Part shown: positions 1 to 64,000 of the stretch, in pieces
Layout of the letters: each line of letters opens with the position of its first letter
How positions within the stretch are numbered: position 1 is the first letter of the stretch
NCBI GenBank assembly: GCA_015654595.1
Contig: JAATGQ010000155.1
Location: 62,001-126,000 of the forward strand
Source of the DNA: Chitinophagales bacterium
GTDB taxonomy: Bacteria > Bacteroidota > Bacteroidia > Chitinophagales > Chitinophagaceae
Reading direction: 5' to 3'
DNA length: 64,000 nt
Translations under genes and position numbers: made by a program
The notes under the pieces: generated by a model
Seen by the model: only the letters and a program-made list of their open reading frames with translations
Database searches by the model: none
What the model was told of the DNA's origin: nothing

Positions 1-425
1 AAGTAGCATTCTCCTTTTACCTGGCTGGCAAAGGCGGCCGGAATAGCGGATGCGTCATCTATACCTGCTAGGATATAATTTGCGTTGTAGATGGCGGCAT
101 AGTAGTACGAGAAAAAACCAAAATCATCATTGAGTCCATAGGTACTGTTAGAGGCCGTAATATAGAGCGTGGTAAGCGTTGAGGTCATTTCATCCGATAA
201 AAGCGCGCCGTAAGTAAAATCGTTCGAAGAACCGCTATTGTATGTTGACAGGCTCGCGTATACGCCGTTGAGCGCTGCTTTTAAGCTGGTGGTATCGCTG
301 AATATTGCCGAAGAAGAGATTTTAGTATCGGGCAAGGGTACGGTTACAAATTTTTTGCAAGCGCTGGACAGCAAGGCCGTCATCAGCAACAGGATGCCTG
401 TTGTTTTTATACTTATTGTTTTCAT
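1..425 (-). CDS. SusD/RagB-family nutrient-binding lipoprotein (N-terminal part)
   Basis: This is the N-terminal 141 residues of a SusD-like surface lipoprotein; the rest runs off the left edge. The ATG at 425 opens a lipoprotein signal with lipobox LSSAC, giving lipidated Cys23 followed by two lysines, as is usual for SusD proteins. The region after it, with a stretch reading LNGVYASLS followed by tyrosine-rich segments, matches the first helices of the SusD fold. The start lies 11 bp after the stop of the SusC gene on the same strand, so the two form a standard SusC/SusD pair. The protein would cap the SusC barrel and bind the substrate. The substrate cannot be told from this fragment. Confidence 0.85.
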   Translation of the reverse strand, partial: MKTISIKTTGILLLMTALLSSACKKFVTVPLPDTKISSSAIFSDTTSLKAALNGVYASLSTYNSGSSNDFTYGALLSDEMTSTLTTLYITASNSTYGLNDDFGFFSYYYAAIYNANYILAGIDDASAIPAAFASQVKGECY

Positions 426-436
426 TGTTTATTCAA

Positions 437-3400
437 TTATAAGGTTGCGTTAAAGCCAAACACGATCGTTCTCAACAGCGGCAGAGACTGGTTGCCTGTA
501 ACCGGGTCCAGTTCATATTTCCTGTTTTTGTCGAAGGTGTACAGGTTTTGTCCTTTGACGTAGGTCTGCAGCCGGCTTATACTGATATGCCTGGTCATTT
601 TTTCAGGCAGGGTATAACTGATGACCGCATTGCTCAACCGGAAGACATTCCGGGTTCCGATAGCGGCTGTAGAGCTGTTGTAGTTGGAGACAGAGTAAGC
701 CCCGGTACTGGTGGTGAAGCGGGGTATATGGGTATGTGCCTCATCGCCTTGGTTACGCCATCTGCCCAGTACATAGGTGCTGAAATTCTGATCGATCACG
801 CCTGGCGAATTGTTAGGCAGGTAGGCCAGTGTGCCGCGGTAGCGGGTGTATTGCACGAAGAAACTGGCGCTAAATCCTTTGAGGCTGAAATCATTGCCCA
901 TGCCGCCGAAGAACTGGTCCTTATTCCCATCTGTTATCCGGTCTTTAACCGTGATGGAGTTGTCTTTATCCAGGTCTTTATATACAGGAAGACCGGTAGT
1001 GCCGAGTGCCGTTAGCTGATAGGCTTTGATAAGGTTGATCGATTGCCCCACCACATAGGTGTTGCTGTAGGAGGAGGTGGCCAGTCCGGGGTAGCTTTCC
1101 AGGGTGTTTTTTGTTTTAGAGAGGTTGAAAGTGGTGCTCCAGGTAAAGGGACCTTGCAGGTTATGGGTAGTCAGTTCCAGCTCATACCCCTGGTTGACGA
1201 CGGTGGCCGGGAAGTTGGCTACATAGTAGGTGAAGCCTGTTTGCGGCGAGATGAGATAATTGATCAGCTGGTTACCTGAACTGTTGCGATAGTAAGCAGC
1301 GGAAAGGAATATCCGGTCTTTCCAGAAACCCAGTTCCAAGGCCGCTTCCAGCTTTTTGTTGATTTCCCAGCGGTAGTCGGGGTTTTGGATGTTGGAGGCG
1401 ACGAGGGTGGCAGAGCCGTTGTAAAGGTTGGAGCCGGAAAGGCTGGCTTCCGTGGCAATGTAGGCGAAATCCGTTATCTGGTCATTACCTGACACGCCAT
1501 AACTGGCCCTGATCTTACCGAAGCTCAGGATGTCCAGGTATTGATCCAGCCATTTTTCTTTGGTAAATATCCAGCCGGCGCCTACTGCACCGAAATTAGC
1601 GAATTTGCGTCCATTTCCAAATCGCGAGGAGCCGTCGCGCCGGAAGGTAATATTGGCCAGGTATTTTTCGTCATAGTTGTAAGTAAGCCTGCCATAACCC
1701 GATTCATAGGAGTAGGGTGTTTTTGTCGTGGTAATCGTTACCGAAGAAGCAGATCCTGCGTTGCCTACCAAGGCATCGTTGGCAAAGCCGGTAGCTGTTA
1801 TGGTAAGCGTCCCGGAGTAGTTCTTTTGAAACGTAGATCCAGCCAACACATCCAGGTGGTGTTTGCCGAAGTTACGTTCATAGGTCAGCTGGGGCTCTAC
1901 GATCCAGTTGTTGCTGTTGGTGTTTTGCATATTGAGTGTACCCGAGGTATAGTAGCGCGGATCGAGGGAAGACAATGGTGTTTTGGTTGCCTGTTCGATG
2001 TCAATATTGTTGTAGCCGGCGCTGCCTTTGAGCTTTAAACCTCTGTACAGTTCAAAAGAAAAGCGGGCATCACCGGTAAAGGTTTTGGTAGGGCTGCTGA
2101 ACTGCTTCAACGTATATTGGAGGGGATATCCTGCTGGTCCCGTCCAGTTGGGCGTCCCGGTGGCAGTGTAGATCGGGTATTGGGGCGCCAGGCCGATCAG
2201 CGATGTCATATCTGTGGGCAGGAGGTTTAGCTGCGTTGCCGTATAGGAAGTATGCGCATCGAACAGGAATTTTTTATTGAGAGAAGAGTGATTAAAGGCT
2301 GCCATAAACGAACCCCGCTTCAGGGCGGAGTTGCCCGGCATTACCGATCCTTCTTTATGATAGGCCGAACCAAAATAAAAATGTGTGGTAGCGCTGCCGC
2401 CGTTGATGGAGATATTGGCGTCGTTGCTGACCGCGGTTTTACCGATGAATTCCTTTTGCCAGTTGTATGTCTTTGTCGAGTCCCAGTAAAGGTCAGCCGC
2501 GTTGGTCGTGGTAATAGCGATATTGTCATTTTTAAAAGCTTCCCTGCGCATAGCGTTATATTGATGCACGTCCAGCATATCTATAAAATGCCCGACTTTT
2601 TGCATGCCTGTGTAGCCGCTGGCGTTGATTTTGGTCCCGGTGTAACTGCCTTTTTTGGTGGTAATGAGCACGACCCCGTTGGCGCCTCTGGAGCCGTAAA
2701 TGGAAGTGGCGTCGGCATCTTTCAATACGCTGACCGATTCAATGTCCTGTGGGTTAATACCCAGTAACAGATTAAGGGCGGCATTGTCGATCGCCTGGCC
2801 GTAAGTCAAGCTTTGCGTGGCGGAGATAGGCACTCCGTCCAAAATGAATAATGGTGTATTGGAGGCTGTGCCCAGGGATGATCTTCCCCTGATGAGGATA
2901 GAAGGTGCGGCCCCGGGTAAACCGCTGCCGGGCGTAATTTGCATACCGGGTATACGGCCGTTGAGCGCATCCAGCACATTATTTACCGGCTGCTTGTCGA
3001 TATCTGCGGCTTTAAGGGTGGATACGTCGCCGGTGCTGAGTCTTTCTGTCGTGGCGCCATAGGCAATTACTTTTACTTCGTCGAGCTTCGATTGGTTCTG
3101 GAGTAGTCGGATGGCGGACAGGTTACTGCTGGCGCTCATTTCCAGGGATTGGTAGCCGATATAAGAAATACGAAGCAGTGCAGCAGGATCTATTCCCTGC
3201 ATGAAAAAGTCGCCTGTAATACCCGTCTGGGTAGATTTATTGGCATTGACAACGGTGATGGTAGCGCCCGTTAGTGGTTTGCCATCTTCGTCCATGACGT
3301 GGCCGCGTATCAGTCCATTGCCGGGGGCTGATATCAATTCATCGGGCGCACTCGTCTTTTCTACCAGGATATTTTTGCCAATCACGCGATAGGTAAGTCC

Positions 3401-3715
3401 CAGGGGACGGGTCAGTTTTTCGAGAATGCTGCGCAGGGGTTCGTTTTCTGCCTGCAGCGATACTTTTTCCTTTAACGGTAGGGATTTTGTATTGTAGGCA
3501 AAATCGACTCTTGCCTTTTGGCTAAGGGTTTGTAGGGCCGTTTTTAGCGTAACATTCTGAAGGTGAATGGTAACCGTGGTATCCATATTGACTTGCGCAT
3601 GGACGGTGGCTGTCGTAGTCGTGATCAATACTGCTGTAAGTAGCAAAGGGGTGGTAAATGTCCATTTCATCCATCTGATTAAAAAATCAGGCATGGACAA
3701 CAAAAAATTTGTCAT
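437..3715 (-). CDS. SusC/RagA-family TonB-dependent transporter with STN signalling domain
   Basis: This is an outer-membrane TonB-dependent importer of about 1090 residues. In order it shows a signal segment, an STN domain (roughly residues 40-115, where ALQTLSQ and ILEKL are typical), a carboxypeptidase-like regulatory domain, a TonB plug (DEVKVIAYG, LKDADATSIYGSRGANGV) and a C-terminal barrel ending in FGFNATL. The STN domain is the part that signals to a FecR-type anti-sigma factor, and such a gene lies just upstream together with a sigma factor, so expression is probably switched by substrate binding. I prefer ATG 3715; the open frame extends to a TTG at 3742. ATG 3694 and 3670 are further options, since the signal peptide core begins after the last of these. 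Confidence 0.9.
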   Translation of the reverse strand: MTNFLLSMPDFLIRWMKWTFTTPLLLTAVLITTTTATVHAQVNMDTTVTIHLQNVTLKTALQTLSQKARVDFAYNTKSLPLKEKVSLQAENEPLRSILEKLTRPLGLTYRVIGKNILVEKTSAPDELISAPGNGLIRGHVMDEDGKPLTGATITVVNANKSTQTGITGDFFMQGIDPAALLRISYIGYQSLEMSASSNLSAIRLLQNQSKLDEVKVIAYGATTERLSTGDVSTLKAADIDKQPVNNVLDALNGRIPGMQITPGSGLPGAAPSILIRGRSSLGTASNTPLFILDGVPISATQSLTYGQAIDNAALNLLLGINPQDIESVSVLKDADATSIYGSRGANGVVLITTKKGSYTGTKINASGYTGMQKVGHFIDMLDVHQYNAMRREAFKNDNIAITTTNAADLYWDSTKTYNWQKEFIGKTAVSNDANISINGGSATTHFYFGSAYHKEGSVMPGNSALKRGSFMAAFNHSSLNKKFLFDAHTSYTATQLNLLPTDMTSLIGLAPQYPIYTATGTPNWTGPAGYPLQYTLKQFSSPTKTFTGDARFSFELYRGLKLKGSAGYNNIDIEQATKTPLSSLDPRYYTSGTLNMQNTNSNNWIVEPQLTYERNFGKHHLDVLAGSTFQKNYSGTLTITATGFANDALVGNAGSASSVTITTTKTPYSYESGYGRLTYNYDEKYLANITFRRDGSSRFGNGRKFANFGAVGAGWIFTKEKWLDQYLDILSFGKIRASYGVSGNDQITDFAYIATEASLSGSNLYNGSATLVASNIQNPDYRWEINKKLEAALELGFWKDRIFLSAAYYRNSSGNQLINYLISPQTGFTYYVANFPATVVNQGYELELTTHNLQGPFTWSTTFNLSKTKNTLESYPGLATSSYSNTYVVGQSINLIKAYQLTALGTTGLPVYKDLDKDNSITVKDRITDGNKDQFFGGMGNDFSLKGFSASFFVQYTRYRGTLAYLPNNSPGVIDQNFSTYVLGRWRNQGDEAHTHIPRFTTSTGAYSVSNYNSSTAAIGTRNVFRLSNAVISYTLPEKMTRHISISRLQTYVKGQNLYTFDKNRKYELDPVTGNQSLPLLRTIVFGFNATL

Positions 3716-3723
3716 CTTTGAGT

Positions 3724-3743
3724 ATTGTATGTAAGCGTACAAT
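3724..3743. promoter_or_regulatory. Inverted repeat in the SusC leader
   Basis: ATTGTA (3724-3729) and TACAAT (3738-3743) form a perfect 6-bp dyad with an 8-nt spacer; two more base pairs (one G-T) can form inside it, leaving a TAAG loop. It lies 9-28 nt upstream of the preferred SusC start. It could be a protein-binding site or an RNA hairpin controlling translation. No function can be read from the sequence. The 195-bp gap between FecR and SusC also holds a short GC dyad (CGGGCC/GGCCCG, 3790-3804). Confidence 0.3.
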
Positions 3744-3909
3744 GAATAACCGCTTTTGCGGCGTGAACTGTTGCATTGGTTATTCTGCCCGGGCCGCTGG
3801 CCCGTGCAAGAGGCTGGATGTGTTGAAGCACATTCAGCCTTCTTTTTGTGATGGCTACGTTGAGTCGTCGTTCATAAAGCAGTTAGTTTTAAATAGTTCA
3901 AAAATCGGC

Positions 3910-4920
3910 TTAGTCGCAGCCGGTTCCGTAAAGGATAATTTCATTATCCTGGTATTTGTAGCTAGAATTGGTAATGGTAGTAATGGTTGTGAGCAGGCTA
4001 TCTATATTGTCGTTGTTCAATACGATGCTAAGGCGGCAATTGGCAAGACGCGGGCTTTGCAGTTTCAGAGTTATGCCATACTGGCGATAGAATTGGGCGG
4101 CCACTTCAGTAAGGGGGGCATCGTCAAAGCTCATACGGCCCTGCTGCCATGCGGTTTCGGGCTCCGGGTTTGCCACATTGTTGGATAGGAGTTGTGCGGT
4201 TTTGGTATTGAATATGGCTTTTTGGTTGGGCAGCAGTGTGGTCATTTTTTTGTTGATGTTTTCCTGTACCGAAACTTTACCGGTCAGAACAGTCACCTGC
4301 ATTTTTTCGTCGTCGGGATAAGCAGATATATTGAAGCTGGTTCCCAGTACCGTGGTAGTTAATTGCCCGGTATGTACGATAAAGGGTTTACCTGGCTGTT
4401 GGGCTATGTCGAACAGCGCCTCACCTTCCAGGTATACTTCCCGGGTATTGCCGGAAAACTTTTCCGGATAACGAAGTTTACTGCCGGCGTTTAAGGTGAT
4501 CCTGGAGCCGTCTGCCAGGGTGACCGCCTCAATTTTTTTGATGGGGATTGTCCGTTCGGCATAGGCAAGCTGTCTGTCTGGGTTGTGAAAGTAGTCCCTG
4601 ATGCCAATGAACAGTAACGCCAGGATACATGCAGCTGCCATTATACGGGGCCATACACGCCGGTTAGCATAACGTTTTTCCGGTTGGACGCCGAATGAGC
4701 TTTTTTCACTGGCCTTTACTTCTTTCAGCATTGTTTCCCAATCTATCCGGTAGGGTGCAGCGTCGGCATTGGTATTTTCCCATAAGGTTTCCAGGAGGGC
4801 ATCCAGTTCATCATTCCCGGCTCCGTTCAGCATTTGTACCAGCTCCAGTAATTCCTGCTGGCCGCATTCATTGCGCAAATATTTTTGAAATAAGTGATGG
4901 AGGCGGTAGGAGGGCGTCAT
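3910..4920 (-). CDS. FecR-family anti-sigma factor
   Basis: This is an inner-membrane anti-sigma regulator of 336 residues. The N-terminal cytoplasmic part (1-90) would hold the sigma factor. A single membrane helix lies at about 92-108 (IMAAACILALLFIGI). The periplasmic FecR domain (about 125-220, with VTLADGSRITLNAGS and YLEGEALFDI) is followed by a C-terminal DUF4974 domain (about 262-336) that contacts the STN domain of a receptor. The sigma gene starts upstream with a 53-bp gap and the STN-bearing SusC follows about 195 bp downstream, which is the canonical FecI-FecR-SusC order. Length is normal for the family. Confidence 0.92.
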   Translation of the reverse strand: MTPSYRLHHLFQKYLRNECGQQELLELVQMLNGAGNDELDALLETLWENTNADAAPYRIDWETMLKEVKASEKSSFGVQPEKRYANRRVWPRIMAAACILALLFIGIRDYFHNPDRQLAYAERTIPIKKIEAVTLADGSRITLNAGSKLRYPEKFSGNTREVYLEGEALFDIAQQPGKPFIVHTGQLTTTVLGTSFNISAYPDDEKMQVTVLTGKVSVQENINKKMTTLLPNQKAIFNTKTAQLLSNNVANPEPETAWQQGRMSFDDAPLTEVAAQFYRQYGITLKLQSPRLANCRLSIVLNNDNIDSLLTTITTITNSSYKYQDNEIILYGTGCD

Positions 4921-4973
4921 ATACTAAAGACACGTGGGAAATGCGAACGTCCCAATCCACTCCCTTATTTTTT

Positions 4974-5528
4974 TTATGAAAGTATAAAAAGGGTGAGTAC
5001 TATAGCGGTGCCGCCGGTTTGCTGGAGGTGTTGGCGAATGAGTTTGAGGGCGGCGACCAAATGATTTTTTACCGTTTTTTTAGACAGGTGCATGCGTTGG
5101 GCGATTTGTTCATGGCTTAACCCTTCCACCCGGCTTAACTGATATACCTGTCTGCGCTGGCCTGACAAGGTATTAACGGCATTTTTCAGCAGCTGTTCGT
5201 AGTCTTTTAATGAAATACGGTCGTCGGTATTATTGTGTTGCTGCGGAGCAAAGCGGCTTAATTCTGCCAGGAGCTTGACGTCGTAGGCGGCTTTGCGTAA
5301 ATGGTTCAGCGCTTTATTGCGGGCGATGGTATAAATGTATCCGTCCAGGTTATTTATCTTATCCAGCGCTTCCCGGCAAAGCCATAGTTTGATCATGATT
5401 TCCTGGGTTACCTCCTTGGCAGCCTCTTCCGTTTTTACGATAGTGAGCACATAGTTAACTATCCTATTCTTGTAGGCATGGAATATTTGTTCGAAGCTGC
5501 TGCTGTCATCAGATGCCAGGGAAATCAT
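4974..5528 (-). CDS. ECF RNA polymerase sigma-70 factor, Bacteroidota FecI-type
   Basis: This is an extracytoplasmic-function sigma factor of 184 residues. Region 2 lies at about 12-80 (FEQIFHAYKNRI, GYIYTIARNKALNHLRK) and region 4 at about 110-165 (LSGQRRQVYQLSRVEGLSHEQIA, with the helix-turn-helix ending SKKTVKNH). These are the features of the Bacteroides expansion sigma family. It ends in a short hydrophobic tail (AIVLTLFILS), not unusual in this group. With the FecR and SusC genes downstream it should direct transcription of the SusC/SusD pair. The start is ATG 5528. Confidence 0.92.
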   Translation of the reverse strand: MISLASDDSSSFEQIFHAYKNRIVNYVLTIVKTEEAAKEVTQEIMIKLWLCREALDKINNLDGYIYTIARNKALNHLRKAAYDVKLLAELSRFAPQQHNNTDDRISLKDYEQLLKNAVNTLSGQRRQVYQLSRVEGLSHEQIAQRMHLSKKTVKNHLVAALKLIRQHLQQTGGTAIVLTLFILS

Positions 5529-5568
5529 ACGCTTATGGCGAATTTTGCATCAATATTACAAAATATTC

Positions 5569-5612
5569 TCAATTAAATAATTGATGTACTTTTTAGCATA
5601 TAGCAATATGCT
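5569..5612. promoter_or_regulatory. Two adjacent dyads in the gap between hybrid regulator and sigma gene
   Basis: The AT-rich 143-bp gap holds TCAATTA-AA-TAATTGA (5569-5584) and AGCATAT-AGCA-ATATGCT (5595-5612), each with 7-bp arms. On the plus strand the second is followed by a T-rich run, as in an intrinsic terminator, but no plus-strand gene ends here. The first is upstream of the sigma factor start and could be an operator. Both are assignments by shape only. Confidence 0.3.
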
Positions 5613-5671
5613 TTTCTTTTTTTATGAAATGTCGAAAAGTTTATATGCAATAGGGACGCGTGTTGTGAGTC

Positions 5672-8437
5672 TCATGACCTCCTGTATTCGCTGGGGGTGC
5701 AGCCGTATTTCGACTTGAAAACGGTTGAAAAGTAATTAGGATTTGAAAATCCGACCATATAGGTTACTTCGGAAATGGACAGGTCTTCGTTCTTGAGCAG
5801 GTATTGCGCTTTGCGGAGGCGGCGCGCGAGAATATAGTCGGAGACGCTACAGTCCAGCAGCGCTTTGGTTTTGCGGTACAGCTGCATCCGGGAAATACCG
5901 ATCAGCTTGCAGATATCTTCGATGCTGAATTGCTCGTTGCCGAGATTCTGCTCGACGATGCCGGCGAGGTCGCTGAGGAATTTCTTATCGAGGCTCCTTG
6001 CAACGGGGGGCTTTTCGTTTTGGGGGATCTCGCTGGAGTAGTGGTTTTTCAGCAGGATCCTGTTTTTGAGAAGCGTATTGACGCCGGCGAGCAGGTAGTG
6101 GAAATGAAAGGGTTTTGTGATATAGAGATCGGCCATTGCGTTGAGGCCTGAGATCTGCTGTTCGATACTCGTCTGTGCCGTTAACAAAATGATGGGGATA
6201 TGAGAGGTTCTGAAATCCGATTTCAGGATGCGGGTGATCTCTTTCCCGGATTGGTTGGGCAGCACGACGTCGGAGATGATGAGGTCGGGTAGTTTTTCAT
6301 AGGCCTGAGAGAGGCCGTCGTTGCCGTTGCTGGCGGTAAATACTTCGAAATGTGCGGAGAATTGTTCTTTCAGATAGTCGAGAAGGTCGGTATTGTCTTC
6401 TATCAGCAGTACGGATAATTCCTTTGGAGCGGTAAAGGCAGCGCCTTCGTCATAGCTGATCTTTTCCAGGTCTCCCTGGTAGATATCCAATTGCTGATGA
6501 GAGTCTTGCATTGAGGAGTCTTGTGCTTTTTCGACCGATCCCAGGTGTTGGTCGCCGATGGGGAGGAGAATGGTAAAGGTGGTGCTTTTCCATTTCTGAC
6601 TTTTGACTTCGATCGTCCCGTGATGCAGTCGGATGATCTCTCTTGCCAGTGACAGCCCGATGCCGGAGCCAATGACGGGGGCGTTATCTGCCTGGTAAAA
6701 CTGGTCAAAGACGAGCGGGATCTCCTTTTCGTAGATGCCGACACCGTTGTCTTCGACTTTGACGAAGACCTGGTTGTCATTGGACATGCCGACAGTCACG
6801 GTGACATGTCCGTCTTCCCTGCTGAATTTTATCGCATTGGAGATAAGGTTAAAGATGACCTTGTCGAGTAATTCCGTGTCGAACCAAACCTTGATGGAAG
6901 ATTGTGGCGAGCTGAAATACAGGTGGACATTATTTTTCTTTGCATGAGCGGTAAAACTGTTTGTGATGTCCTGTACATAGCTGACCAGGTTGTTTTCGGT
7001 GGCTTTTAGCCTTTGTTTATCGATCTCGATCTTTCTGTAATCGATCAACTGGTTTACCAGCTTCAGCAGTCGGTAGGTATTTTGCTGGATAAGCTTTGTG
7101 TTCCGTATCCCTGTTGCGGATAACTTTTCCCGGCTTAGCATATCCGAAAGCGGGGAGAGCATGAGTGTGAGTGGTGTTCGGAACTCATGCGACACGTTGG
7201 TAAAAAAATTGAGCCGGGCTTCGGTGGCTTCTGCGGCTTTGGCAGAAATTTCGATCAGCTGGTTGCGCTGGTCCTGTATCTCCGAATTCTTTGCTTCGAG
7301 GCTTTTGTTGATCTTTCTGTTCTCTTTTAATGAAAAGAAGGCGAGTCCTCCAAATACCAGCGCCAGGACGAGGGAGATCACGATGATGTTGAGGACGATC
7401 TGCTGGCTTCGATAGACGGAGCGTTGTTCTGCGAGCAGCTGTTGTTGTTTCTCGATGTCGTTTTGTTGGCTGACGATCTTATTGTATTGCATTTTCATCA
7501 GCTGGACGTTGTTGGAGTCTACGACGAATGATTTTAAGATATTCTCTTTGGGGACGGTTTCTTTGTTGAGTATCCGGATTGCGGTCAGGATGGCTTCTTT
7601 GCCCAGGGTGGGGTAGACGAGGCTGGCGTTGAGTACATGGTCGCTGACCATTTCCATGCCGCCGCCGTGTCCGGGAAGGGCGTCCATGCCTATGATCCTG
7701 GTATGTTTTCCCGGTTCGAGTTTGTCGAGGACCATTCTGGCGCCATAGCCCATATTGTCGTTGTGGGCAAAGATGACGTCGATGTCTTTTAGCTCGGCGG
7801 AGTCTGCTTCGAGCCGGGCTTCTGCGGTTGTCTTCAGCCAGTCTCCATAGAGACGATCTTTGAGGTGTATATTGGGGAAGTCTGCTAAACCTGCACTAAA
7901 GCCGTTGGCTCTTTCTATGGTGGGGGAAGATCCGGCGAGTCCCATCACTTCGAGGACATTTGTTTTTCCATGAAAAACGCTGCCAAGGTAGCGGGCGGCC
8001 ATTTTACCCATCTCATAATTGTCGGCGCCGATAAAGGTGGTATAGAGCGGCGAGGAGGTTTTCCGGTCGATGGTGATGACGGGAATACCTTTATTATAGG
8101 CTTCTTCGACGATGGGAGTGAGGGGGTGGGCTTCGTTGGGGGAAATGATCAGTACGTCGATCTTCTTTTCGAGCAGCATCCGGGATATCTGTTGGACCTG
8201 CAGCCTGCTGTCGCCCCGGGCGTCTGTGTAAAGGAATTCCAGATCAGAGTGGAGGGAAAGCTCGGTCCTCATTTCCGCGAGCATTTTCTGCCTCCATAGA
8301 TCGAGTCCTGTGCATTGAGAGAAATAGATCGTATGGATCTGTTTGTCTGTAGGGGAGGCACAGCCGTACAGAAGTACTGCCAGCAGGCAACACATCAGCC
8401 ATGTATTTTTCATTGGTGCAATCGCGTTCTTCCGCAT
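5672..8437 (-). CDS. Hybrid two-component sensor/regulator with periplasmic sugar-binding domain (BT1754-like)
   Basis: A one-protein sugar sensor of 921 residues. The order is: signal with a possible lipobox ending at Cys26; a LacI-type periplasmic sugar-binding domain, about 35-310 (ISPNEAHPLTPIV, IDRKTSSPL, FAHNDNMGYGA); a membrane helix, 347-369; a histidine kinase with phosphoacceptor His417 (SHEFRTPL); an ATPase domain with Asn534, DNGVGI and GSGIGLSLA; a receiver with Asp723 and Lys775; and an AraC DNA-binding domain, about 820-921. Regulators of this build with a LacI-like sensor are known from the Bacteroides thetaiotaomicron fructan locus, where the domain binds fructose. The divergent neighbour operon (sugar porter, SusC, SusD, GH32) fits the same role, so fructose is the predicted signal. 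An ATG at 8413 is an alternative start with a tighter signal peptide. Confidence 0.92.
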   Translation of the reverse strand: MRKNAIAPMKNTWLMCCLLAVLLYGCASPTDKQIHTIYFSQCTGLDLWRQKMLAEMRTELSLHSDLEFLYTDARGDSRLQVQQISRMLLEKKIDVLIISPNEAHPLTPIVEEAYNKGIPVITIDRKTSSPLYTTFIGADNYEMGKMAARYLGSVFHGKTNVLEVMGLAGSSPTIERANGFSAGLADFPNIHLKDRLYGDWLKTTAEARLEADSAELKDIDVIFAHNDNMGYGARMVLDKLEPGKHTRIIGMDALPGHGGGMEMVSDHVLNASLVYPTLGKEAILTAIRILNKETVPKENILKSFVVDSNNVQLMKMQYNKIVSQQNDIEKQQQLLAEQRSVYRSQQIVLNIIVISLVLALVFGGLAFFSLKENRKINKSLEAKNSEIQDQRNQLIEISAKAAEATEARLNFFTNVSHEFRTPLTLMLSPLSDMLSREKLSATGIRNTKLIQQNTYRLLKLVNQLIDYRKIEIDKQRLKATENNLVSYVQDITNSFTAHAKKNNVHLYFSSPQSSIKVWFDTELLDKVIFNLISNAIKFSREDGHVTVTVGMSNDNQVFVKVEDNGVGIYEKEIPLVFDQFYQADNAPVIGSGIGLSLAREIIRLHHGTIEVKSQKWKSTTFTILLPIGDQHLGSVEKAQDSSMQDSHQQLDIYQGDLEKISYDEGAAFTAPKELSVLLIEDNTDLLDYLKEQFSAHFEVFTASNGNDGLSQAYEKLPDLIISDVVLPNQSGKEITRILKSDFRTSHIPIILLTAQTSIEQQISGLNAMADLYITKPFHFHYLLAGVNTLLKNRILLKNHYSSEIPQNEKPPVARSLDKKFLSDLAGIVEQNLGNEQFSIEDICKLIGISRMQLYRKTKALLDCSVSDYILARRLRKAQYLLKNEDLSISEVTYMVGFSNPNYFSTVFKSKYGCTPSEYRRS

Positions 8438-8538
8438 GAGTCAGAAAGATTCCCTATAAAGATAGGGGTAAAAGGTCCTTAAAAAAGTATCTGGTTGGAT
8501 GGGCGGCAATCGGTACGGGCATGCAAGGCAGGATCTTT

Positions 8539-8564
8539 GTAACAGGCTCAAAGAAAGCTGTTAC
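8539..8564. promoter_or_regulatory. Inverted repeat in the divergent regulator/fructan-operon promoter region
   Basis: GTAACAG (8539-8545) and CTGTTAC (8558-8564) are a perfect 7-bp dyad with a 12-nt spacer. It is about midway in the 236-bp gap between the hybrid regulator (start 8437) and the sugar porter (start 8674). This is where the AraC domain of the regulator should act, but hybrid regulators of Bacteroides often use direct repeats, so the link is inference. No clear -33/-7 promoter pair was found in this gap. Confidence 0.35.
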
Positions 8565-8673
8565 ATAAACGAAGAGATATGGCTCTATTTAATTGTAAAT
8601 GAATGTGTTCTGGATTGTAGGATTTTGATTTGACAAATGTGATGCTTGTAGTGACGGGCGGATAACTTGGGGT

Positions 8674-10002
8674 ATGAAAAATTCTGTCCTTACCTGGTCT
8701 GTGGTAGTAGCTCTTGGTGGGTTTTTATTTGGGTTCGATACGGCAGTCATCTCGGGAGCTGAGCGGGCGATCCAACAATACTGGGGGCTTTCCGTCTTTA
8801 AGCATGGTCTGACGATCTCGATTGCATTGATCGGTACGGTGATCGGTTCCTTGCTGGGTTCCGGGCCATCGGATAAGTTTGGCCGGAAGAACACCCTTTA
8901 CTTTGTCGCTTTTACCTACCTGGTGAGCAGCCTCGGAACGGCGGTGTCGGATAACTGGATATTATTTATCGCGTTTAGGTTTCTGGGGGGATTGGGTGTT
9001 GGGGCCAGTTCTGTTGTAGCCCCTATTTACATATCGGAGATTTCTCCTGCCGACAGGCGCGGGCGTCTGGTTGGTCTTTTCCAGTTCAATGTCGTGCTGG
9101 GTATCCTGATCTCTTACCTCTCGAACTACCTGATCAGCCAGCTGGGCGAGACGTCCTGGCGACTGATGCTTGGCGTACAGGCTTTGCCTTCGCTGATATT
9201 CCTGGTCCTGATACGGTATATACCGGAGAGTCCGAGATGGCTGCTGGTCAATCGTGGGGACGGGGCAAATGCGATCGAGATTCTAAAGATCATCAACCCG
9301 CTGCATTATGAGTCGGAGTTAAAGGCTATCCTGGATGCGGCAGCTGTTCCGAAGCAAAAGCCCGAGGCTCGTTCATTATTTTCAGCACAGTACAGGACGC
9401 CGATCCTGCTGGCGATCTTTATAGCCTTTTTTAACCAGGTCTCCGGCATCAACGCCATTATATATTATGCGCCGCGCATCTTTGAGATGGCGGGGCTTGG
9501 AGCGCATTCCTCCTTGTTGTCGACGGTAGGGATCGGCATGATCAACTTTATTTTCACGCTGCTGGCCATCAATATCATGGATCGCGTGGGCCGTAAGACG
9601 CTCATGCTGGTGGGGTCGATCGGGTTGATAGGTTCGCTTGTATTGGTGGCGATGACATTTTATTCCGGAAAGTTCAGCGGCTTTGCGATCCCCATTTATA
9701 TAATGGTATTTATTGCCTTTTTTGCTTTTTCCCAGGGAGCGGTGATCTGGGTATTCATCTCTGAAATCTTTCCCAATGCTGTAAGGGCGAAGGGGCAGAC
9801 GCTGGGCAGCAGTACGCACTGGATCATGGCTGCCATCGTTGCCTTTTGTTTTCCTTACCTGGCCGAGCGGCTTGGCGGCGCGGTCACTTTCTCCTTTTTT
9901 GCCGTGATGATGATCCTGCAACTCCTGTTCGTGCTTTGGTGGATGCCGGAGACGAAGGGTAAATCCCTCGAGCAGATCGAGGGGAATCTCGCTATGCATT
10001 AA
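8674..10002 (+). CDS. Sugar porter family MFS transporter, probable fructose importer
   Basis: This is a twelve-helix inner-membrane sugar/proton symporter of 442 residues. Diagnostic sugar-porter motifs are GFDTAVISG in helix 1, DKFGRKN after helix 2, IPESPRWLL after helix 6, DRVGRKT after helix 8, and PETKGKSLEQIE at the C-terminus. It is the first gene of a plus-strand operon with SusC, SusD, GH32 and GH172. In this setting it should carry the monosaccharide or small oligosaccharide released in the periplasm, most likely fructose. No fructokinase gene is present in the window, so phosphorylation must be encoded elsewhere. Confidence 0.9.
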   Translation: MKNSVLTWSVVVALGGFLFGFDTAVISGAERAIQQYWGLSVFKHGLTISIALIGTVIGSLLGSGPSDKFGRKNTLYFVAFTYLVSSLGTAVSDNWILFIAFRFLGGLGVGASSVVAPIYISEISPADRRGRLVGLFQFNVVLGILISYLSNYLISQLGETSWRLMLGVQALPSLIFLVLIRYIPESPRWLLVNRGDGANAIEILKIINPLHYESELKAILDAAAVPKQKPEARSLFSAQYRTPILLAIFIAFFNQVSGINAIIYYAPRIFEMAGLGAHSSLLSTVGIGMINFIFTLLAINIMDRVGRKTLMLVGSIGLIGSLVLVAMTFYSGKFSGFAIPIYIMVFIAFFAFSQGAVIWVFISEIFPNAVRAKGQTLGSSTHWIMAAIVAFCFPYLAERLGGAVTFSFFAVMMILQLLFVLWWMPETKGKSLEQIEGNLAMH

Positions 10003-10034
10003 GCTCCGAATCTATATTCTCTAAACAATCTAAC

Positions 10035-13000
10035 ATGCGCTTGATTATGAAAAAATTGTCTCTTGTCTTTTGGGTCTTTTTCCTGTTCCTGGCTGGGATA
10101 AGGGCTCAAACACCCGTCGTTACCGGTACGGTGACGGACGATGATGCAAAGCCTCTTGCGGGGGTGACGGTCGTAGTGGTATCGACTGGTACTTCCACTG
10201 TCACCGATGCGAAGGGCAGCTTCTCGATTGCCGTTGCGGCAGGGCAGGTGCTGCGTTTCTCCTTTGTAGGTCAGCAAATCCAGGAAATTAAATGGAATGG
10301 GTCGACTGCGCCGTTGAACGTCAAAATGAAGAGTCTGGCGAACAATCTCAATGAGGTCGTCGTCACTGGCTATACGACTGAGCGAAAAAAGGATCTTACG
10401 GGCGCTATCACGGTGGTGAAAATGTCTGATATCCAGAATATACCAACCGGCAATCCTATCAAGTCCTTACAGGGAAGGGTACCGGGGATGACGGTTACGC
10501 AGGACGGCTCTCCCAACGGCGCGGTGACAGTCCGGATGCGTGGTCTGACTACGCTAAATATCAGCAATGATCCATTGTATATCATCGATGGTATCCCGAC
10601 TCAAAGAGGGCTGCAGGAGATCAACCAGTCCGATGTCGAGTCGATACAGGTATTAAAGGATGCATCGGCGATGACGATCTATGGGGCGAGGGCTGCGGCT
10701 GGTGTGATCATCGTGACTACCAAAAAGGGCAAGAACGGCGTGAAGCGGATCGATTTCGACGCCAGTTCTTCGCTTCAGCAATACAACACAAAGATCAAGA
10801 CCTTGAATACCGAGCAGCATGCCCGTGCCTACTGGCAGGCGGTGGTGAACGACGATCAGTTCGGTCCTTCCCAGGCCAATCCTTTTGATCCATCGACCAC
10901 CAATGGCGTGTTTACTTATGATTGGAATCATGACTATTCGAACCCCGTGTTGAACAAGGTCAATATTCCCGAATATATCGATGCGGCAAAGACGATGAAG
11001 GCTGCGAATACCAATTGGTTTAATGAGGTGTCGCATCCGTCGCTGTTGCAGCAGTATAACCTGGCTATTTCGAATGGTACGCCAAACGGGACTTCCTACT
11101 TTTCGGTCGGCTATTTCGATAACCAGGGGATCATCCGGTATAGCAGGAGTCAGAAGATCACGCTGCGTGCGAATGTGGACTACAACTTCTTTAACGGCAG
11201 GCTGAGGGTAGGCGAAAACCTGGCGGGAAGTTATTTTAAAGATGCGCAGCTGCCGATCAGCGATATCGTGAATCTGTCTGTGATCGAGAATCCCGTTATA
11301 CCCGTTCACACGGTCACGGGGGGATGGGGTGGACCGGTGGCGGGGATGGACGACCGGCAAAACCCGGTACGGTTGATCATGGACAACCGACAAAATAATA
11401 ACAATTTCGGAAGAGTGCTGAGCAGCACTTACCTGGAAATTGGCATCCTGCCCGGGCTGCGGTTCAAGACAACGTTTGATGTCGACTATGCGGGAGACTA
11501 TTATCGTTCCTTGTTGAAACCCTATCAGTCTGGCTTTTTGTCGAGTACGATCACGCAGGTAGGAACGAGTTTCGACTACAGCGGATCGCTGACCTGGCAG
11601 AATATCCTGACCTATGACCTTGTCCGGAATAAGCACAAGCTAAACCTTTTGCTGGGAGCGGAGACGATCAATAATCATAATCAGAACTTCAACGGCAGTG
11701 CGCAGGGGCTTGCCGCGGATAATATCGACTATGCTTATCTGACGGAAGGCACTTCGAATATTCTTGTGAATGGTGCGGGTTCGGCCGATGCGCTGCAGTC
11801 CTATTTTGTAAAGGCGAACTATTCCTTCGATGACAAGTATCTTATTTCCGGAACCTTGCGCAGGGATGGGTCGAGCAAATTCGGGAGCAATAACCAATAC
11901 GCTTATTTCCCGGCGGGTTCATTAGGATGGCGGATCAGCCAGGAAGAGTTTATGAAGAATGTAAGGTTTGTCAATGATCTTAAGCTGCGTGCGAGCTGGG
12001 GACAGACGGGTAATCAGAGTTTGCCGGCATATGCGACGTATTCCCTTTACCAATCGATCTATGGAACCGATCTGACCTGGTCGCCAAGCTCGGGCAGTGC
12101 TTATGATATCAGCGGCAATGGGACCGGTACTTTGCCTTCCGGTTTTACGGCGGTATCCACGGGTAATCCCGATCTGAAATGGGAGACCACCACGCAGACC
12201 AATTTTGGGATCGACTTTGGCGTATTGAACAACAGGCTGTCGGGTTCGATCGATTACTATCAGAAGAAAACAAAAGACGTGTTGATCAACCCGCCTTATC
12301 TTGGCGCGCTGGGGGAAGGGGGTAGTGAATGGATCAATGGCGCGACCCTGCAGAATAAGGGGATCGAGGCTATTGTCACCTGGTCGCAGCCGATCGACCG
12401 GGATCTTACCCTGACGGTGACGGGCAATATCTCCCACAATTCCTTAAAGATCATCTATCTTCCGAACAATGCGATCATTGGTTATCCGGGTAATGGAACG
12501 ACCTCTACCATCCTTGGTCATAGCCCCAATACCTTTTATGGCTGGGTGGCGCAGGGGTTGTTCCGGACGCAGGATGATCTGAATAAATCGGCGGATCAGC
12601 CGGGCGGGAAATACCTGGGTCGTATCCGCTATGCTGATCTGGATGGCAATGGGGTGATCGACAACAACGATCAGAAATATATCGGCAAGTCCGATCCCGA
12701 TTTTATCTATGGCCTGAATACAAGTATCTCGTATAAGAATTTCGATCTTGCCTTTTTCTTCCAGGGGTTACAGGGAGGAGTGGTCAACAACAGTTTCAAG
12801 TACTTATCGGACTTTACCTCGATAGCGCCGGGCGCGAACTGGGGTCCTCGTACCCTGGATGCATGGACGCCGCAAAATCCCCGTTCGAACATCCCTGCTT
12901 TGTCGATCGCCGGGGTCAACAACGAGGGGCGGATGTCGACGTATTTCCTCGAATCGCAGAGTTATCTGAAACTAAGGAATGTAGAGCTGGGATATAATCT

Positions 13001-13169
13001 CCGGGATGCGTTCAAGAAGCTGAAGTTGAGTAAGGCGCGGCTGTATGTACAGGCGAGCAACCTGCTTCGCTTCAAGAGCAAGTCCTACACGGGGCCTGAT
13101 CCCGAGATCCCTGGAACGGCCTATCCTATTCCTGTTGTCACCACTATGGGTCTTAATGTTTCCTTTTAA
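10035..13169 (+). CDS. SusC/RagA-family TonB-dependent transporter of the fructan-type locus
   Basis: This is an outer-membrane importer of 1044 residues. After the signal peptide (cleavage near RAQ) come a carboxypeptidase-like regulatory domain (about 30-105), the SusC signature NLNEVVVTGY, a plug (NIPTGNPIKSLQGRVPGMTV, LKDASAMTIYGARAAAGV) and a 22-strand-type barrel. It lacks an STN domain, consistent with control by the hybrid regulator and not by an anti-sigma factor. It begins 32 bp after the porter and is followed 11 bp later by its SusD partner. ATG 10047 (MKKLSL) is a reasonable alternative start, four codons later. Confidence 0.93.
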   Translation: MRLIMKKLSLVFWVFFLFLAGIRAQTPVVTGTVTDDDAKPLAGVTVVVVSTGTSTVTDAKGSFSIAVAAGQVLRFSFVGQQIQEIKWNGSTAPLNVKMKSLANNLNEVVVTGYTTERKKDLTGAITVVKMSDIQNIPTGNPIKSLQGRVPGMTVTQDGSPNGAVTVRMRGLTTLNISNDPLYIIDGIPTQRGLQEINQSDVESIQVLKDASAMTIYGARAAAGVIIVTTKKGKNGVKRIDFDASSSLQQYNTKIKTLNTEQHARAYWQAVVNDDQFGPSQANPFDPSTTNGVFTYDWNHDYSNPVLNKVNIPEYIDAAKTMKAANTNWFNEVSHPSLLQQYNLAISNGTPNGTSYFSVGYFDNQGIIRYSRSQKITLRANVDYNFFNGRLRVGENLAGSYFKDAQLPISDIVNLSVIENPVIPVHTVTGGWGGPVAGMDDRQNPVRLIMDNRQNNNNFGRVLSSTYLEIGILPGLRFKTTFDVDYAGDYYRSLLKPYQSGFLSSTITQVGTSFDYSGSLTWQNILTYDLVRNKHKLNLLLGAETINNHNQNFNGSAQGLAADNIDYAYLTEGTSNILVNGAGSADALQSYFVKANYSFDDKYLISGTLRRDGSSKFGSNNQYAYFPAGSLGWRISQEEFMKNVRFVNDLKLRASWGQTGNQSLPAYATYSLYQSIYGTDLTWSPSSGSAYDISGNGTGTLPSGFTAVSTGNPDLKWETTTQTNFGIDFGVLNNRLSGSIDYYQKKTKDVLINPPYLGALGEGGSEWINGATLQNKGIEAIVTWSQPIDRDLTLTVTGNISHNSLKIIYLPNNAIIGYPGNGTTSTILGHSPNTFYGWVAQGLFRTQDDLNKSADQPGGKYLGRIRYADLDGNGVIDNNDQKYIGKSDPDFIYGLNTSISYKNFDLAFFFQGLQGGVVNNSFKYLSDFTSIAPGANWGPRTLDAWTPQNPRSNIPALSIAGVNNEGRMSTYFLESQSYLKLRNVELGYNLRDAFKKLKLSKARLYVQASNLLRFKSKSYTGPDPEIPGTAYPIPVVTTMGLNVSF

Positions 13170-13180
13170 AATGCTTTCAT

Positions 13181-14902
13181 ATGAAAATCGTAAAATATAG
13201 TATCGTTGTATTGGTCCTGTTGACGTTTGGGGCCTGTAAGAAGCAGTTGGATAAAGTACCTCAAGGTTCCGAGTTTACCCAGGATCTGGAGACGCCGCAG
13301 AATGTGGATGCGATGGTGATTGCGGCGTATTCTGCGCTGGGTAATGATCACTGGTCCACGCCCTATACCACTATGTGGGCTTATGGATCGGTGAGGGGCG
13401 GCGACGCCTATAAAGGCGGGGGTGGTACGGGAGACCAGTCGGATGTGCATGCTTATGAGTTGTTTTCCATCAACCGGGTCGATATCGGCGAATCAGATGG
13501 AACCTGGTATCGGTTGTACATTGGTGTTGGCAGGTGTAATACCGCATTAAGTCTCATCAGTAAGCTGGACGAGTCCGTATATCCCAATAAAGTACAGCGA
13601 ACGGCTGAAGTTCGTTTCCTGCGGGCGCATTTTTATTTCCTGTTGAAGATACTGTTCAATCGTATACCTTATATCGATGAGACGGTGGCAAAGACCGCCT
13701 ATGATACCGTCTCGAATCGCACGTATACGAGTGACCAGCTCTGGCAAAAGATTGCGGATGACTTCCGGTTTGCTGCCGACAATCTTCCGGTAACGCAGAG
13801 TGACAAGGGGCGTATTACAAAAGGGGCTGCACAGGCTTACCTGGCGAAGACCCTTTTATACGAGGCTTACCGGCAGGACGACAATAACAATGTAACCAGT
13901 ATCGACCAGGGGCTGCTGCAGGAGGTAAATACCTATTGCGACAGCGTGATCAATTCCGGAAAGTATAGCCTCTTCAGTGACTTTGCGAATAACTTCCTTT
14001 CCCAGTACGAAGATGGCAGTGAATCAGTCTTTTCGATACAGTTCTCCAAGGCAGACGGGACGCCGCAGGGACGGGTAGATGCCGGCGTGGGCGTCAACTA
14101 CCCGATGGATGTAGAATATGGCTGCTGTGGTTTTCATCAGCCCAGCTATGACCTGGTAAATGCTTTCCAGACGGATGCCAATGGTCTTCCTTTGCTGGAT
14201 ACCTATAACAACAATAATGTTGCGGGAGCCGGCGATTTCAATACCAATACCTTTGACCCCAGGCTGGATCATACCGTGGCTATTCCTGGGCATCCGTATA
14301 AATATCAGCAGAATCTTGTCTTTCAGGCTTCTTATTGTCGTGATCCTGCGACTTATAATCCTTTTATGAGTATGAAGGAAACGGTTGCATATACCGATCC
14401 GACCTTTCTGAAATACCCGCCTTTCATGTCAAGTTCGAAGGACTGGGAGGTTATCCGGTATGCCGATGTGCTGCTGATGAAGGCCGAGGCGTTGATCGAG
14501 CTGGGTAATCCGAATGATGCGTTGCCATTGATCAATTCTCTTCGGACAAGAGCCGGGAATAGTACCGCGTTGCTGAAGCAGGCTAATGGAAGCGCCACCT
14601 CTCATTATTCCATGTCTACTTACCAGCCGGGTGTGAACTGTACCTGGACGACGGACTATGCCCGGAAGGCCTTGCGTTTTGAGCGGAGGCTTGAATTTGC
14701 GATGGAGGGGTATCATTTCTTTGACCTTGTCCGTTGGGGTGTTGCTGCGGATGTCATAAATACCTATTTTGCAACTGAAAAGAGCAGGACCCCGCATCTT
14801 TCGGGCGCGTCGTTTACAAAGAATCGCGACGAATACCTACCTATTCCCCAGAACCAGATCAATTATAGTAAGGGGGTATATAAACAAAACGTCGGCTGGT
14901 AA
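13181..14902 (+). CDS. SusD/RagB-family nutrient-binding lipoprotein of the fructan-type locus
   Basis: This is a surface lipoprotein of 573 residues with lipobox FGAC followed by KKQLDKVPQ, the classic SusD beginning. Typical SusD elements are EVRFLRAHFYFLL in the helical core, a middle section beginning SRGTYT-like YTSDQLWQKI, WEVIRYADVLLMKAEALIELG near the C-terminus, and a final FERRLEFAMEGYHFFDLVRWG block. It should bind fructan at the cell surface above the SusC barrel. It is 11 bp from SusC and 24 bp before GH32, so one transcript is likely. Confidence 0.93.
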   Translation: MKIVKYSIVVLVLLTFGACKKQLDKVPQGSEFTQDLETPQNVDAMVIAAYSALGNDHWSTPYTTMWAYGSVRGGDAYKGGGGTGDQSDVHAYELFSINRVDIGESDGTWYRLYIGVGRCNTALSLISKLDESVYPNKVQRTAEVRFLRAHFYFLLKILFNRIPYIDETVAKTAYDTVSNRTYTSDQLWQKIADDFRFAADNLPVTQSDKGRITKGAAQAYLAKTLLYEAYRQDDNNNVTSIDQGLLQEVNTYCDSVINSGKYSLFSDFANNFLSQYEDGSESVFSIQFSKADGTPQGRVDAGVGVNYPMDVEYGCCGFHQPSYDLVNAFQTDANGLPLLDTYNNNNVAGAGDFNTNTFDPRLDHTVAIPGHPYKYQQNLVFQASYCRDPATYNPFMSMKETVAYTDPTFLKYPPFMSSSKDWEVIRYADVLLMKAEALIELGNPNDALPLINSLRTRAGNSTALLKQANGSATSHYSMSTYQPGVNCTWTTDYARKALRFERRLEFAMEGYHFFDLVRWGVAADVINTYFATEKSRTPHLSGASFTKNRDEYLPIPQNQINYSKGVYKQNVGW

Positions 14903-14926
14903 AACCGCGTTTATAAATAAGGCTAT

Positions 14927-16405
14927 ATGAAAAAGAACAGAATGTTTTTATTGGCGTCGTTGGTCGTTGCGTTGCAGGCTGTTGGGCAGGAGGCGCCGAC
15001 TCAGGGGACGCCTGTTCCGACGCCTCAGTGGAGACCACGGTATCATTTCAGTCCGCCGAAGAACTGGACAAACGATCCGAATGGGTTGATCGTCCTGGAT
15101 GGCAAATTCAATCTGTATTATCAGCATAATCCTTTTGAGAATAAATGGGGTCATATGAGCTGGGGGCATGCGACGAGTACTGACCTGGTGCATTGGGAGA
15201 GCCTCCCGGTAGCTATTCCCGAAGTGGTGACCCCGGATACGACGACCTGGATCTATTCCGGTTCGGCGGTGCTGGACAAGAGCAATAGCAGTGGGTTTGG
15301 CGTTGGCGGGAAGGCGCCGGTGGTGGCGATCTTTACGGCGGATCAGCCAAAGCAGAAGAAGGAGTCGCAGTTTATCGCGTATAGCAATGACGGCGGGCTG
15401 CATTATAAATTGTATGATGGAGACCCCGTGATCGATCTGAACATGCGTGACTTTCGGGACCCGAATGTATTCTGGTATGAGCCTGCAAAGCGTTGGATCA
15501 TGACGGTGGCGATGGTGAATCAGCACCAGGTGCGTATTTATGGATCGACGGATCTGAAGCATTGGGATAAGCTAAGTGATTTTGGACCGGCGGGTCTGGC
15601 GAAGAATGGCTGGGAGTGTCCTTCTCTGCTGCCGCTGACTGTGGATGGGGATGCGAAGAAGATCAAGTGGGTTTTATTCGTGTCCTGCTTTGGCGATCAT
15701 GGTCCATTGATGCAATATTACATCGGGGATTTTGATGGCACGACGTTTACGAACAGCAACCCTGCGGATCAGGCGATGTTTGTGGATCATGGAAGCTGCT
15801 TTTATGCGGCGATCGCATGGCGGGATGCGCCGGCTGGCAAAAAGATATTGATTGGATGGCTCCAGAACGGCAGCAGGGAAACGTATCCCTGGAAGGGGCA
15901 GATGTCTATTCCGCGTGATCTGTCTTTAAAGACTACACCGGAGGGGCTACGGCTTTATCAGCCGCCTACTTCATTGATTGCGGGTTCGTTGACTGGTCTT
16001 TCGAAGGGAAGAGTTATTGAAAAGGCAAAAGTAACTATGGGGACGGATTTGTCGTATGCTGTTCGCAAAGCGGAGAATGCGTATTGGCTGGATGCGGAAG
16101 TTGCGGTTGGCGCTTCCGACAGCGTGGTGTTTGAGGTGGCGGCGGGAACTTCGGCTGTGCGGGTTGGGTATGATGCCCCGACGCATGAGTTGTTTGTGAA
16201 TGGCATGCGGGCGCCGCTGCGGGTGGAGCAGGGGAAGGTGAGACTGCAGATCCTGTTGGACAAATCTTCGCTGGAGGTGTTTGGGAATGGGGGAGAAGCG
16301 GCGATCTCGACGATGGTTTATCCCGAGGCCGGCGATCTGGGGTTGAGGGTCAGCGGGGCTTCGAAGGCGGTTGTGCAATCTGTCAAAATCTGGAATCTGA
16401 ATTAA
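14927..16405 (+). CDS. Glycoside hydrolase family 32 (levanase/inulinase/invertase-type fructosidase)
   Basis: This is a retaining beta-fructosidase of 492 residues. The five-bladed propeller carries all three family carboxylates: nucleophile Asp50 in WTNDPNG, Asp178 in the FRDPN motif, and acid/base Glu230 in WECPSL. A C-terminal beta-sandwich follows from about residue 345. A plain signal peptide (cleavage near VGQ) without a lipobox Cys suggests a periplasmic or secreted enzyme. Its place in the SusC/SusD operon supports fructan (inulin or levan) breakdown; the linkage preference and endo/exo mode cannot be read. It is one base away from the GH172 gene, implying coupled expression. Confidence 0.94.
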   Translation: MKKNRMFLLASLVVALQAVGQEAPTQGTPVPTPQWRPRYHFSPPKNWTNDPNGLIVLDGKFNLYYQHNPFENKWGHMSWGHATSTDLVHWESLPVAIPEVVTPDTTTWIYSGSAVLDKSNSSGFGVGGKAPVVAIFTADQPKQKKESQFIAYSNDGGLHYKLYDGDPVIDLNMRDFRDPNVFWYEPAKRWIMTVAMVNQHQVRIYGSTDLKHWDKLSDFGPAGLAKNGWECPSLLPLTVDGDAKKIKWVLFVSCFGDHGPLMQYYIGDFDGTTFTNSNPADQAMFVDHGSCFYAAIAWRDAPAGKKILIGWLQNGSRETYPWKGQMSIPRDLSLKTTPEGLRLYQPPTSLIAGSLTGLSKGRVIEKAKVTMGTDLSYAVRKAENAYWLDAEVAVGASDSVVFEVAAGTSAVRVGYDAPTHELFVNGMRAPLRVEQGKVRLQILLDKSSLEVFGNGGEAAISTMVYPEAGDLGLRVSGASKAVVQSVKIWNLN

Positions 16406-16406
16406 G

Positions 16407-17969
16407 ATGAAGAAGATAAACGTTTTGTTGTTGTTTATCCTGACGGCCTGCTGTGGTTATTCCCAGCAGGCCGTTACGATGGGGGGCTTGCTTCGCGAGA
16501 TGATCGATGCGAGCGCTGTAACGTATATGCCTGCCCCTGCGTATACTCTCAAGCAGGCGAGCAGCTATGATCGTCATTCCGTGTCGCCGGATAAGCCGGG
16601 CTGGTTTGCCAATGCAGATTTTAATCAATTCATCAGGGAGGAAAGGAAGGGGGATCATGATGAGTATGTGATGATGGATGCCGATGGCCCAGGCGTGATC
16701 GTTCGGTTTTGGCTGACGACGGTCGTAAAGCCGGGGACGATTCGATTTTATTTTGATGGGGCGGACACGGCGGCGATCGTTGTGCCTGGGTTTGATCTGA
16801 TGCTGGCGGGATGGAAGCTGGGTCCGGGGCTTTTGAATCCCCATTCGAGTTATGAGCCAAATGGACATGGTGGGAATACCTTGTATCTTCCTTTGCCTTA
16901 TCAGAAGCATTGCAAGGTGACGTGGGAGTTTGCGGATAGTGCGAATAGGAAAACAGCACATTATTACCAGATCAATTATAGGACCTACGCCGCTGGGACG
17001 AAGGTAGAGACTTATCGGCCGGGGCTGACCGATGTCTATCGGGGTGAGATCGATAAGACGGAGCAGGAACTTTGGAATCCGGTGGTGGAAGGTGGCAGGG
17101 AGGTGAGGTTTGATAAGCGGGTTGGCGCTGGAGAGAAGGTTTCTTTTGTTTTGCCTTCCGGGGAAAAGATGATAAAGATGCTGCAGGCAAATTTTGATCC
17201 CGTTAGCGATTCATTGTGGAGGAATGTGGTGATCCGGATTGCTTTCGATGGCGTGACGACGGTGGATTGCCCGGTGGGTGACTTTATCGGCAGCGGAGAA
17301 GGGGGAAAGAAGATCTCCAGCTGGTACCGGAGTCTTAGCGAGGACGGCGCTATGGCCAGTCGTTGGGTGATGCCCTATCGACGGCAGGCGGTGGTGACGT
17401 TGGAAAATCGGGGATATGCGCCGGTGGGGGTGAAGCTGGCGGTGAGGGTGGCGCCATATCGATGGACATCGCGGAGTATGTATTTTCATACGACGTTTAA
17501 ATTTGAGCGCAATGTGCGGGATGTCAAATGGGATTATGATCTCAACCGGGTGGCTTCGAAAGATAAGGAGGGGCCGATCGACTGGAATTTTGTCAGGATC
17601 AGGGGCGGCGGGATGTATATGGGGAATACGCTGGCCGTGGATAATCACATGAATGCGTGGTATGGGGAGGGGGATGCAAAAGCCTGGGTAGATGGGGAGA
17701 CTTTTCCTTCAGAGTTTGGGACGGGATTAGAAGATTATTATAATACATCCTGGGCGCCTGTGGTGCTGTATCAAACGCCCTGGGCTAATGCTCCGAGGGC
17801 GGATGCGCCTTCCTCGTTTGGTAAAAATACCTTTACCCGAACGAGGATACTCGATGCCCTACCTTTTACCCGTCAATTTGCTTTTGATATGGAGATGTTG
17901 AGCTGGACGGGGGGCTTTGTGGATGTGGGCGCGACGACTTACTGGTATGGATTACCCGGAACTAGATAA
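16407..17969 (+). CDS. DUF2961 / glycoside hydrolase family 172 protein
   Basis: This 520-residue protein has an exported N-terminus (signal around LLLFILTACCGYS) and the DUF2961 double jelly-roll. Family blocks seen are GPGVIVRFWLT (94-104), the NGHGGN loop (152-157), and a C-terminal block where Glu421 (WYGEGD) and Glu442 (GTGLEDYY) are 21 residues apart. From memory, the two catalytic glutamates of the characterized GH172 alpha-fructofuranosidase (difructose dianhydride I synthase/hydrolase) have the same spacing. Other family members act on alpha-D-arabinofuranose. Because it directly follows GH32 in a fructan-type operon, action on fructose units or difructose anhydrides is the better guess. 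It is the last gene before the terminator. Confidence 0.82.
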   Translation: MKKINVLLLFILTACCGYSQQAVTMGGLLREMIDASAVTYMPAPAYTLKQASSYDRHSVSPDKPGWFANADFNQFIREERKGDHDEYVMMDADGPGVIVRFWLTTVVKPGTIRFYFDGADTAAIVVPGFDLMLAGWKLGPGLLNPHSSYEPNGHGGNTLYLPLPYQKHCKVTWEFADSANRKTAHYYQINYRTYAAGTKVETYRPGLTDVYRGEIDKTEQELWNPVVEGGREVRFDKRVGAGEKVSFVLPSGEKMIKMLQANFDPVSDSLWRNVVIRIAFDGVTTVDCPVGDFIGSGEGGKKISSWYRSLSEDGAMASRWVMPYRRQAVVTLENRGYAPVGVKLAVRVAPYRWTSRSMYFHTTFKFERNVRDVKWDYDLNRVASKDKEGPIDWNFVRIRGGGMYMGNTLAVDNHMNAWYGEGDAKAWVDGETFPSEFGTGLEDYYNTSWAPVVLYQTPWANAPRADAPSSFGKNTFTRTRILDALPFTRQFAFDMEMLSWTGGFVDVGATTYWYGLPGTR

Positions 17970-17976
17970 AAAGACG

Positions 17977-17993
17977 TCCGCCAGAGAGGCGGA
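17977..17993. terminator. Short hairpin after the GH172 gene
   Basis: TCCGCC (17977-17982) and GGCGGA (17988-17993) pair around an AGAGA loop, 7 bp past the GH172 stop. It is followed by AAAAGAATAA and then by the larger hairpin at 18003-18027. It probably contributes to stopping or protecting the fructan-operon transcript. Confidence 0.45.
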
Positions 17994-18002
17994 AAAGAAT
18001 AA

Positions 18003-18034
18003 GCCGCCGTCCTTTATGGGCGGCGGCTCTGTTT
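18003..18034. terminator. Bidirectional intrinsic terminator between convergent genes
   Basis: A 10-bp GC-rich stem (18003-18012 with 18018-18027, one G-T pair) closes a TTTAT loop. On the plus strand it runs into TCTGTTTT, and on the minus strand into TTATTCTTTT. It lies between the plus-strand GH172 stop (17969) and the minus-strand hydrolase stop (18049), so it can serve both. Confidence 0.8.
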
Positions 18035-18048
18035 TGTGCGTGATTCAA

Positions 18049-18870
18049 CTAGCCCTTGATAAAGGCTAAGATATCTTTATTGATCGTGGCGGCTTCAGTT
18101 GCGGGCATGCCGTGGGGGAAGCCAGGATAGGAGATGAGTTTGCCGTTCCTGAGCAGCTTGATGGATTTGACTGCGGAGATATTGAATGGAACGATCTGGT
18201 CGTCTTCACCGTGAAGAACGAGGACAGGGATGTCTACCCCCTTGAGGTCTTCGGTAAAGTCCGTTTCGGAGAAGGCTTTGATACCGAAATAGTGGGCATT
18301 GATGCCGCCCATCATACCCTGGCGCCACCAGTTGTCCTGGATGCCTTTGGAGATCTTTGCGCCTTCGCGGTTGTAGCCGTAGAAGGGGATGGTAAAATCC
18401 TGATAGTATTGCGTACGGCCGGCGGCGGTGTTTGCGCGGATCTCGTCGAATACGGATAAGGGAATACCTTCGGGATTGCTGTCTGTCTTTGCCATATGTG
18501 GAGGAACGGCGCTGATCAGTACCGCTTTTGCAACGCGGCCTTTGCCGTGTTTGTGAACATAGCGGATGACTTCGCCTCCCCCGGTGGAGTGACCGACGTG
18601 GATGGCGTCTTTCAGATCCAGCGCTTTTGTCAGTTCGGCAACGTCCGATACGTAGGTGTCCATATCGTGTCCTACGCCCGTTTGGGTCGATCTGCCATGG
18701 CCTCTGCGGTCATGCGCGATGACGCGGTAGCCTTGATTCAGGAAGAACATCAGCTGCGAGTCCCAGTCGTCGCTGGACAAGGGCCAGCCGTGGTGGAAAA
18801 CGATGGGTTGGCCTGTTCCCCAATCTTTGTAATAGATCTCTGTGCCGTCTTTAACTTTGATAAAGCTCAT
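18049..18870 (-). CDS. Alpha/beta hydrolase, cofactor-free haloperoxidase/esterase type
   Basis: This cytoplasmic alpha/beta-hydrolase of 273 residues has no signal peptide. The nucleophile is Ser95 in GHSTGGGE; HGWP (27-30) forms the oxyanion side; the acid is most likely Asp224 in HGEDDQIVP; the base is His253 in FPHGMPAT. The DRRGHGRS block and the STGGGEV elbow are typical of the non-heme chloroperoxidase/arylesterase group, whose natural substrates are usually unknown. It sits 108 bp downstream of the alpha-2-macroglobulin gene on the same strand and may be transcribed with it or alone. It is unlikely to belong to the fructan operon, which converges on it. Confidence 0.88.
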   Translation of the reverse strand: MSFIKVKDGTEIYYKDWGTGQPIVFHHGWPLSSDDWDSQLMFFLNQGYRVIAHDRRGHGRSTQTGVGHDMDTYVSDVAELTKALDLKDAIHVGHSTGGGEVIRYVHKHGKGRVAKAVLISAVPPHMAKTDSNPEGIPLSVFDEIRANTAAGRTQYYQDFTIPFYGYNREGAKISKGIQDNWWRQGMMGGINAHYFGIKAFSETDFTEDLKGVDIPVLVLHGEDDQIVPFNISAVKSIKLLRNGKLISYPGFPHGMPATEAATINKDILAFIKG

Positions 18871-18978
18871 GATTGACTCGTTTTTAGTATACGTTGTTAT
18901 TGTGGTGGCTTTCGAAAAGTAAAGATCGAATTTAGTTTTCTGTTCGAGGTGTTGGTTTTCCAGATGTTGATGTTCTTT

Positions 18979-21900
18979 TTATCGAATTTCTGCTTCCAGT
19001 CCTTCCTGCCAGTTCTTGTATTCGGGTGTATAATAGAGATAGATATTGCTGGCTTTGCCTTTGTAGGAACCGGGGATATCCGCTTTGAGATCGAGCTCGA
19101 CGGTTTTTGTTTCTTTGGGGGCGAAGCCCATCCAATACAGTACAAGATAGTTGTCGAAGATCTCGTAGTAGGCGATCTTCTTTTTGTCGATCAGTTCCTT
19201 TAACTGCCAGGGCTGTATGGACAGGCCTGCGGGTATTCCGATCTTGGCGATGGCCATGGGCTGAAGGTTATCTTTTGCGTTTTCGGCTTTTATTTCAAGT
19301 CTTACAGTTTCTCCGATTTTGGGTCGAGCGTTGTTGAGCGTTGTGGTCAGCAGCAGTTCGGCCTTCTCGTCATTGGGCGGAGTCAGCGTGTTATAAGCCA
19401 CTTCGAGGTTATAGGGTATGCCTTGCCGGGCGCCGGGGTATTCGACGGTGAAGGTATTAGTTCCTTCTTTCAGATCTGTTGTAGGATCGTCCTTTGGCAA
19501 AATGGTTTTTCCGTTGAGGGTAAAGGTCATTTCGTCGGTGTTTACCTCGCTGCCGATCAGCAGCGAATACTCTGTTACTGCCTGCAGTGCGAGGACAGTG
19601 GCTTGTGTTGAGCCATAGCCGTAGTAGGATTTCTGGGCGAGGATATTTGTGATCAGGCTGGCGATCTTTCCGATATCGGGTGTTTTGTTCCGCATCAGGG
19701 CGAGCGCATAGAGGGAGGTGCTTTCTACATGGAGCGAGGCGTCGCGGGAGTTGACGACGCTGGTTTCCGCATAGCCGTTATGGTCGCGGTAGTTTGTTTC
19801 GAGGGCGTCCATCAGCAGGCGATAGTCCTGGTCGTTCTTAATATTACTGGCAGCAAGCGCCATCATCGCCAGCTGGTAGGCGTCCTTACTATCGAGCGCT
19901 TTTTTGACGGCGGCGGCATATTCCGGCTGTATCTCCTGTCCATAGCCTGCCTGCGTAAGCGCATATACGATATAGATATTGGCTATTTTATCGGGTACGG
20001 AAGCAAAGCGGTCGTAGCCGCCGGATTTGAGCGTGAAGCCGCCGTGTCCATTTCTACGGTTCAGCAGGAAGTCTTTTGTCCGTTGGAGCATCTTTTTGTC
20101 GACGTCGAGAAATTCCTGCATGGCGGTGAATTCCAGTAAGCCGTAGGCGGTCAGCGCTTCGTGTGCGGGGGCTTTGCCAAACCACTCGAAGCCGTTCTCG
20201 GAGGTTTCGAAGCCGATCAGTTTTTTATAGCCGTGCTCGATATAACTCATCGCCTTCTTTTCTATTTCGGGGTTGGATTTGCCTGTCTGCCGCAGGTACT
20301 TCAGGATAAATATATTGGGATAGGTTGTCGATGAAGTTTGTTCAAAGCAGCCGTAGGGTTCCTGCAGCATGGATTCGATGCCGTTGAGCAGCTGGCCTTC
20401 AACGTCTTTATAGACGTGAAGGGTAGCATGAAGGCTGCCGGGGATCGTTTTGTTGATGACGAGGTTTTGATTGGTTGAAGTATTTCCGGAGATCGTTTTT
20501 CTGATCGGAAAGCCTTTTGCTGCTGCAGTAATGGGCAGAGTGACCGATTCATTGCCGAGATTGCCGGTGACTTTGAATTCTATTTGTCCGGTGGTCGGGT
20601 TGGTTGCGGAGAGTGGGACGAGTAATTGTTGGGTGGCGTCTGGGCCAAGGTTGAAGGTGGTTGCGGGTGTGCTGCTTTGGATGTTGGGGGGCAGCGAGAG
20701 GGTAAGGACGCCGTCTAAGGGCTGGCTGGCGTTATTCTTTATGACGACAGGAATAAGCGCTTTGTCGCCGACGGTCAGGTAGGGGGGGATCTTGACGTCT
20801 ACGCTGAGGGCGGCTTTTGCGGCATAGGTTGTTTCGATACGACCGGGTTGTCCATTGAAGCCTATTCCTTCGGCGATGGCGCGGAAGGTGGTAGTAGCGT
20901 CGGAGTTGTAGAATTCCAGTGTGGCTTTTCCATCGCGGTTGGTTTGTACTACCGGATTCCAGTAGATGGTCTCGCGGTAGTCGTTGCGGGTTTCGGGCGC
21001 GATGGAGGTATATTTTGGAGCGTAGAATCGGCGGGCAACGGTATAAGAAGGGGTGTTGACGATGAAGTTTTCCGAAGCGTAGTGGCTGTTCCTTGTCAGA
21101 TCTATGTGTATTTTGCCGTAAAGGGCGGTTTTTGTGGTGATCAGGATGACGCCGTTGGCGGCCCGGGATCCGTATATCGAGACGCTTGCTGCGTCTTTTA
21201 ATACCGAGATGCTGGAAATGTCGTTGACGTTGATTCCGCTGAGGTTGTATTTTTCCTGTGGTATGCCGTCTATTACGAGCAGCGGGTCATTGCCGTTGTG
21301 TAGTATTCCGGCTCCCCTTATGGCTATACGGTTCTCTTGTTCATTATTGGCGAAGTGGTTGATCTCTAGTCCTGCGGCTCTTCCTTCCAATGCTACGGGC
21401 ATATCATTGACCGGAACGGCGGCGAGGTCATTTCCGGTGACAATGGTGACGGACCCGGCGATGCCTTTTCTTCTTTGGACGCCATAGCCTATGACTACTA
21501 CTTCATTTAACGCCTGGTTCTTGTTGATATTCAGGGCGGGGAACTCTGCCTTTGTCTTAAGGCCGACTGGCGGGAGGTGCTGTTCATTTGGTTGTTGCGG
21601 GTGTGGGACAGGTTGTGGGAGGGGCGCTTTTAATGGGGGTGCGAAGGGGTCATCGGGGGTTAATTTTTTTATGGCGTCGTCTTTGAGCGGGTTATATCCG
21701 ATCCCGTTGTTGATCACTTTGATCGAGATCTTATCTTTTTTGTGTAGAGACTGTGCCAGCAGCATATAGCTATCCCTACCCTGTAGATCGGGGAAGAAGA
21801 ACTGGCCGTCTTTCAGCTGTTGTTTGATCACTTTGCCGTTGTAGATATTGTGGATCAGCAGGATGGTAGAGGGGATGGGCTGGCCTTTTTCGTTGGTGAC

Positions 21901-23520
21901 CATACCGCTGACTATATTCGTTTCTTCGGGCGTGTATTTTAGCTGGCGTGCCTGTGTGACCTCGTCGATAAAGTCAAAATAGCGATAGCCATTGGTGAGC
22001 ATTACGAGGTCGAGGGCGGCGAGCGCTTTTGGCTCCTCCTTTTTAAAATAGAATTGCGGTTCTTCTATCCTGCCTTGCAGTTCAGAGCTCATCAGCAGCC
22101 AGGAGAGGATATGATCCTGTTTGTCGTCTGCGAGGGTCCAGAGTTTGTCGTCTACGACAGAAAGAGAAAGATTCGAGGGGATAGCGGTTCCCTTTTCATC
22201 GGTCGTCGTAATGGTCATCGATACCTTTTCTCTGGGCAGATAAGTTTGTTTGTCGGGGGTGATCGTGATGTGCAGCTGGCGGTCGGGGTTCAGGAATACG
22301 ATCCTTTCGGCCAGCGGAGTTTTGTTTTCGTCGTAGAGGGTGAGACGGGTGATACCCATCGGGAAGATCTTTTCGTCGATGGGGAATTCGTTGACCCCTT
22401 TTTTGAGTGACAGTGTCTTAGAATAGTAGGGGACGCTCTTTGCCTGGCCCGTGAGGTGGATGGCGGCCGCGTTCGAGGCGATGAGTTTTACATGGATTAG
22501 GCCGTTTTTTTTACTGACATTCATCACGATACCTTGTGGGGCTGCTTTTGGAAGCACGTACTGTTCCTTTATGCCGGCTGGGGAGGTGATGGTCGCGGAG
22601 TATCTTTTACCAGGCAGAGGAGTAAAGGTAAGCTGGCCCATTCCAAACTTATAGCTGCTGAAGGAGTCGATCATGTTGCCTTCATCGTCTTTTATTATCC
22701 CTTTTACGTCGCTGGGGTTCCCGTATTCATTGATGGCTTTAAAGGCGAGGTTGGTGGCGAGGCCTTCGACAAAGGTTCCTCCTTCGGGCATGAATTGCAG
22801 GTCGATCTTATTCAGTGTGATCGGGATGGATCGCGCTATTGATTCCGTGTAAGAATCGTAGGAGACCGTTACGTTTAGCAGCCCGTCGGTTGTCTTTAGC
22901 GTGGCAGGGAGCGTAAAGGAGAGTCGGGCTTTTCCGTTAGTGTTTGTCGTAAAGGGGTGGGTTGCCTGGACGTCGCCTGCCAGGGCAACCGTAAACTGCC
23001 CGTTGTGGTTGGCGATGGGTTTGTCGTCGAGGCTGCGCATCGAGAAGTCTGCGCTTACTTCGTCGCCTGCGCCGTAACCCTTTTTCGGAAATTCCAGTTT
23101 CATCAGTACGCGGGGGGCGATGATCTTCTGTACGGTAAACTCCTTTGTAAAGAACAGGCTGTCTTTTTCGTTCAGCATCCAGCCCGTATAGCCTTTTAGC
23201 TTGTAGATGCCTCCCGCAGCGTCGGGGTCGAGGGTAAAGGAGCCTTCGCAGTAGCCGTCTTCTACTCGGTAGGTTTGTTTTTCTACGACCGTTCCGGCGG
23301 GACCGTATACGTCGACGTGGGCGGTCGAGCTGATCCTTGAGGGTTTGTTGCTGGCGCCTCTTACCAGATAAAGTTTGAAGAACACCGTTTCTCCGGGGGA
23401 GAAGAAGACGTGGTTGGTTTGTATATAGATCTTTTCCTTGTCGTAGCTAAAGGAAGGGGATTGCGCTTTGAGAGCAGCAATGCCGGATAAAAGAATGAGC
23501 AGGGGGAGTAGACGTTTCAT
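18979..23520 (-). CDS. Alpha-2-macroglobulin family protein with inserted TonB plug domain
   Basis: This is a 1513-residue exported protein. After a plain signal peptide (no lipobox) it has macroglobulin MG-type domains (about 25-500) and a carboxypeptidase-like regulatory segment (about 535-600). A Pro-rich linker (627-660) leads to a SusC-type plug (about 668-800: LNEVVVIGYG, LKDAASVSIYGSRAANGVILITT). The A2M domain (about 840-935: ETRNDYRETIYWNPVV) is followed by a thioester domain with an intact GCFEQ motif (Cys1058-Gln1061) and a C-terminal receptor-binding-like domain. In the family, the thioester traps attacking proteases. The plug replaces or adjoins the region where a bait segment is expected. 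The matching barrel is encoded 5 bp upstream, so plug and barrel appear to be on separate chains. Confidence 0.9.
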   Translation of the reverse strand: MKRLLPLLILLSGIAALKAQSPSFSYDKEKIYIQTNHVFFSPGETVFFKLYLVRGASNKPSRISSTAHVDVYGPAGTVVEKQTYRVEDGYCEGSFTLDPDAAGGIYKLKGYTGWMLNEKDSLFFTKEFTVQKIIAPRVLMKLEFPKKGYGAGDEVSADFSMRSLDDKPIANHNGQFTVALAGDVQATHPFTTNTNGKARLSFTLPATLKTTDGLLNVTVSYDSYTESIARSIPITLNKIDLQFMPEGGTFVEGLATNLAFKAINEYGNPSDVKGIIKDDEGNMIDSFSSYKFGMGQLTFTPLPGKRYSATITSPAGIKEQYVLPKAAPQGIVMNVSKKNGLIHVKLIASNAAAIHLTGQAKSVPYYSKTLSLKKGVNEFPIDEKIFPMGITRLTLYDENKTPLAERIVFLNPDRQLHITITPDKQTYLPREKVSMTITTTDEKGTAIPSNLSLSVVDDKLWTLADDKQDHILSWLLMSSELQGRIEEPQFYFKKEEPKALAALDLVMLTNGYRYFDFIDEVTQARQLKYTPEETNIVSGMVTNEKGQPIPSTILLIHNIYNGKVIKQQLKDGQFFFPDLQGRDSYMLLAQSLHKKDKISIKVINNGIGYNPLKDDAIKKLTPDDPFAPPLKAPLPQPVPHPQQPNEQHLPPVGLKTKAEFPALNINKNQALNEVVVIGYGVQRRKGIAGSVTIVTGNDLAAVPVNDMPVALEGRAAGLEINHFANNEQENRIAIRGAGILHNGNDPLLVIDGIPQEKYNLSGINVNDISSISVLKDAASVSIYGSRAANGVILITTKTALYGKIHIDLTRNSHYASENFIVNTPSYTVARRFYAPKYTSIAPETRNDYRETIYWNPVVQTNRDGKATLEFYNSDATTTFRAIAEGIGFNGQPGRIETTYAAKAALSVDVKIPPYLTVGDKALIPVVIKNNASQPLDGVLTLSLPPNIQSSTPATTFNLGPDATQQLLVPLSATNPTTGQIEFKVTGNLGNESVTLPITAAAKGFPIRKTISGNTSTNQNLVINKTIPGSLHATLHVYKDVEGQLLNGIESMLQEPYGCFEQTSSTTYPNIFILKYLRQTGKSNPEIEKKAMSYIEHGYKKLIGFETSENGFEWFGKAPAHEALTAYGLLEFTAMQEFLDVDKKMLQRTKDFLLNRRNGHGGFTLKSGGYDRFASVPDKIANIYIVYALTQAGYGQEIQPEYAAAVKKALDSKDAYQLAMMALAASNIKNDQDYRLLMDALETNYRDHNGYAETSVVNSRDASLHVESTSLYALALMRNKTPDIGKIASLITNILAQKSYYGYGSTQATVLALQAVTEYSLLIGSEVNTDEMTFTLNGKTILPKDDPTTDLKEGTNTFTVEYPGARQGIPYNLEVAYNTLTPPNDEKAELLLTTTLNNARPKIGETVRLEIKAENAKDNLQPMAIAKIGIPAGLSIQPWQLKELIDKKKIAYYEIFDNYLVLYWMGFAPKETKTVELDLKADIPGSYKGKASNIYLYYTPEYKNWQEGLEAEIR
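20338..20349 (-). other. Thioester motif codons (Cys-Phe-Glu-Gln)
   Basis: These four codons encode CFEQ at residues 1058-1061 of the alpha-2-macroglobulin protein, preceded by Gly1057. Cysteine and glutamine form the internal thioester in active family members. Its conservation argues against a decayed or purely structural protein. Confidence 0.85.
21121..21519 (-). other. TonB-plug coding segment inside the alpha-2-macroglobulin gene
   Basis: This segment encodes residues 668-800, a full SusC-type plug. It starts with the consensus LNEVVVIGYG and ends with NGVILITTK. It is in frame with macroglobulin domains on both sides, so it is a true domain insertion and not a gene end. Confidence 0.85.
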
Positions 23521-23525
23521 ACTTT

Positions 23526-25946
23526 TTAAAATTGTATGGAGGCGTTAAGGCCAAAACTTTTTGAAGAAGGGAGGTTAAAGAAATCGAGACCGCTGGCATC
23601 GGATTGGTCGAACAGGTGCTGGCTGGGGTCTGCGCCTTTGTAGGCGGACCATAGTATCAGGTTTTCAGCATAAGCCGTGAGTCGTATCCGTTGTAAGTAT
23701 TTTTTTATATTGATCGTATAGGCCAGCGAGAGCAGATGCAGCCGGATATTGTCTGCCTTTTGAATGTAGGATTCCGCCACGCCTGTGTAGCCGTATCGTA
23801 CCCATTTGTTTTGCTGGACGGGTAGTTGCGGGTTGTAGTTGGCGAGGCTTCGTTCTGCGCCGGTAATGGCGCTTCGGCCGTAGTAGTCGAGCACGGCCTG
23901 GGCGCCGTTCCAGACATCACCACCCTTTCTGTATTCCCATTCGATGTCGAGGGCTAACCTGCTCCAGGTGATCATATGGGAGAATTTTAGCGTATAGGCT
24001 GGTGTCGGGTTGGCGATGACGGAAGGTTTATCGCTGGCCAGGGGGAAGCCGTCGGGGCCGATCAGCTTTTTATGATTGGCGTCTCTCAGCCAGGTATTGC
24101 CTGTGATCACTCCAAGCGGCTGTCCCTTTATAAGCGTGTTATGAACCGTGCTAAAGCCTGCTATGGCCAGGCTGTCCTGGCCGTTGTCGATATGCGTTAC
24201 CGTGTTGGAGTAAGTGTAAAACGAAATATTGTTGCTGATGCTAAGGTCCCCGTTTATTGCAAAGATGGTTTTGGGGATAAGTGTCAGCTCAAGGCCTTTG
24301 TAGCGGATGTCGGCGAGCGTATTGAGCAGCAGCTGGTGGTTTTCATAGGTTGGGAATGGATTGTTCTTATTGTTGCGGAGAGATAGATCTGCGAAGATGC
24401 AGAACCATTCTTGGACATCGATCTCCGCTTTTGCTGTAAACTCCTGGTGTTGTATGGGGGAGGCGAGCATAAAGCTTTGCAGCTCTGTCGTCGGCATAAA
24501 AGAGAAGAATTGTTGAGGGGACAGTTGTGTCAGCAGGTAAGGAGTGTATGAATGGTTCAGGTTGGGTTCACTATAAAAAGCGCTGTAGGTGGCTGCGAGC
24601 TTTATCCAAAGGCCGCGCAGATTGTGGCCGGCTGCAAAGGCACCGAGTTCTGGAAGGAACCAGCTGCTTTTTTGGGTGGTGGTGGAGTGGTAAACCTTAT
24701 CGCCGATGTTCAGGCCTGTATTGAAATAGTCTCTTTCATAGGTGGCATTGAAAGAAAGCGTTCCCTCGTTGGAAGCCCTGGTATAGTGATAGAAGGCTGC
24801 TGCGTCGGGATAGGCAATCTTTATGTCGTCGTTGTTGTAGTGATAATTGATGGTGGCGCTGGATTGCAGGTGGTCTATGGGGTGCTGGATCTTATAAGTG
24901 CTGTAGGCGGCGGCGGTATAGTGTTTTTCGTTTTGTTGCCGGGTGTAAGGAAGTCCTGTTGGATAGAAGGCTGTGCCTGGTTTTAGCGATTGGTTGCTGT
25001 TTTGGTCGATCGCGTCTAAGGACGAACTAAGGCCAAAGTTGAAGGTCCCTTTTGCTTTTTCTAAGGCGAGGCTGCCTGTCTGTTGCGTAAGCCGGTCGTA
25101 ATGGCCGTTGTGATTTAACAGGAATAGCGGGTTGTCGGCCTGGTTGCTATAGGCTTTTTGCGGGTTTTGTGCGTTGCCATAGCTGATCGGCGTAAGCAGT
25201 GCGTTCTCATAGACGCGGTTCAGAAAGCCGTTGCCGTTGTCGTTGGAGAAGTCGGATGAGAAATAGTTGTATGCCCCTTTTATCGAGATCTTTTTGATGA
25301 ACTTTTCGACGGATAGCGAGAGCCTGTCCTCGTTATTGGTGTTGTCGGGTATTGTCTTGTTTTCATGGATGTGGTTCGTGGCAAGAAAAAAGGACCAAAG
25401 GGGGGTGTATGAATTTGCCAGTATGTTTGCCTTTGCAGAAAGCGAGTGGCTGAGCAGATAGCCTTTGCGGAACAGGTTGTTGTTGTATACCGGGCCATCG
25501 TAGGCGGCGGTGTGGATGGCGGGGCCATAGCTGAATAGTTCGTTTGTTTCCGGTCCAAGCCAGGTTAGTTGTCCGTTGCGGCTTTCGCCTTGTACGTATT
25601 CATTTTGCAGTGCGGGTTTTTTGTTGGTTGTCCGGACGGCGGCAGCGATTGTGTAATCGCCGCTGATCCTAAGGAATCGATTGTCGGCGGGAATGAGGTC
25701 TATGCCGCCATTATGTATACTAACGGTTCTTATTCCCCGATAAAAGATATTGTTGTAGTTGGTGAAGGCCTTTTTCAGGCGGAGTGGTTTTGTGGTGTCT
25801 TTATTTGCCTTGGTGATGGTTGGAAGACTATCGGTTTCGATCAGCGATTGATAGTCTGATGAGGTGATGGGGGTTACGGGTTGCTGCGCGACTGCGGGTG
25901 GTAAGGCCAGCAGAAGGATGAGCAGGGTGTGTAATAGTTTGTGCAT
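23526..25946 (-). CDS. SusC-like outer-membrane barrel lacking its own plug
   Basis: This is an exported protein of 806 residues. After a signal peptide (cleavage near AVAQ) there is a short linker and then a barrel region with SusC-like blocks: YVQGESRNGQLTWLGPE, FSYGPAI, TYAENL-type AYAENLILWSAYKGADP, and an amphipathic C-terminus ending GLNASIQF. No carboxypeptidase-like domain and no plug are present, although normal SusC proteins (1000-1100 residues) carry both before the barrel. The missing plug is found in the next gene, 5 bp downstream. ATG 25946 is preferred over the TTG at 25952. It is the first gene of the pair; no -7 box was found in its 140-bp upstream gap. Confidence 0.82.
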   Translation of the reverse strand: MHKLLHTLLILLLALPPAVAQQPVTPITSSDYQSLIETDSLPTITKANKDTTKPLRLKKAFTNYNNIFYRGIRTVSIHNGGIDLIPADNRFLRISGDYTIAAAVRTTNKKPALQNEYVQGESRNGQLTWLGPETNELFSYGPAIHTAAYDGPVYNNNLFRKGYLLSHSLSAKANILANSYTPLWSFFLATNHIHENKTIPDNTNNEDRLSLSVEKFIKKISIKGAYNYFSSDFSNDNGNGFLNRVYENALLTPISYGNAQNPQKAYSNQADNPLFLLNHNGHYDRLTQQTGSLALEKAKGTFNFGLSSSLDAIDQNSNQSLKPGTAFYPTGLPYTRQQNEKHYTAAAYSTYKIQHPIDHLQSSATINYHYNNDDIKIAYPDAAAFYHYTRASNEGTLSFNATYERDYFNTGLNIGDKVYHSTTTQKSSWFLPELGAFAAGHNLRGLWIKLAATYSAFYSEPNLNHSYTPYLLTQLSPQQFFSFMPTTELQSFMLASPIQHQEFTAKAEIDVQEWFCIFADLSLRNNKNNPFPTYENHQLLLNTLADIRYKGLELTLIPKTIFAINGDLSISNNISFYTYSNTVTHIDNGQDSLAIAGFSTVHNTLIKGQPLGVITGNTWLRDANHKKLIGPDGFPLASDKPSVIANPTPAYTLKFSHMITWSRLALDIEWEYRKGGDVWNGAQAVLDYYGRSAITGAERSLANYNPQLPVQQNKWVRYGYTGVAESYIQKADNIRLHLLSLAYTINIKKYLQRIRLTAYAENLILWSAYKGADPSQHLFDQSDASGLDFFNLPSSKSFGLNASIQF

Positions 25947-26039
25947 AAGCAATCTGTTAATGTGGATCGGCTTCTGGTTTAAGACAGGATGCTTTTGCGA
26001 ATTCGATTACACACGAAGGAGAAATAATTTTTTAAATGC

Positions 26040-26068
26040 AAAGAGCCTCTGACTATCAGAGGCTCTTT
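26040..26068 (-). terminator. Intrinsic terminator of the xylan operon
   Basis: A 13-bp perfect stem (26040-26052 with 26056-26068, AAAGAGCCTCTGA and its complement) has a 3-nt loop. Read on the minus strand it ends in a short T tract and lies 18 bp past the acetylesterase stop at 26087. It separates the xylan operon from the downstream barrel/alpha-2-macroglobulin pair. Confidence 0.8.
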
Positions 26069-26086
26069 GTGTTTGTCGTGTTTGCC

Positions 26087-27952
26087 TTATTTGTCGGTTC
26101 GGAAGGGGGCGGCGGGGAGACCTTCCTTATTATATAGATTGGGATTGACGGGATCATCGGCCCAGGCGTAGCGAATGTATTGCGGTGCTTTTACTGCGTC
26201 GCTGGAGAGAATGATCTTGTTGCCTTCGATGCGGGCTTTTGCCCAGACAAATTTTTTGTCTTCGCCTGCGATCGCAAATTCATGCGGGGCTTCGCCATCG
26301 CTGGTGGTTAGTCCGCTGCCGGTATTGTTAAAGGATATGACGATCCTGTCGCTATCGATGGATGCCGATTGAAAGAGGGGCCCGGCGGCGAGGATGTTTT
26401 CACCGTAGGCGATCTTTTCGGCGGCGAGGGCGAGGCGGTTTCCCACTTCTTTTTTATGGTCGGGGTGTACGTCGTTCCATTCTCCGAGGTCGATTGCGAC
26501 GGCCATGGCGGTGTTGGGGACAGAAAGGGTCTGGGTCTGCGCTTCCCTGAAGAGGGCCCAGTTACTTTCCGAGGGAGCATAGTTATAGTCCATGAAGCCG
26601 GGGAGCTGGACGAAAAGGAAGGGGATATTGCCTTCTTTCCATCTGTTGCGCCAGTCGGCGATCATCGCGGGCAGCAGCTTGCCGTATGCTGTGGGTTTGC
26701 CCGTGTTGCTTTCACCCTGGTACCAGACAAAGCCTTTTATCGTGTAATTCGTGAGGGGGGCGATCATCGTGTTGTAGAGGGCGGTTGGCTGGTTTTGGGT
26801 GGCTGTGCCGGCGGGGGCGCGGAAGTCCTGGCCGGGGGTGGAAATAAAACCCGCTTTATATTGATAGTAGCCGGTAAGATTGAGGGTGTCATTGCCGGCG
26901 ATCAGCTGGTAAGGTTTATCGGGGACGAATCCGCCTTTTCCCGAGTAGTTGGATACACGGATCACGATCAGGTTGCGGCCTGGTTCGAGGAGGCCTTCGG
27001 GGATCGCGTATCGGCGTTGCGGATAGAGGTAGGTGGTATTGCCGATCTTTTGTCCATCGATATATACTTCGTCTGCGTCTACGATACGGCCGAGGAAGAT
27101 TTTTGCGGGTTTGCCGGTCATCGAAGCCGGTACGTCGATTTCACGGCGGTACCATACGATGCCATGCAGATTGCGTGCGCCCTGGTCTTCCCAGAAGCCG
27201 GGTATGGCGATGGTATGCCAGCCTTTTGGGCTGTAGCCGGGGTCATACCATTTCTCTGTCATTCCAAGGTCCTCGACTGGTGTGGGGCCATGCGGCGCGT
27301 CGGTGACTTTGGGATTGGGTGTTATGCCGGGAAATGCCGAGAGGCTTTCCGGGCTCATCATCGCTTCGATGGGGATGCCGCCCCAGCTGGAGTTGATGAT
27401 GCCGATGGGAACATGGTATTTTTCGTAGAGGGCCTTTGCAAAAAAATAAGCTACGGCGGAGAAGTCCTTTACATTATCGGGGTTTGCATCGCGCCAGGCG
27501 CCGCCGGGAAGGTCGGCTTTTGGGCCTGAGAGGCTGGTGGTGTTGGGGACCTTGAACTGCCGGATGTTCGGGTTGTTGGCATTTTTGATCTCGTCGGCGT
27601 AGAGGATGTCGTGCAGTTTTAGCTGGTGCTCCATATTGGATTGACCCGAGCAGAACCACACGTCGCCGATAAGGATATCTTTTAGCGTGATCTTGTTGAT
27701 CTGCATCGAATAGGGACCGCCGGCTTTTTGCGGCGCCAGCTGCAGGGTCCATTTACCGTCTGTTCCTGTAGTGGTGTGATAGGTTTTACTGTTGAACCTT
27801 ATCGTTACCTTCTCCGCAGGCGCCGCCCAGCCCCAGATGCCGATCGGCGTGTTCCGCTGCAGTATCATGCTGTCACGGATGATGGCGGGCAGTTTTATCT
27901 GCGCTTGGGCGGCGGAAGTAAATAAGAGGGCGGCGGCTATCAATCGTTTCAT
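26087..27952 (-). CDS. Sialate O-acetylesterase-family (SASA) carbohydrate acetylesterase
   Basis: This is a 621-residue exported esterase (signal ending SAAQAQ). The SGNH-like fold shows nucleophile Ser105 in SGQSNM, the WYQGESN block (409-415), and a likely catalytic Asp493/His495 pair in NDVHPD. A beta-sandwich insert at about 230-350 splits the esterase domain, which is common in this family. In polysaccharide loci such enzymes usually remove acetyl groups from xylan or other glycans. Neighbouring GH115, GH10 and GH43 domains make acetylated glucuronoxylan the likely substrate. It is 7 bp downstream of the transporter-GH43 gene and is last in the operon. Confidence 0.88.
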   Translation of the reverse strand: MKRLIAAALLFTSAAQAQIKLPAIIRDSMILQRNTPIGIWGWAAPAEKVTIRFNSKTYHTTTGTDGKWTLQLAPQKAGGPYSMQINKITLKDILIGDVWFCSGQSNMEHQLKLHDILYADEIKNANNPNIRQFKVPNTTSLSGPKADLPGGAWRDANPDNVKDFSAVAYFFAKALYEKYHVPIGIINSSWGGIPIEAMMSPESLSAFPGITPNPKVTDAPHGPTPVEDLGMTEKWYDPGYSPKGWHTIAIPGFWEDQGARNLHGIVWYRREIDVPASMTGKPAKIFLGRIVDADEVYIDGQKIGNTTYLYPQRRYAIPEGLLEPGRNLIVIRVSNYSGKGGFVPDKPYQLIAGNDTLNLTGYYQYKAGFISTPGQDFRAPAGTATQNQPTALYNTMIAPLTNYTIKGFVWYQGESNTGKPTAYGKLLPAMIADWRNRWKEGNIPFLFVQLPGFMDYNYAPSESNWALFREAQTQTLSVPNTAMAVAIDLGEWNDVHPDHKKEVGNRLALAAEKIAYGENILAAGPLFQSASIDSDRIVISFNNTGSGLTTSDGEAPHEFAIAGEDKKFVWAKARIEGNKIILSSDAVKAPQYIRYAWADDPVNPNLYNKEGLPAAPFRTDK

Positions 27953-27959
27953 TGCATTT

Positions 27960-30383
27960 TTATTTTTGATAAGGGTAGATCTCTTTTATCGTTCCATCGC
28001 TGTTATAGGTCAGTTCTGTGACTTTTACGGAGCGTAGATGAGTGACGCCGTCAGATAATGAGGAGTCGTGATAGAAAAGCCACCATTTGCCTTTAAATTC
28101 TACGATAGAATGATGGTTGGTCCAGCCGATCACGGGATGGAGGAGGATGCCTTTATAGGTAAAGGGTCCATAGGGGTTGTCGCCGATCGCGTAGCAGATA
28201 TAGTGCGTATCGCCTGTGGAGTAGGAGAAATAGTATTTACCGTTGTATTTGTGCATCCAGGAAGCTTCGAAGAATCTTCTGTTGTTGTCGCCTTGCAGCA
28301 GCGGGTTGCCATTCTCGTCGAGGATCACGACGTCTTTTGGCGTCTCGTCGAACTGCAGCATATCGTTTGTCAGCCGGGCTACTTTTGCGGTGAGGGCGTG
28401 GTCGTGTTCTGCGGGCAGGTGCGAATAGGGGCCGGGTTCGGATGCGTCAAAGCTGCCGGTTCGCCAGCGTTGGAGCTGTCCGCCCCAGATGCCGCCGAAA
28501 TAGAGATAGACTTTTCCGTCGTCGTCGGTGAAGACAGCCGGATCGATCGAGAAGCTGTTCCTTATCGCTTCGGGCTGCGGGATGAAGGGGCCTGTTGGCG
28601 AATCGCTGACGGCGACGCCGATCTGGAAGATACCGTCGGAGCGTTTGGCGGGGAAGTAGAGATAGTACTTGCCGTCTTTTGTCGTTGCGTCGGGGGCCCA
28701 TAGTTGTTTTTCTGCCCAGGGTACGTCCTTTACGTGGAGTGCGATGCCATGGTCTGTTGTTTCGCCATTGGGGCTGTCCATCGATAATACGTGGTAGTCT
28801 TCCATGGCGAAGTGGCTGCCGAGGTCATCGAAGGGGATGTCGTTTTCGATATCGTGCGAGGGGTAGATATAGATCTTGCCGTTAAAGACGTGGGCGGAGG
28901 GATCGGCGGTATAGATATGTTTGACGAGGTGCTGGGGGCCGGTATTGGCTTGCCCTTCGGATCGGGCGCTTTCCCGGCTGGAGGTGCGGCGGTCTTTCAG
29001 GTCGCCCTCGATCTTTACTTCCATTTTCTTATCGATCTCATAAAAGAATAAGAGGGCTGCGCCGATCAGGAAAGGGATCGAGGGATAGATGCTCACGAGC
29101 AGTTTGGTTCCCTGAATGGCGCCTTCTGTCTGGACCGCGCTGTTTGGCGCGTAGTGGTACAGTCCAAGTATCCAGGTGAGCAGGGCGCTGCCGATACTAA
29201 GACCCGCTTTCAGACCTACCATCATCGCGGAGAAGATGATCGCTGTTGCGCGGCGGTTGTTCTTCCATTCGCTGTAGTCGGCGACGTCGGCGATCATTGC
29301 CCATAGTAGAGGGATGGTGATACCGTAAAAGAAGCCGTGCAGGATCTGGGAGAGAAAGATAAGGGCAATGGCGTTTGGAGGAAAGAAAAAGAACACAAGC
29401 AGAAAAGCGGTTGATAGAAATAGCCCTATGCCATAGACGTCTCTTTTGCCGTATTTGTCGGCCAGTCTTTTCGAGAAGGTGATGCCGACGATCATGAAGA
29501 TGATGCCGCCAGCGTTGAACAGCCCAAAACTTGCAGAGACGGGGTCTTTTCCAAAGATGGTCAGCGTAGTGATAACGGGTGTCATCACGCGGGTCAGGCT
29601 ATCCTTGTCGACGTAGTTTTGGAAGTAGTAGACATAGGCGCCGCCTTTCATCGCCAGCGTGATAAAGATCATGGTGGTGAGCACCAGCATGATGACCCAG
29701 GGTTTATTCCGGAACAGGTCGCCGAGGTCTTCTTTGAGGCTTGACTTCTGTTCCGGTTTTGGTACGATCCTTTCCCTTGTCGTAAAGAAGGTGATCAGCA
29801 GCATTCCGGCGCCGATAACGGCGAGCCAGGTCATTACCTTTTCGATGCCTATGGCTTTGTTGCCGCCGCCTGCCGTCTCGATGATAGACAGCATAAAGGC
29901 CTGTACAAAGAACTGCGCAAACATTACGGCTACGAACCGGTAGGCGGAGAGGCTGTTGCGTTCTTTCATATCGCCGGTGATCACGCCGCTGAGCGCGGAG
30001 TAGGGCAGGTTGTTGGCGGCATAGAGTAACAGCAGCAGCGAGTAGGTAACGACAGCGTAGATCACTTTTCCTTTATAGGAGAAATGAGGGGTGGTAAAGG
30101 CGAGGACGGCTATCACGCCAAGGGGTATGGCGGTAAACAGTATCCATGGTCTGAACTTGCCCCATCGGGATTGTGTGCGGTCAGCCAATGCGCCGATGAT
30201 CGGGTTAAAGCCAAAGGCTGCGACGAGGCCCACGGCAAGGATGATGACAGAGGAGTGAGCGGGAGCGAGGTGGTATATATCCGTATAAAAGTAAGCGAGG
30301 TAGGTTACGAGGGTTTGGAAGACCAGGTTGGCGGCGAGGTCGCCGAGGCTATAGCCGATCTTCTCCAGGATGGACATCTTCAT
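27960..30383 (-). CDS. GPH-family sugar symporter fused to a GH43 glycosidase
   Basis: This single 807-residue chain has two parts. Residues 1-455 are a glycoside-pentoside-hexuronide (MelB/XynB-type) transporter with about twelve helices (YSLGDLAANL, NPIIGALADRTQSRWGKFRPW, MIADVADYSEW). A linker (456-485) leads to a complete GH43 five-bladed propeller (486-807). Its three carboxylates are Asp494 (TADPSA), Asp614 (SIDPAVF) and Glu706 (FFEASW). GPH transporters have a cytoplasmic C-terminus, so the glycosidase should be cytoplasmic and tethered to the exit side of the transporter, trimming imported xylo-oligosaccharides. The start overlaps the GH115-GH10 stop by 4 bp (ATGA), showing translational coupling. 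Confidence 0.92.
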   Translation of the reverse strand: MKMSILEKIGYSLGDLAANLVFQTLVTYLAYFYTDIYHLAPAHSSVIILAVGLVAAFGFNPIIGALADRTQSRWGKFRPWILFTAIPLGVIAVLAFTTPHFSYKGKVIYAVVTYSLLLLLYAANNLPYSALSGVITGDMKERNSLSAYRFVAVMFAQFFVQAFMLSIIETAGGGNKAIGIEKVMTWLAVIGAGMLLITFFTTRERIVPKPEQKSSLKEDLGDLFRNKPWVIMLVLTTMIFITLAMKGGAYVYYFQNYVDKDSLTRVMTPVITTLTIFGKDPVSASFGLFNAGGIIFMIVGITFSKRLADKYGKRDVYGIGLFLSTAFLLVFFFFPPNAIALIFLSQILHGFFYGITIPLLWAMIADVADYSEWKNNRRATAIIFSAMMVGLKAGLSIGSALLTWILGLYHYAPNSAVQTEGAIQGTKLLVSIYPSIPFLIGAALLFFYEIDKKMEVKIEGDLKDRRTSSRESARSEGQANTGPQHLVKHIYTADPSAHVFNGKIYIYPSHDIENDIPFDDLGSHFAMEDYHVLSMDSPNGETTDHGIALHVKDVPWAEKQLWAPDATTKDGKYYLYFPAKRSDGIFQIGVAVSDSPTGPFIPQPEAIRNSFSIDPAVFTDDDGKVYLYFGGIWGGQLQRWRTGSFDASEPGPYSHLPAEHDHALTAKVARLTNDMLQFDETPKDVVILDENGNPLLQGDNNRRFFEASWMHKYNGKYYFSYSTGDTHYICYAIGDNPYGPFTYKGILLHPVIGWTNHHSIVEFKGKWWLFYHDSSLSDGVTHLRSVKVTELTYNSDGTIKEIYPYQK

Positions 30384-33300
30384 AATGAGGTTTTGGTTGC
30401 GATGACGTTGAAGTAAACAAGTTTTGGCTGAAAGTCCCGGTCGAACAGTAAGGGGTAGTTGGTCCGGCCAAGGATTGGCCAGTCGTTAAGCCAGGACTGG
30501 CTGTCGTTTACGCCCCAGAACGTGACGCGGCTGATATTCCTGCGGTACTTCAGGAAGAGTCTGAACAGGCTGACGTAGGCGTCTGACTGGATGGCTGCGA
30601 TCGAGTCCGGAAGGTTATCCGGGTAGGGGTTCATCGCTGCGCTGCCCCTGGCTATTGCGTTGACGTCGGCGGTATTGCCGTTCTTAGGGTTGGGCAGGAC
30701 GCTGAGGTCAAGTTCCGTGAACATCACTTCGATGCCGAGCGCCGAGAAGGCTTTTATACTTTCCTCGATCTCCTTTAGCGGGACATTGCGGGCATTCCAG
30801 TGGCCCTGGATACCGACCCCGTCGATGCGGACGCCAGCGGCCTGGATCTTTTTTATCAGCGCGATGGCGCCTGCTCTTTTTGCCGGTTGTTCGATATTAT
30901 AGTCGTTGTAATAAAGCTTGGTATGCGGCGCCGCTTTTTGCGTTAGCCGGAAGGCTTCTACGAGATAGCCGGGGCCGAGCTTTTGGAGGAAGATGGAGTT
31001 TCGGAGCGTTCCGTCTTCGTTTAGCGCTTCGTTTACTACGTCCCAGGAATAGACCTTGCCGTCATAGCGGCTCGCGAGTGTCGTAATATGGTGTTGGAAG
31101 TATTCGCGGACCGAGTCGGCGCTTTTCATTGTCTCCATGAAGGAGGGCAGCTGGCTGTGCCAGATCAGGTTATGGGCGTTGATCCTGATGCCGTTGTGCT
31201 GTCCGTAGGCGACCAGTTTGTCGGCCAGGTCGAAGTTGAACGTATTCCAGCGGGGCTCGATCACTTCCGCTTTCATGATATTTTCCGGTGTGACTGCGTT
31301 GAACTGTTGTTTGATCAGCTGGTCTGCCTCCGGATCTTTTTGTTCAATCTGTGTGGCGTCCATAGCGGTTCCGATAAGGAAGTCGTTTTTGAAGACTTCT
31401 TTCAGGCTTGAGGTGTTCTGGGGGGCGTTGTTGCCGGCTTTTGCTATTGACGGGCCAAGATAGCTGGGTTTCATGCCGCCAAAGTCGAGGACGAGTTTTT
31501 GCAGGATGATGGAAGGGCTTATCATCGTATAGTGAAGGGTGTGTGGTCCTTTTGCCGTGATAGGATGGCGGGTGGTCGTTATGATGATATTGTTGGCGAC
31601 CCAGTTACTCCATTCCTTTTGGTTGTGGTCGTCCTTGTCGATGGAGACCGTTTGTGGCTGATCGTTGTCGATGGAGACCGCATATTGGAGACCTTTGCTC
31701 TCGCCCGAAAAATTCAGGGTGGGAGAGAAATAAAGGTTGACGTTGAGGTTGCCGGTATCTGTTGCGTCGAAGTCATAGTCGAGGCTGGGCGGATTGGCGG
31801 CGGGAGTTGCCGTTACCGGAAAGGTAGTGATGCCGTCGCCGTCGCGGCCGATGTTGGGAATGATATGCCATTCGATCCCGTTGGTTTCCTTTTTCCGGCT
31901 GTAGTGGGAGGCGGGGAATACAAGAGTGGTGTTGTCGATGGCTTGTGTGGTGTCGGCGGGGCCATCTGGTATCGCCGGCATTTTCTGGTGTTCCGGTTGC
32001 TGCCAGTACGTATAACCGATATGCGTCTGGTCCATCATGTGGTTCCACTTGCCGTTGCCGAGCTGGTTGTATTCGAGGCTGATCAATGAGTCTTCGGCAT
32101 AGTATTCCCAGGCTTTGGCAGCGTTGTGTTTAGCGACGGCGGTATAAAGGTTTTGGAGGTTGGCAAAGGCTTTAACGGGGTGGAGGACCAGTTCAAAATA
32201 AGTGTCTTTATATTCAGCCGGGAGCGCTTCGTTGATGGTTTCAGCGCGGGTGACGAGTCGGTTCCAGTCGTTGGTGATGCGGTTGAGCTCGTTATAATCC
32301 TGGAGGCTGTAGGTGTTGGCGTCGAGGAGTTCCGGTTTTCGTCTCGATGCGTATTGTGCGTAGGTCCGGAGTATCCTGCCGATCCCGCTGGCGTAGGCGG
32401 GACCGAACTGGGTGGCGGCCCAGGCGGTATAGTACTGGTCGAGATTGTTTTCATTCCATTCGCCGACATTCCATGCGTAGTCGAGGAAGAAGGAGATGGG
32501 GAGTTCCATTGGTTTCAGGTCGCCGACATTGACGATCCAGATATCTTTTACCTTATGGCTGTAGGCGAGGTGCATTTGCTCCCAGACGCGGGCGATATTG
32601 TTGGTGTTGATCCATTTATAATTGCGGGGATCACCGACGTAGTCGAAATGATAGTAGATGCCATAGCCGCCGGATCTCGGTTTGGTGTCGATGGGGGGCA
32701 GTCTGCGGATATTGCCCCAGTTGTCATCGCAGAGGAGCAGGGTTACGTCGTCGGGTACGCGCATGCCTTTGTCGTAGTAGTCTTGTACTTCTTTATAGAG
32801 GGCCCAGAGTTGTGGGGTTTTGTTGGCGGGTTTACCCGTGACCGTTTCGAGTATCTTGCGTTGGTCGGCGACGATATTTTCGAGGAGTTGGATGTTGGCG
32901 CCTTCCGTCATGGGCATGTCGCCGTCGCCGCGCATGCCGATAGTGACGATGCTTTCGTGGTGGTCCATGTTTTCGATGCCTTTTTTCCAGAAGGCCTGGA
33001 GTGTGGCTTTGTTGTCGTCATAGTTCCAGGGGCCGTGGCCGTAGCGTTTCCATTCCTGTTGTGCGCGTAGCATCGGTTCGTGGTGGTAGGTGCCCATCAC
33101 GATGCCCCATTTGTTGGCGAGGACCGGATTGAGTGTGTCGTCGTCATTAAAGGCGCTGCCCCACATGGCGGGCCAGAGGTAGTTGGCTTTCAGTCTTAGC
33201 AGCAGTTCGAAGACGTGTTCGTACATGCTGTGGTTAAAGCCGCCGAACTTTTCTTTTGTCCAGCCAGAGAGGGCGGGGGCTTCGTCGTTGAGGAAGATAC

Positions 33301-33853
33301 CGCGGTATTTGACCGAGGGGCCGGTGGATCGATAGGGCTCGGGCCCGATGTAGACTTCCGATTTCTTTTTGGCGGGGACGTCGGCCCACCAGTACCAGGG
33401 GGAGACACCCATCTGGCGGGAGAGTTCGAATACCCCGTAGGCGGCGCCGCGTTTGTCGCTGCCGATGATAAAGAGTTTATTGTTGAGGACCTGGATGGCG
33501 AAGGCTTCCCATTTCCCTTTTATACCGCTGACGTCGAGGTGGTTTTCTTTTATCAGGCGGTTGATGGAGGGGGATCCGTCCAGCGTGCCGATGACAATCC
33601 CGGTGGGGGTGGGGTTATGAATGATCTCCGGTTTTTTTCCCGTTACCGTGGTGATGTCCTGCTGTAATAGTTCGGCGGTCTTTTGGACCAGCCAGTCGTC
33701 GTTCTTGTCCGTATAGATCGATGCTGCCCTTGCGGGGCCGGCAACCGGAAAAGAGCCTGGCGTATTCTTTTGCAGCAGGTGCAGCTGTGCCTGGGCGTTA
33801 AAGGAGATAGTGGTGATCGCCGATGCGACCAGGGGCAAGATCTTATGTTTCAT
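30380..33853 (-). CDS. GH115 alpha-glucuronidase fused to GH10 xylanase
   Basis: This exported bifunctional enzyme has 1157 residues. After the signal peptide (cleavage near NAQAQ), residues 30-800 form a GH115 alpha-glucuronidase: KYRGIFLNDEAPAL, LKANYLWPAMW, GTYHHEPM, YHFDYVGDPRNYKWI, then a C-terminal beta domain. Residues 815-1157 form a GH10 xylanase with acid/base Glu942 (DVVNEAL) and nucleophile Glu1047 (FTELDLS). Together they remove (4-O-methyl)glucuronic acid side groups and cut the xylan backbone. The two activities are normally on separate genes. It lies between the SDR (19-bp gap) and the transporter-GH43 gene (4-bp overlap). Confidence 0.93.
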   Translation of the reverse strand: MKHKILPLVASAITTISFNAQAQLHLLQKNTPGSFPVAGPARAASIYTDKNDDWLVQKTAELLQQDITTVTGKKPEIIHNPTPTGIVIGTLDGSPSINRLIKENHLDVSGIKGKWEAFAIQVLNNKLFIIGSDKRGAAYGVFELSRQMGVSPWYWWADVPAKKKSEVYIGPEPYRSTGPSVKYRGIFLNDEAPALSGWTKEKFGGFNHSMYEHVFELLLRLKANYLWPAMWGSAFNDDDTLNPVLANKWGIVMGTYHHEPMLRAQQEWKRYGHGPWNYDDNKATLQAFWKKGIENMDHHESIVTIGMRGDGDMPMTEGANIQLLENIVADQRKILETVTGKPANKTPQLWALYKEVQDYYDKGMRVPDDVTLLLCDDNWGNIRRLPPIDTKPRSGGYGIYYHFDYVGDPRNYKWINTNNIARVWEQMHLAYSHKVKDIWIVNVGDLKPMELPISFFLDYAWNVGEWNENNLDQYYTAWAATQFGPAYASGIGRILRTYAQYASRRKPELLDANTYSLQDYNELNRITNDWNRLVTRAETINEALPAEYKDTYFELVLHPVKAFANLQNLYTAVAKHNAAKAWEYYAEDSLISLEYNQLGNGKWNHMMDQTHIGYTYWQQPEHQKMPAIPDGPADTTQAIDNTTLVFPASHYSRKKETNGIEWHIIPNIGRDGDGITTFPVTATPAANPPSLDYDFDATDTGNLNVNLYFSPTLNFSGESKGLQYAVSIDNDQPQTVSIDKDDHNQKEWSNWVANNIIITTTRHPITAKGPHTLHYTMISPSIILQKLVLDFGGMKPSYLGPSIAKAGNNAPQNTSSLKEVFKNDFLIGTAMDATQIEQKDPEADQLIKQQFNAVTPENIMKAEVIEPRWNTFNFDLADKLVAYGQHNGIRINAHNLIWHSQLPSFMETMKSADSVREYFQHHITTLASRYDGKVYSWDVVNEALNEDGTLRNSIFLQKLGPGYLVEAFRLTQKAAPHTKLYYNDYNIEQPAKRAGAIALIKKIQAAGVRIDGVGIQGHWNARNVPLKEIEESIKAFSALGIEVMFTELDLSVLPNPKNGNTADVNAIARGSAAMNPYPDNLPDSIAAIQSDAYVSLFRLFLKYRRNISRVTFWGVNDSQSWLNDWPILGRTNYPLLFDRDFQPKLVYFNVIATKTSL

Positions 33854-33872
33854 ATTGCAAGCATTAAAAAAA

Positions 33873-34613
33873 TCAAAAGCCGATAGAGTTGCCTCCGTCT
33901 ACGGGCAGGACGACTCCTGTTATATAAGCCGATGCATCCGAAGCCAGGAAAAGGGCGGCTTCGCCGATGTCAGCCGGTTTGCCAAGGTAGCCCATCGGGG
34001 TTCTGGACATTACCTTCTGTTTTCTTTCCGGGTCGCTGTCCAGCGCCGAGGAGCTCATATTGGTGGTGATAAAGCCGGGAGCGATACAATTGACGCGGAT
34101 ACCTTTTGGCGAGAGTTCTACGGCCATGGCCTTTGTCATCCCTTCTACGGCGGATTTGGAGGCCGTGTACGCGATCACTTTTGGGATGCCGTATTGGGCG
34201 GCCATGGAGCTTATATTAATAATACAGCCTTTCAGGTCGTGGGCGAGCATTTGTTTGACGATTTCCCGGGACAGTGCGAATACGCTGGTGACGTTGGTAG
34301 ACAGGATGCGTTGAAATTCCTCGTCGGTCACTTCCGTAAATTCCTTTTTCAGGTGGATGCCCGCGTTGTTGACGAGAATATCTATATGTCCGTGCAGTTT
34401 GAATAGCTCGTCGACCAGGGCAGGGATGCCCGCATGGTTGCTGAGGTCGTAGACAAAAGTTTCGCACAGGCTGCCCAGTTGTTGTTTGGTGTCGGCCAGT
34501 TTCCGGGCGTTTCTACCGACAATGATCGTACGGATATTGTTTTGGACAAGTTTCTCTGTGATAGCCAGGCCGATGCCAGAGCCGCCGCCCGTTACTAATG
34601 CGATTTTTTCCAT
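33873..34613 (-). CDS. Short-chain dehydrogenase/reductase
   Basis: This cytoplasmic NAD(P)-dependent oxidoreductase of 246 residues has the glycine-rich cofactor motif GGGSGIG (9-15), the NNAG motif (82-85), the catalytic serine region NISS (133-136) and the Tyr149-x3-Lys153 pair. The C-terminal ITGVVLPVDGG is typical of classical SDRs. As the first gene of the xylan operon it may act on a released sugar or acid, for example a uronate or aldonate, but the substrate cannot be read from sequence. Its ATG at 34613 faces the SusC gene across a 411-bp gap. Confidence 0.88.
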   Translation of the reverse strand: MEKIALVTGGGSGIGLAITEKLVQNNIRTIIVGRNARKLADTKQQLGSLCETFVYDLSNHAGIPALVDELFKLHGHIDILVNNAGIHLKKEFTEVTDEEFQRILSTNVTSVFALSREIVKQMLAHDLKGCIINISSMAAQYGIPKVIAYTASKSAVEGMTKAMAVELSPKGIRVNCIAPGFITTNMSSSALDSDPERKQKVMSRTPMGYLGKPADIGEAALFLASDASAYITGVVLPVDGGNSIGF

Positions 34614-35024
34614 GTAACAAAGTTTAGGGTTTTTTGGCTAAAAAAAAATAAAATGAAATCGGTTACATTTTTGCAAAAACTTATTACATTTGATAAACAG
34701 AGCTGAGGGTAATGCCTGATGTCCTGTGTACGGTTGATGCTGGCTATATGAAAATAACAATTGCTTGAAGAATATTGTAATGCACGTCTGATAAGGTTTA
34801 TATTGATTTTTATCTTTCTTCTCCGCAAATTATTTTCATCTCAGTTTTACGATTTTCCGGTGTTGGCAGGCAGAAAACCGCTTCGTGTTTCTTCTACTAC
34901 CCATCCGTCCGTTTGGCCAAGCTAAAATGGCTATTGGAATCTATTTTATGCAATCGCATGAAATGGGGATGGGGAGGTTATGCGCTCTTCGATTATGCTA
35001 TATAAATACTAAAACTAAACGTTT
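34614..35024. promoter_or_regulatory. AT-rich divergent promoter region of the xylan locus
   Basis: This 411-bp gap between the SDR (minus) and SusC (plus) holds no gene I can support. It is clearly more AT-rich than its neighbours. A Bacteroidota -7 box TAcaTTTG lies at 34685-34692 on the plus strand, but I found no -33 TTG at the usual 19-21 nt spacing. A short dyad ATGC-AATC-GCAT is at 34948-34959. It must contain promoters for both operons and probably LacI-regulator sites. Confidence 0.5.
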
Positions 35025-35040
35025 ATGCAAAACGCGGTTT
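35016..35040. promoter_or_regulatory. Candidate LacI-type operator sites at the SusC start
   Basis: TAAACGTTTA (35016-35025) is a perfect palindrome with a central CG, as LacI/PurR-type operators often have. AAAC-GCG-GTTT (35030-35040) follows 5 bp later. Both overlap the first codons of the SusC frame. A LacI-family regulator is encoded at the end of the same operon (43157-44185). Short palindromes occur by chance, so the evidence is suggestive only. If they are operators, SusC translation might begin later, at 35073 or 35082. Confidence 0.3.
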
Positions 35041-38000
35041 CTCGTTCAAGGAAGGAACAAAACCAATGCAGCATGTTGCGGATGAAGCAGTTTTTGACGA
35101 CTGTGAGTTTGGCGGTGCTGTGTTTTTTCTCTTCTTCTCTTTATGCTCAGAATACCATTAAGATCATCGGTCAGGTCAAGGATGATAAGGGTCAGCCCGT
35201 TGCGCACGCGACGGTTACCGTCAAGGGCGGTCTTAAGGCGGTTTCTGCCGACGATGCTGGTAATTTCGAAGTTACGGCTCCGGCGAATGGTGTGTTGATC
35301 ATTTCATCCGTGGGGTTTGAGCGGCGGGAGATGTCCATCGGCGGGAAGACATCCTTGTCGATCGTGCTGACGCCTCAGTCTGTCACGGGAAATGAGGTTA
35401 TCGTGATCGGGTATGGTACGCAGCGGAAAGAGGCGGTGACTGGTTCTGTGGCATCCGTGAAGGGGGATGTGGTGCGGGAGGTTCCGGCGGCCAATATTTC
35501 CCAGGCTTTACAGGGGCGTGTGGCGGGTATCAATATCCAGCAGACCGATTCCAAGCCGGGAGCGACTACGCAGATCCGTATCCGTGGTACGCGTTCGCTG
35601 AATGCGACCAATGACCCGTTGATCGTATTGGATGGAATCCCATTTCCTGGTACGATTGCCGATATCGATCCAAACGATATAAAGAGTGTGGACATCCTGA
35701 AGGATGCCTCTGCAACTGCTATTTATGGTTCACGCGGCGCCAATGGCGTGCTGCTGATCACCACGAATAAAGGGCAGCAGGGTTCGAAGCCGCATATTGC
35801 AGTTAACAGTTATTTCGGGATAAAGAAGGCGATCAAGATCCCGATGATGAACTGGCGGGAGTTTACCACTTTGAAAGAGACGGCGAAGCAATTCCTGCCG
35901 CTTGGTTCCGATGAAGATTCTTCCGGAAAGGTAAATACCGACTGGCAGGATCTGTTGTATCAGACGGGGAAGGTAACGAACGAAGACGTCACCGTTTCCG
36001 GTGGTTCAGAAAAGGGAAGTTATAGTTTTGGCATGTCTTATTACAGGGATGAATCTCCATTGCCTTTACAGAACTACACCCGTTATTCCTTGCACGGGTC
36101 TGTCGATCAGGGGGTGGGGAATTATGTCCGGATCGGTTTTACGACGAATGACAACTATGGTATCAATAATGGGGACACCCTGAATACGTATACTGCGTTG
36201 ACGACTTCTCCTATCACCAATCCGTATAATGCGAATGGTACCTGGAAGAGTGTGGTTACGATGAGTAATGACCAGGAGTGGGTGTATACAAAGCATGCCT
36301 TGAAGAATCTGGGCAGCAACTATGCCGACAGGAATACCGCTTTCAGCAGCTACAATTCCGTTTTTGGCGAGTTAAAGATCCCCGGTGTGCAGGGTTTGAA
36401 ATACCGGGCTAATATCGGTTTGAATTATCGGCAGTCCAACTATGGCTATTATCAGGGTTATGGCGTTTTTGGGACTAACCCGGCCGCGATCTCCACTGCT
36501 GCGATCAGCAACAGTAATACCACCAACTGGGCGATCGAGAATCTGCTGACTTATGACCGGACTTTTGCGGAGAAGCATAAGATCGGAATAACAACCTTGT
36601 ATTCTTCCGAGAAGACGACTACCTGGTATTCGGCGGAAAGCGCGACGGGTATACAGAATTCCGACTTCGAATATTATAACCTGGGCGCGGTAACCGATCC
36701 CAATGGCTCGACTACGATCAACCCTTCGAACCAGGGTTATTGGCAGAGAGGGTTGGAATCCTATATGGGGCGTGTCTTGTATTCTTATGATGACCGGTAC
36801 ATGATCAGCGGTACGCTTCGCAGTGATGCTTCTTCCGTGCTGGCGGCGGGACATAAATGGCACACCTATACGGCGGTATCCGGCGGCTGGAATATTACAA
36901 AAGAATCGTTCATGCAGAATATCAGGGCGATCGACAACCTGAAACTGCGGGTTGGTTATGGAGAGACTTCCAATCAGTCTATTAGTCCTTATCAAACGCT
37001 CGGACAGCTGACTTCGGCGCCGTATAATTTTGGCGGGACCAATTCTGCGGGTTATAGCGTAACCTTATCGCCGAATTCAAGTTTGGGTTGGGAGTTTTCC
37101 AAGACCTGGAACTTTGGGGCTGACTTTGCGTTGCTGAAGAACCGGCTTACCGGTACCATCGAGTACTATGTTCAGAAGACGGACAACGTCTTGCTGTATG
37201 TTTCCCTGCCTGCTACTGCGGGTGTGGGTTCCGTGCTGGAGAATATCGGCAATACCCAGAACAAGGGTGTTGAGCTTTCGCTGAATGGCGCGATCATTCA
37301 AGACCTGAATGGCTGGTCCTGGGATATGGGCGTCAATATCTATGCTAACCGCAACAAGCTGACCCATCTCGCTTCGGGCGAAACGCAGGATCAGACCAAC
37401 TGGTGGTTTGTGGGGCATCCGATCGACGTGATCTATGATTATCAAAAGCAGGGTCTCTGGAACACGACTGACAAGGATTATCCCTATCTGTCGACGCTGG
37501 AACCTGGCGCAAAGGCTGGCGACATCAAGGTCAAGTATACAGGAACCCGCGATGCGAATGGCGCTCCGACGAGAGCTCTTGGCGCTGCCGACAGGGTGAT
37601 CCAGAATATCCAGCCGACCTTCCAGGGCGGTTTCAATACGCGTGTAGCCTATAAGAATATCGATCTGGCGGTGGTGGGTGTCTTCCAGGATGGCGGTACG
37701 CTGATCAGCACCCTATACGGCAGCAACGGCTATCTGAACATGGAGAGCGGTCGTCGTAACAACGTAAAGATCGACTACTGGACGCCGACGAATACCGGAG
37801 CTAAATATCCCAATCCTGCGGGGCTTGTGAACAGCAATAACCCTCAATACGGAACGACGCTGGGTTATTTCAATGCTTCTTATTTAAAGGTTCGTACGAT
37901 GACACTGGGGTATAATTTCAAGCAGCAGGCCTGGATGAAGAGGGCTGGTTTTGAAAGATTGCGCATCTATGTTACGGCGCAGGACCCTTTTGTTTTCTTC

Positions 38001-38159
38001 TCCCCTTATCATAAGCAGTCTGGTATGGATCCCGAGCCAAACTCTTATGGTACGCAGAACCAGGCTGTAAATACGACCTATCCTACCCGTCTGCTGGTTA
38101 TCGGTACGAATACGCCGAATACAAAGAATTATCTTATTGGTCTTAACTTAAATTTTTAA
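35025..38159 (+). CDS. SusC/RagA-family TonB-dependent transporter of the xylan locus
   Basis: This is an outer-membrane importer of up to 1044 residues. The signal core (LTTVSLAVLCFFSSSLYAQ) begins about 20 residues in, so ATG 35073 or 35082 may be the true start; 35025 has the better A-rich upstream context. A carboxypeptidase-like regulatory domain, plug (VTGNEVIVIGYG, LKDASATAIYGSRGANGV) and barrel follow, with no STN domain. It starts the plus-strand arm of the xylan locus and is followed 11 bp later by SusD. It should import xylo-oligosaccharides made by the surface enzymes. Confidence 0.92.
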   Translation: MQNAVSRSRKEQNQCSMLRMKQFLTTVSLAVLCFFSSSLYAQNTIKIIGQVKDDKGQPVAHATVTVKGGLKAVSADDAGNFEVTAPANGVLIISSVGFERREMSIGGKTSLSIVLTPQSVTGNEVIVIGYGTQRKEAVTGSVASVKGDVVREVPAANISQALQGRVAGINIQQTDSKPGATTQIRIRGTRSLNATNDPLIVLDGIPFPGTIADIDPNDIKSVDILKDASATAIYGSRGANGVLLITTNKGQQGSKPHIAVNSYFGIKKAIKIPMMNWREFTTLKETAKQFLPLGSDEDSSGKVNTDWQDLLYQTGKVTNEDVTVSGGSEKGSYSFGMSYYRDESPLPLQNYTRYSLHGSVDQGVGNYVRIGFTTNDNYGINNGDTLNTYTALTTSPITNPYNANGTWKSVVTMSNDQEWVYTKHALKNLGSNYADRNTAFSSYNSVFGELKIPGVQGLKYRANIGLNYRQSNYGYYQGYGVFGTNPAAISTAAISNSNTTNWAIENLLTYDRTFAEKHKIGITTLYSSEKTTTWYSAESATGIQNSDFEYYNLGAVTDPNGSTTINPSNQGYWQRGLESYMGRVLYSYDDRYMISGTLRSDASSVLAAGHKWHTYTAVSGGWNITKESFMQNIRAIDNLKLRVGYGETSNQSISPYQTLGQLTSAPYNFGGTNSAGYSVTLSPNSSLGWEFSKTWNFGADFALLKNRLTGTIEYYVQKTDNVLLYVSLPATAGVGSVLENIGNTQNKGVELSLNGAIIQDLNGWSWDMGVNIYANRNKLTHLASGETQDQTNWWFVGHPIDVIYDYQKQGLWNTTDKDYPYLSTLEPGAKAGDIKVKYTGTRDANGAPTRALGAADRVIQNIQPTFQGGFNTRVAYKNIDLAVVGVFQDGGTLISTLYGSNGYLNMESGRRNNVKIDYWTPTNTGAKYPNPAGLVNSNNPQYGTTLGYFNASYLKVRTMTLGYNFKQQAWMKRAGFERLRIYVTAQDPFVFFSPYHKQSGMDPEPNSYGTQNQAVNTTYPTRLLVIGTNTPNTKNYLIGLNLNF

Positions 38160-38170
38160 AAACCATAACA

Positions 38171-40156
38171 ATGCAACGGATATATCTTAAATCTTTTATA
38201 GGATCGACATTGCTTATGCTGTTTTTAGGCGGCTGTAAGAAGGTCCTCGATGAAACGCCGCGCAGTACGTTTACTCCGCAGTATTTTGAAACCCTTGATG
38301 GGGTACAAAGCGGCATAACGTCTCTGTATTCCGGCATGCGCAACATATACGGTAATGGCTATTATCTCAATTCCTGTCAGACGGGTACAGATGAAACCAC
38401 TTATGGTCAGAATGGGGATGTGAATTTCAAGAGCATGGATCTTTCCGGCGCTGCGACATTTGACGCTACGAGCAGCAACAGCAGCGTTTTATGGAATGCC
38501 ATGTTTCCGAATATCAATACAGCCAGCGGGGTAATTCAGTATGGCGTTACAGCGGGTGCTTCCGCTTCGCTGATTGCTGAAGCGCATTTCTTCCGGGCCT
38601 TTGATTACTTTATGCTGGTTCAGACCTTTGGCGGTGTGCCTTTGGATCTGGGCAGCGGCGTGCTGAAGTTCAATACCTCTTCGGTGGCGACTTCTACGCG
38701 CAATACCGTTCCTGAAGTTTATACAAAGGCTATCTTCCCGGACCTGGATACGGCGATCAGCAATCTTCCGACGACGGGGCGGTTGACGGGGGCGGTCACG
38801 CAGACGTTGGCGAGGACGATCCTGGCAAAGGCTTATCTGACATACGGATGGTGGTTGGAAAACCCCAATGGCATCCCGACCTATCCTGCGGCCGACAGGA
38901 CCGATCCCAATGGTCATAATGCCCAGTGGTATTACCAAGCGGCTTATGATCTGGCGACAACGGCTATCGAAAACCCAGGGCCTTTCGGGCTGCAGGCCAC
39001 GTTTTATGATGTGAACCTGGCGACCAATGACCGGAATAACGAGATACTCTTTTATGCCGATCACTCGAGCAGCTTATTGTACGGCGGTATTACCAGTACT
39101 TCTTATTCTACCGGCAGCTCACCGGATAACTTTGCCGGGTGGATGGAACAGATCAACTATCCGACGATCACCAATGCTACCTCTCCGGACTGGTCAAAGG
39201 TGGTCAGCTCTGTACAGCGTGCTTCGACGCAGGATCTGGGACGTCCCTGGTATGAGATGGCGCCGCCAACTGCTGTGTTGACAACGACCTTTGCCGACAA
39301 GAGCAATGATTCCCGTTATGATGGCACTTTTGATGCGGTCTATCGTTGTAATATGAACGAGGCGGGGTTAAACGCTACTTATTCCAGTCTGTATGGCGCG
39401 AATGGAATGCCTATCGGCGAGGGAGATCCCGTATTGACCTTCCTGGATTCAGATGTTACGAGCGGGGATACCGTCAATTACACGAACAGCACCTATAAGA
39501 GCAGTGTTGGGGCAGGTTATCTGCCTGGAAGAGCCGATTTTGTGGTGGAGCCGCATATGATCAGCCGCATCCTCTATCCGGGTAACTGGAAGCTCGGGCC
39601 TTATCGTACGGATAACGGGACAGGGTTGGGCAATCCTAATGCCGGCAGTTATCGTCCGTGGAATATCGTGAAGTTCTCCGAGTTGTTCTTTATTGCTGCG
39701 GAAGCTGCGGTAAAGGGGGCCACTACGACAACTGTCACGGGAGCTTATGCCAATGACGGTACGGCAAGGGGATTGATCAATGTGCTCAGGGCGCGTGCCG
39801 GTAAATGGCGTTTCAGCCGTAAGGATAACACGACCTATATTGCAGATAACAGTGCTGCGATGACGGCGGCGACACCGGCTACGGTCGATATCAATTATAT
39901 CCTTGCGGAGCGCAGCCGGGAGTATTTTGGCGAAGGTTATCGCTGGTATGATCTCGTTCGTACGCAGAACTGGATGCAGTATGCCGGAAGCTATACCATC
40001 GGGGAAGGTAAAGCATTTGGAGACAGGGTGGTGTCGAATGTGACGCGCACGATAACAACGGCGAATTATCTTCGTCCGATCCCGCAGACGCAGTTGGATG
40101 CGATGCAGACCGATGCGGCGACGAAGGCAGCTTATCAAAATCCCGGTTACAACTGA
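38171..40156 (+). CDS. SusD/RagB-family nutrient-binding lipoprotein of the xylan locus
   Basis: This is a 661-residue surface lipoprotein with lipobox FLGGC followed by KKVLDETP. Family blocks are EAHFFRAFDYFMLVQTFGGVPL in the helical core, KFSELFFIAAEAAVKG, and ILAERSREYFGEGYRWYDLVRT near the C-terminus. It is longer than average because of a loop-rich middle section (about 250-480). It is the partner of the preceding SusC and lies 5 bp before the GH2 gene. Confidence 0.93.
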   Translation: MQRIYLKSFIGSTLLMLFLGGCKKVLDETPRSTFTPQYFETLDGVQSGITSLYSGMRNIYGNGYYLNSCQTGTDETTYGQNGDVNFKSMDLSGAATFDATSSNSSVLWNAMFPNINTASGVIQYGVTAGASASLIAEAHFFRAFDYFMLVQTFGGVPLDLGSGVLKFNTSSVATSTRNTVPEVYTKAIFPDLDTAISNLPTTGRLTGAVTQTLARTILAKAYLTYGWWLENPNGIPTYPAADRTDPNGHNAQWYYQAAYDLATTAIENPGPFGLQATFYDVNLATNDRNNEILFYADHSSSLLYGGITSTSYSTGSSPDNFAGWMEQINYPTITNATSPDWSKVVSSVQRASTQDLGRPWYEMAPPTAVLTTTFADKSNDSRYDGTFDAVYRCNMNEAGLNATYSSLYGANGMPIGEGDPVLTFLDSDVTSGDTVNYTNSTYKSSVGAGYLPGRADFVVEPHMISRILYPGNWKLGPYRTDNGTGLGNPNAGSYRPWNIVKFSELFFIAAEAAVKGATTTTVTGAYANDGTARGLINVLRARAGKWRFSRKDNTTYIADNSAAMTAATPATVDINYILAERSREYFGEGYRWYDLVRTQNWMQYAGSYTIGEGKAFGDRVVSNVTRTITTANYLRPIPQTQLDAMQTDAATKAAYQNPGYN

Positions 40157-40161
40157 TAAGG

Positions 40162-43068
40162 ATGAGATATTTTGGGTTCATCATAGGACTGATCAGTATG
40201 AGCGGGCTTGCAGCGCAGCAGCCCGGGGACGCGAGTGCAGGGCGGGCCGATGGCATGCATGGTTCGAGCGTTGCGGCTGGATGGGACGCTTCGCATGGTT
40301 CGAGCGTTGCGTCCGGATGGGATGGTTCGCGTGGTACAAGTGCTTTGGCTGTCGCGGCTGGTTGGGATGGTTCTCGTGGTTCGCGTGGTACGAGTGCTTT
40401 GGCTGTCGCGGTTGGTTGGGATGGTTCGCGTGGTACGAGCGTTGCGCGGCCGGTAAGAGAGCGGATCAATATCGACGAAGGCTGGCGGTTTATGCGTTAT
40501 GCCGGAGCTGCGGACAGTCTTATCTACGATCTGCGTCCGGTGGTTGCCGATAGGAATGACAGCAAGGCTGCCGATACCAGGGCGTCGGAGACGGCGGTTG
40601 GCGGCGGATCGGACAAGGCATTAAAAGCGTGGATATTGCCCTCTGCGAACGACTTTATAAAAGACCTTTCAAAACATCATCAAAGGCCGCCGGGTTCTCC
40701 CGGCGGCAATTTTCCTTTTACGGGGGCCGCTTTTGACGACGGGGCCTGGGAGTCCGTTGATCTGCCGCATGACTGGGCGATAAAGGGGCCTTTCTACACC
40801 GAAGAAAATGCGGTTGTGGGCGGCGGTATGGGACGGCTGCCGGTGCAGGGTGTGGCTTGGTATCGCCGTCGACTGGATATCGATGTGACCGATCGTGGTA
40901 AGTCGATCTACCTGGATGTGGAGGGCGCGATGAGTTATGCGATGGTCTGGCTGAACGGGCAGCTGGTTGGAGGATGGCCTTATGGGTATAATTCTTTCAG
41001 ACTGGATCTGACGCCTTACGTTCACTTTGGCGGCGTGAATCAGTTGGCGATACGGGTAGACAATCCGACGAATTCTTCCCGGTGGTATCCCGGGGCCGGA
41101 CTTTATCGGAGTGTATGGCTGGAAAAGCTGGCAGCGGTTCATGTGGCGCAGTGGGGCACAAGGGTTGTGACTTCTCATGTGTCTGCGGAGTCTGCTGATG
41201 TAGGGGTGGAGGTGTCTGTTGAAAATAAGGGCCTGGCGGCTGTGGAGGTGAAAGTGGAGACCGAGATCCTGTTCGACGGCAAGCGGGTTGGTCTGCTGGC
41301 GCCTGTTACCACGGCGATCGAGGCCGGGAGTACGGCCGCGGCTACCCGATGGATACGATTGGACAAGCCGATGTTGTGGGGACCGCCGCCCGGGCAGAAG
41401 CCGAATGAATACACTGCTGTCACCAGGGTGTATGTGAAGGGGCGGCTGGCTGATGAATATCCAACGGCTTTTGGCATCCGCTCCGTTGTGTTTGATCCCC
41501 TGAAGGGGGTATTGGTGAACGGGGTTCCGGTCCGGATACAGGGTGTGAATCAGCATCATGACCTGGGCGCTCTTGGGGCGGCCTGGAATGAGCGGGCGGC
41601 TCAGCGTCAGCTGGAGTTGTTGCGGGAGATGGGTTGTAATGCGATCCGGCTGGCGCATAATCCGCCGGCGCCCGAGTTGTTGGAACTGACCGATCGGATG
41701 GGTTTTCTTGTGATCGATGAGATCTTTGACTGTTGGGCGAAGGGGAAGAATCCGCTCGACTTTCATTTGATCTTTGCCGACTGGCATGAAGCCGATCTTC
41801 GTTCCTTTGTACGGAGGGACAGGAATCATCCATCGGTGATCGAATGGAGTTTTGGAAATGAGGTAGGAGAACAATATACCGATACGGCGGGCGCGGCCAT
41901 TGCCAGGGAGTTGCACGATATCGTGCGGGAAGAAGACAGTACGCGGCCTGCTACGGCGTCGATGAACTATGCCAAGCCGGATATGCCTTTCCCTGTGGTG
42001 ATGGATGTATTGAGTTTGAACTACCAGGGGGAAGGGATCAGGGATGCGCCGGCTTATGCGCAGCTGAAGGGTATCCGGACGACTCCTTTGTATCCTGCGT
42101 TCAGGGCCAGGTTTCCGTCTAAAATGATACAAAGCAGCGAGACGGCGTCAGCGCTTAGTACGCGGGGAACCTATATCTTCCCGGTGACGGGTGGGATCAG
42201 TGCGCCGGTGAGCGACTCGACGGGCGGTGATCCTGTCGATCGTTGGGTAAGCGCGTATGATCTGTATACGGCGGCTTTTGGGGCTTCCCCCGATAAAGTC
42301 TTTGCGGCGCAGGATCACAATCCGTATGTCGCGGGTGAGTTTGTCTGGTCGGGTTTTGATTATATCGGGGAGCCTACGCCTTACTATATGGCGCGTAGCT
42401 CTTATTCCGGTATCATTGACCTGGCGGGTTTTCCAAAGGATAGGTTCTATCTCTATCAGTCGCGATGGAGGCCGGAACTGCCTATGGCGCATATCCTGCC
42501 GCATTGGACCTGGCCTGACAGGATAGGTAGGATAACGCCCGTCCATGTCTATACTTCCGGGGATTCCGCTGAATTATTCTTGAATGGGCGGTCGCTTGGA
42601 GTCCGGCACAAGGCTGCTGTTGAATATCGGTTGAGATGGGATAGCGTCGTGTATGAGCCGGGCTTACTGAAGGTAGTAACCTATCGGGCTGGCAAAGTCT
42701 GGGCGATGGATAGTGTGCTGACGGCGGGTTCCGCGGCTCGCCTGGAGGCGGCGGCGGATAGATCGGCCATCGCGGCAGATGGAAGCGACCTGAGTTTTAT
42801 AACTGTCCGGGTGGCCGACGGCCATGGCGTTGCGGTCCCCGGGGATAGCCGTCTTGTCCGGTTTTCGTTAAGCGGCCCCGGTGAGATCGTCGCGACGGAC
42901 AACGGGAATCCGGCGGATATGGCCGCTTTTGGGGATACACAGCGTCGGTTGTTCAGCGGGATGGCGCTTGTTATTGTACGAGGCAGGAAGGGGCAGGCGG
43001 GCGAGATCAGGGTGCGGGCGGAAGCCGATGGCGTGTCGCCGGCGGTAGTAGTAGTGCGTAGTCGATGA
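40162..43068 (+). CDS. Glycoside hydrolase family 2 enzyme with repeat-rich N-terminus
   Basis: This exported GH2 enzyme has 968 residues. After the signal peptide (about 1-18) comes a low-complexity repeat segment (34-95). The sugar-binding domain (about 100-330) is interrupted by a 70-residue insert. The immunoglobulin-like domain and TIM barrel carry acid/base Glu567 (SFGNE) and nucleophile Glu660 (SSE). The C-terminal domains are DUF4982-like and Big-like. GH2 covers beta-galactosidase, beta-glucuronidase and beta-mannosidase; the fold order here is most like beta-galactosidases of Bacteroidota. In the xylan locus it may remove galactose side groups from complex xylan. It is 5 bp from SusD. 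Confidence 0.9.
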   Translation: MRYFGFIIGLISMSGLAAQQPGDASAGRADGMHGSSVAAGWDASHGSSVASGWDGSRGTSALAVAAGWDGSRGSRGTSALAVAVGWDGSRGTSVARPVRERINIDEGWRFMRYAGAADSLIYDLRPVVADRNDSKAADTRASETAVGGGSDKALKAWILPSANDFIKDLSKHHQRPPGSPGGNFPFTGAAFDDGAWESVDLPHDWAIKGPFYTEENAVVGGGMGRLPVQGVAWYRRRLDIDVTDRGKSIYLDVEGAMSYAMVWLNGQLVGGWPYGYNSFRLDLTPYVHFGGVNQLAIRVDNPTNSSRWYPGAGLYRSVWLEKLAAVHVAQWGTRVVTSHVSAESADVGVEVSVENKGLAAVEVKVETEILFDGKRVGLLAPVTTAIEAGSTAAATRWIRLDKPMLWGPPPGQKPNEYTAVTRVYVKGRLADEYPTAFGIRSVVFDPLKGVLVNGVPVRIQGVNQHHDLGALGAAWNERAAQRQLELLREMGCNAIRLAHNPPAPELLELTDRMGFLVIDEIFDCWAKGKNPLDFHLIFADWHEADLRSFVRRDRNHPSVIEWSFGNEVGEQYTDTAGAAIARELHDIVREEDSTRPATASMNYAKPDMPFPVVMDVLSLNYQGEGIRDAPAYAQLKGIRTTPLYPAFRARFPSKMIQSSETASALSTRGTYIFPVTGGISAPVSDSTGGDPVDRWVSAYDLYTAAFGASPDKVFAAQDHNPYVAGEFVWSGFDYIGEPTPYYMARSSYSGIIDLAGFPKDRFYLYQSRWRPELPMAHILPHWTWPDRIGRITPVHVYTSGDSAELFLNGRSLGVRHKAAVEYRLRWDSVVYEPGLLKVVTYRAGKVWAMDSVLTAGSAARLEAAADRSAIAADGSDLSFITVRVADGHGVAVPGDSRLVRFSLSGPGEIVATDNGNPADMAAFGDTQRRLFSGMALVIVRGRKGQAGEIRVRAEADGVSPAVVVVRSR
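40261..40446 (+). repeat. In-frame tandem repeat in the GH2 N-terminus
   Basis: About five imperfect units encode variations of GWDGSRGTSxxxxA (residues 34-95 of GH2). Unit lengths are multiples of three (about 36, 45 and 54 bp), and neighbouring copies are nearly identical at DNA level (for example two GTSALAVA blocks). The run sits between the signal peptide and the first folded domain and is rich in Gly, Ser, Ala and Trp. It looks like recent slippage or recombination that kept the reading frame. Confidence 0.8.
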
Positions 43069-43106
43069 TCGCTGGAACACCACCGGACACCGGCTGACCA
43101 AAGTGC

Positions 43107-43138
43107 TTGCGCAGTAGGGGATCGGTTTCTTATATTTG
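43107..43138 (+). promoter_or_regulatory. Bacteroidota sigma-70 promoter of the LacI-family regulator
   Basis: A -33 TTG (43107-43109) and a perfect -7 box TATATTTG (43131-43138) are 21 nt apart, fitting TTTG-N19-21-TAnnTTTG. Transcription would start near 43145, a few bases before the regulator ATG at 43157. The regulator can thus be made apart from the SusC/SusD/GH2 operon. Confidence 0.6.
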
Positions 43139-43156
43139 TGAGATGCTAACTAAAAG

Positions 43157-44185
43157 ATGGATATGAACGGAGAGAAAGAAGTCACCATATACGATCTTGC
43201 GAAGATCCTGAACATTTCCATCGCAACGGTAAGTCGTGCGCTGAAGGATGATCCTGTTGTTAGCAAGAAGACGCGCAAGAAGATCTTCGAATTGGCGGAG
43301 CAGATGGGGTATCGTGCGAATAATTTTGCGCGGAACCTGCGCAATCAGCGTACGGATACCATTGGGGTGATCGTGCCCAGGCTAAACAGTTACTTTGTGG
43401 CTACGGTGATTGCGGGTATAGAAAGCGTGGTGAACCAGGCGGGTTATAACCTGATCATCAGTCAGTCTTCCGAGTCCGTCGAAAAGGAGATGCAGAATGT
43501 CCGGTCGATGTTCAACAACCGGGTGGATGGACTGCTGGTCTCTCTGGCTTATGATACGACCGATATTTCTCATTTTGATATCTTCTACAACAAGAATATC
43601 CCGCTTATCTTTTTTGACCGGATATCCGAGCATAAGAACAGCACGAACATATTGATCGATAACCGGAAGGCGGCGTACCAGGTGACGAGTCACTTGTTGA
43701 GCCGCGGGTGTAAACGCGTGGTGCATGTAACGGCGGATTCGGGGAGCAATGTTTACAAGGATCGTTTGGCGGGGTATAAGGACGCGTTGGTGGAAGCGGG
43801 GCTTTTGTTTCGTGAAGAGTATGTGATCTACAGCGATCTGAGCCTGGAGGCGGGGGAAGAGACGGCGAAGAAGATATTGAGGATGAAGCCGCGTCCGGAT
43901 GCCGTGTTTGTCGCGAATGATAACTGCGCGGTGGGCTGTATGTTAGGGATGAAGCAGGCGGGGATACGGATACCGGAGGATGTCGCTTTTGCGGGGTTCA
44001 ATAATGATCCCGTCTCGAAGGTGATAGAGCCGAATCTGACGACGATCAATTATCCGGCGTATGAGATGGGGGAGGCGGCGGCGAGGCATCTGATCAGTCA
44101 TTTGAATGGAACGGAGTCGATACAGTCGATGAAGACGATATTGTTACGATCCGAGTTGATCGTGAGGGCTTCGTCGGAGCGGTAG
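43157..44185 (+). CDS. LacI-family transcriptional regulator
   Basis: This is a sugar-responsive DNA-binding protein of 342 residues. The N-terminal helix-turn-helix (TIYDLAKILNISIATVSRAL) and hinge (NNFARNLRNQRTDTIGVI) are followed by a periplasmic-binding-protein-like effector domain (FDRISEHK, VFVANDNCAVG, FAGFNNDPVS). It has its own promoter-like sequence upstream and lies 88 bp after GH2. Candidate palindromes are near the SusC start. The likely ligand is a xylan-derived sugar, by context only. ATG 43163 is an alternative start. Confidence 0.93.
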   Translation: MDMNGEKEVTIYDLAKILNISIATVSRALKDDPVVSKKTRKKIFELAEQMGYRANNFARNLRNQRTDTIGVIVPRLNSYFVATVIAGIESVVNQAGYNLIISQSSESVEKEMQNVRSMFNNRVDGLLVSLAYDTTDISHFDIFYNKNIPLIFFDRISEHKNSTNILIDNRKAAYQVTSHLLSRGCKRVVHVTADSGSNVYKDRLAGYKDALVEAGLLFREEYVIYSDLSLEAGEETAKKILRMKPRPDAVFVANDNCAVGCMLGMKQAGIRIPEDVAFAGFNNDPVSKVIEPNLTTINYPAYEMGEAAARHLISHLNGTESIQSMKTILLRSELIVRASSER

Positions 44186-44273
44186 AACGGGGGCGGGCGG
44201 TTGTCGGTGCAGGGTGGTGCGGCGCGGGCAGTTGGCCGGAGGGTGGCAGCCTAAAAATGCATATTTTAGCGGC

Positions 44274-44576
44274 ATGGTTGTTAAAATACCGGCGATAGGC
44301 GCCTGGTTTCGGTTGGAGTGGGGGCTTGGGATGGTCACGTGGCTTCCGACCATGGCGGGATGGATAGGGACGGCTAGTTATCTGGCCGCTTATCTGTTGC
44401 TGAGCATCGGGAAGCTAAAGGCGGACAGGCCGTTGTATCATATCCTGAATGTGGCAGGCGCGGCGGGGCTGGTTTACAATGCGATCGCGCTCAAGGATCT
44501 CCCTAACGTCATCGTCAATATCGCATGGGCGATCATCGCTTTTTTTGCGCTGGGCGCCATAGGGAGGAAAAAATAG
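44274..44576 (+). CDS. Small membrane protein, CBU_0592-like
   Basis: This protein has about 101 residues from ATG 44274, or 82 from ATG 44331, which is closer to the usual size of this family. It has three hydrophobic helices with the blocks AGWIGTASYLAAYLL, LYHILNVAGAAGLVYNA and VIVNIAWAIIAFFALG. The function of the family is unknown. It converges with the TetR gene; the repeat array at 44583 begins 6 bp after its stop. The 88 bp upstream contain no convincing promoter. Confidence 0.6.
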   Translation: MVVKIPAIGAWFRLEWGLGMVTWLPTMAGWIGTASYLAAYLLLSIGKLKADRPLYHILNVAGAAGLVYNAIALKDLPNVIVNIAWAIIAFFALGAIGRKK

Positions 44577-44582
44577 CCAGGC

Positions 44583-44752
44583 GCTGTTCGAGGTGGAAAA
44601 CGCTGCTGTTCCGGGTGCAAGGGCTGTTGTTCCGAGGGTAGAGGTTGTTGTTCCGGGAAGCAAAGGTTGCTGGTCCGGAGGGTAAAAGTTGCTGTTCCGG
44701 GAAGCAAGGTTGCTGGTCCGGGAAGCAAAGGTTGCTGTTCCGGAGGGCAAAA
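44583..44752. repeat. Eight-unit 21-22-bp tandem repeat between convergent genes
   Basis: Eight contiguous units of 19-22 bp follow the pattern GTTGCTGTTCCGGGAAGCAAAG with T/G and GAAG/AGGG variants. Units begin near 44583, 44602, 44623, 44644, 44666, 44688, 44709 and 44731. Units 4 to 8 are the most alike. There are no spacers, so it is not a CRISPR array. It fills nearly the whole gap between the small membrane protein and the TetR stop, so both transcripts may end in it. The 21-22-bp period equals two helical turns. Confidence 0.85.
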
Positions 44753-44755
44753 CCA

Positions 44756-45358
44756 CTATTCGGAAGAAAAGCTCAGCAGCGTAAGCGCCCGCTGTTTATA
44801 CTGCATTAATTTCTTCTGATATTCATTTTTGTCGCTTACCAGGCTGAGGTAGTAGTAGGCGCCGTCGACCAGTACAAAGATCAGGTCGGCGGTAAGGGCC
44901 GGATCTTCGACCTTCAATACTCCCTTTTTATTACAATCGATGATGACCTGGCAAAGCGTCTCGCGCAGCGCGTCCAGCAGCGCCTTGAATTTCCCTTTTA
45001 TCGCTTTGTCCCGGAAGGCCAGGGCGTAACAGCTGTAGGATACGCTGTCGTCGAACAGCGTGTTCCATTTGCCGGAGAAGATATTGTCGATCACGGTCAG
45101 CAGCATCGTTTTGGGGTCTTCGGACGCTTCTGTCGGAACCTTATAGATCTGCATCCATTTGTCAAGGATATATTCGATCAGTCCGTAGACGAGGTGGTCT
45201 TTGCTTTTGAAGTAGTGGACGACGAGGCTCGGATTGATGCCGATGACTTCGGCGGTCTTTGCGATGGAGGCGTTTTCCAGACCTTCCTTACGGGCGACTT
45301 TATAAAAGGCTTTTATGATTTCTTTCTGGCGAGGTTCTTTTAGACTTTTTCTTCCCAT
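44756..45358 (-). CDS. TetR/AcrR-family transcriptional regulator
   Basis: This is a 200-residue repressor-type regulator. The N-terminal helix-turn-helix (about 10-58) includes ASIAKTAEVIGINPSLVVHYFKSKDHL. The C-terminal ligand domain is all-helical (about 70-195) and of BetI-like type. It is divergent from the SusC/SusD/phosphodiesterase operon, and a strong TetR-like dyad lies 70 bp before that operon. A -7 box TATATTTG for this gene is present on the minus strand at 45384-45391, without a clear -33 partner. The ligand is unknown. Confidence 0.9.
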   Translation of the reverse strand: MGRKSLKEPRQKEIIKAFYKVARKEGLENASIAKTAEVIGINPSLVVHYFKSKDHLVYGLIEYILDKWMQIYKVPTEASEDPKTMLLTVIDNIFSGKWNTLFDDSVSYSCYALAFRDKAIKGKFKALLDALRETLCQVIIDCNKKGVLKVEDPALTADLIFVLVDGAYYYLSLVSDKNEYQKKLMQYKQRALTLLSFSSE

Positions 45359-45464
45359 TGGAGGTCTGCGATATTAGTTAACGCAAATATATGATTGAGG
45401 ATCAAATGTGCTACACATCTATGGCAAGTTAAATTTTTGTGTCCCCTATATTAAGTAAATATTA

Positions 45465-45498
45465 ATTGAACGTTCATTCAATATTTATTCCATTTTTG
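45465..45498 (+). promoter_or_regulatory. TetR-type operator overlapping the SusC operon promoter
   Basis: ATTGAACGTTCATTCAAT (45465-45482) has 6-bp arms ATTGAA/TTCAAT and an internal palindrome GAACGTTC (45468-45475). A -33 TTG (45466-45468) and a near-consensus -7 box CATTTTTG (45491-45498, one mismatch to TAnnTTTG) are 22 nt apart. The operator therefore covers the -33 region, suiting repression of the SusC operon (ATG 45552) by the divergent TetR protein. Confidence 0.5.
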
Positions 45499-45551
45499 TG
45501 AACGACATTGCGTCCGCTCTGTAAACATTTTTATTCCAAAATTCTTCTGCG

Positions 45552-48500
45552 ATGAAAAAAGTAGCGATAGCGCTTTCTTTATTACTGGCGTTGACATACG
45601 CCGGGTTCGCCCAAAAAAGCCGGTTGACGGGGATTGTCCGTTCGGCGAAAGACAGCAGTATACTGGCTGGTGTCTCTATTCAAATCAAGGGTTTGACAAA
45701 AGGCGGCGGCGTGACCGATATGGAAGGTCAGTTTGTCATTACTGCGCCGGATGACGCGGTGCTGGTCTTTTCTGCGGTTGGTTATTCCGCGGCCGAAGTT
45801 CCGATGTCCGGCAAGACAAAAGTTACCATATTCCTTGTTCCCGGCGAGAAGACCCAGCTGAATGAAGTAGTCGTTACGACGGCATTGGGTATCAAGAAGC
45901 AGCAGAAGACCCTGGGTTATGCTGTCCAGGAGGTCAATGGGGATGTGCTGGCCAAGACCAAGACGCCTACGGCGGCTGGTGGGTTGACCGGTAAGGTTGC
46001 GGGTCTGGACATTACCAATACCACCGATCTTTTTCAGAATCCGGGTATTACGCTGCGTGGTGTAACGCCGTTGATCGTTATCGACGGGATACCCGATCCC
46101 GACGCCGATCCGTACAAGCTGAATGCCGATGATATCGAGAGTATTTCCGTGTTGAAAGGGCCTGCTGCCGGCGCTTTGTATGGTTCGATGGGGATCAATG
46201 GAGCTATCCTGTATACAACAAAAAAGGGTAAACGCAGCCAGCTGAACGTGGAGGTAAATTCCTCCACCCTGTTCCAGACTGGTTATACCGTTGTCCCTAA
46301 GGTTCAGCATACCTATGGTGACGGCGACCAGGGTACTTATGCTTATGTCGACGGTTCCGGTAACGGAACAGAGGGCGGCGGATGGATCTGGGGGCCAAAG
46401 TTGGATCAGAAGGATGCCAGCACGCCAAGCGGTTATTATGAAACGACGCAGTACAACAGCCCGGTCGACCCGGCTACTGGTAAGCTACTGCCTTTGCCCT
46501 GGCTGTCGAGGGGTAAAGACAATATCAAGAATTTTTTCGAGACGGGTATCCTGTCGACGAACAGCGTTTCTGCGACGATGGGCGGGGACAAAGGGTCGTT
46601 CCGTATCTCCGCTAACAATATCTATCAGAAGGGGGTTGTGCCGAATACCGGCGTGAACAATACCTCCTTTTCTGTTGGCGGCAACTATGCTTTGTCTCCG
46701 AGACTGAACGTGGACACCAAGCTGACCTTTGACAAGGAGTATTCCAATAACTATCCGACGGTTGGTTATGGACCGCAGAACTATCTTTATAACCTGATCC
46801 TGTGGATCGGTCCGGATATCGATATCCGTGATCTGAAGAACTATTGGATCAAGGGAGAAGAGGGGCTGCAGCAGCGCAACTATAACTTATCCTGGTATAA
46901 CAACCCGTATTTTATGGCTAACCAGCTGTTGAACGGGTACAGAAAAAACAACATGTTCGGCCAGGCGACATTTGATTACCGGATCTACCGGGATCTGTCT
47001 TTGAAATTCCGCAACGGCTTTAACCAATACTCCGTGGACCAGGATTATAAGGAGCCTTATAGCTATGTCGCATACTCCTATATTTCGAAGGGTAACTACA
47101 GCGAAACCAATTCGAACTACTTCGATATCAACAGTGACCTGATCCTTAGCTACCATCACACGATCAATGACAATCTGAAGGTCAATGCAACGGCAGGGGC
47201 GGCAAACAACTACCGGAACTACAAGTCGGCCTACACGACCACGGATGGGCTTACGATCCCGGGTTTCTATAACCTGGCGAACTCTACGAATCCGTTGAAG
47301 GCTACGAGTACGCTGCAGGAGCGTCGTCAGGCCAGCGGGTATGGCATGCTGGATATCGAGGCGTTGAACTTCCTCTATCTTTCTTTGACGGGCCGGTATG
47401 ACAAGACCAGTACGTTGCCGACCAGTCACAATGGTTATTTCTATCCTTCTGCGGGTATTGCTGCGGTTCTTTCCGATGTGCTGAAGCTGCCCGAGGTCAT
47501 CTCTTTCTTAAAGGCAAGGGCTTCCTGGGCAAAGGTGAACTCCGGGTCGATCGATCCAAACAACCCCTATGCGCACCTGATGACCTATTCGATCGGCACC
47601 AAGTGGAACACAACGCCATCGCTGACCTGGCCTTCTACTTTTGTACCTTCCAATCTTATTCCGAATACGGTAGTATCCGGCGAATATGGAGTAGTGCTGG
47701 GGTTGTTGAAAAACAGGATCAATATCGATGCGACCTGGTTCCGGAATGTAGAATCCAACAACTTTATTCCTGTAAAGTTTTCGCAAGCCAGCGGGTATAC
47801 CAATTCTATCGAGAATGCGGATGTTTTTGTCAGGAGGGGCTGGGAGTTTGTGATCAGCGGTACGCCGGTGAAGACCCGTGATTTCAAGTGGGAAACCGGC
47901 TTCAACTTCAGCAACAACCATGAGTGGCTGAAGAAGTCGACCGAGTCTGCGGATGGCTGGGTTGCCAGCTATACGGATCACTACAGCGGCGTTGCGCACC
48001 AAGTCAAGGAAGGGCAGCGGACAGACATCATTTACATTTCGCAGGCTCGTACGCCGGATGGCAAGGCTATCTACGGTACGAACGGGATGCAGGCAACGGC
48101 TGCATTTGCGCAGCCTTATGGTACTGCCGCTCCCAAGTGGATCTATGGCTGGCAGAATACCTTTTCCTATAAGAGCGTGTCGCTTAGCGTTTCTGTCGAT
48201 GGTCGTCTGGGCGGTCTGATCTATTCTACGACCAACCAGAAAATGTGGTGGGGCGGTACGGCGCCCGGAACGGTCAATAAATACCGGGATGACGCGAATG
48301 CGGGGAACAGCACGTATATCGGACCTGGCGTTGTGGTTACCGGTGGCAGCGTATCGTATGACAGCCATGGCAAGATCATCTCCGATGACCGCAAATACGC
48401 CACGAACACGACGGCTGTCAACTATATCAGCTTTATGCAGACGACCAGCGGCGCGATGCTGAATCACTATTACTACTACAGCGGCACTTATCTGAAACTT

Positions 48501-48695
48501 CGGGAGATCGTGCTGACCTACAACCTGCCTTCGAGCTGGGTGAAGGGCGCGTTCAAGTCTGCATCAGCATCCTTCGTTGCAAACAATCTTTTTATCTGGG
48601 CAAAGCTGCCGAACGTAGATCCGGATGCAACGGCCGATAACCTGCAGACGCCTTCGATGAGAAGTCTTGGTTTTAACATCAACTTTAAATTCTAA
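45552..48695 (+). CDS. SusC/RagA-family TonB-dependent transporter of the phosphodiesterase locus
   Basis: This is an outer-membrane importer of 1047 residues. The signal peptide cleaves near GFAQ, then come a carboxypeptidase-like regulatory domain (about 25-100), a plug (QLNEVVVTTALG, LKGPAAGALYGSMGINGAILYTT) and a barrel. Its plug differs from the other SusC proteins here by GPAAGALYGSMG in place of KDASATxIYGSRG. No STN domain is present. It is followed 4 bp later by SusD and then by a phosphodiesterase, and is probably under TetR control. Confidence 0.92.
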   Translation: MKKVAIALSLLLALTYAGFAQKSRLTGIVRSAKDSSILAGVSIQIKGLTKGGGVTDMEGQFVITAPDDAVLVFSAVGYSAAEVPMSGKTKVTIFLVPGEKTQLNEVVVTTALGIKKQQKTLGYAVQEVNGDVLAKTKTPTAAGGLTGKVAGLDITNTTDLFQNPGITLRGVTPLIVIDGIPDPDADPYKLNADDIESISVLKGPAAGALYGSMGINGAILYTTKKGKRSQLNVEVNSSTLFQTGYTVVPKVQHTYGDGDQGTYAYVDGSGNGTEGGGWIWGPKLDQKDASTPSGYYETTQYNSPVDPATGKLLPLPWLSRGKDNIKNFFETGILSTNSVSATMGGDKGSFRISANNIYQKGVVPNTGVNNTSFSVGGNYALSPRLNVDTKLTFDKEYSNNYPTVGYGPQNYLYNLILWIGPDIDIRDLKNYWIKGEEGLQQRNYNLSWYNNPYFMANQLLNGYRKNNMFGQATFDYRIYRDLSLKFRNGFNQYSVDQDYKEPYSYVAYSYISKGNYSETNSNYFDINSDLILSYHHTINDNLKVNATAGAANNYRNYKSAYTTTDGLTIPGFYNLANSTNPLKATSTLQERRQASGYGMLDIEALNFLYLSLTGRYDKTSTLPTSHNGYFYPSAGIAAVLSDVLKLPEVISFLKARASWAKVNSGSIDPNNPYAHLMTYSIGTKWNTTPSLTWPSTFVPSNLIPNTVVSGEYGVVLGLLKNRINIDATWFRNVESNNFIPVKFSQASGYTNSIENADVFVRRGWEFVISGTPVKTRDFKWETGFNFSNNHEWLKKSTESADGWVASYTDHYSGVAHQVKEGQRTDIIYISQARTPDGKAIYGTNGMQATAAFAQPYGTAAPKWIYGWQNTFSYKSVSLSVSVDGRLGGLIYSTTNQKMWWGGTAPGTVNKYRDDANAGNSTYIGPGVVVTGGSVSYDSHGKIISDDRKYATNTTAVNYISFMQTTSGAMLNHYYYYSGTYLKLREIVLTYNLPSSWVKGAFKSASASFVANNLFIWAKLPNVDPDATADNLQTPSMRSLGFNINFKF

Positions 48696-48699
48696 ACAT

Positions 48700-50181
48700 A
48701 TGAGAAGTTTAAAGATAATTTCTATCCTTGTATTTATTGCGGCGCTTAGTTCGTGCAAGAAGTTCTCGGACTTTCAAACCAATCCGAACAGTCCTACACA
48801 GACGGACCCTGCCTTGTTGCTGACGGCAATTGAAGAGAATGCGTTCAACACGATCGATGTGGAGGCCAGCCTTGCCTGCCGGCAGCTGGATTATACCCTT
48901 TCCGCTGATGACGATCAGTATTATAACTGGCAGCGGGGCAGCTATAGCTATACCTGGGTGAGCCAGACGGTGCGGATGGAGCAGGAGGCTGCGCGGGTTG
49001 GCAAGACGAACTTTCGTTATATTGCCAAGTTCCTGAGGGCTGTTTATATCATCAATATGACGCAGCAGTTTGGGGATATTCCTTATTCTCAGATGATGAA
49101 AGCGCTGACTACCGGCAGCACCGATTCTTCGGCGATAAAGCCTGCCTATGACAAGCAGGAGAGCATTTACCTGGCGGTGTTAAATGACCTGAAGATTGCC
49201 AGCGATTCTTTGTCCACGACGGCGACTGTGATCAATGGCGATATCATTTATAACGGGGATATCACCTCCTGGAAGAAGCTGATCAATTCCTATACCCTTC
49301 GGGTCCTGATGAGTCTCTCCGGAAAGACGTCGGATGCGACGTTGAATGTCCAGCAGCGTTTCAACGATATCGTTTCCAATCCTACGCAGTATCCGGTCTT
49401 CGCGTCCAATTCCGATAATGGCCAGCTGCCTTTTTATAATATCACGGGTAACCAGTATGTGTATTATAACAACAATGCGATGAAGACGAACTATTACCTG
49501 GATAGCTCGTTTGTAAACATATTGAAGGATCTGAACGACCCCCGCCTCTTTACTTTTGGAGCGCCGACGACGGCTTCCAATCTTCCCGGTCGTGACTTCA
49601 GCGCTTATGACGGCCTGGTGGGCAGTGCGCCGCTGGCGTACAATATCGCGAAAGCGGGTGCAGGCAAGGCTTCGCAGATCAATCACCGGTATGCATATGA
49701 TCCGATCAATGAGCCCAGCGTGTTGATGGGGTATCCCGAACTGCAGTTCATCCTGGCGGAGGGTGCGTTTCGTGGTTGGATCACAGGAGACGCCAATACC
49801 TATTACAAGCAGGGAGTACAGGCGGCGCTGAATTTCTCCAATTACAACGATACCTCGTATACGGCTACGGATATCTCCAATTACCTGGCACAACCGGCTG
49901 TCGCCCTACAGCCGGGTACAGAATTGCAGCAGATCATCACGCAGAAGTATATCAATATGTTTATGAACACGGGCTGGCAGCCTTTCTTCGAGCAAAGACG
50001 GACGGGATATCCTACCTTCGACGTGTCGGGCGCAGGGGTATTGAACGGCGGAAAGATCCCCAAGCGTTGGATGTATCCTTCGGATGAGTATACGACCAAT
50101 GCGACCAATGTTCAGAATGCGGTGAATAGTCAATACAATGGCTCGGATGATGTCAACGGGGTCATGTGGTTACTCCAATAA
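48700..50181 (+). CDS. SusD/RagB-family lipoprotein (SusD-like type 2)
   Basis: This is a 493-residue surface lipoprotein with lipobox ALSSC followed by KKFSDFQTNPNSPT. Blocks such as YIAKFLRAVYIINMTQQFGDIPYSQ, WKKLINSYTLRVLMSLSG and MNTGWQPFFEQRRTGYPTF match the SusD-like_2 branch that pairs with SusC proteins of the preceding type. I set the start at ATG 48700; the frame is open to 48667 but the extra codons overlap the SusC end and do not improve the signal. It lies 4 bp after SusC and 10 bp before the phosphodiesterase. Confidence 0.92.
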   Translation: MRSLKIISILVFIAALSSCKKFSDFQTNPNSPTQTDPALLLTAIEENAFNTIDVEASLACRQLDYTLSADDDQYYNWQRGSYSYTWVSQTVRMEQEAARVGKTNFRYIAKFLRAVYIINMTQQFGDIPYSQMMKALTTGSTDSSAIKPAYDKQESIYLAVLNDLKIASDSLSTTATVINGDIIYNGDITSWKKLINSYTLRVLMSLSGKTSDATLNVQQRFNDIVSNPTQYPVFASNSDNGQLPFYNITGNQYVYYNNNAMKTNYYLDSSFVNILKDLNDPRLFTFGAPTTASNLPGRDFSAYDGLVGSAPLAYNIAKAGAGKASQINHRYAYDPINEPSVLMGYPELQFILAEGAFRGWITGDANTYYKQGVQAALNFSNYNDTSYTATDISNYLAQPAVALQPGTELQQIITQKYINMFMNTGWQPFFEQRRTGYPTFDVSGAGVLNGGKIPKRWMYPSDEYTTNATNVQNAVNSQYNGSDDVNGVMWLLQ

Positions 50182-50191
50182 ATTATAAATT

Positions 50192-51448
50192 ATGAAGAAA
50201 AGTATTTTATTTATAGGCGTAATGCTGGCTGGTCTGGCCGGCATTGCGCAGCCGGTACAGAAAGTAGTGTTTGTGATCGCCGACGGCATTCCCGCCGATG
50301 TTATCCGGAAACTGCATCTGCCGCACCTGGATAGTATTGCCGCGTCTGCGCGTTTCCTGGATGGACGCGTGGGCGGAGGTTTGACCGATGCGCATGTTGG
50401 CGGCGAGAAGGGCGGCTATTCGCAAACGCCGACGATCTCTGCGGTTGGATATAACAGCCTGCTGACGGGGACATGGGTCAACAAGCACAATGTGTGGGAC
50501 AATGATATTGCGGCCCCGGATTATAACTACTGGACGATCTTCCGCTTTTTCAAGCAGCAGTATCCGCAAAAGAAGGCGGCGGTTTATTCCAGCTGGGAAG
50601 ACAATCGCACGAAGCTGGTTGGCGAAGGGCTTGCGCAGACGGGCGGTCTGAAGCTGGACGGTCATTATGATGGTCTGGAGCTGGACACGGCGCATTTCCC
50701 GCATGACAAGGGCCGGGATTTTATGCACCGGATAGACGAGTCGGTCGTAGATCATGCATCCGAAGGCATTCGTCAGGATGCGCCCGATCTGTCGTGGGTT
50801 TATCTCGAGTATACCGATGATATGGGGCACATGTATGGGGACAGTCCCCAGTTCTATACCGCGGTTGAGATGATGGATGCGCAGATGGGAAGGCTTTGGG
50901 CTGCGATAAAGTACCGGGAAGCGAATTTCAACGAGAAGTGGACCATCTTTATAACAACCGATCATGGACGCACGGCTTCCAATGGAAAGGGGCATGGCGG
51001 CCAGAGTGATCGCGAGAGAGGAACCTGGATCGTCACCAATGCCTCGGGCCTGAATACCTACTTTGCCACGGGCAATCCGGGTATCGTGGACATCATGCCG
51101 TCGATGGCAAAGATCCTCGGCGTTAAAATTCCACGTGAACAGCTGATGGAAGTCGATGGCATTTCGCTGGTCGGTCCTTTGTCTGCCATTCATCCGAATG
51201 CCGTTTTGCAGGACGGAAAGATCACGGTGAGCTGGGAGACGGTTAAGCCAAAGGGAAAGGCGAAGATCTGGCTGGCGACGACGAATCAGTTCAAGACCGG
51301 CGGAAAGGACGAGTATGTGCTGGCGGCAACGGTACCGGTGGCACAGGGCAGGGCGGTGATCGGCGTTAAGCCTGGCGGGATCTATAAGGTGGTCGTTGAG
51401 GCGCCGGATAATGACCTGAATCGCTGGATCGTGGTTGGCGCGAAATAG
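50192..51448 (+). CDS. Alkaline phosphatase-superfamily phosphodiesterase/nucleotide pyrophosphatase-like
   Basis: This exported metalloenzyme has 418 residues (signal cleavage near GIAQ). Metal and nucleophile positions of the superfamily can be seen: Asp31 (VIADGI), likely nucleophile Thr81 (TPTISAVGYNSLLTG), Asp209/Asp210 and His213 (YTDDMGH), Asp257/His258 (TTDHGR), and His268 (GHGG). A C-terminal fibronectin-like tail begins near residue 335. It is the last gene of the TetR-controlled SusC/SusD operon, so the imported substrate probably carries a phosphodiester or phosphomonoester; its identity is unknown. Confidence 0.88.
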   Translation: MKKSILFIGVMLAGLAGIAQPVQKVVFVIADGIPADVIRKLHLPHLDSIAASARFLDGRVGGGLTDAHVGGEKGGYSQTPTISAVGYNSLLTGTWVNKHNVWDNDIAAPDYNYWTIFRFFKQQYPQKKAAVYSSWEDNRTKLVGEGLAQTGGLKLDGHYDGLELDTAHFPHDKGRDFMHRIDESVVDHASEGIRQDAPDLSWVYLEYTDDMGHMYGDSPQFYTAVEMMDAQMGRLWAAIKYREANFNEKWTIFITTDHGRTASNGKGHGGQSDRERGTWIVTNASGLNTYFATGNPGIVDIMPSMAKILGVKIPREQLMEVDGISLVGPLSAIHPNAVLQDGKITVSWETVKPKGKAKIWLATTNQFKTGGKDEYVLAATVPVAQGRAVIGVKPGGIYKVVVEAPDNDLNRWIVVGAK

Positions 51449-51474
51449 TTTGACAGGATCACGTTACATATAGC

Positions 51475-51504
51475 GGCCCCCGGGTTTGTCCCGGGGGCCT
51501 TTTA
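51475..51504 (+). terminator. Intrinsic terminator after the phosphodiesterase
   Basis: A 10-bp perfect GC stem (51475-51484 with 51490-51499, GGCCCCCGGG and complement) with a TTTGT loop is followed by TTTTATTT. It is 26 bp past the phosphodiesterase stop and just before the uvrA-like start. Confidence 0.88.
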
Positions 51505-51521
51505 TTTGCGATATTTGCAGT

Positions 51522-54089
51522 ATGGAAAAAAGATTGGATCCGGATAAAGGCTTTGTGGTGGTAAGGGGTGCAAGGGAGCATAATTTGAAGAACGTTAGTC
51601 TGAAGATCCCGAGGGATGCGTTGGTGGTATTTACTGGGGTGTCGGGTTCGGGGAAGTCGAGTCTGGCGTTTGGGACGCTGTACGCGGAAGCGCAGCGTCG
51701 CTACTTAGAGTCGGTAAGTCCTTATGCGAGGCGGTTGTTTCATCAGATGCCTGTTCCTCAGGTGGATGCGGTGGAAGGGCTGCCGCCGGCGGTTGCTTTG
51801 CAACAACAGAAGGGGGGTGTGTCGACAAGGTCTTCTGTTGGCTCGGTGACGACGATCTCGAATTTGCTTCGGATGCTTTATTCCCGTGCGGGCGATTATC
51901 CAAAGGGGCAGGGGATTGTTTATGCGGAGGGGTTCTCACCCAATACGCCGGAGGGCGCCTGTCCGAATTGTCATGGGTTGGGGAAGGTTTATGAGGTGAC
52001 GGAGCAATCGATGGTGCCGGATGATTCATTGACGATACGGGAGAGGGCTGTAGCCGCCTGGCCGACGGCCTGGCAGGGGCAGAACCTTAGAGATATCCTG
52101 ACGACGATGGGGTATGATGTGGATGTACCCTGGCGGCAGCTGCCGAAAAAGGTTCGGGATTGGATCCTGTTTACGGAGGAGACGCCGACGGTGCCGGTTT
52201 ATCCGGGGTTTACGAAGGAAGAGGTACAGCAGGCGATCAAGCGGAAGATGGAGCCGGGGTATATGGGGACGTTTACGGGCGCGAGGCGGTATGTGCTGCA
52301 TACCTTTAGTAATTCCCAGAGCGCGCTGATGAAGAGGCGGGTGTCGCAGTATATGGTTAGTAGTTTGTGCCCGGTTTGTAAGGGGAAGCGGCTGCGCGCG
52401 GAGTCGCTGGCGGTAAAGTTTGCGGGGTTGGATATTGCGGATATGTCGAGATTGCCGTTAAAGGGGTTGGTGGAGATCTTTCGGCCTTATGCGACCGGGT
52501 CGGCTGCAGGGCCTGGCGGTGCTGCTGCGACGATTTCCGGCGGGGAGGCAACGGATGTTGTGGCCGGCGCGAGGAATGAAAAGACGATCGTTGCGGAGCG
52601 GATCGCCGCGGATATGGCGGCGCGGCTGAACGTGTTGCTGGATCTGGGGCTTGGTTATCTGAGTCTGGAGCGCAGCACGCCTACTTTGTCGCCGGGCGAG
52701 TTGCAGCGGCTGCGCCTGGCAACACAGGTGTATAGTAATCTTTTTGGGGTGGTATATGTTTTGGATGAGCCATCTGCGGGTCTGCATCCTTCGGACACGG
52801 AGGCTTTGCTACGGGCTTTGGACAAATTGAAAGCATCGGGTAATTCCTTATTTGTCGTGGAGCATGAGATCGAGATCATCCGTCATGCCGATTGGGTGGT
52901 GGATGTGGGTCCGAATGCGGGCGAGAATGGCGGGGAGATCCTTTATAGCGGTCCGTTGGAGGGGCTGCGAAACGTGGATGCATCCTATACGCGGGAGTAT
53001 TTGTTCGATGAATCGGGTCTGGAAAAGCATTCGTATCGCGAGCCCCGCGGCTGGCTTCAACTTGACGGCGTTCGGATCAATAATCTCGATGGCCTTTCCG
53101 TTTCGTTTCCTTTAGGGGTATTAACGTCGGTAACGGGCGTATCGGGTTCAGGTAAGTCGAGCCTGGTGAGTCATGCGTTGGTGAACCTGGTTGCGGAAGG
53201 GCTTGGTCAGTCGGTGGAGGCTGTCGCTGAGGTTTCTTCGGAGGATGTGTTACAGGAGGATACGGCGCCATCGGCGGAAGGAAAGATTGCGGCGGGGATG
53301 GAGGCGATCAGGCGGCTTGTTGTTGTCGATCAGAAGCCCATCGGTCGGACGCCGAGGTCTAACCTGGCAACGTATACCGGGTTGTTTGACGGCGTTCGTA
53401 AGCTCTTTGCCGCGACGAAGATGGCGAAGGCAAGGCATTATGATGCGGGACGCTTTTCCTTTAACGTGGGCAAGGGGCGCTGCAGCAATTGTGAGGGCGA
53501 GGGGTTTGTGATGGTGGAGCTTTTGTTTTTGCCGAGCGTATATGCGCCTTGTCCTGTCTGCGGGGGAACCCGTTACAATGCGGAGACGCTGGAAGTGACC
53601 TATAAGGGTAAAAATATTGCCGAGGTGTTGCGGTTGAATGTAGACGAGGCGAGGGCCTTCTTTGTCGATGATGCGGTGATCAGCCGGGGGCTGGAGACCT
53701 TACAGGAGGTTGGGCTTGGCTATCTGCGGCTGGGGCAGCCGGCGACGGAGCTTTCCGGCGGCGAGGCGCAGCGGATCAAGCTGGCCACAGAGTTGCAGCG
53801 GCTGAGCCGGGGCAATACCTTGTATGTATTGGACGAGCCGACGACGGGGCTTCATCCTTCCGATGTGCGAAAGCTGGTGATCCAGCTGGATCGGTTAGTC
53901 GATGCCGGGAATACCGTGATCGTGGTGGAGCATGATATGGATGTGATCGGACGAAGCGATTGGGTGATTGATATCGGGCCCGGGGCCGGCGATGAAGGTG
54001 GAAAGGTCGTGGCGGCCGGGACGCCGGCGGAAGTGGCGAAAGCAGCGGGGAGTAAGACCGCGGGGTATTTGAGGAAGGTGGTGGGTTGA
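51522..54089 (+). CDS. UvrA-like ABC ATPase lacking the UvrB-binding domain (UvrA2 type)
   Basis: This is a DNA-binding twin ABC ATPase of 855 residues, shorter than the 940-residue housekeeping UvrA. Two Walker A motifs (GVSGSGKSS near 39-47 and again near 545), two ABC signatures (LSPGELQRL, ELSGGEAQRIKLA) and zinc-binding Cys pairs (CPNCHGLG, CPVCKG, CSNCEGEG, CPVCGG) are intact. After YSRAG the sequence goes straight to GACPNCHGLG, so the about 120-residue UvrB-binding domain is absent. Such UvrA2 proteins are linked to drug tolerance or DNA damage in other bacteria. The start is ATG 51522; the upstream frame begins only with a TTG inside the terminator. Confidence 0.92.
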   Translation: MEKRLDPDKGFVVVRGAREHNLKNVSLKIPRDALVVFTGVSGSGKSSLAFGTLYAEAQRRYLESVSPYARRLFHQMPVPQVDAVEGLPPAVALQQQKGGVSTRSSVGSVTTISNLLRMLYSRAGDYPKGQGIVYAEGFSPNTPEGACPNCHGLGKVYEVTEQSMVPDDSLTIRERAVAAWPTAWQGQNLRDILTTMGYDVDVPWRQLPKKVRDWILFTEETPTVPVYPGFTKEEVQQAIKRKMEPGYMGTFTGARRYVLHTFSNSQSALMKRRVSQYMVSSLCPVCKGKRLRAESLAVKFAGLDIADMSRLPLKGLVEIFRPYATGSAAGPGGAAATISGGEATDVVAGARNEKTIVAERIAADMAARLNVLLDLGLGYLSLERSTPTLSPGELQRLRLATQVYSNLFGVVYVLDEPSAGLHPSDTEALLRALDKLKASGNSLFVVEHEIEIIRHADWVVDVGPNAGENGGEILYSGPLEGLRNVDASYTREYLFDESGLEKHSYREPRGWLQLDGVRINNLDGLSVSFPLGVLTSVTGVSGSGKSSLVSHALVNLVAEGLGQSVEAVAEVSSEDVLQEDTAPSAEGKIAAGMEAIRRLVVVDQKPIGRTPRSNLATYTGLFDGVRKLFAATKMAKARHYDAGRFSFNVGKGRCSNCEGEGFVMVELLFLPSVYAPCPVCGGTRYNAETLEVTYKGKNIAEVLRLNVDEARAFFVDDAVISRGLETLQEVGLGYLRLGQPATELSGGEAQRIKLATELQRLSRGNTLYVLDEPTTGLHPSDVRKLVIQLDRLVDAGNTVIVVEHDMDVIGRSDWVIDIGPGAGDEGGKVVAAGTPAEVAKAAGSKTAGYLRKVVG

Positions 54090-54091
54090 TG

Positions 54092-54625
54092 TTACCAGAT
54101 CTCTTTAAAATCAACAAAAGCGGAGCAATGGCCAAAAGAGAATTGATAAGAAAAATCCTTTCCTTTTTGGGCAAGCGAATACACGCCTTCCTTTAATTGG
54201 TAGACTTCTATCTCTTCGGTATCTGGGGCAATGATCAGATAATAGGGAATGCCTTGTGATTCGTAAATCGAATATTTTGTGTGCCTGTCTTTGACTGTTG
54301 TAGCTGGCGAAAGAATCTCCACTACAAGAGCCGGAGCAAAATCAAGATATTTTTTGGATATCTCACCGCAAACGATCAGCATGTCGGGTTGCAGGATTGT
54401 GTCATCCGAAATTCGATAATCTATAGGCTGATATGCCGAGCATTGCTTACAACTTTTAAGCTGAATGGTGAATTCTGTTCCCAGCGCCATAGCTATTTTT
54501 TGATGTTTTGGCACTGGCAAAGGACTCATGGCATAAGGAATTCCGTCAATTAACTCCCACTGCCCTTCCCACTGTTCGTAGTCGGCGTATGTATAATTTG
54601 GTAGTATTCTAACGGCGGATGGCAT
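54092..54625 (-). CDS. Uma2-family (DUF820) restriction-fold nuclease-like protein
   Basis: This is a 177-residue cytoplasmic protein of the Uma2 type. WELIDGIPYAMSP near the start, LQPDMLIVC (about 78-86) and PALVVEILSPAT (about 97-108) supply the PD-(D/E)xK core Asp, Glu and surrounding beta strands; a YxxxGIPYYLII segment follows. The cellular role of the family is unknown; it is abundant in Cyanobacteria and patchy elsewhere. The gene is more AT-rich than its neighbours and its stop is 2 bp from the uvrA-like stop (convergent). A -7-like box TAATTTTG is on the minus strand at 54640-54647, 15 bp before the ATG. Confidence 0.88.
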   Translation of the reverse strand: MPSAVRILPNYTYADYEQWEGQWELIDGIPYAMSPLPVPKHQKIAMALGTEFTIQLKSCKQCSAYQPIDYRISDDTILQPDMLIVCGEISKKYLDFAPALVVEILSPATTVKDRHTKYSIYESQGIPYYLIIAPDTEEIEVYQLKEGVYSLAQKGKDFSYQFSFGHCSAFVDFKEIW

Positions 54626-54718
54626 ATATTCAATTTAAGCAAAATTACTGGATAATTATGGTCTTTATCCTCGTTTGTTTGTCCATCTGGATAGGTGTTC
54701 CGGCTATCCGGATGGGGT

Positions 54719-54739
54719 TGGTTATCAAGACGATAACCA
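54719..54739. terminator. Inverted repeat after the aldo/keto reductase
   Basis: TGGTTATC (54719-54726) and GATAACCA (54732-54739) form an 8-bp stem with a 5-nt loop, 8 bp past the aldo/keto reductase stop. No T-run follows on the minus strand, so it may be a weak or Rho-aided terminator. A second dyad (GGATAG/CTATCC) lies at about 54689-54709. Confidence 0.4.
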
Positions 54740-54747
54740 GTGATATA

Positions 54748-55770
54748 TTAAGACCGCGGGACAATCTTATCGTAAAACCCACCATAATTATTTTGCCGCA
54801 CGCCTTCTTCGCGGAAGAATTTGTGGGGGAACCCGAGGTCGATGGCGCTGGCTTCGTCGAGAATGCGTAGGTCTTCGGGGGAGAGGGTTAGATCGAGGGT
54901 CCGAAGGTTTTCCTGAAGCTGTTCGAGACGGGTGGCGCCGACGATGGGGATGGATTCGAAGCCTTGCTGGCGTGTCCATTGGAGGGCGACGTGGCTGGGT
55001 TCGACGCCCAGTTTTTCGGCGATATCCATCACGACGCGGGTGATGCGAACGCTGTTCTCATCACGTCGGTTGGATTCGGGTTTAACGCGGCCTTGTCCGC
55101 CTTTGAGGTATTTGCCGGTAAGCGCGCCGCCGGCGAGGGGCGCCCAGGGCGTAACGGTCATGCCATAGTGTTTGGCCATCGGTGTGAGGTCGCGTTCGGG
55201 AGAGCGCTGCAGCAGGCTGTATTCGACCTGCAGGGCGATGAAGGGACTCCAGCCCATCAGTTCGGCCATCGTATTGCCCTTGCTGACGATCCACGCGGGT
55301 GTGTCGCTGATAGCGGCGTAGTTGACCTTTCCCTGGCGGACCAGGTCGTCGATACCCCGCAGGATCTCATCGATGGGCGTGAGGTCATCCCAGATATGCA
55401 GATAGAGCACGTCGATAAAGTCTGTCTGGAGTCTTTTCAGACTGGCTTCCACGCTGCGCATCATGTTCTTGCGGTTGTTGCCGCTGGCATTGGGATTGGT
55501 CGTGTTGTCCTTTAAGGAATATTTTGTTGCGATCACGAAGAAGTCGCGGTCGCGCGGCTGGATAAATTCTCCGATGATCTTTTCGCTGGTGCCCAGCTTG
55601 TAGATATTGGCGGTGTCGAGGAAATTGCCGCCGGCATTGGCAAAGGCTTCCATGATGGCAAAGCTGGCGGCTTTATCGGCGCCCCAGCCGGCCTCGGTTC
55701 CAAAGCCCATCGTTCCCAAACAAAGCTCGGATACCTTTAAGCCGCTGCGGCCAAGTAATTTATATTTCAT
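54748..55770 (-). CDS. Aldo/keto reductase
   Basis: This is a cytoplasmic NADPH-dependent oxidoreductase of 340 residues with a TIM-barrel fold. The catalytic set is present: Asp and Tyr in DTANIYKLGTSE, Lys in IATKYSL, and His in VLYLHIWDDLTP. The GATRLEQLQENL block near residue 280 marks the cofactor pocket. The best match is the YajO/IolS-like branch, whose substrates vary. I chose ATG 55770 (MKYKLLGRSGLKVS); the longer frame starts with TTG at 55818. It lies 59 bp after the condensation-domain gene on the same strand, so it may be the last gene of that operon. Confidence 0.9.
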   Translation of the reverse strand: MKYKLLGRSGLKVSELCLGTMGFGTEAGWGADKAASFAIMEAFANAGGNFLDTANIYKLGTSEKIIGEFIQPRDRDFFVIATKYSLKDNTTNPNASGNNRKNMMRSVEASLKRLQTDFIDVLYLHIWDDLTPIDEILRGIDDLVRQGKVNYAAISDTPAWIVSKGNTMAELMGWSPFIALQVEYSLLQRSPERDLTPMAKHYGMTVTPWAPLAGGALTGKYLKGGQGRVKPESNRRDENSVRITRVVMDIAEKLGVEPSHVALQWTRQQGFESIPIVGATRLEQLQENLRTLDLTLSPEDLRILDEASAIDLGFPHKFFREEGVRQNNYGGFYDKIVPRS

Positions 55771-55829
55771 GCACTCTTTTTTATGGTCTGAAGGTACAGA
55801 GATTGGCTGGAAAGCCAAGGGCCCGACGG

Positions 55830-57419
55830 CTACAGGGATAGTATCCGGTCTCCGGGATTGTGGATGACGCTTCGCAGCAGCGCTATGAATTCGTCTATCA
55901 ATTCCGTTATCGTCTGTTCGTTGTAGAGGGTAAGGTCATATACGCACATCAGTTCGATACCGTTGACGAAGCGCTGGACGTGTATATCCAGCCGGAAGTA
56001 GCTGAGCGTATTGTTGTAATAATGCCGCCGGGAGAAGTTTTTGAGCGTTTCGCCGGAGGGAGTGGGAAGCATGTTGAGGTAAAGCGTGTCAATCGCATTA
56101 AAAGGAATATTCATGTCTTTCAGCACTTTTGCGAGGGGATAGTATTTAAAACAGGATGCGATCGAGGTATTGATCATCGCGTCGTTGAGCAGGTCGTTGA
56201 AAGAGTCTTCCGGGTTGATCTGCGTTCGGATGAGTACCGTATTGACGAGCAGTCCGATAATCTTTTGCAGGGGTACCTGGTCTCTGAGGGCCATGTGGGC
56301 GCCAATGACGAGATCGGGGATGCCGGTACGCTGGTAGAGCAGCGTATTGAGCGCTGCAACAAAGAGTGGGTAGAGCGTGGTGTTTTTGCGTCTGCAGAAG
56401 TTGTTACATTTTATAAACGTGTCGTTGTCGAGCGCGACCCAGTAGGTATTGGCGGGTGTGCGTCCCGGTTTTGCGGTGACGCCATAGAGGCGGGGTATGT
56501 TCTTTTGCTGTGTTTCCTTTATATAAGGCAGGATCTCCTTGTGGAGCGAGTCCTGGTAGTCGAGGTCCGTCAGCGTCAGGCCGCTGGCTTTGGTGGTAAG
56601 GTTTTGTATTGGAAAGGCGGTTTTGTTATTGGCAAACCACCAGGCTTTATAGGCTTCCCGGATGGCGGGGGTATCGAGCTGCTGTTCCCAGTGGCAAAAG
56701 TCTTTGTATTGTATCGTCAGCGGGGGCAGGCGATAAGGTTGGCGCTGGCTGCAAGCCTGGTAGATCGTGATGAACTCCTTTTCGAAGAGTTCTTTGGAGA
56801 AACCGTCGAATATGGCGTGCGCTATATTGAAGATGACCAGATGCTGTTGTTCTGCGAGCCTTAGTACGATGAACTGAAGCGGCGGCCCTTGTTCGAAGTT
56901 GAAGACGTGTCTTTTGGCTTCGTTGATATGGACCTGGATTGCCGCGTCCTTGTCGGGATGGTTATGAAGGTCTATTTGTTGGATGAGCATGCCGGGATCG
57001 ATCCCGGGAAGGATATGCTGGTCTGCGGCTGCGTAGTCATCGGAGTATCGGGGGATGGTCCGAAGGAGCTCGTGTCGCATAAGGATGGTCGAGACGGTTT
57101 CTTTGAACACCTCGGAGTCGAAGGCTGAGATCGGGTAGTGAAGGGTTATGTTATAGGGGATATGCGTTTTTTCATAGGCATAGCTCAGCCATAGGTGTTT
57201 TAAACTTTGGGAGGCGGGGTAGAAGGGTTGCGGCGGTATCGGATGGAGGTCGGGTTTTGTCGTGTTGAGCTCCATCCAGCGGGTCCAGGCAAGCAGTCTG
57301 CTTCGTTGGGTCTGCAGGGCGGCGATGCGGGCCGGATCGGGCTGGCTGGCGTTGGTCTGTTTTTCGAGCTCGTGATCGAGGAAGGACAGCGCATTGTCCA
57401 GCTGTAATTTTTCAATCAT
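55830..57419 (-). CDS. Stand-alone condensation-domain protein
   Basis: This is a 529-residue cytoplasmic protein made of an NRPS-type condensation domain (about 60-529) with no adenylation or carrier domain. Motifs are the C1-like block ending LKHLWLSY, C2 RHELLRT (115-121), C3 at 200-206 as AHAIFDG, and C5 IGLLVNTVLIRT. C3 normally reads HHxxxDG; the second, catalytic His (His201) and Asp205 are kept while the first His is Ala. The domain would join acyl or aminoacyl groups from carriers, or use a free acceptor. Its operon with a receptor and DUF6249 protein, and the acyl-ligase gene nearby, suggest a lipopeptide-like product. Confidence 0.88.
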   Translation of the reverse strand: MIEKLQLDNALSFLDHELEKQTNASQPDPARIAALQTQRSRLLAWTRWMELNTTKPDLHPIPPQPFYPASQSLKHLWLSYAYEKTHIPYNITLHYPISAFDSEVFKETVSTILMRHELLRTIPRYSDDYAAADQHILPGIDPGMLIQQIDLHNHPDKDAAIQVHINEAKRHVFNFEQGPPLQFIVLRLAEQQHLVIFNIAHAIFDGFSKELFEKEFITIYQACSQRQPYRLPPLTIQYKDFCHWEQQLDTPAIREAYKAWWFANNKTAFPIQNLTTKASGLTLTDLDYQDSLHKEILPYIKETQQKNIPRLYGVTAKPGRTPANTYWVALDNDTFIKCNNFCRRKNTTLYPLFVAALNTLLYQRTGIPDLVIGAHMALRDQVPLQKIIGLLVNTVLIRTQINPEDSFNDLLNDAMINTSIASCFKYYPLAKVLKDMNIPFNAIDTLYLNMLPTPSGETLKNFSRRHYYNNTLSYFRLDIHVQRFVNGIELMCVYDLTLYNEQTITELIDEFIALLRSVIHNPGDRILSL

Positions 57420-57455
57420 AGCGCTTTTTATTGGCAGGTTAATGGTAGAAGAAGA

Positions 57456-59939
57456 TTAGAGCGCTCCTTTGTTGCTCATCAGGTCGTTGTTGTTAATGGC
57501 GCGTTTGTTTTTCTTTATGCTGTTGTCTTTCAGCTTGCCAAAGCGGAAGTTGGCGTTGAAAGCAAACTGCCGGAAGTAGAGTCTGTTCACGTCCGTCTCT
57601 GTGAAGTCGGCGCCCGATGTGACGATCCGGTTGTCGCGGAATTTCGTAAAGGGGTTGCTGACGGTGGCGGAGAGCGAAAGCTTGTCGTTGAACAGGCTTT
57701 TGGAAAGCGCGACAGAAGAAGAGAACAGCGCGTTGGAGGTGGCTTGCAGCGAGACTACGTTGGGGCCAATGCCGGTCATGTTGACGATGGCGCGCCAGGT
57801 TTTTGCGATGCGGATGCTGTTGGACAGGTTGATATTGTACATGACCGTATTCGTCTTTATCGTGCTGCCGCTGCTTGTTCCTTTCAGGTCGAGATAGGTG
57901 ACGTTGCTATTGAGGCTGGCATTCCAGCTTTTTGTAAAGGGGTAAGACAGATAGATATCGCTGGAATAAGCGGCGCCTTTTCCCGTGTTGCGGTAGGTGG
58001 TGACGGTGATATTGTTGGCAGGGTTGTATTCCGAGACCTGCAGGGTCATGTTGTTGAAGAATGCGTAACCCAGGCCGACGTTGATATTCAGTTTTCCCGA
58101 CTTGCCGTAACCGAGCATCAGGCTGTTGACGATGGAGGGTTTGAGGTCGGGATTGCCGGTCGTTTCGTAGCCGGGGTTGGAACGGTCTACGTAGGGGTTC
58201 AGCTGGATAATACCCGGGCGTTTGATGCGGCGGCTGAATCCGAAGTTGAAGGCGTTGATATTGTCAGGTTTATAGCCGATCGCGACATTGGGTATAAAAT
58301 TATAGATGTTCTGGTGGACCTTTTGGGTCGTGTTGGAGAAGGTGGCGTCGGTGACCGTTTCTTCCAGCCGGCCGCCGGCTTTGAAGGCCCATTTGTTTAT
58401 ATTAAAATTATACGAGTTGTAGAGGCTGTAGACGTTTTGCGTATTTCTGAACGCACTGCTGCTGGCGGAGTCTATTTTGAACTCGTTGGATGTCGAGTCG
58501 AGGTTGTAGTAGTCGTAGTCGCTGTGGTTCTTCCGGAAGATGCCTTTTACGCCGGCTTCGATGGTGACTTTTCCGGGGCGGACGAAGTCGATCTGCCCGG
58601 TCTGTTCGCTGTAGCGGCTTTTGTCGTATTGATTGTAGTCTGGCAGCGTATCATTTATACGGTTGGATATAGCCGTTGTATTTGTCTGGTTGTTGTGGTT
58701 GTTCCTGTAGTTATACGAGAAGGTAAGCAGCGTATTCTTGTGATGCCGGAAGCCAAGCTGGTAGTTGAGACCGGCGTCGATGCCGTTGACGCGATCTTTG
58801 GACCGGTTGAGATAGCTATATCCTTGTGTGGTCGATTCGCTGGTGAACAGGGACTGCTGGTCGTTGTGGCCGTCGGTCGAGTTGCCAAAGAGGTTGAAGG
58901 AGCCGAAGAGATAGTGGAGGCTGTCTATTTCGTAGGTCAGTTCTGCGCCGCCGTAGGCGGTCTTGTTGTCGGTTTTCGTATGGCCGTTCTGTATCAGGCT
59001 TGTGGGTGGAGTGTCGAAGGTGTAGCGGCTGTTGGATATCTGCGTAGAAGGCGTGTTGTTGATGCTGCCGCCGCCGATGATCGAGATGCCGAATCTGCCT
59101 GCTTTTGCGGAGAGCGAGCCGCCTGCGCCAGGGCCGCCTTGCGGGAATTTTTCGGATGCGTTCAGCGTGCCGGTGATGCCGTCCGATTCCTTTTTGATCA
59201 GCACGATATTGATGATGCCGGCGAGACCTTCTGCGTCGTACCTGGCAGGCGGGTTGGTGATAACTTCTATGCTTTTGATGCTGGAGGCGGGCATGCTGTT
59301 GAGGACCTCTTTGGGATTGGAGGACAGCATGCCGGAGGGGCGGCCGTTGATAAATATTTTGAAGTTGGAATTTCCTTTCAGCATGATATTGTTGCTGGCG
59401 TCGAGTGAAAGGAAGGGAACTTTGCGCATCATGTCGAGGACGCTGTTGGACCGGCTGTCGGGATCGGCCTGCAGGTCATAGGTGATGCGGTCTACTTCCT
59501 GTTTGATCACAGGCCTGGCGGCGGTCACGCTTACCGCTTTGAGCATTTTTGTATTTTTTTCGAGGCTAAGGCTGCCCAGGTCCCAACTTTGGCGAGTGGT
59601 GTCAGTGAGGTCGATATTGACTACCCTCGACTTATAGCCGACGGAAGAGAGGGTCAGGTGATAGAGATGCCGGTCGAGTCCCGTAAAGGAGAAGCTGCCG
59701 TCGGGGCCGGTGACGGTGCTTCTCAGGGAGGAAGGGCTGTCGCATTTCAGAGATAAGGACACGAAGGGGGCAGGGTCGTGTGTCGTCGAGTCTTTTATAA
59801 GGCCAGTTAGCTGCAGGCCGTTACTGCTGGCTGTGGTGCGGATAACCGTAGTGTCTGTCTGCGCAAAGGAAGGAGTTGCGAGGAAAGGGGCAATAAGACA
59901 CAATGCCGTCGTTAAAAGGCCAAAGGATAAGCGTTTCAT
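57456..59939 (-). CDS. TonB-dependent receptor / outer-membrane beta-barrel (OMP_b-brl_3 type)
   Basis: This outer-membrane protein has 827 residues. After a signal peptide (cleavage near PSFAQ) come a carboxypeptidase-like domain (about 42-115), a plug (VKQEVDRITYDLQADPDS, MRKVPFLSLDASNNIMLKG, IEVITNPPARYDAEGLAGIINIVL) and a large barrel. It is not a SusC: it lacks the NEVVVxGYG signature. Such receptors take up small ligands such as siderophores or peptides, and no substrate can be named. It lies 10 bp after the DUF6249 gene and 36 bp before the condensation gene. Confidence 0.9.
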   Translation of the reverse strand: MKRLSFGLLTTALCLIAPFLATPSFAQTDTTVIRTTASSNGLQLTGLIKDSTTHDPAPFVSLSLKCDSPSSLRSTVTGPDGSFSFTGLDRHLYHLTLSSVGYKSRVVNIDLTDTTRQSWDLGSLSLEKNTKMLKAVSVTAARPVIKQEVDRITYDLQADPDSRSNSVLDMMRKVPFLSLDASNNIMLKGNSNFKIFINGRPSGMLSSNPKEVLNSMPASSIKSIEVITNPPARYDAEGLAGIINIVLIKKESDGITGTLNASEKFPQGGPGAGGSLSAKAGRFGISIIGGGSINNTPSTQISNSRYTFDTPPTSLIQNGHTKTDNKTAYGGAELTYEIDSLHYLFGSFNLFGNSTDGHNDQQSLFTSESTTQGYSYLNRSKDRVNGIDAGLNYQLGFRHHKNTLLTFSYNYRNNHNNQTNTTAISNRINDTLPDYNQYDKSRYSEQTGQIDFVRPGKVTIEAGVKGIFRKNHSDYDYYNLDSTSNEFKIDSASSSAFRNTQNVYSLYNSYNFNINKWAFKAGGRLEETVTDATFSNTTQKVHQNIYNFIPNVAIGYKPDNINAFNFGFSRRIKRPGIIQLNPYVDRSNPGYETTGNPDLKPSIVNSLMLGYGKSGKLNINVGLGYAFFNNMTLQVSEYNPANNITVTTYRNTGKGAAYSSDIYLSYPFTKSWNASLNSNVTYLDLKGTSSGSTIKTNTVMYNINLSNSIRIAKTWRAIVNMTGIGPNVVSLQATSNALFSSSVALSKSLFNDKLSLSATVSNPFTKFRDNRIVTSGADFTETDVNRLYFRQFAFNANFRFGKLKDNSIKKNKRAINNNDLMSNKGAL

Positions 59940-59949
59940 TGGTTCGTTT

Positions 59950-60282
59950 TTAAGAATTGTTCTTAAGAGTAAGCATATAGTAGACGAGGAATCCGATACC
60001 GATGCTGATCAGTTCGACACCCCATGGTATCGGTGATTTTTCCGGATCGAAGGGGAGACAGCCTATCACGATGAGGCCTAAGCCGGCGAAGAGGGCCAGT
60101 ATTCCCCATTTAAATGCGTTGGTTTGTTTTGACTTCTTTGTCAGCAGCTCGAGGTAGTTCTGATCGAGCCGGCCGGATTTTATGATCCTTCTTTTCAGAA
60201 GGAAGTTCATGACTTCCATTGCGGTCACGGCCATGATCGCCGTAACTGCCGTTATCATTATGTGTGCAAATAATTCCTGCAT
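59950..60282 (-). CDS. DUF6249 membrane protein
   Basis: This is a 110-residue inner-membrane protein with three predicted helices: about 8-28 (ITAVTAIMAVTAMEVMNFLL), 57-76 (FKWGILALFAGLGLIVIGCL) and 87-104 (WGVELISIGIGFLVYYML). The last two match the DUF6249 pattern. Members often sit next to ECF sigma operons; their function is unknown. It is divergent from a sigma gene, with a good ECF promoter 22 bp upstream, and is the first gene of the receptor-condensation operon. Confidence 0.75.
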   Translation of the reverse strand: MQELFAHIMITAVTAIMAVTAMEVMNFLLKRRIIKSGRLDQNYLELLTKKSKQTNAFKWGILALFAGLGLIVIGCLPFDPEKSPIPWGVELISIGIGFLVYYMLTLKNNS

Positions 60283-60303
60283 GGTATTTGATTTTCGATT
60301 TAT

Positions 60304-60336
60304 CTATTGGTCACGGGATTGAAGCGAAAGGTTTCA
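60304..60336 (-). promoter_or_regulatory. ECF-type promoter of the DUF6249-receptor-condensation operon
   Basis: On the minus strand TGAAACCTTT (60336-60327) is followed after 16 nt by CCAATAG (60310-60304), with GACCAAT as the likely -10. The plus-strand promoter of the sigma gene has the same elements at the same spacing. The predicted start is about 15 nt before the DUF6249 ATG. Confidence 0.65.
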
Positions 60337-60356
60337 AAAAAAATAAAATAATTTAA

Positions 60357-60390
60357 TGAAACCTTTTTGACGGGGTTGGTGTCCAATCTG
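60357..60390 (+). promoter_or_regulatory. ECF-type promoter of the sigma/anti-sigma operon
   Basis: TGAAACCTTT (60357-60366) is followed after 16 nt by CCAATCTG (60383-60390), with GTCCAAT as the likely -10. Seen with its divergent twin, the two -35 elements form a 10-bp perfect inverted repeat (60327-60336 and 60357-60366) with a 20-nt AT-rich spacer. This suggests autoregulation by the encoded sigma factor. Confidence 0.65.
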
Positions 60391-60425
60391 TTTAACTTTA
60401 GTGGAGTAAACCTTAACTATGTCTG

Positions 60426-60989
60426 ATGTTCAATGAAAGGGAGGTAGTTGCAAGCATACTGGCCGGCGATGTACAGGCATTCGAACGAATGGTAAACGAG
60501 TATCAGCGATTGGTTTATCATGTCATCGACAGGCTGGTTAAGGATGGTATGGATCGGGAGGATATCTGTCAGGAGGTGTTTATAAAGGTTTACCGCAATC
60601 TGCGCAGTTTTCAGTACCGGTCGAAGCTTTCAACGTGGGTGGCCAGTATTGCTTATCGGACGGCTTTGAACTATACGCGGGACAATAAGAGGGTGGGGCA
60701 GATCTCTTTGGACGACTATGAGGGAGCAGGAGAGCAGGATGATCCCGAGCGGATCTTTACCAATAAGGATACGGCAGGTTATTTGCGTCGGCTGATCGAA
60801 GAATTGCCTCTTCCTTATAAGAGTGTGCTGGTTCTCTATCATATAAATGAGTTTTCGTATCCCGAGATAGGGCAGATCACCGGAATGCCGGAAGGGACGG
60901 TGAAGAGTCATTTATTCAGGGCGAGAAAATTTCTGAAAGACAAACTTAAATCCCAATATAAAGATGAGTACGTCAAAAGACCAGGATGA
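60426..60989 (+). CDS. ECF RNA polymerase sigma factor
   Basis: This is an RpoE-type sigma factor of 187 residues. Region 2 covers about 15-85 (FERMVNEYQRLVYHVIDRL, DREDICQEVFIKVYRNL, WVASIAYRTALNYTR) and region 4 about 125-180 (LPLPYKSVLVLYHINEFSYPEIGQI, PEGTVKSHLFRARKFLK). It differs from the FecI-type sigma at 4974 and has no FecR partner. Instead its end overlaps by 26 bp with a small membrane protein gene that is a likely anti-sigma factor. It probably drives both divergent promoters at 60304-60390. Confidence 0.93.
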   Translation: MFNEREVVASILAGDVQAFERMVNEYQRLVYHVIDRLVKDGMDREDICQEVFIKVYRNLRSFQYRSKLSTWVASIAYRTALNYTRDNKRVGQISLDDYEGAGEQDDPERIFTNKDTAGYLRRLIEELPLPYKSVLVLYHINEFSYPEIGQITGMPEGTVKSHLFRARKFLKDKLKSQYKDEYVKRPG

Positions 60990-61389
60990 GCGTTTACAGC
61001 AGTATATAGAGCAGGGGTTGGAGGAAGAGGCGCTGCTGGCTTCCTTTGAAAAGGAGGACATCGGCTTATACCGGGATGTATTTCAGTCCTTAGCGGAGCC
61101 GCGGGAGGTGGTACTTTCTCCTGGGTTTACGCAGCGGGTTGCTGCTGCGGTTCAGGCGGAGCAGGACCAGTTGTATTCTGCGAAGTGGGCGCTGGTGGCG
61201 CTTATGGCCTGCGGGTTTATTTTGCTCGATATCGGCGTGTCGGCTTATGGGTTTCATGCGGGCCCGTCGGAGCATATGCTGGGTTTGGTTTGGCATTTCA
61301 GGTGGTATGCCCTTTTTGCGCTATGTTGTATCTTTTTGATACAGGCTTTGGATCAGTTCCTGTCAAGAAGGCGTTTGGCTGCCTTTTAA
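60964..61389 (+). CDS. Putative anti-sigma membrane protein
   Basis: This is a 141-residue protein with an acidic, soluble N-terminal half (1-70) followed by two or three hydrophobic helices (about 74-95 and 110-130) and an Arg-rich end. It overlaps the sigma gene by 26 bp. That gene order, the soluble sigma-binding-size N-terminus and the membrane anchor are typical of anti-sigma factors, but no named domain is recognizable. The assignment rests on context. Confidence 0.6.
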   Translation: MSTSKDQDERLQQYIEQGLEEEALLASFEKEDIGLYRDVFQSLAEPREVVLSPGFTQRVAAAVQAEQDQLYSAKWALVALMACGFILLDIGVSAYGFHAGPSEHMLGLVWHFRWYALFALCCIFLIQALDQFLSRRRLAAF

Positions 61390-61551
61390 ATCTTTCGGGA
61401 ACCCACATAAATTCTGCGGATATTACTATCGATGAATTCTCTGGCCTGACTTAATTTTCCTGCCGATAAACTTCTTCTATATCACTGACGGGCTTGTCGC
61501 TGGCTGTAGCGATAGCTGTATTCCTTTTTCTCAATTTACCGGTTTTCATTT

Positions 61552-62268
61552 ATGGGTAGGGTTACTGTCTTCTGTTTTCCTTATGCGGGAGGATCGGCGG
61601 CTGTCTATAACAGGTGGAAGGCGTATTTGTCGCCGGAGCTTGTTCTTGAGCCAGTGGAGCTCGCGGGGCGTGGGCGTCGGATGAACGAAGATCTGTATGG
61701 CTCTATCGATGAGGCTGTGGAAGATGTGTTTCAGCAGACGGCGGGGATGCTTAATAGGGGTCCTTATGTTCTTTTCGGGCATAGTATGGGCGCCGCGATC
61801 GTCTTCGGACTGGTGCATAAGCTACAGGCGATGGGTCATCGGATGCCGCTGCACGTCTTCTTTTCGGGCAGGGGCGCGCCTCATATCCGTAAGAGCAATG
61901 AGAAGAAGTATCACCTGATGGGGGATGCCTTGTTCCGGGAAGAGATCATACAGCTTGGCGGTACGCCGGCCGAATTCTTTGAGTATCCCCAATTGCTGAG
62001 CATGTATATGCCGGTATTGCGGAATGATTTTCGAATCGTGGAGACGGAGGAGCTCGTCAATACTATTCTTCCTTTAAACGTATCTATCTCTGTTTTTCTG
62101 GGTAAGGACGATCATCTTACGTCCGAGCAGTGTACGGGCTGGAAAGATCATACCCAAAAGGACTGCGTGCTTTACTATTTCAACGGCGGGCATTTTTTTC
62201 TGCAGGAGCAGACAGCGGAGGTGGTGGCTCGTGTCAATTCAATTACGCTATGTTATTTCAGACCTTGA
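61552..62268 (+). CDS. Type II thioesterase (external editing thioesterase)
   Basis: This cytoplasmic alpha/beta hydrolase of 238 residues is of the SrfAD/RifR type. Family marks are FCFPYAGGSA (7-16), the elbow GHSMG with Ser78, Asp187 in GKDDHLT, and His214 in GGHFFL. Such enzymes clear wrong or stalled acyl groups from carrier domains of NRPS and PKS assembly lines. It overlaps the following synthetase gene by 19 bp, indicating coupled translation. The 162-bp gap upstream has no gene and no clear promoter. Confidence 0.92.
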   Translation: MGRVTVFCFPYAGGSAAVYNRWKAYLSPELVLEPVELAGRGRRMNEDLYGSIDEAVEDVFQQTAGMLNRGPYVLFGHSMGAAIVFGLVHKLQAMGHRMPLHVFFSGRGAPHIRKSNEKKYHLMGDALFREEIIQLGGTPAEFFEYPQLLSMYMPVLRNDFRIVETEELVNTILPLNVSISVFLGKDDHLTSEQCTGWKDHTQKDCVLYYFNGGHFFLQEQTAEVVARVNSITLCYFRP

Positions 62269-64000
62269 ACGAAATGCTTTCGGAACGAAGCCGGCTGGAA
62301 CGGACCGGCATATCGTTTATTGTTGCGAGTGAGCGGGAGGAATTCGTCTCCTATTCCTCTTTATATGAGAGGGCTTGCCGTGGGCTTGGCTTTTTGCAGG
62401 CGCAGGGGATCAGGCCGGGGCAGGAGCTTGTCCTGCAGGTAAAGGACAACGAGTTGTTTGTTGTCACCTTCTGGGCTTGCGTATTGGGAGGGATTGTAGC
62501 TGTCCCGGTTGCATCGGGAAAGAATGAAGATCAGAAACAGAAGCTGTTCAATATATGGGGGATGCTGAAAGCGCCTTTCTGGATCACTTCTTCCGGGCAA
62601 CTGGCGGAGATAAGACAGTATGCGGTACAGCAGGGGTTGCAGGAAGAGCTGGCGGCCATCGAAAGCCGGTTTGTCGCGGAGTCGGGGATCGCTTCTTACG
62701 CGGATAAGGGCAGCCTGTATACCGCTGCCGCGGATGATATTGCCTTTGTCCAGTATTCTTCCGGTTCGACGGGGCGTCCAAAGGGCGTTGTCCTTCGTCA
62801 TCGGCAGTTGCTGGCGAACCTGGATGCGATAAGTCTTAAGTCGGGTTATAACGAGGCGGACAGCATGATCAGCTGGATGCCGCTGACGCATGATATGGGG
62901 TTGATCGGGTTTCATCTGAATCCCCTTTACAGCGGCGTGGATCAATACCTGATGACGCCGGAACTATTTATCCGCCGGCCTTTGTTATGGCTGGACAAGG
63001 CGAGCGAGCATAAGGTGACGGTCCTGTGTTCGCCCAACTTCGGGTATCATTACCTGTTGAAAAATATCAGGGACGGGCAGCAGTACGAATGGGACCTGTC
63101 TTCGGTCCGGATCGTATACAATGGTGCGGAGCCTGTGTCGGCTCGGCTTTGTCGTGAATTTACCGACAGGCTTGCCGTCTATGGTTTGTGGGAATATGCG
63201 GTGCGGCCTGTCTATGGGCTTGCGGAGGCGTCGCTGGCAGTGACGATGACGAGTCCGGGGCAGCCGGTGAAGACGACGGATCCCGCCGTATCAGGCGGCA
63301 TGACGCTTGTGACGGTTGGTCGTGCTATAAACTATTGTGAAGTCAGGATAGAAGACGAGGCGGGTATTATATTGCGGGATGGGCAGCCGGGGCGGGTGAT
63401 GATCCGCGGGGAGAATGTGACGGAGGGGTATTACAACGATCCCGAGGCTACGAGTCGTGTTGTTGGGGCTGATGGCTGGCTGGATACGGGCGATATCGGT
63501 TTTCTTATAGAGGGTGAGTTGACGATTGCCGGGCGTGCAAAGGATATTCTTTTTGTCAACGGACAGAATTTTTATCCGCATGACATCGAACGGGTTTTGG
63601 AAGACCTGGCAGACATCGAGCTCAATAAGGCGGCGGTTACCGGTTGTACCGGTTCCCGGTCTCAGCGGGAAGAGGTCCTGGTCTTTGTTGTACATAAGGG
63701 AGATCTTTCCGTTTTTACCGAAAGGGTAAAGGAGATCAGAGCGGTGATCGGGCGGCGGTATGGTTTCGAGGTAGAGGCGGTGATCCCTGTAAAGGAGCTC
63801 CCAAAGACTACCAGCGGAAAGCTTCAGCGGTACAAGCTGGCTGAGCAATACCGGCAGGGCGTTTTTGATGCCGTACTGACAGAGCTGTCGGCGCTGAATC
63901 AGGATTGGCAGGAAGCGGCCGTTCCGGCGGCCAACGTCTCCCAGCAAATCATCCTCGATATCTGGAAACAAGTTTTACAAAAGGATGCGCTTGGGATCCG
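62250..64000 (+). CDS. Acyl/fatty acyl-AMP ligase-carrier synthetase, N-terminal part (NRPS/PKS start)
   Basis: This open frame has 583 codons and runs off the right edge. The adenylate-forming domain shows the ATP loop YSSGSTGRPKG (169-179), SWMPLTHDMGLIG, YGLAEASLAVT, GWLDTGDIG and the C-terminal KTTSGKLQR catalytic lysine. The layout resembles fatty acyl-AMP ligase/AL loading domains more than amino-acid adenylation domains. From about residue 565 a carrier-type start (QQIILDIWKQVL) is visible. It should activate a fatty or other carboxylic acid and load it on the carrier to start a lipopeptide-like chain. The ATG at 62250 lies inside the thioesterase gene; ATG 62274 is a second option. 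Confidence 0.88.
   Translation, partial: MLFQTLNEMLSERSRLERTGISFIVASEREEFVSYSSLYERACRGLGFLQAQGIRPGQELVLQVKDNELFVVTFWACVLGGIVAVPVASGKNEDQKQKLFNIWGMLKAPFWITSSGQLAEIRQYAVQQGLQEELAAIESRFVAESGIASYADKGSLYTAAADDIAFVQYSSGSTGRPKGVVLRHRQLLANLDAISLKSGYNEADSMISWMPLTHDMGLIGFHLNPLYSGVDQYLMTPELFIRRPLLWLDKASEHKVTVLCSPNFGYHYLLKNIRDGQQYEWDLSSVRIVYNGAEPVSARLCREFTDRLAVYGLWEYAVRPVYGLAEASLAVTMTSPGQPVKTTDPAVSGGMTLVTVGRAINYCEVRIEDEAGIILRDGQPGRVMIRGENVTEGYYNDPEATSRVVGADGWLDTGDIGFLIEGELTIAGRAKDILFVNGQNFYPHDIERVLEDLADIELNKAAVTGCTGSRSQREEVLVFVVHKGDLSVFTERVKEIRAVIGRRYGFEVEAVIPVKELPKTTSGKLQRYKLAEQYRQGVFDAVLTELSALNQDWQEAAVPAANVSQQIILDIWKQVLQKDALGI

What the first reader, a model, noticed from the sequence alone, without database searches (positions are those of the whole stretch)
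18979..25946. Split SusC: the TonB plug is carried by an alpha-2-macroglobulin and the barrel is a separate gene
A normal SusC has plug and barrel in one chain. Here the upstream gene encodes a signal peptide plus barrel with no plug. The next gene, 5 bp later, encodes macroglobulin domains, a SusC-type plug with its full signature, an A2M domain and an intact CFEQ thioester. The plug lies just before the A2M domain, near where a bait region would be. One reading is that cleavage or reaction of the macroglobulin by an attacking protease moves the plug and opens or closes the barrel. Another is that the barrel anchors or displays the trap at the outer membrane. The mechanism is inference; the domain split is seen directly.
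Basis: partly seen in the sequence, partly recalled or inferred. Interest (0 to 1): 0.85.

Follow-up and report, generated by a model that had tools for sequence, protein, structure and literature searches.

The report
Membrane pore plugged by separate macroglobulin
In some Bacteroidota, two adjacent genes encode an outer-membrane pore that has no plug of its own and a complement-like thioester protein that carries the matching plug, which points to a pore-coupled protein trap or gate of a kind I did not find described.

Summary
The upstream gene (25946..23526, minus strand) encodes a secreted SusC-type barrel with no plug. The next gene, after 5 nt (23520..18979), encodes an alpha-2-macroglobulin (A2M) with a complete SusC plug and TonB box at the bait-region position, and an intact GCFEQ motif.

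The pairing is conserved. Among 135 distinct held A2Ms, all 57 with a full plug and enough upstream sequence have a plugless barrel upstream (own included); 2 more barrels sit beside A2Ms with half a plug; no other A2M with enough flank has one. In a later class- and phylum-wide sample the split was 4 of 4 versus 0 of 57. None of 48 barrels given to Pfam matches a plug. The barrel model has 22 strands; its best solved match is SusC BT2264.

Best reading: a natural split TonB-dependent transporter. A periplasmic A2M inserts its tethered plug into the barrel in trans. Surface display is disfavoured. Docking and function were not shown: no complex was modelled, plug and barrel show no specific co-divergence, partial plugs occur without barrels, and published A2M work argues against tension as the trigger. 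The rows listed by nine literature searches of open-access papers held no description of it.

The parts
23526..25946 (-). Plugless SusC-type outer-membrane barrel, 806 aa, signal peptide about 1-21 (by eye)
25677..25883 (-). N-terminal stretch of the mature barrel before strand 1 (conserved S-x-D-Y motif; low model confidence at model residues 19-32 and 42-48)
25464..25625 (-). A highly conserved stretch of the barrel family between strands 1 and 2 (Q..Y.QG.S.NG.L.W.GPET.E.FSYGP)
23521..23525 (-). 5-nt gap between the two genes
18979..23520 (-). A2M-family protein of 1513 aa with embedded SusC plug
23461..23520 (-). Signal peptide of the A2M protein (by eye), no mature N-terminal Cys
21982..23460 (-). 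Macroglobulin domains, with helices at the end (residues 21-513)
21721..21924 (-). CarboxypepD_reg/NTE-like domain (about residues 533-600; Pfam match below cut-off)
21508..21675 (-). Predicted disordered, variable, Pro-rich tether before the TonB box (residues 616-671)
21487..21507 (-). TonB box NEVVVIG (residues 672-678)
21121..21522 (-). SusC-type plug with TonB box (residues 667-800), SusC signature at 767-797
20971..21120 (-). Post-plug linker with conserved R.FY.P.Y motif (residues 801-850)
20707..20970 (-). A2M/MG7 domain (PF00207)
19567..20412 (-). Thioester-containing TED domain
20338..20352 (-). GCFEQ thioester motif (residues 1057-1061)
19015..19332 (-). C-terminal macroglobulin/receptor-type domain (Pfam matches below cut-off)
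26033..26075 (+). 20-pair hairpin between the upstream esterase gene and the barrel gene; scored terminator-like on the + strand only, so it says little about minus-strand transcription
   Evidence: terminator-like sites in the region: 13 found, 12.4 expected

Best explanation
The two genes form a natural split TonB-dependent transporter. The first product is a SusC barrel that enters the outer membrane without a plug. The second is a periplasmic A2M whose SusC plug, held on a long disordered tether and a shorter linker at the bait-region position, enters the barrel from below. The docked plug closes the pore and parks the thioester protein at its inner mouth. TonB can grip the TonB box at the plug's start, so opening the pore means moving the segment that, in other A2Ms, controls thioester exposure. 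The likeliest job is a pore-coupled trap or checkpoint that covalently captures polypeptides, perhaps proteases or bacteriocins, as they reach the periplasm. Shown: the domain split, co-conservation, TonB box, predicted 22-strand barrel fold and thioester motif. Inferred: plug docking in trans (about 0.8), periplasmic location (about 0.75), trapping of incoming polypeptides (about 0.35).
For: Association: of 135 distinct held A2Ms, 57 have a full plug and a barrel, 0 have a full plug with over 1.5 kb of flank and no barrel, 60 have neither, 2 have a half plug and a barrel. Second sample: 4 of 4 full-plug A2Ms have the barrel, 0 of 57 others with enough flank do. In the own family the same 16 genomes hold both genes. 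In the reverse direction, 18 of 19 fetched barrel hits sit directly upstream of an A2M; the 19th was an ordinary SusC. No plug by Pfam in 48 barrels, nor by my plug profile in any barrel found upstream of an A2M; 11 of 48 keep an NTE domain, as expected of a SusC that lost only its plug. No third gene is shared widely: the largest neighbour cluster covers 13 of 66 pair loci. The barrel model has pLDDT 87.9, pTM 0.83 and 22 long strands; best Foldseek match SusC BT2264. TonB-box-like motif in 60 of 60 distinct full plugs (50 by pattern; 10 by eye, loose in L058 and L194); the SusC TonB box is DEVVVTG, and Bt1763 mutants in it grow as badly as those without SusD (PMC7782687 passages). The plug is about as conserved as the macroglobulin part (0.52 vs 0.60; tether 0.30). 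Precedent for plug in trans: a soluble FpvAI plug partly complements a plugless FpvAI barrel (PMC10994204 passages). SusC plugs are displaced from the barrel in vitro in some states (PMC7782687). In A2M, retraction of the cleaved bait segment triggers the conformational change (PMC9352918 passages). Of 75 A2M middle segments without a full plug, 7 carry a TonB_C domain and 15 hit Pfam Plug, again linking this region to TonB machinery.
Against: No complex was modelled, and the plug itself is predicted with low confidence (pLDDT about 50-70). Plug divergence does not track barrel divergence (r 0.37; partial correlation 0.10, reached in 262 of 2000 permutations), whereas the MG N-terminal part (0.93, partial 0.57) and MG7 (0.91, partial 0.42) do; TED gives 0.70 and -0.31. 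A2M plugs intermix with SusC plugs in a poorly resolved tree. By motif pattern, 10 A2Ms with enough flank have a partial plug and no adjacent barrel, so plug sequence can persist without a dedicated barrel. In L165 the barrel lies about 1.2 kb upstream. [quoted passage not shown] No data exist here on substrate, location or thioester reactivity.
Confidence: 0.6

Rival explanations
1. Protease-triggered gate: an attacking protease cuts the tether next to the plug, the A2M changes shape, and the plug is withdrawn or locked, opening or sealing the barrel.
For: The plug sits between a variable, Pro-rich, predicted disordered tether and MG7, where bait cleavage triggers other A2Ms (PMC4498604 and PMC9352918 passages).
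Against: No cleavage-site evidence. The conserved TonB box supplies another way of moving the plug. The passages seen describe bacterial A2Ms as protease inhibitors, not gates (PMC4498604).
Confidence: 0.2
2. Outer-membrane anchor: the plug-barrel contact only tethers the trap at the outer membrane, without transport. In the first reader's version the trap is displayed on the surface.
For: Fits the conserved gene pair and the long linkers.
Against: A pure anchor need not keep the TonB box, which all 60 distinct full plugs retain in recognisable form. For surface display: both plug ends face the periplasm in TBDTs (recalled), and there is no mature N-terminal Cys and no T9SS sorting hit.
Confidence: 0.15
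3. Nutrient importer: the pair imports a large ligand, perhaps peptide or protein, and the A2M acts as a periplasmic acceptor or lid, the thioester being secondary.
For: Closest folds are SusCs, including the RagAB peptide importer. In the window the pair lies among carbohydrate-utilisation genes.
Against: The immediate neighbours in the window are an esterase and an alpha/beta hydrolase, not a SusD, and no third gene is widely shared. GCFEQ is present in 80 of 81 A2M ORFs of the named loci; the exception is a C-terminal fragment.
Confidence: 0.2
4. The A2M plug is only a TonB-binding or adaptor module and does not enter the neighbouring barrel; the barrel is closed by its own loops.
For: Partial plugs and TonB_C domains occur in the same region in relatives without a barrel. 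Plug and barrel show no specific co-divergence.
Against: Full plugs with enough flank co-occur with a plugless barrel in every case held, and the barrels align to SusC barrels without an extra internal domain.
Confidence: 0.15

Closest known systems
SusC/RagA TonB-dependent transporters (TIGR04056), e.g. BT2264, Bt1763, RagA
   Same: Same plug signature and TonB box; 22-strand barrel; best Foldseek matches; some barrels keep the NTE domain (11 of 48).
   Different: Plug and barrel are on two chains; the plug is inside an A2M; no adjacent SusD in the window.
Bacterial alpha-2-macroglobulins (E. coli ECAM/YfhM, Salmonella A2M; PMC4498604, passages)
   Same: Macroglobulin domains, A2M/MG7, TED with CxEQ thioester motif, probable periplasmic location.
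   Different: The bait position carries a TBDT plug; the linked gene is an outer-membrane barrel rather than PBP1c; no membrane anchor seen.
Complement C3/C5
   Same: Foldseek ranks C3/C5 among the best matches of the MG part; a separate domain is inserted before MG7, as the anaphylatoxin domain is in C3 (domain order of C3 recalled).
   Different: The inserted domain is a membrane-pore plug, and the setting is bacterial.
Artificially split FpvAI (plugless barrel plus soluble plug; PMC10994204, passages)
   Same: Plug supplied in trans restores partial uptake and pyocin sensitivity.
   Different: An engineered construct; the plug has no partner domains.
LptD/LptE and SprA/Plug (recalled, not tested here)
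   Same: Outer-membrane barrel occluded by a separate protein.
   Different: Unrelated plug proteins; no TBDT plug, TonB box or thioester.

Membership tests
SusC/RagA TonB-dependent transporter | Plug and barrel in one chain | tested here: not met
SusC/RagA TonB-dependent transporter | 22-strand SusC-like barrel | tested here: met
   By model and alignment:
SusC/RagA TonB-dependent transporter | SusC plug with signature and TonB box | tested here: met
   On the A2M chain:
SusC/RagA TonB-dependent transporter | TIGR04056 score above the curated cut-off (368) | tested here: not met
   Barrel 69 bits, A2M 161.5 bits
SusC/RagA TonB-dependent transporter | Adjacent SusD lid | tested here: not met
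   Window neighbours. In the other loci SusD was not searched for by name; no widely shared third gene was seen
SusC/RagA TonB-dependent transporter | TonB-driven uptake | not testable with these tools
   Needs experiment
Alpha-2-macroglobulin superfamily | MG domains, A2M domain and TED | tested here: met
Alpha-2-macroglobulin superfamily | CxEQ thioester motif | tested here: met
   GCFEQ at 1057-1061; 80 of 81 ORFs
Alpha-2-macroglobulin superfamily | Bait region between the bait-region domain and MG7 | tested here: inconclusive
   A plug on a predicted disordered tether occupies the site; cleavage not testable
Alpha-2-macroglobulin superfamily | Covalent capture of protease | not testable with these tools
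   Needs experiment

The most novel reading that the evidence does not exclude
A TonB-armed covalent trap. The docked plug holds the A2M in its native state under the pore. When a polypeptide threads the barrel and TonB withdraws the plug, the bait-like segment is displaced, the thioester is exposed, and the incoming polypeptide is covalently captured at the pore mouth: a bacterial complement-like reaction fired by outer-membrane transport rather than by proteolysis.
Probability: 0.18. Interest if true: 0.96.

Novelty: categorically new. Interest (0 to 1): 0.86.

Why it matters
If the plug docks in trans, this is a natural split TonB-dependent transporter and directly couples an outer-membrane pore to a complement-family thioester protein. 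It gives a natural system for the open question of whether and how far the plug leaves a TBDT barrel during transport, because the plug here belongs to another protein. It also suggests what some Bacteroidota A2Ms do: they may guard or sample what crosses the outer membrane. The components are known kinds; the combination is what I rate as new, and that rating rests on the rows listed by nine searches of an open-access library.

Tried and rejected
Chance juxtaposition or misassembly: rejected, the pair recurs in two samples. Barrel as a truncated or pseudogene SusC: rejected, open frame, full barrel, conserved family. A plug hidden in the barrel N-terminus: rejected, 0 of 48 by Pfam. A conserved third component: none found within 6 kb; the largest cluster covers 13 of 66 loci. 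Co-divergence of plug and barrel as docking evidence: tried, negative. Single origin of the A2M plug: not supported; in a tree of 60 A2M and only 12 SusC plugs the labels change 8 times, at least 3 forced by starred branches, although they are more clustered than shuffled labels (mean 11.3; 1 of 500 as low); 129 columns, poor resolution. Barrel Glu positions recalled as plug contacts in other TBDTs: E at 502 in 39 of 59, E/D at 553 in 57 of 59 barrels; suggestive only. Lipoprotein scan of A2M starts: 11 of 60 pattern hits; the five examples printed were cysteines in or before the hydrophobic signal segment, so not used.

Limits and rows dropped. A2M ORFs under 900 aa or without GCFEQ were not counted. 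Three short contig-end matches (G210, G388 contig 65, G362) and three matches (G963, G1109, G840) were not fetched. In one search, four of 65 A2Ms lacked upstream sequence; one A2M there duplicated an earlier sequence. One search was given 48 barrels, not all those held (59 distinct). The Fisher value (5.8e-33) ignores relatedness and is not relied on.

Full report
What is there. On the minus strand, the gene at 25946..23526 encodes an 806-aa secreted protein with a SusC-type barrel and no plug. Five bases later the gene at 23520..18979 encodes a 1513-aa protein with macroglobulin domains, a weakly matched CarboxypepD_reg-like domain, a complete SusC plug, an A2M/MG7 domain, a thioester domain with GCFEQ and a weakly matched C-terminal receptor-type domain. 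By sequence, solved relatives of the plug region are SusC and RagA; those of the C-terminal half are A2M, CD109 and complement C3/C4. A 20-pair hairpin lies between the upstream esterase gene and the barrel gene, but it scores as terminator-like only on the plus strand and such sites are no more frequent here than in shuffles, so transcription of the pair is undecided.

The barrel is a whole SusC barrel. A profile of the barrel family (59 sequences used) aligns to six full-length SusCs from the point where the plug ends to the C-terminus (barrel 85-861, SusC 259-1069, E 3.4e-45). The AlphaFold2 model of the mature barrel has mean pLDDT 87.9 and pTM 0.83, and I count 22 long strands in it. Its best Foldseek matches are SusC proteins, first BT2264 (E 2.3e-36, TM-score 0.75 by query length). 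Of 48 family members given to Pfam, none matches the plug at E<=0.01 and 11 keep the SusC N-terminal domain, which is what a SusC that lost only its plug would look like.

The pair is conserved. Searching 396 genomes of the order with the barrel gave 20 genomes at E<=1e-30; in 18 of 19 contexts fetched the next gene was an A2M, and the nineteenth hit was an ordinary SusC. Searching the same 396 with the A2M C-terminus gave 63 genomes at E<=1e-40. In the own family the 16 positive genomes are the same in both searches. I then classified A2Ms with a plug profile (five own-genome SusC plugs plus the window plug) and a family barrel profile, over those loci and 80 named loci. After removing duplicates, 135 remain: 57 with full plug and barrel (own included), 3 with full plug at a contig end, 60 with neither, 10 plug-negative at a contig end, 3 with a partial plug and no barrel, and 2 scored plug-negative with a barrel. 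Read by eye, the last two (L061, L063) carry half a plug. The barrel ends within 60 nt of the A2M ORF in 56 of 58 cases; L171 has 166 nt (its A2M ORF start is uncertain) and L165 about 1.2 kb. In a later class and phylum sample, 4 of 4 full-plug A2Ms had the barrel and 0 of 57 others did, with 4 lacking upstream sequence. On the A2M tree the full plug changes state 3 times and the barrel 2 times, the difference being the half-plug pair, so the independent events are few and plain significance tests overstate the case.

Distribution. Named carriers include Chitinophaga, Niastella, Filimonas, Paraflavitalea, Desertivirga, Hyunsoonleella, Aquimarina, uncultured Tenacibaculum, Chryseobacterium, Epilithonimonas and Carboxylicivirga. 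It is rare overall: 5 of 395 genomes of a phylum sample hold the A2M family at E<=1e-60, four of them with the pair (and the window). None of 32 genus-mates of the window genome, several of them incomplete, has the A2M at E<=1e-20. The nearest A2M in the tree (support 98) is from Desertivirga arenae, a Sphingobacteriaceae species, so the window copy may have been acquired horizontally or lost by its kin. No third gene travels widely with the pair: within 6 kb the largest neighbour cluster covers 13 of 66 pair loci.

The plug looks functional. All 60 distinct full plugs have a TonB-box-like motif (50 by pattern; the other 10 read by eye, loose in L058 and L194); the window has NEVVVIG at 672-678. 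In Bt1763 the SusC TonB box is DEVVVTG, and mutants in it grew as poorly on levan as those without SusD, which the authors take as non-functional (PMC7782687, passages). Mean majority-residue frequency is 0.52 in the plug, 0.60 in the macroglobulin part and 0.30 in the tether. In the model of residues 20-1001 the macroglobulin domains are confident, residues 616-691 have pLDDT under 50, and the plug itself is only moderately predicted (pLDDT about 50-70). The fragment's best solved matches are complement C3/C5 and E. coli A2M.

The site is a bait-type site. The plug lies after the A2M_BRD match (378-459, slightly below Pfam's cut-off) and before MG7, where A2Ms carry the bait region and C3 carries its anaphylatoxin domain (C3 domain order recalled). 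Of 75 A2M middle segments without a full plug, 15 hit Pfam Plug and 7 a TonB C-terminal domain, and others show variable linkers. So the region repeatedly holds parts of TonB machinery.

How it may work. In TBDTs both ends of the plug face the periplasm (recalled). The A2M has a plain signal peptide by eye, no mature N-terminal cysteine and no T9SS sorting hit in NCBIfam. I therefore place the A2M in the periplasm with its plug reaching up into the barrel. Supplying a plug in trans is known to work in an engineered case: soluble FpvAI plug partly complements a plugless FpvAI barrel (PMC10994204, passages). SusC plugs are displaced from the barrel in vitro in closed states (PMC7782687). In A2M, retraction of the cleaved bait segment from a channel triggers the change that exposes the thioester (PMC9352918, passages; PMC4498604, passages on E. 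coli A2M). Joining these, withdrawal of the plug by TonB would move the A2M's trigger segment. That last step is inference.

Evidence against. I could not model the complex. Plug distances correlate poorly with barrel distances (r 0.37, partial 0.10), unlike the MG N-terminal part (0.93) and MG7 (0.91), over 56 pairs. A2M plugs and 12 SusC plugs intermix in a poorly resolved tree, though they are more clustered than shuffled labels. This may mean plug exchange with the genome's many SusC genes, or that plug and barrel are not tightly matched. By motif pattern, partial plugs occur in 10 A2Ms with enough flank and no adjacent barrel. The authors of PMC9352918 conclude that the bait region of human A2M does not hold the native state by tension and that a break in it is essential, which counts against a purely mechanical trigger.

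Literature. Ten searches were run, nine of which bear on this system or on split plugs (one search was on bacterial A2Ms). Three returned nothing. In the others I saw listings only, apart from the passages cited above: 20 of 38 papers, 15 of 221, 10 of 39, and all rows. None of the listed rows is, by title and start of abstract, about a plug-bearing A2M or a natural plugless SusC partner. The library holds open-access papers only and no preprints, so absence from print is not shown.

Verdict. The surface-display reading is disfavoured, and the protease-gating reading is open. The combination is rated categorically new, with the function unproven.

Noticed in passing
L098 5046-10196 (+), and other members of alignment A4: 7 of 75 A2M middle segments without a full plug carry a TonB C-terminal domain (PF03544) in the region where others carry the plug.
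   Followed up: partly
L061 3379-10495, L063 981-8187: Barrel with an NTE-like domain (by eye) followed by an A2M carrying only half a plug; possibly an intermediate or a reduced form.
   Followed up: partly
L111 3030-9511, L221 5781-11128: A2M ORFs that begin with a charged, anti-sigma-like segment rather than a signal peptide, after an ORF of 186 aa that resembles an ECF sigma factor (both read by eye).
   Followed up: no
L022 10076-12463 (-), L023 7931-10372 (-), same genome as the window: Short MG2 proteins of 795 and 813 aa without a thioester domain; L023 has a weak Pfam Plug match, L022 only BLAST similarity to part of the A2M plug region.
   Followed up: partly
window 27963-30383 (-): One ORF fuses an MFS_2 sugar permease to a GH43 glycosidase.
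   Followed up: no
window 30383-33853 (-): One ORF fuses GH115 and GH10 domains.
   Followed up: no
window 18979-25946: 0 of 32 genus-mates hold the A2M at E<=1e-20, and its nearest A2M is from Desertivirga arenae (Sphingobacteriaceae), suggesting horizontal transfer or patchy loss.
   Followed up: partly
A2M plugs in L046-L060, L062 and L144-L223: A2M plugs intermix with SusC plugs and do not track barrel divergence, which may reflect plug exchange with SusC paralogues.
   Followed up: partly
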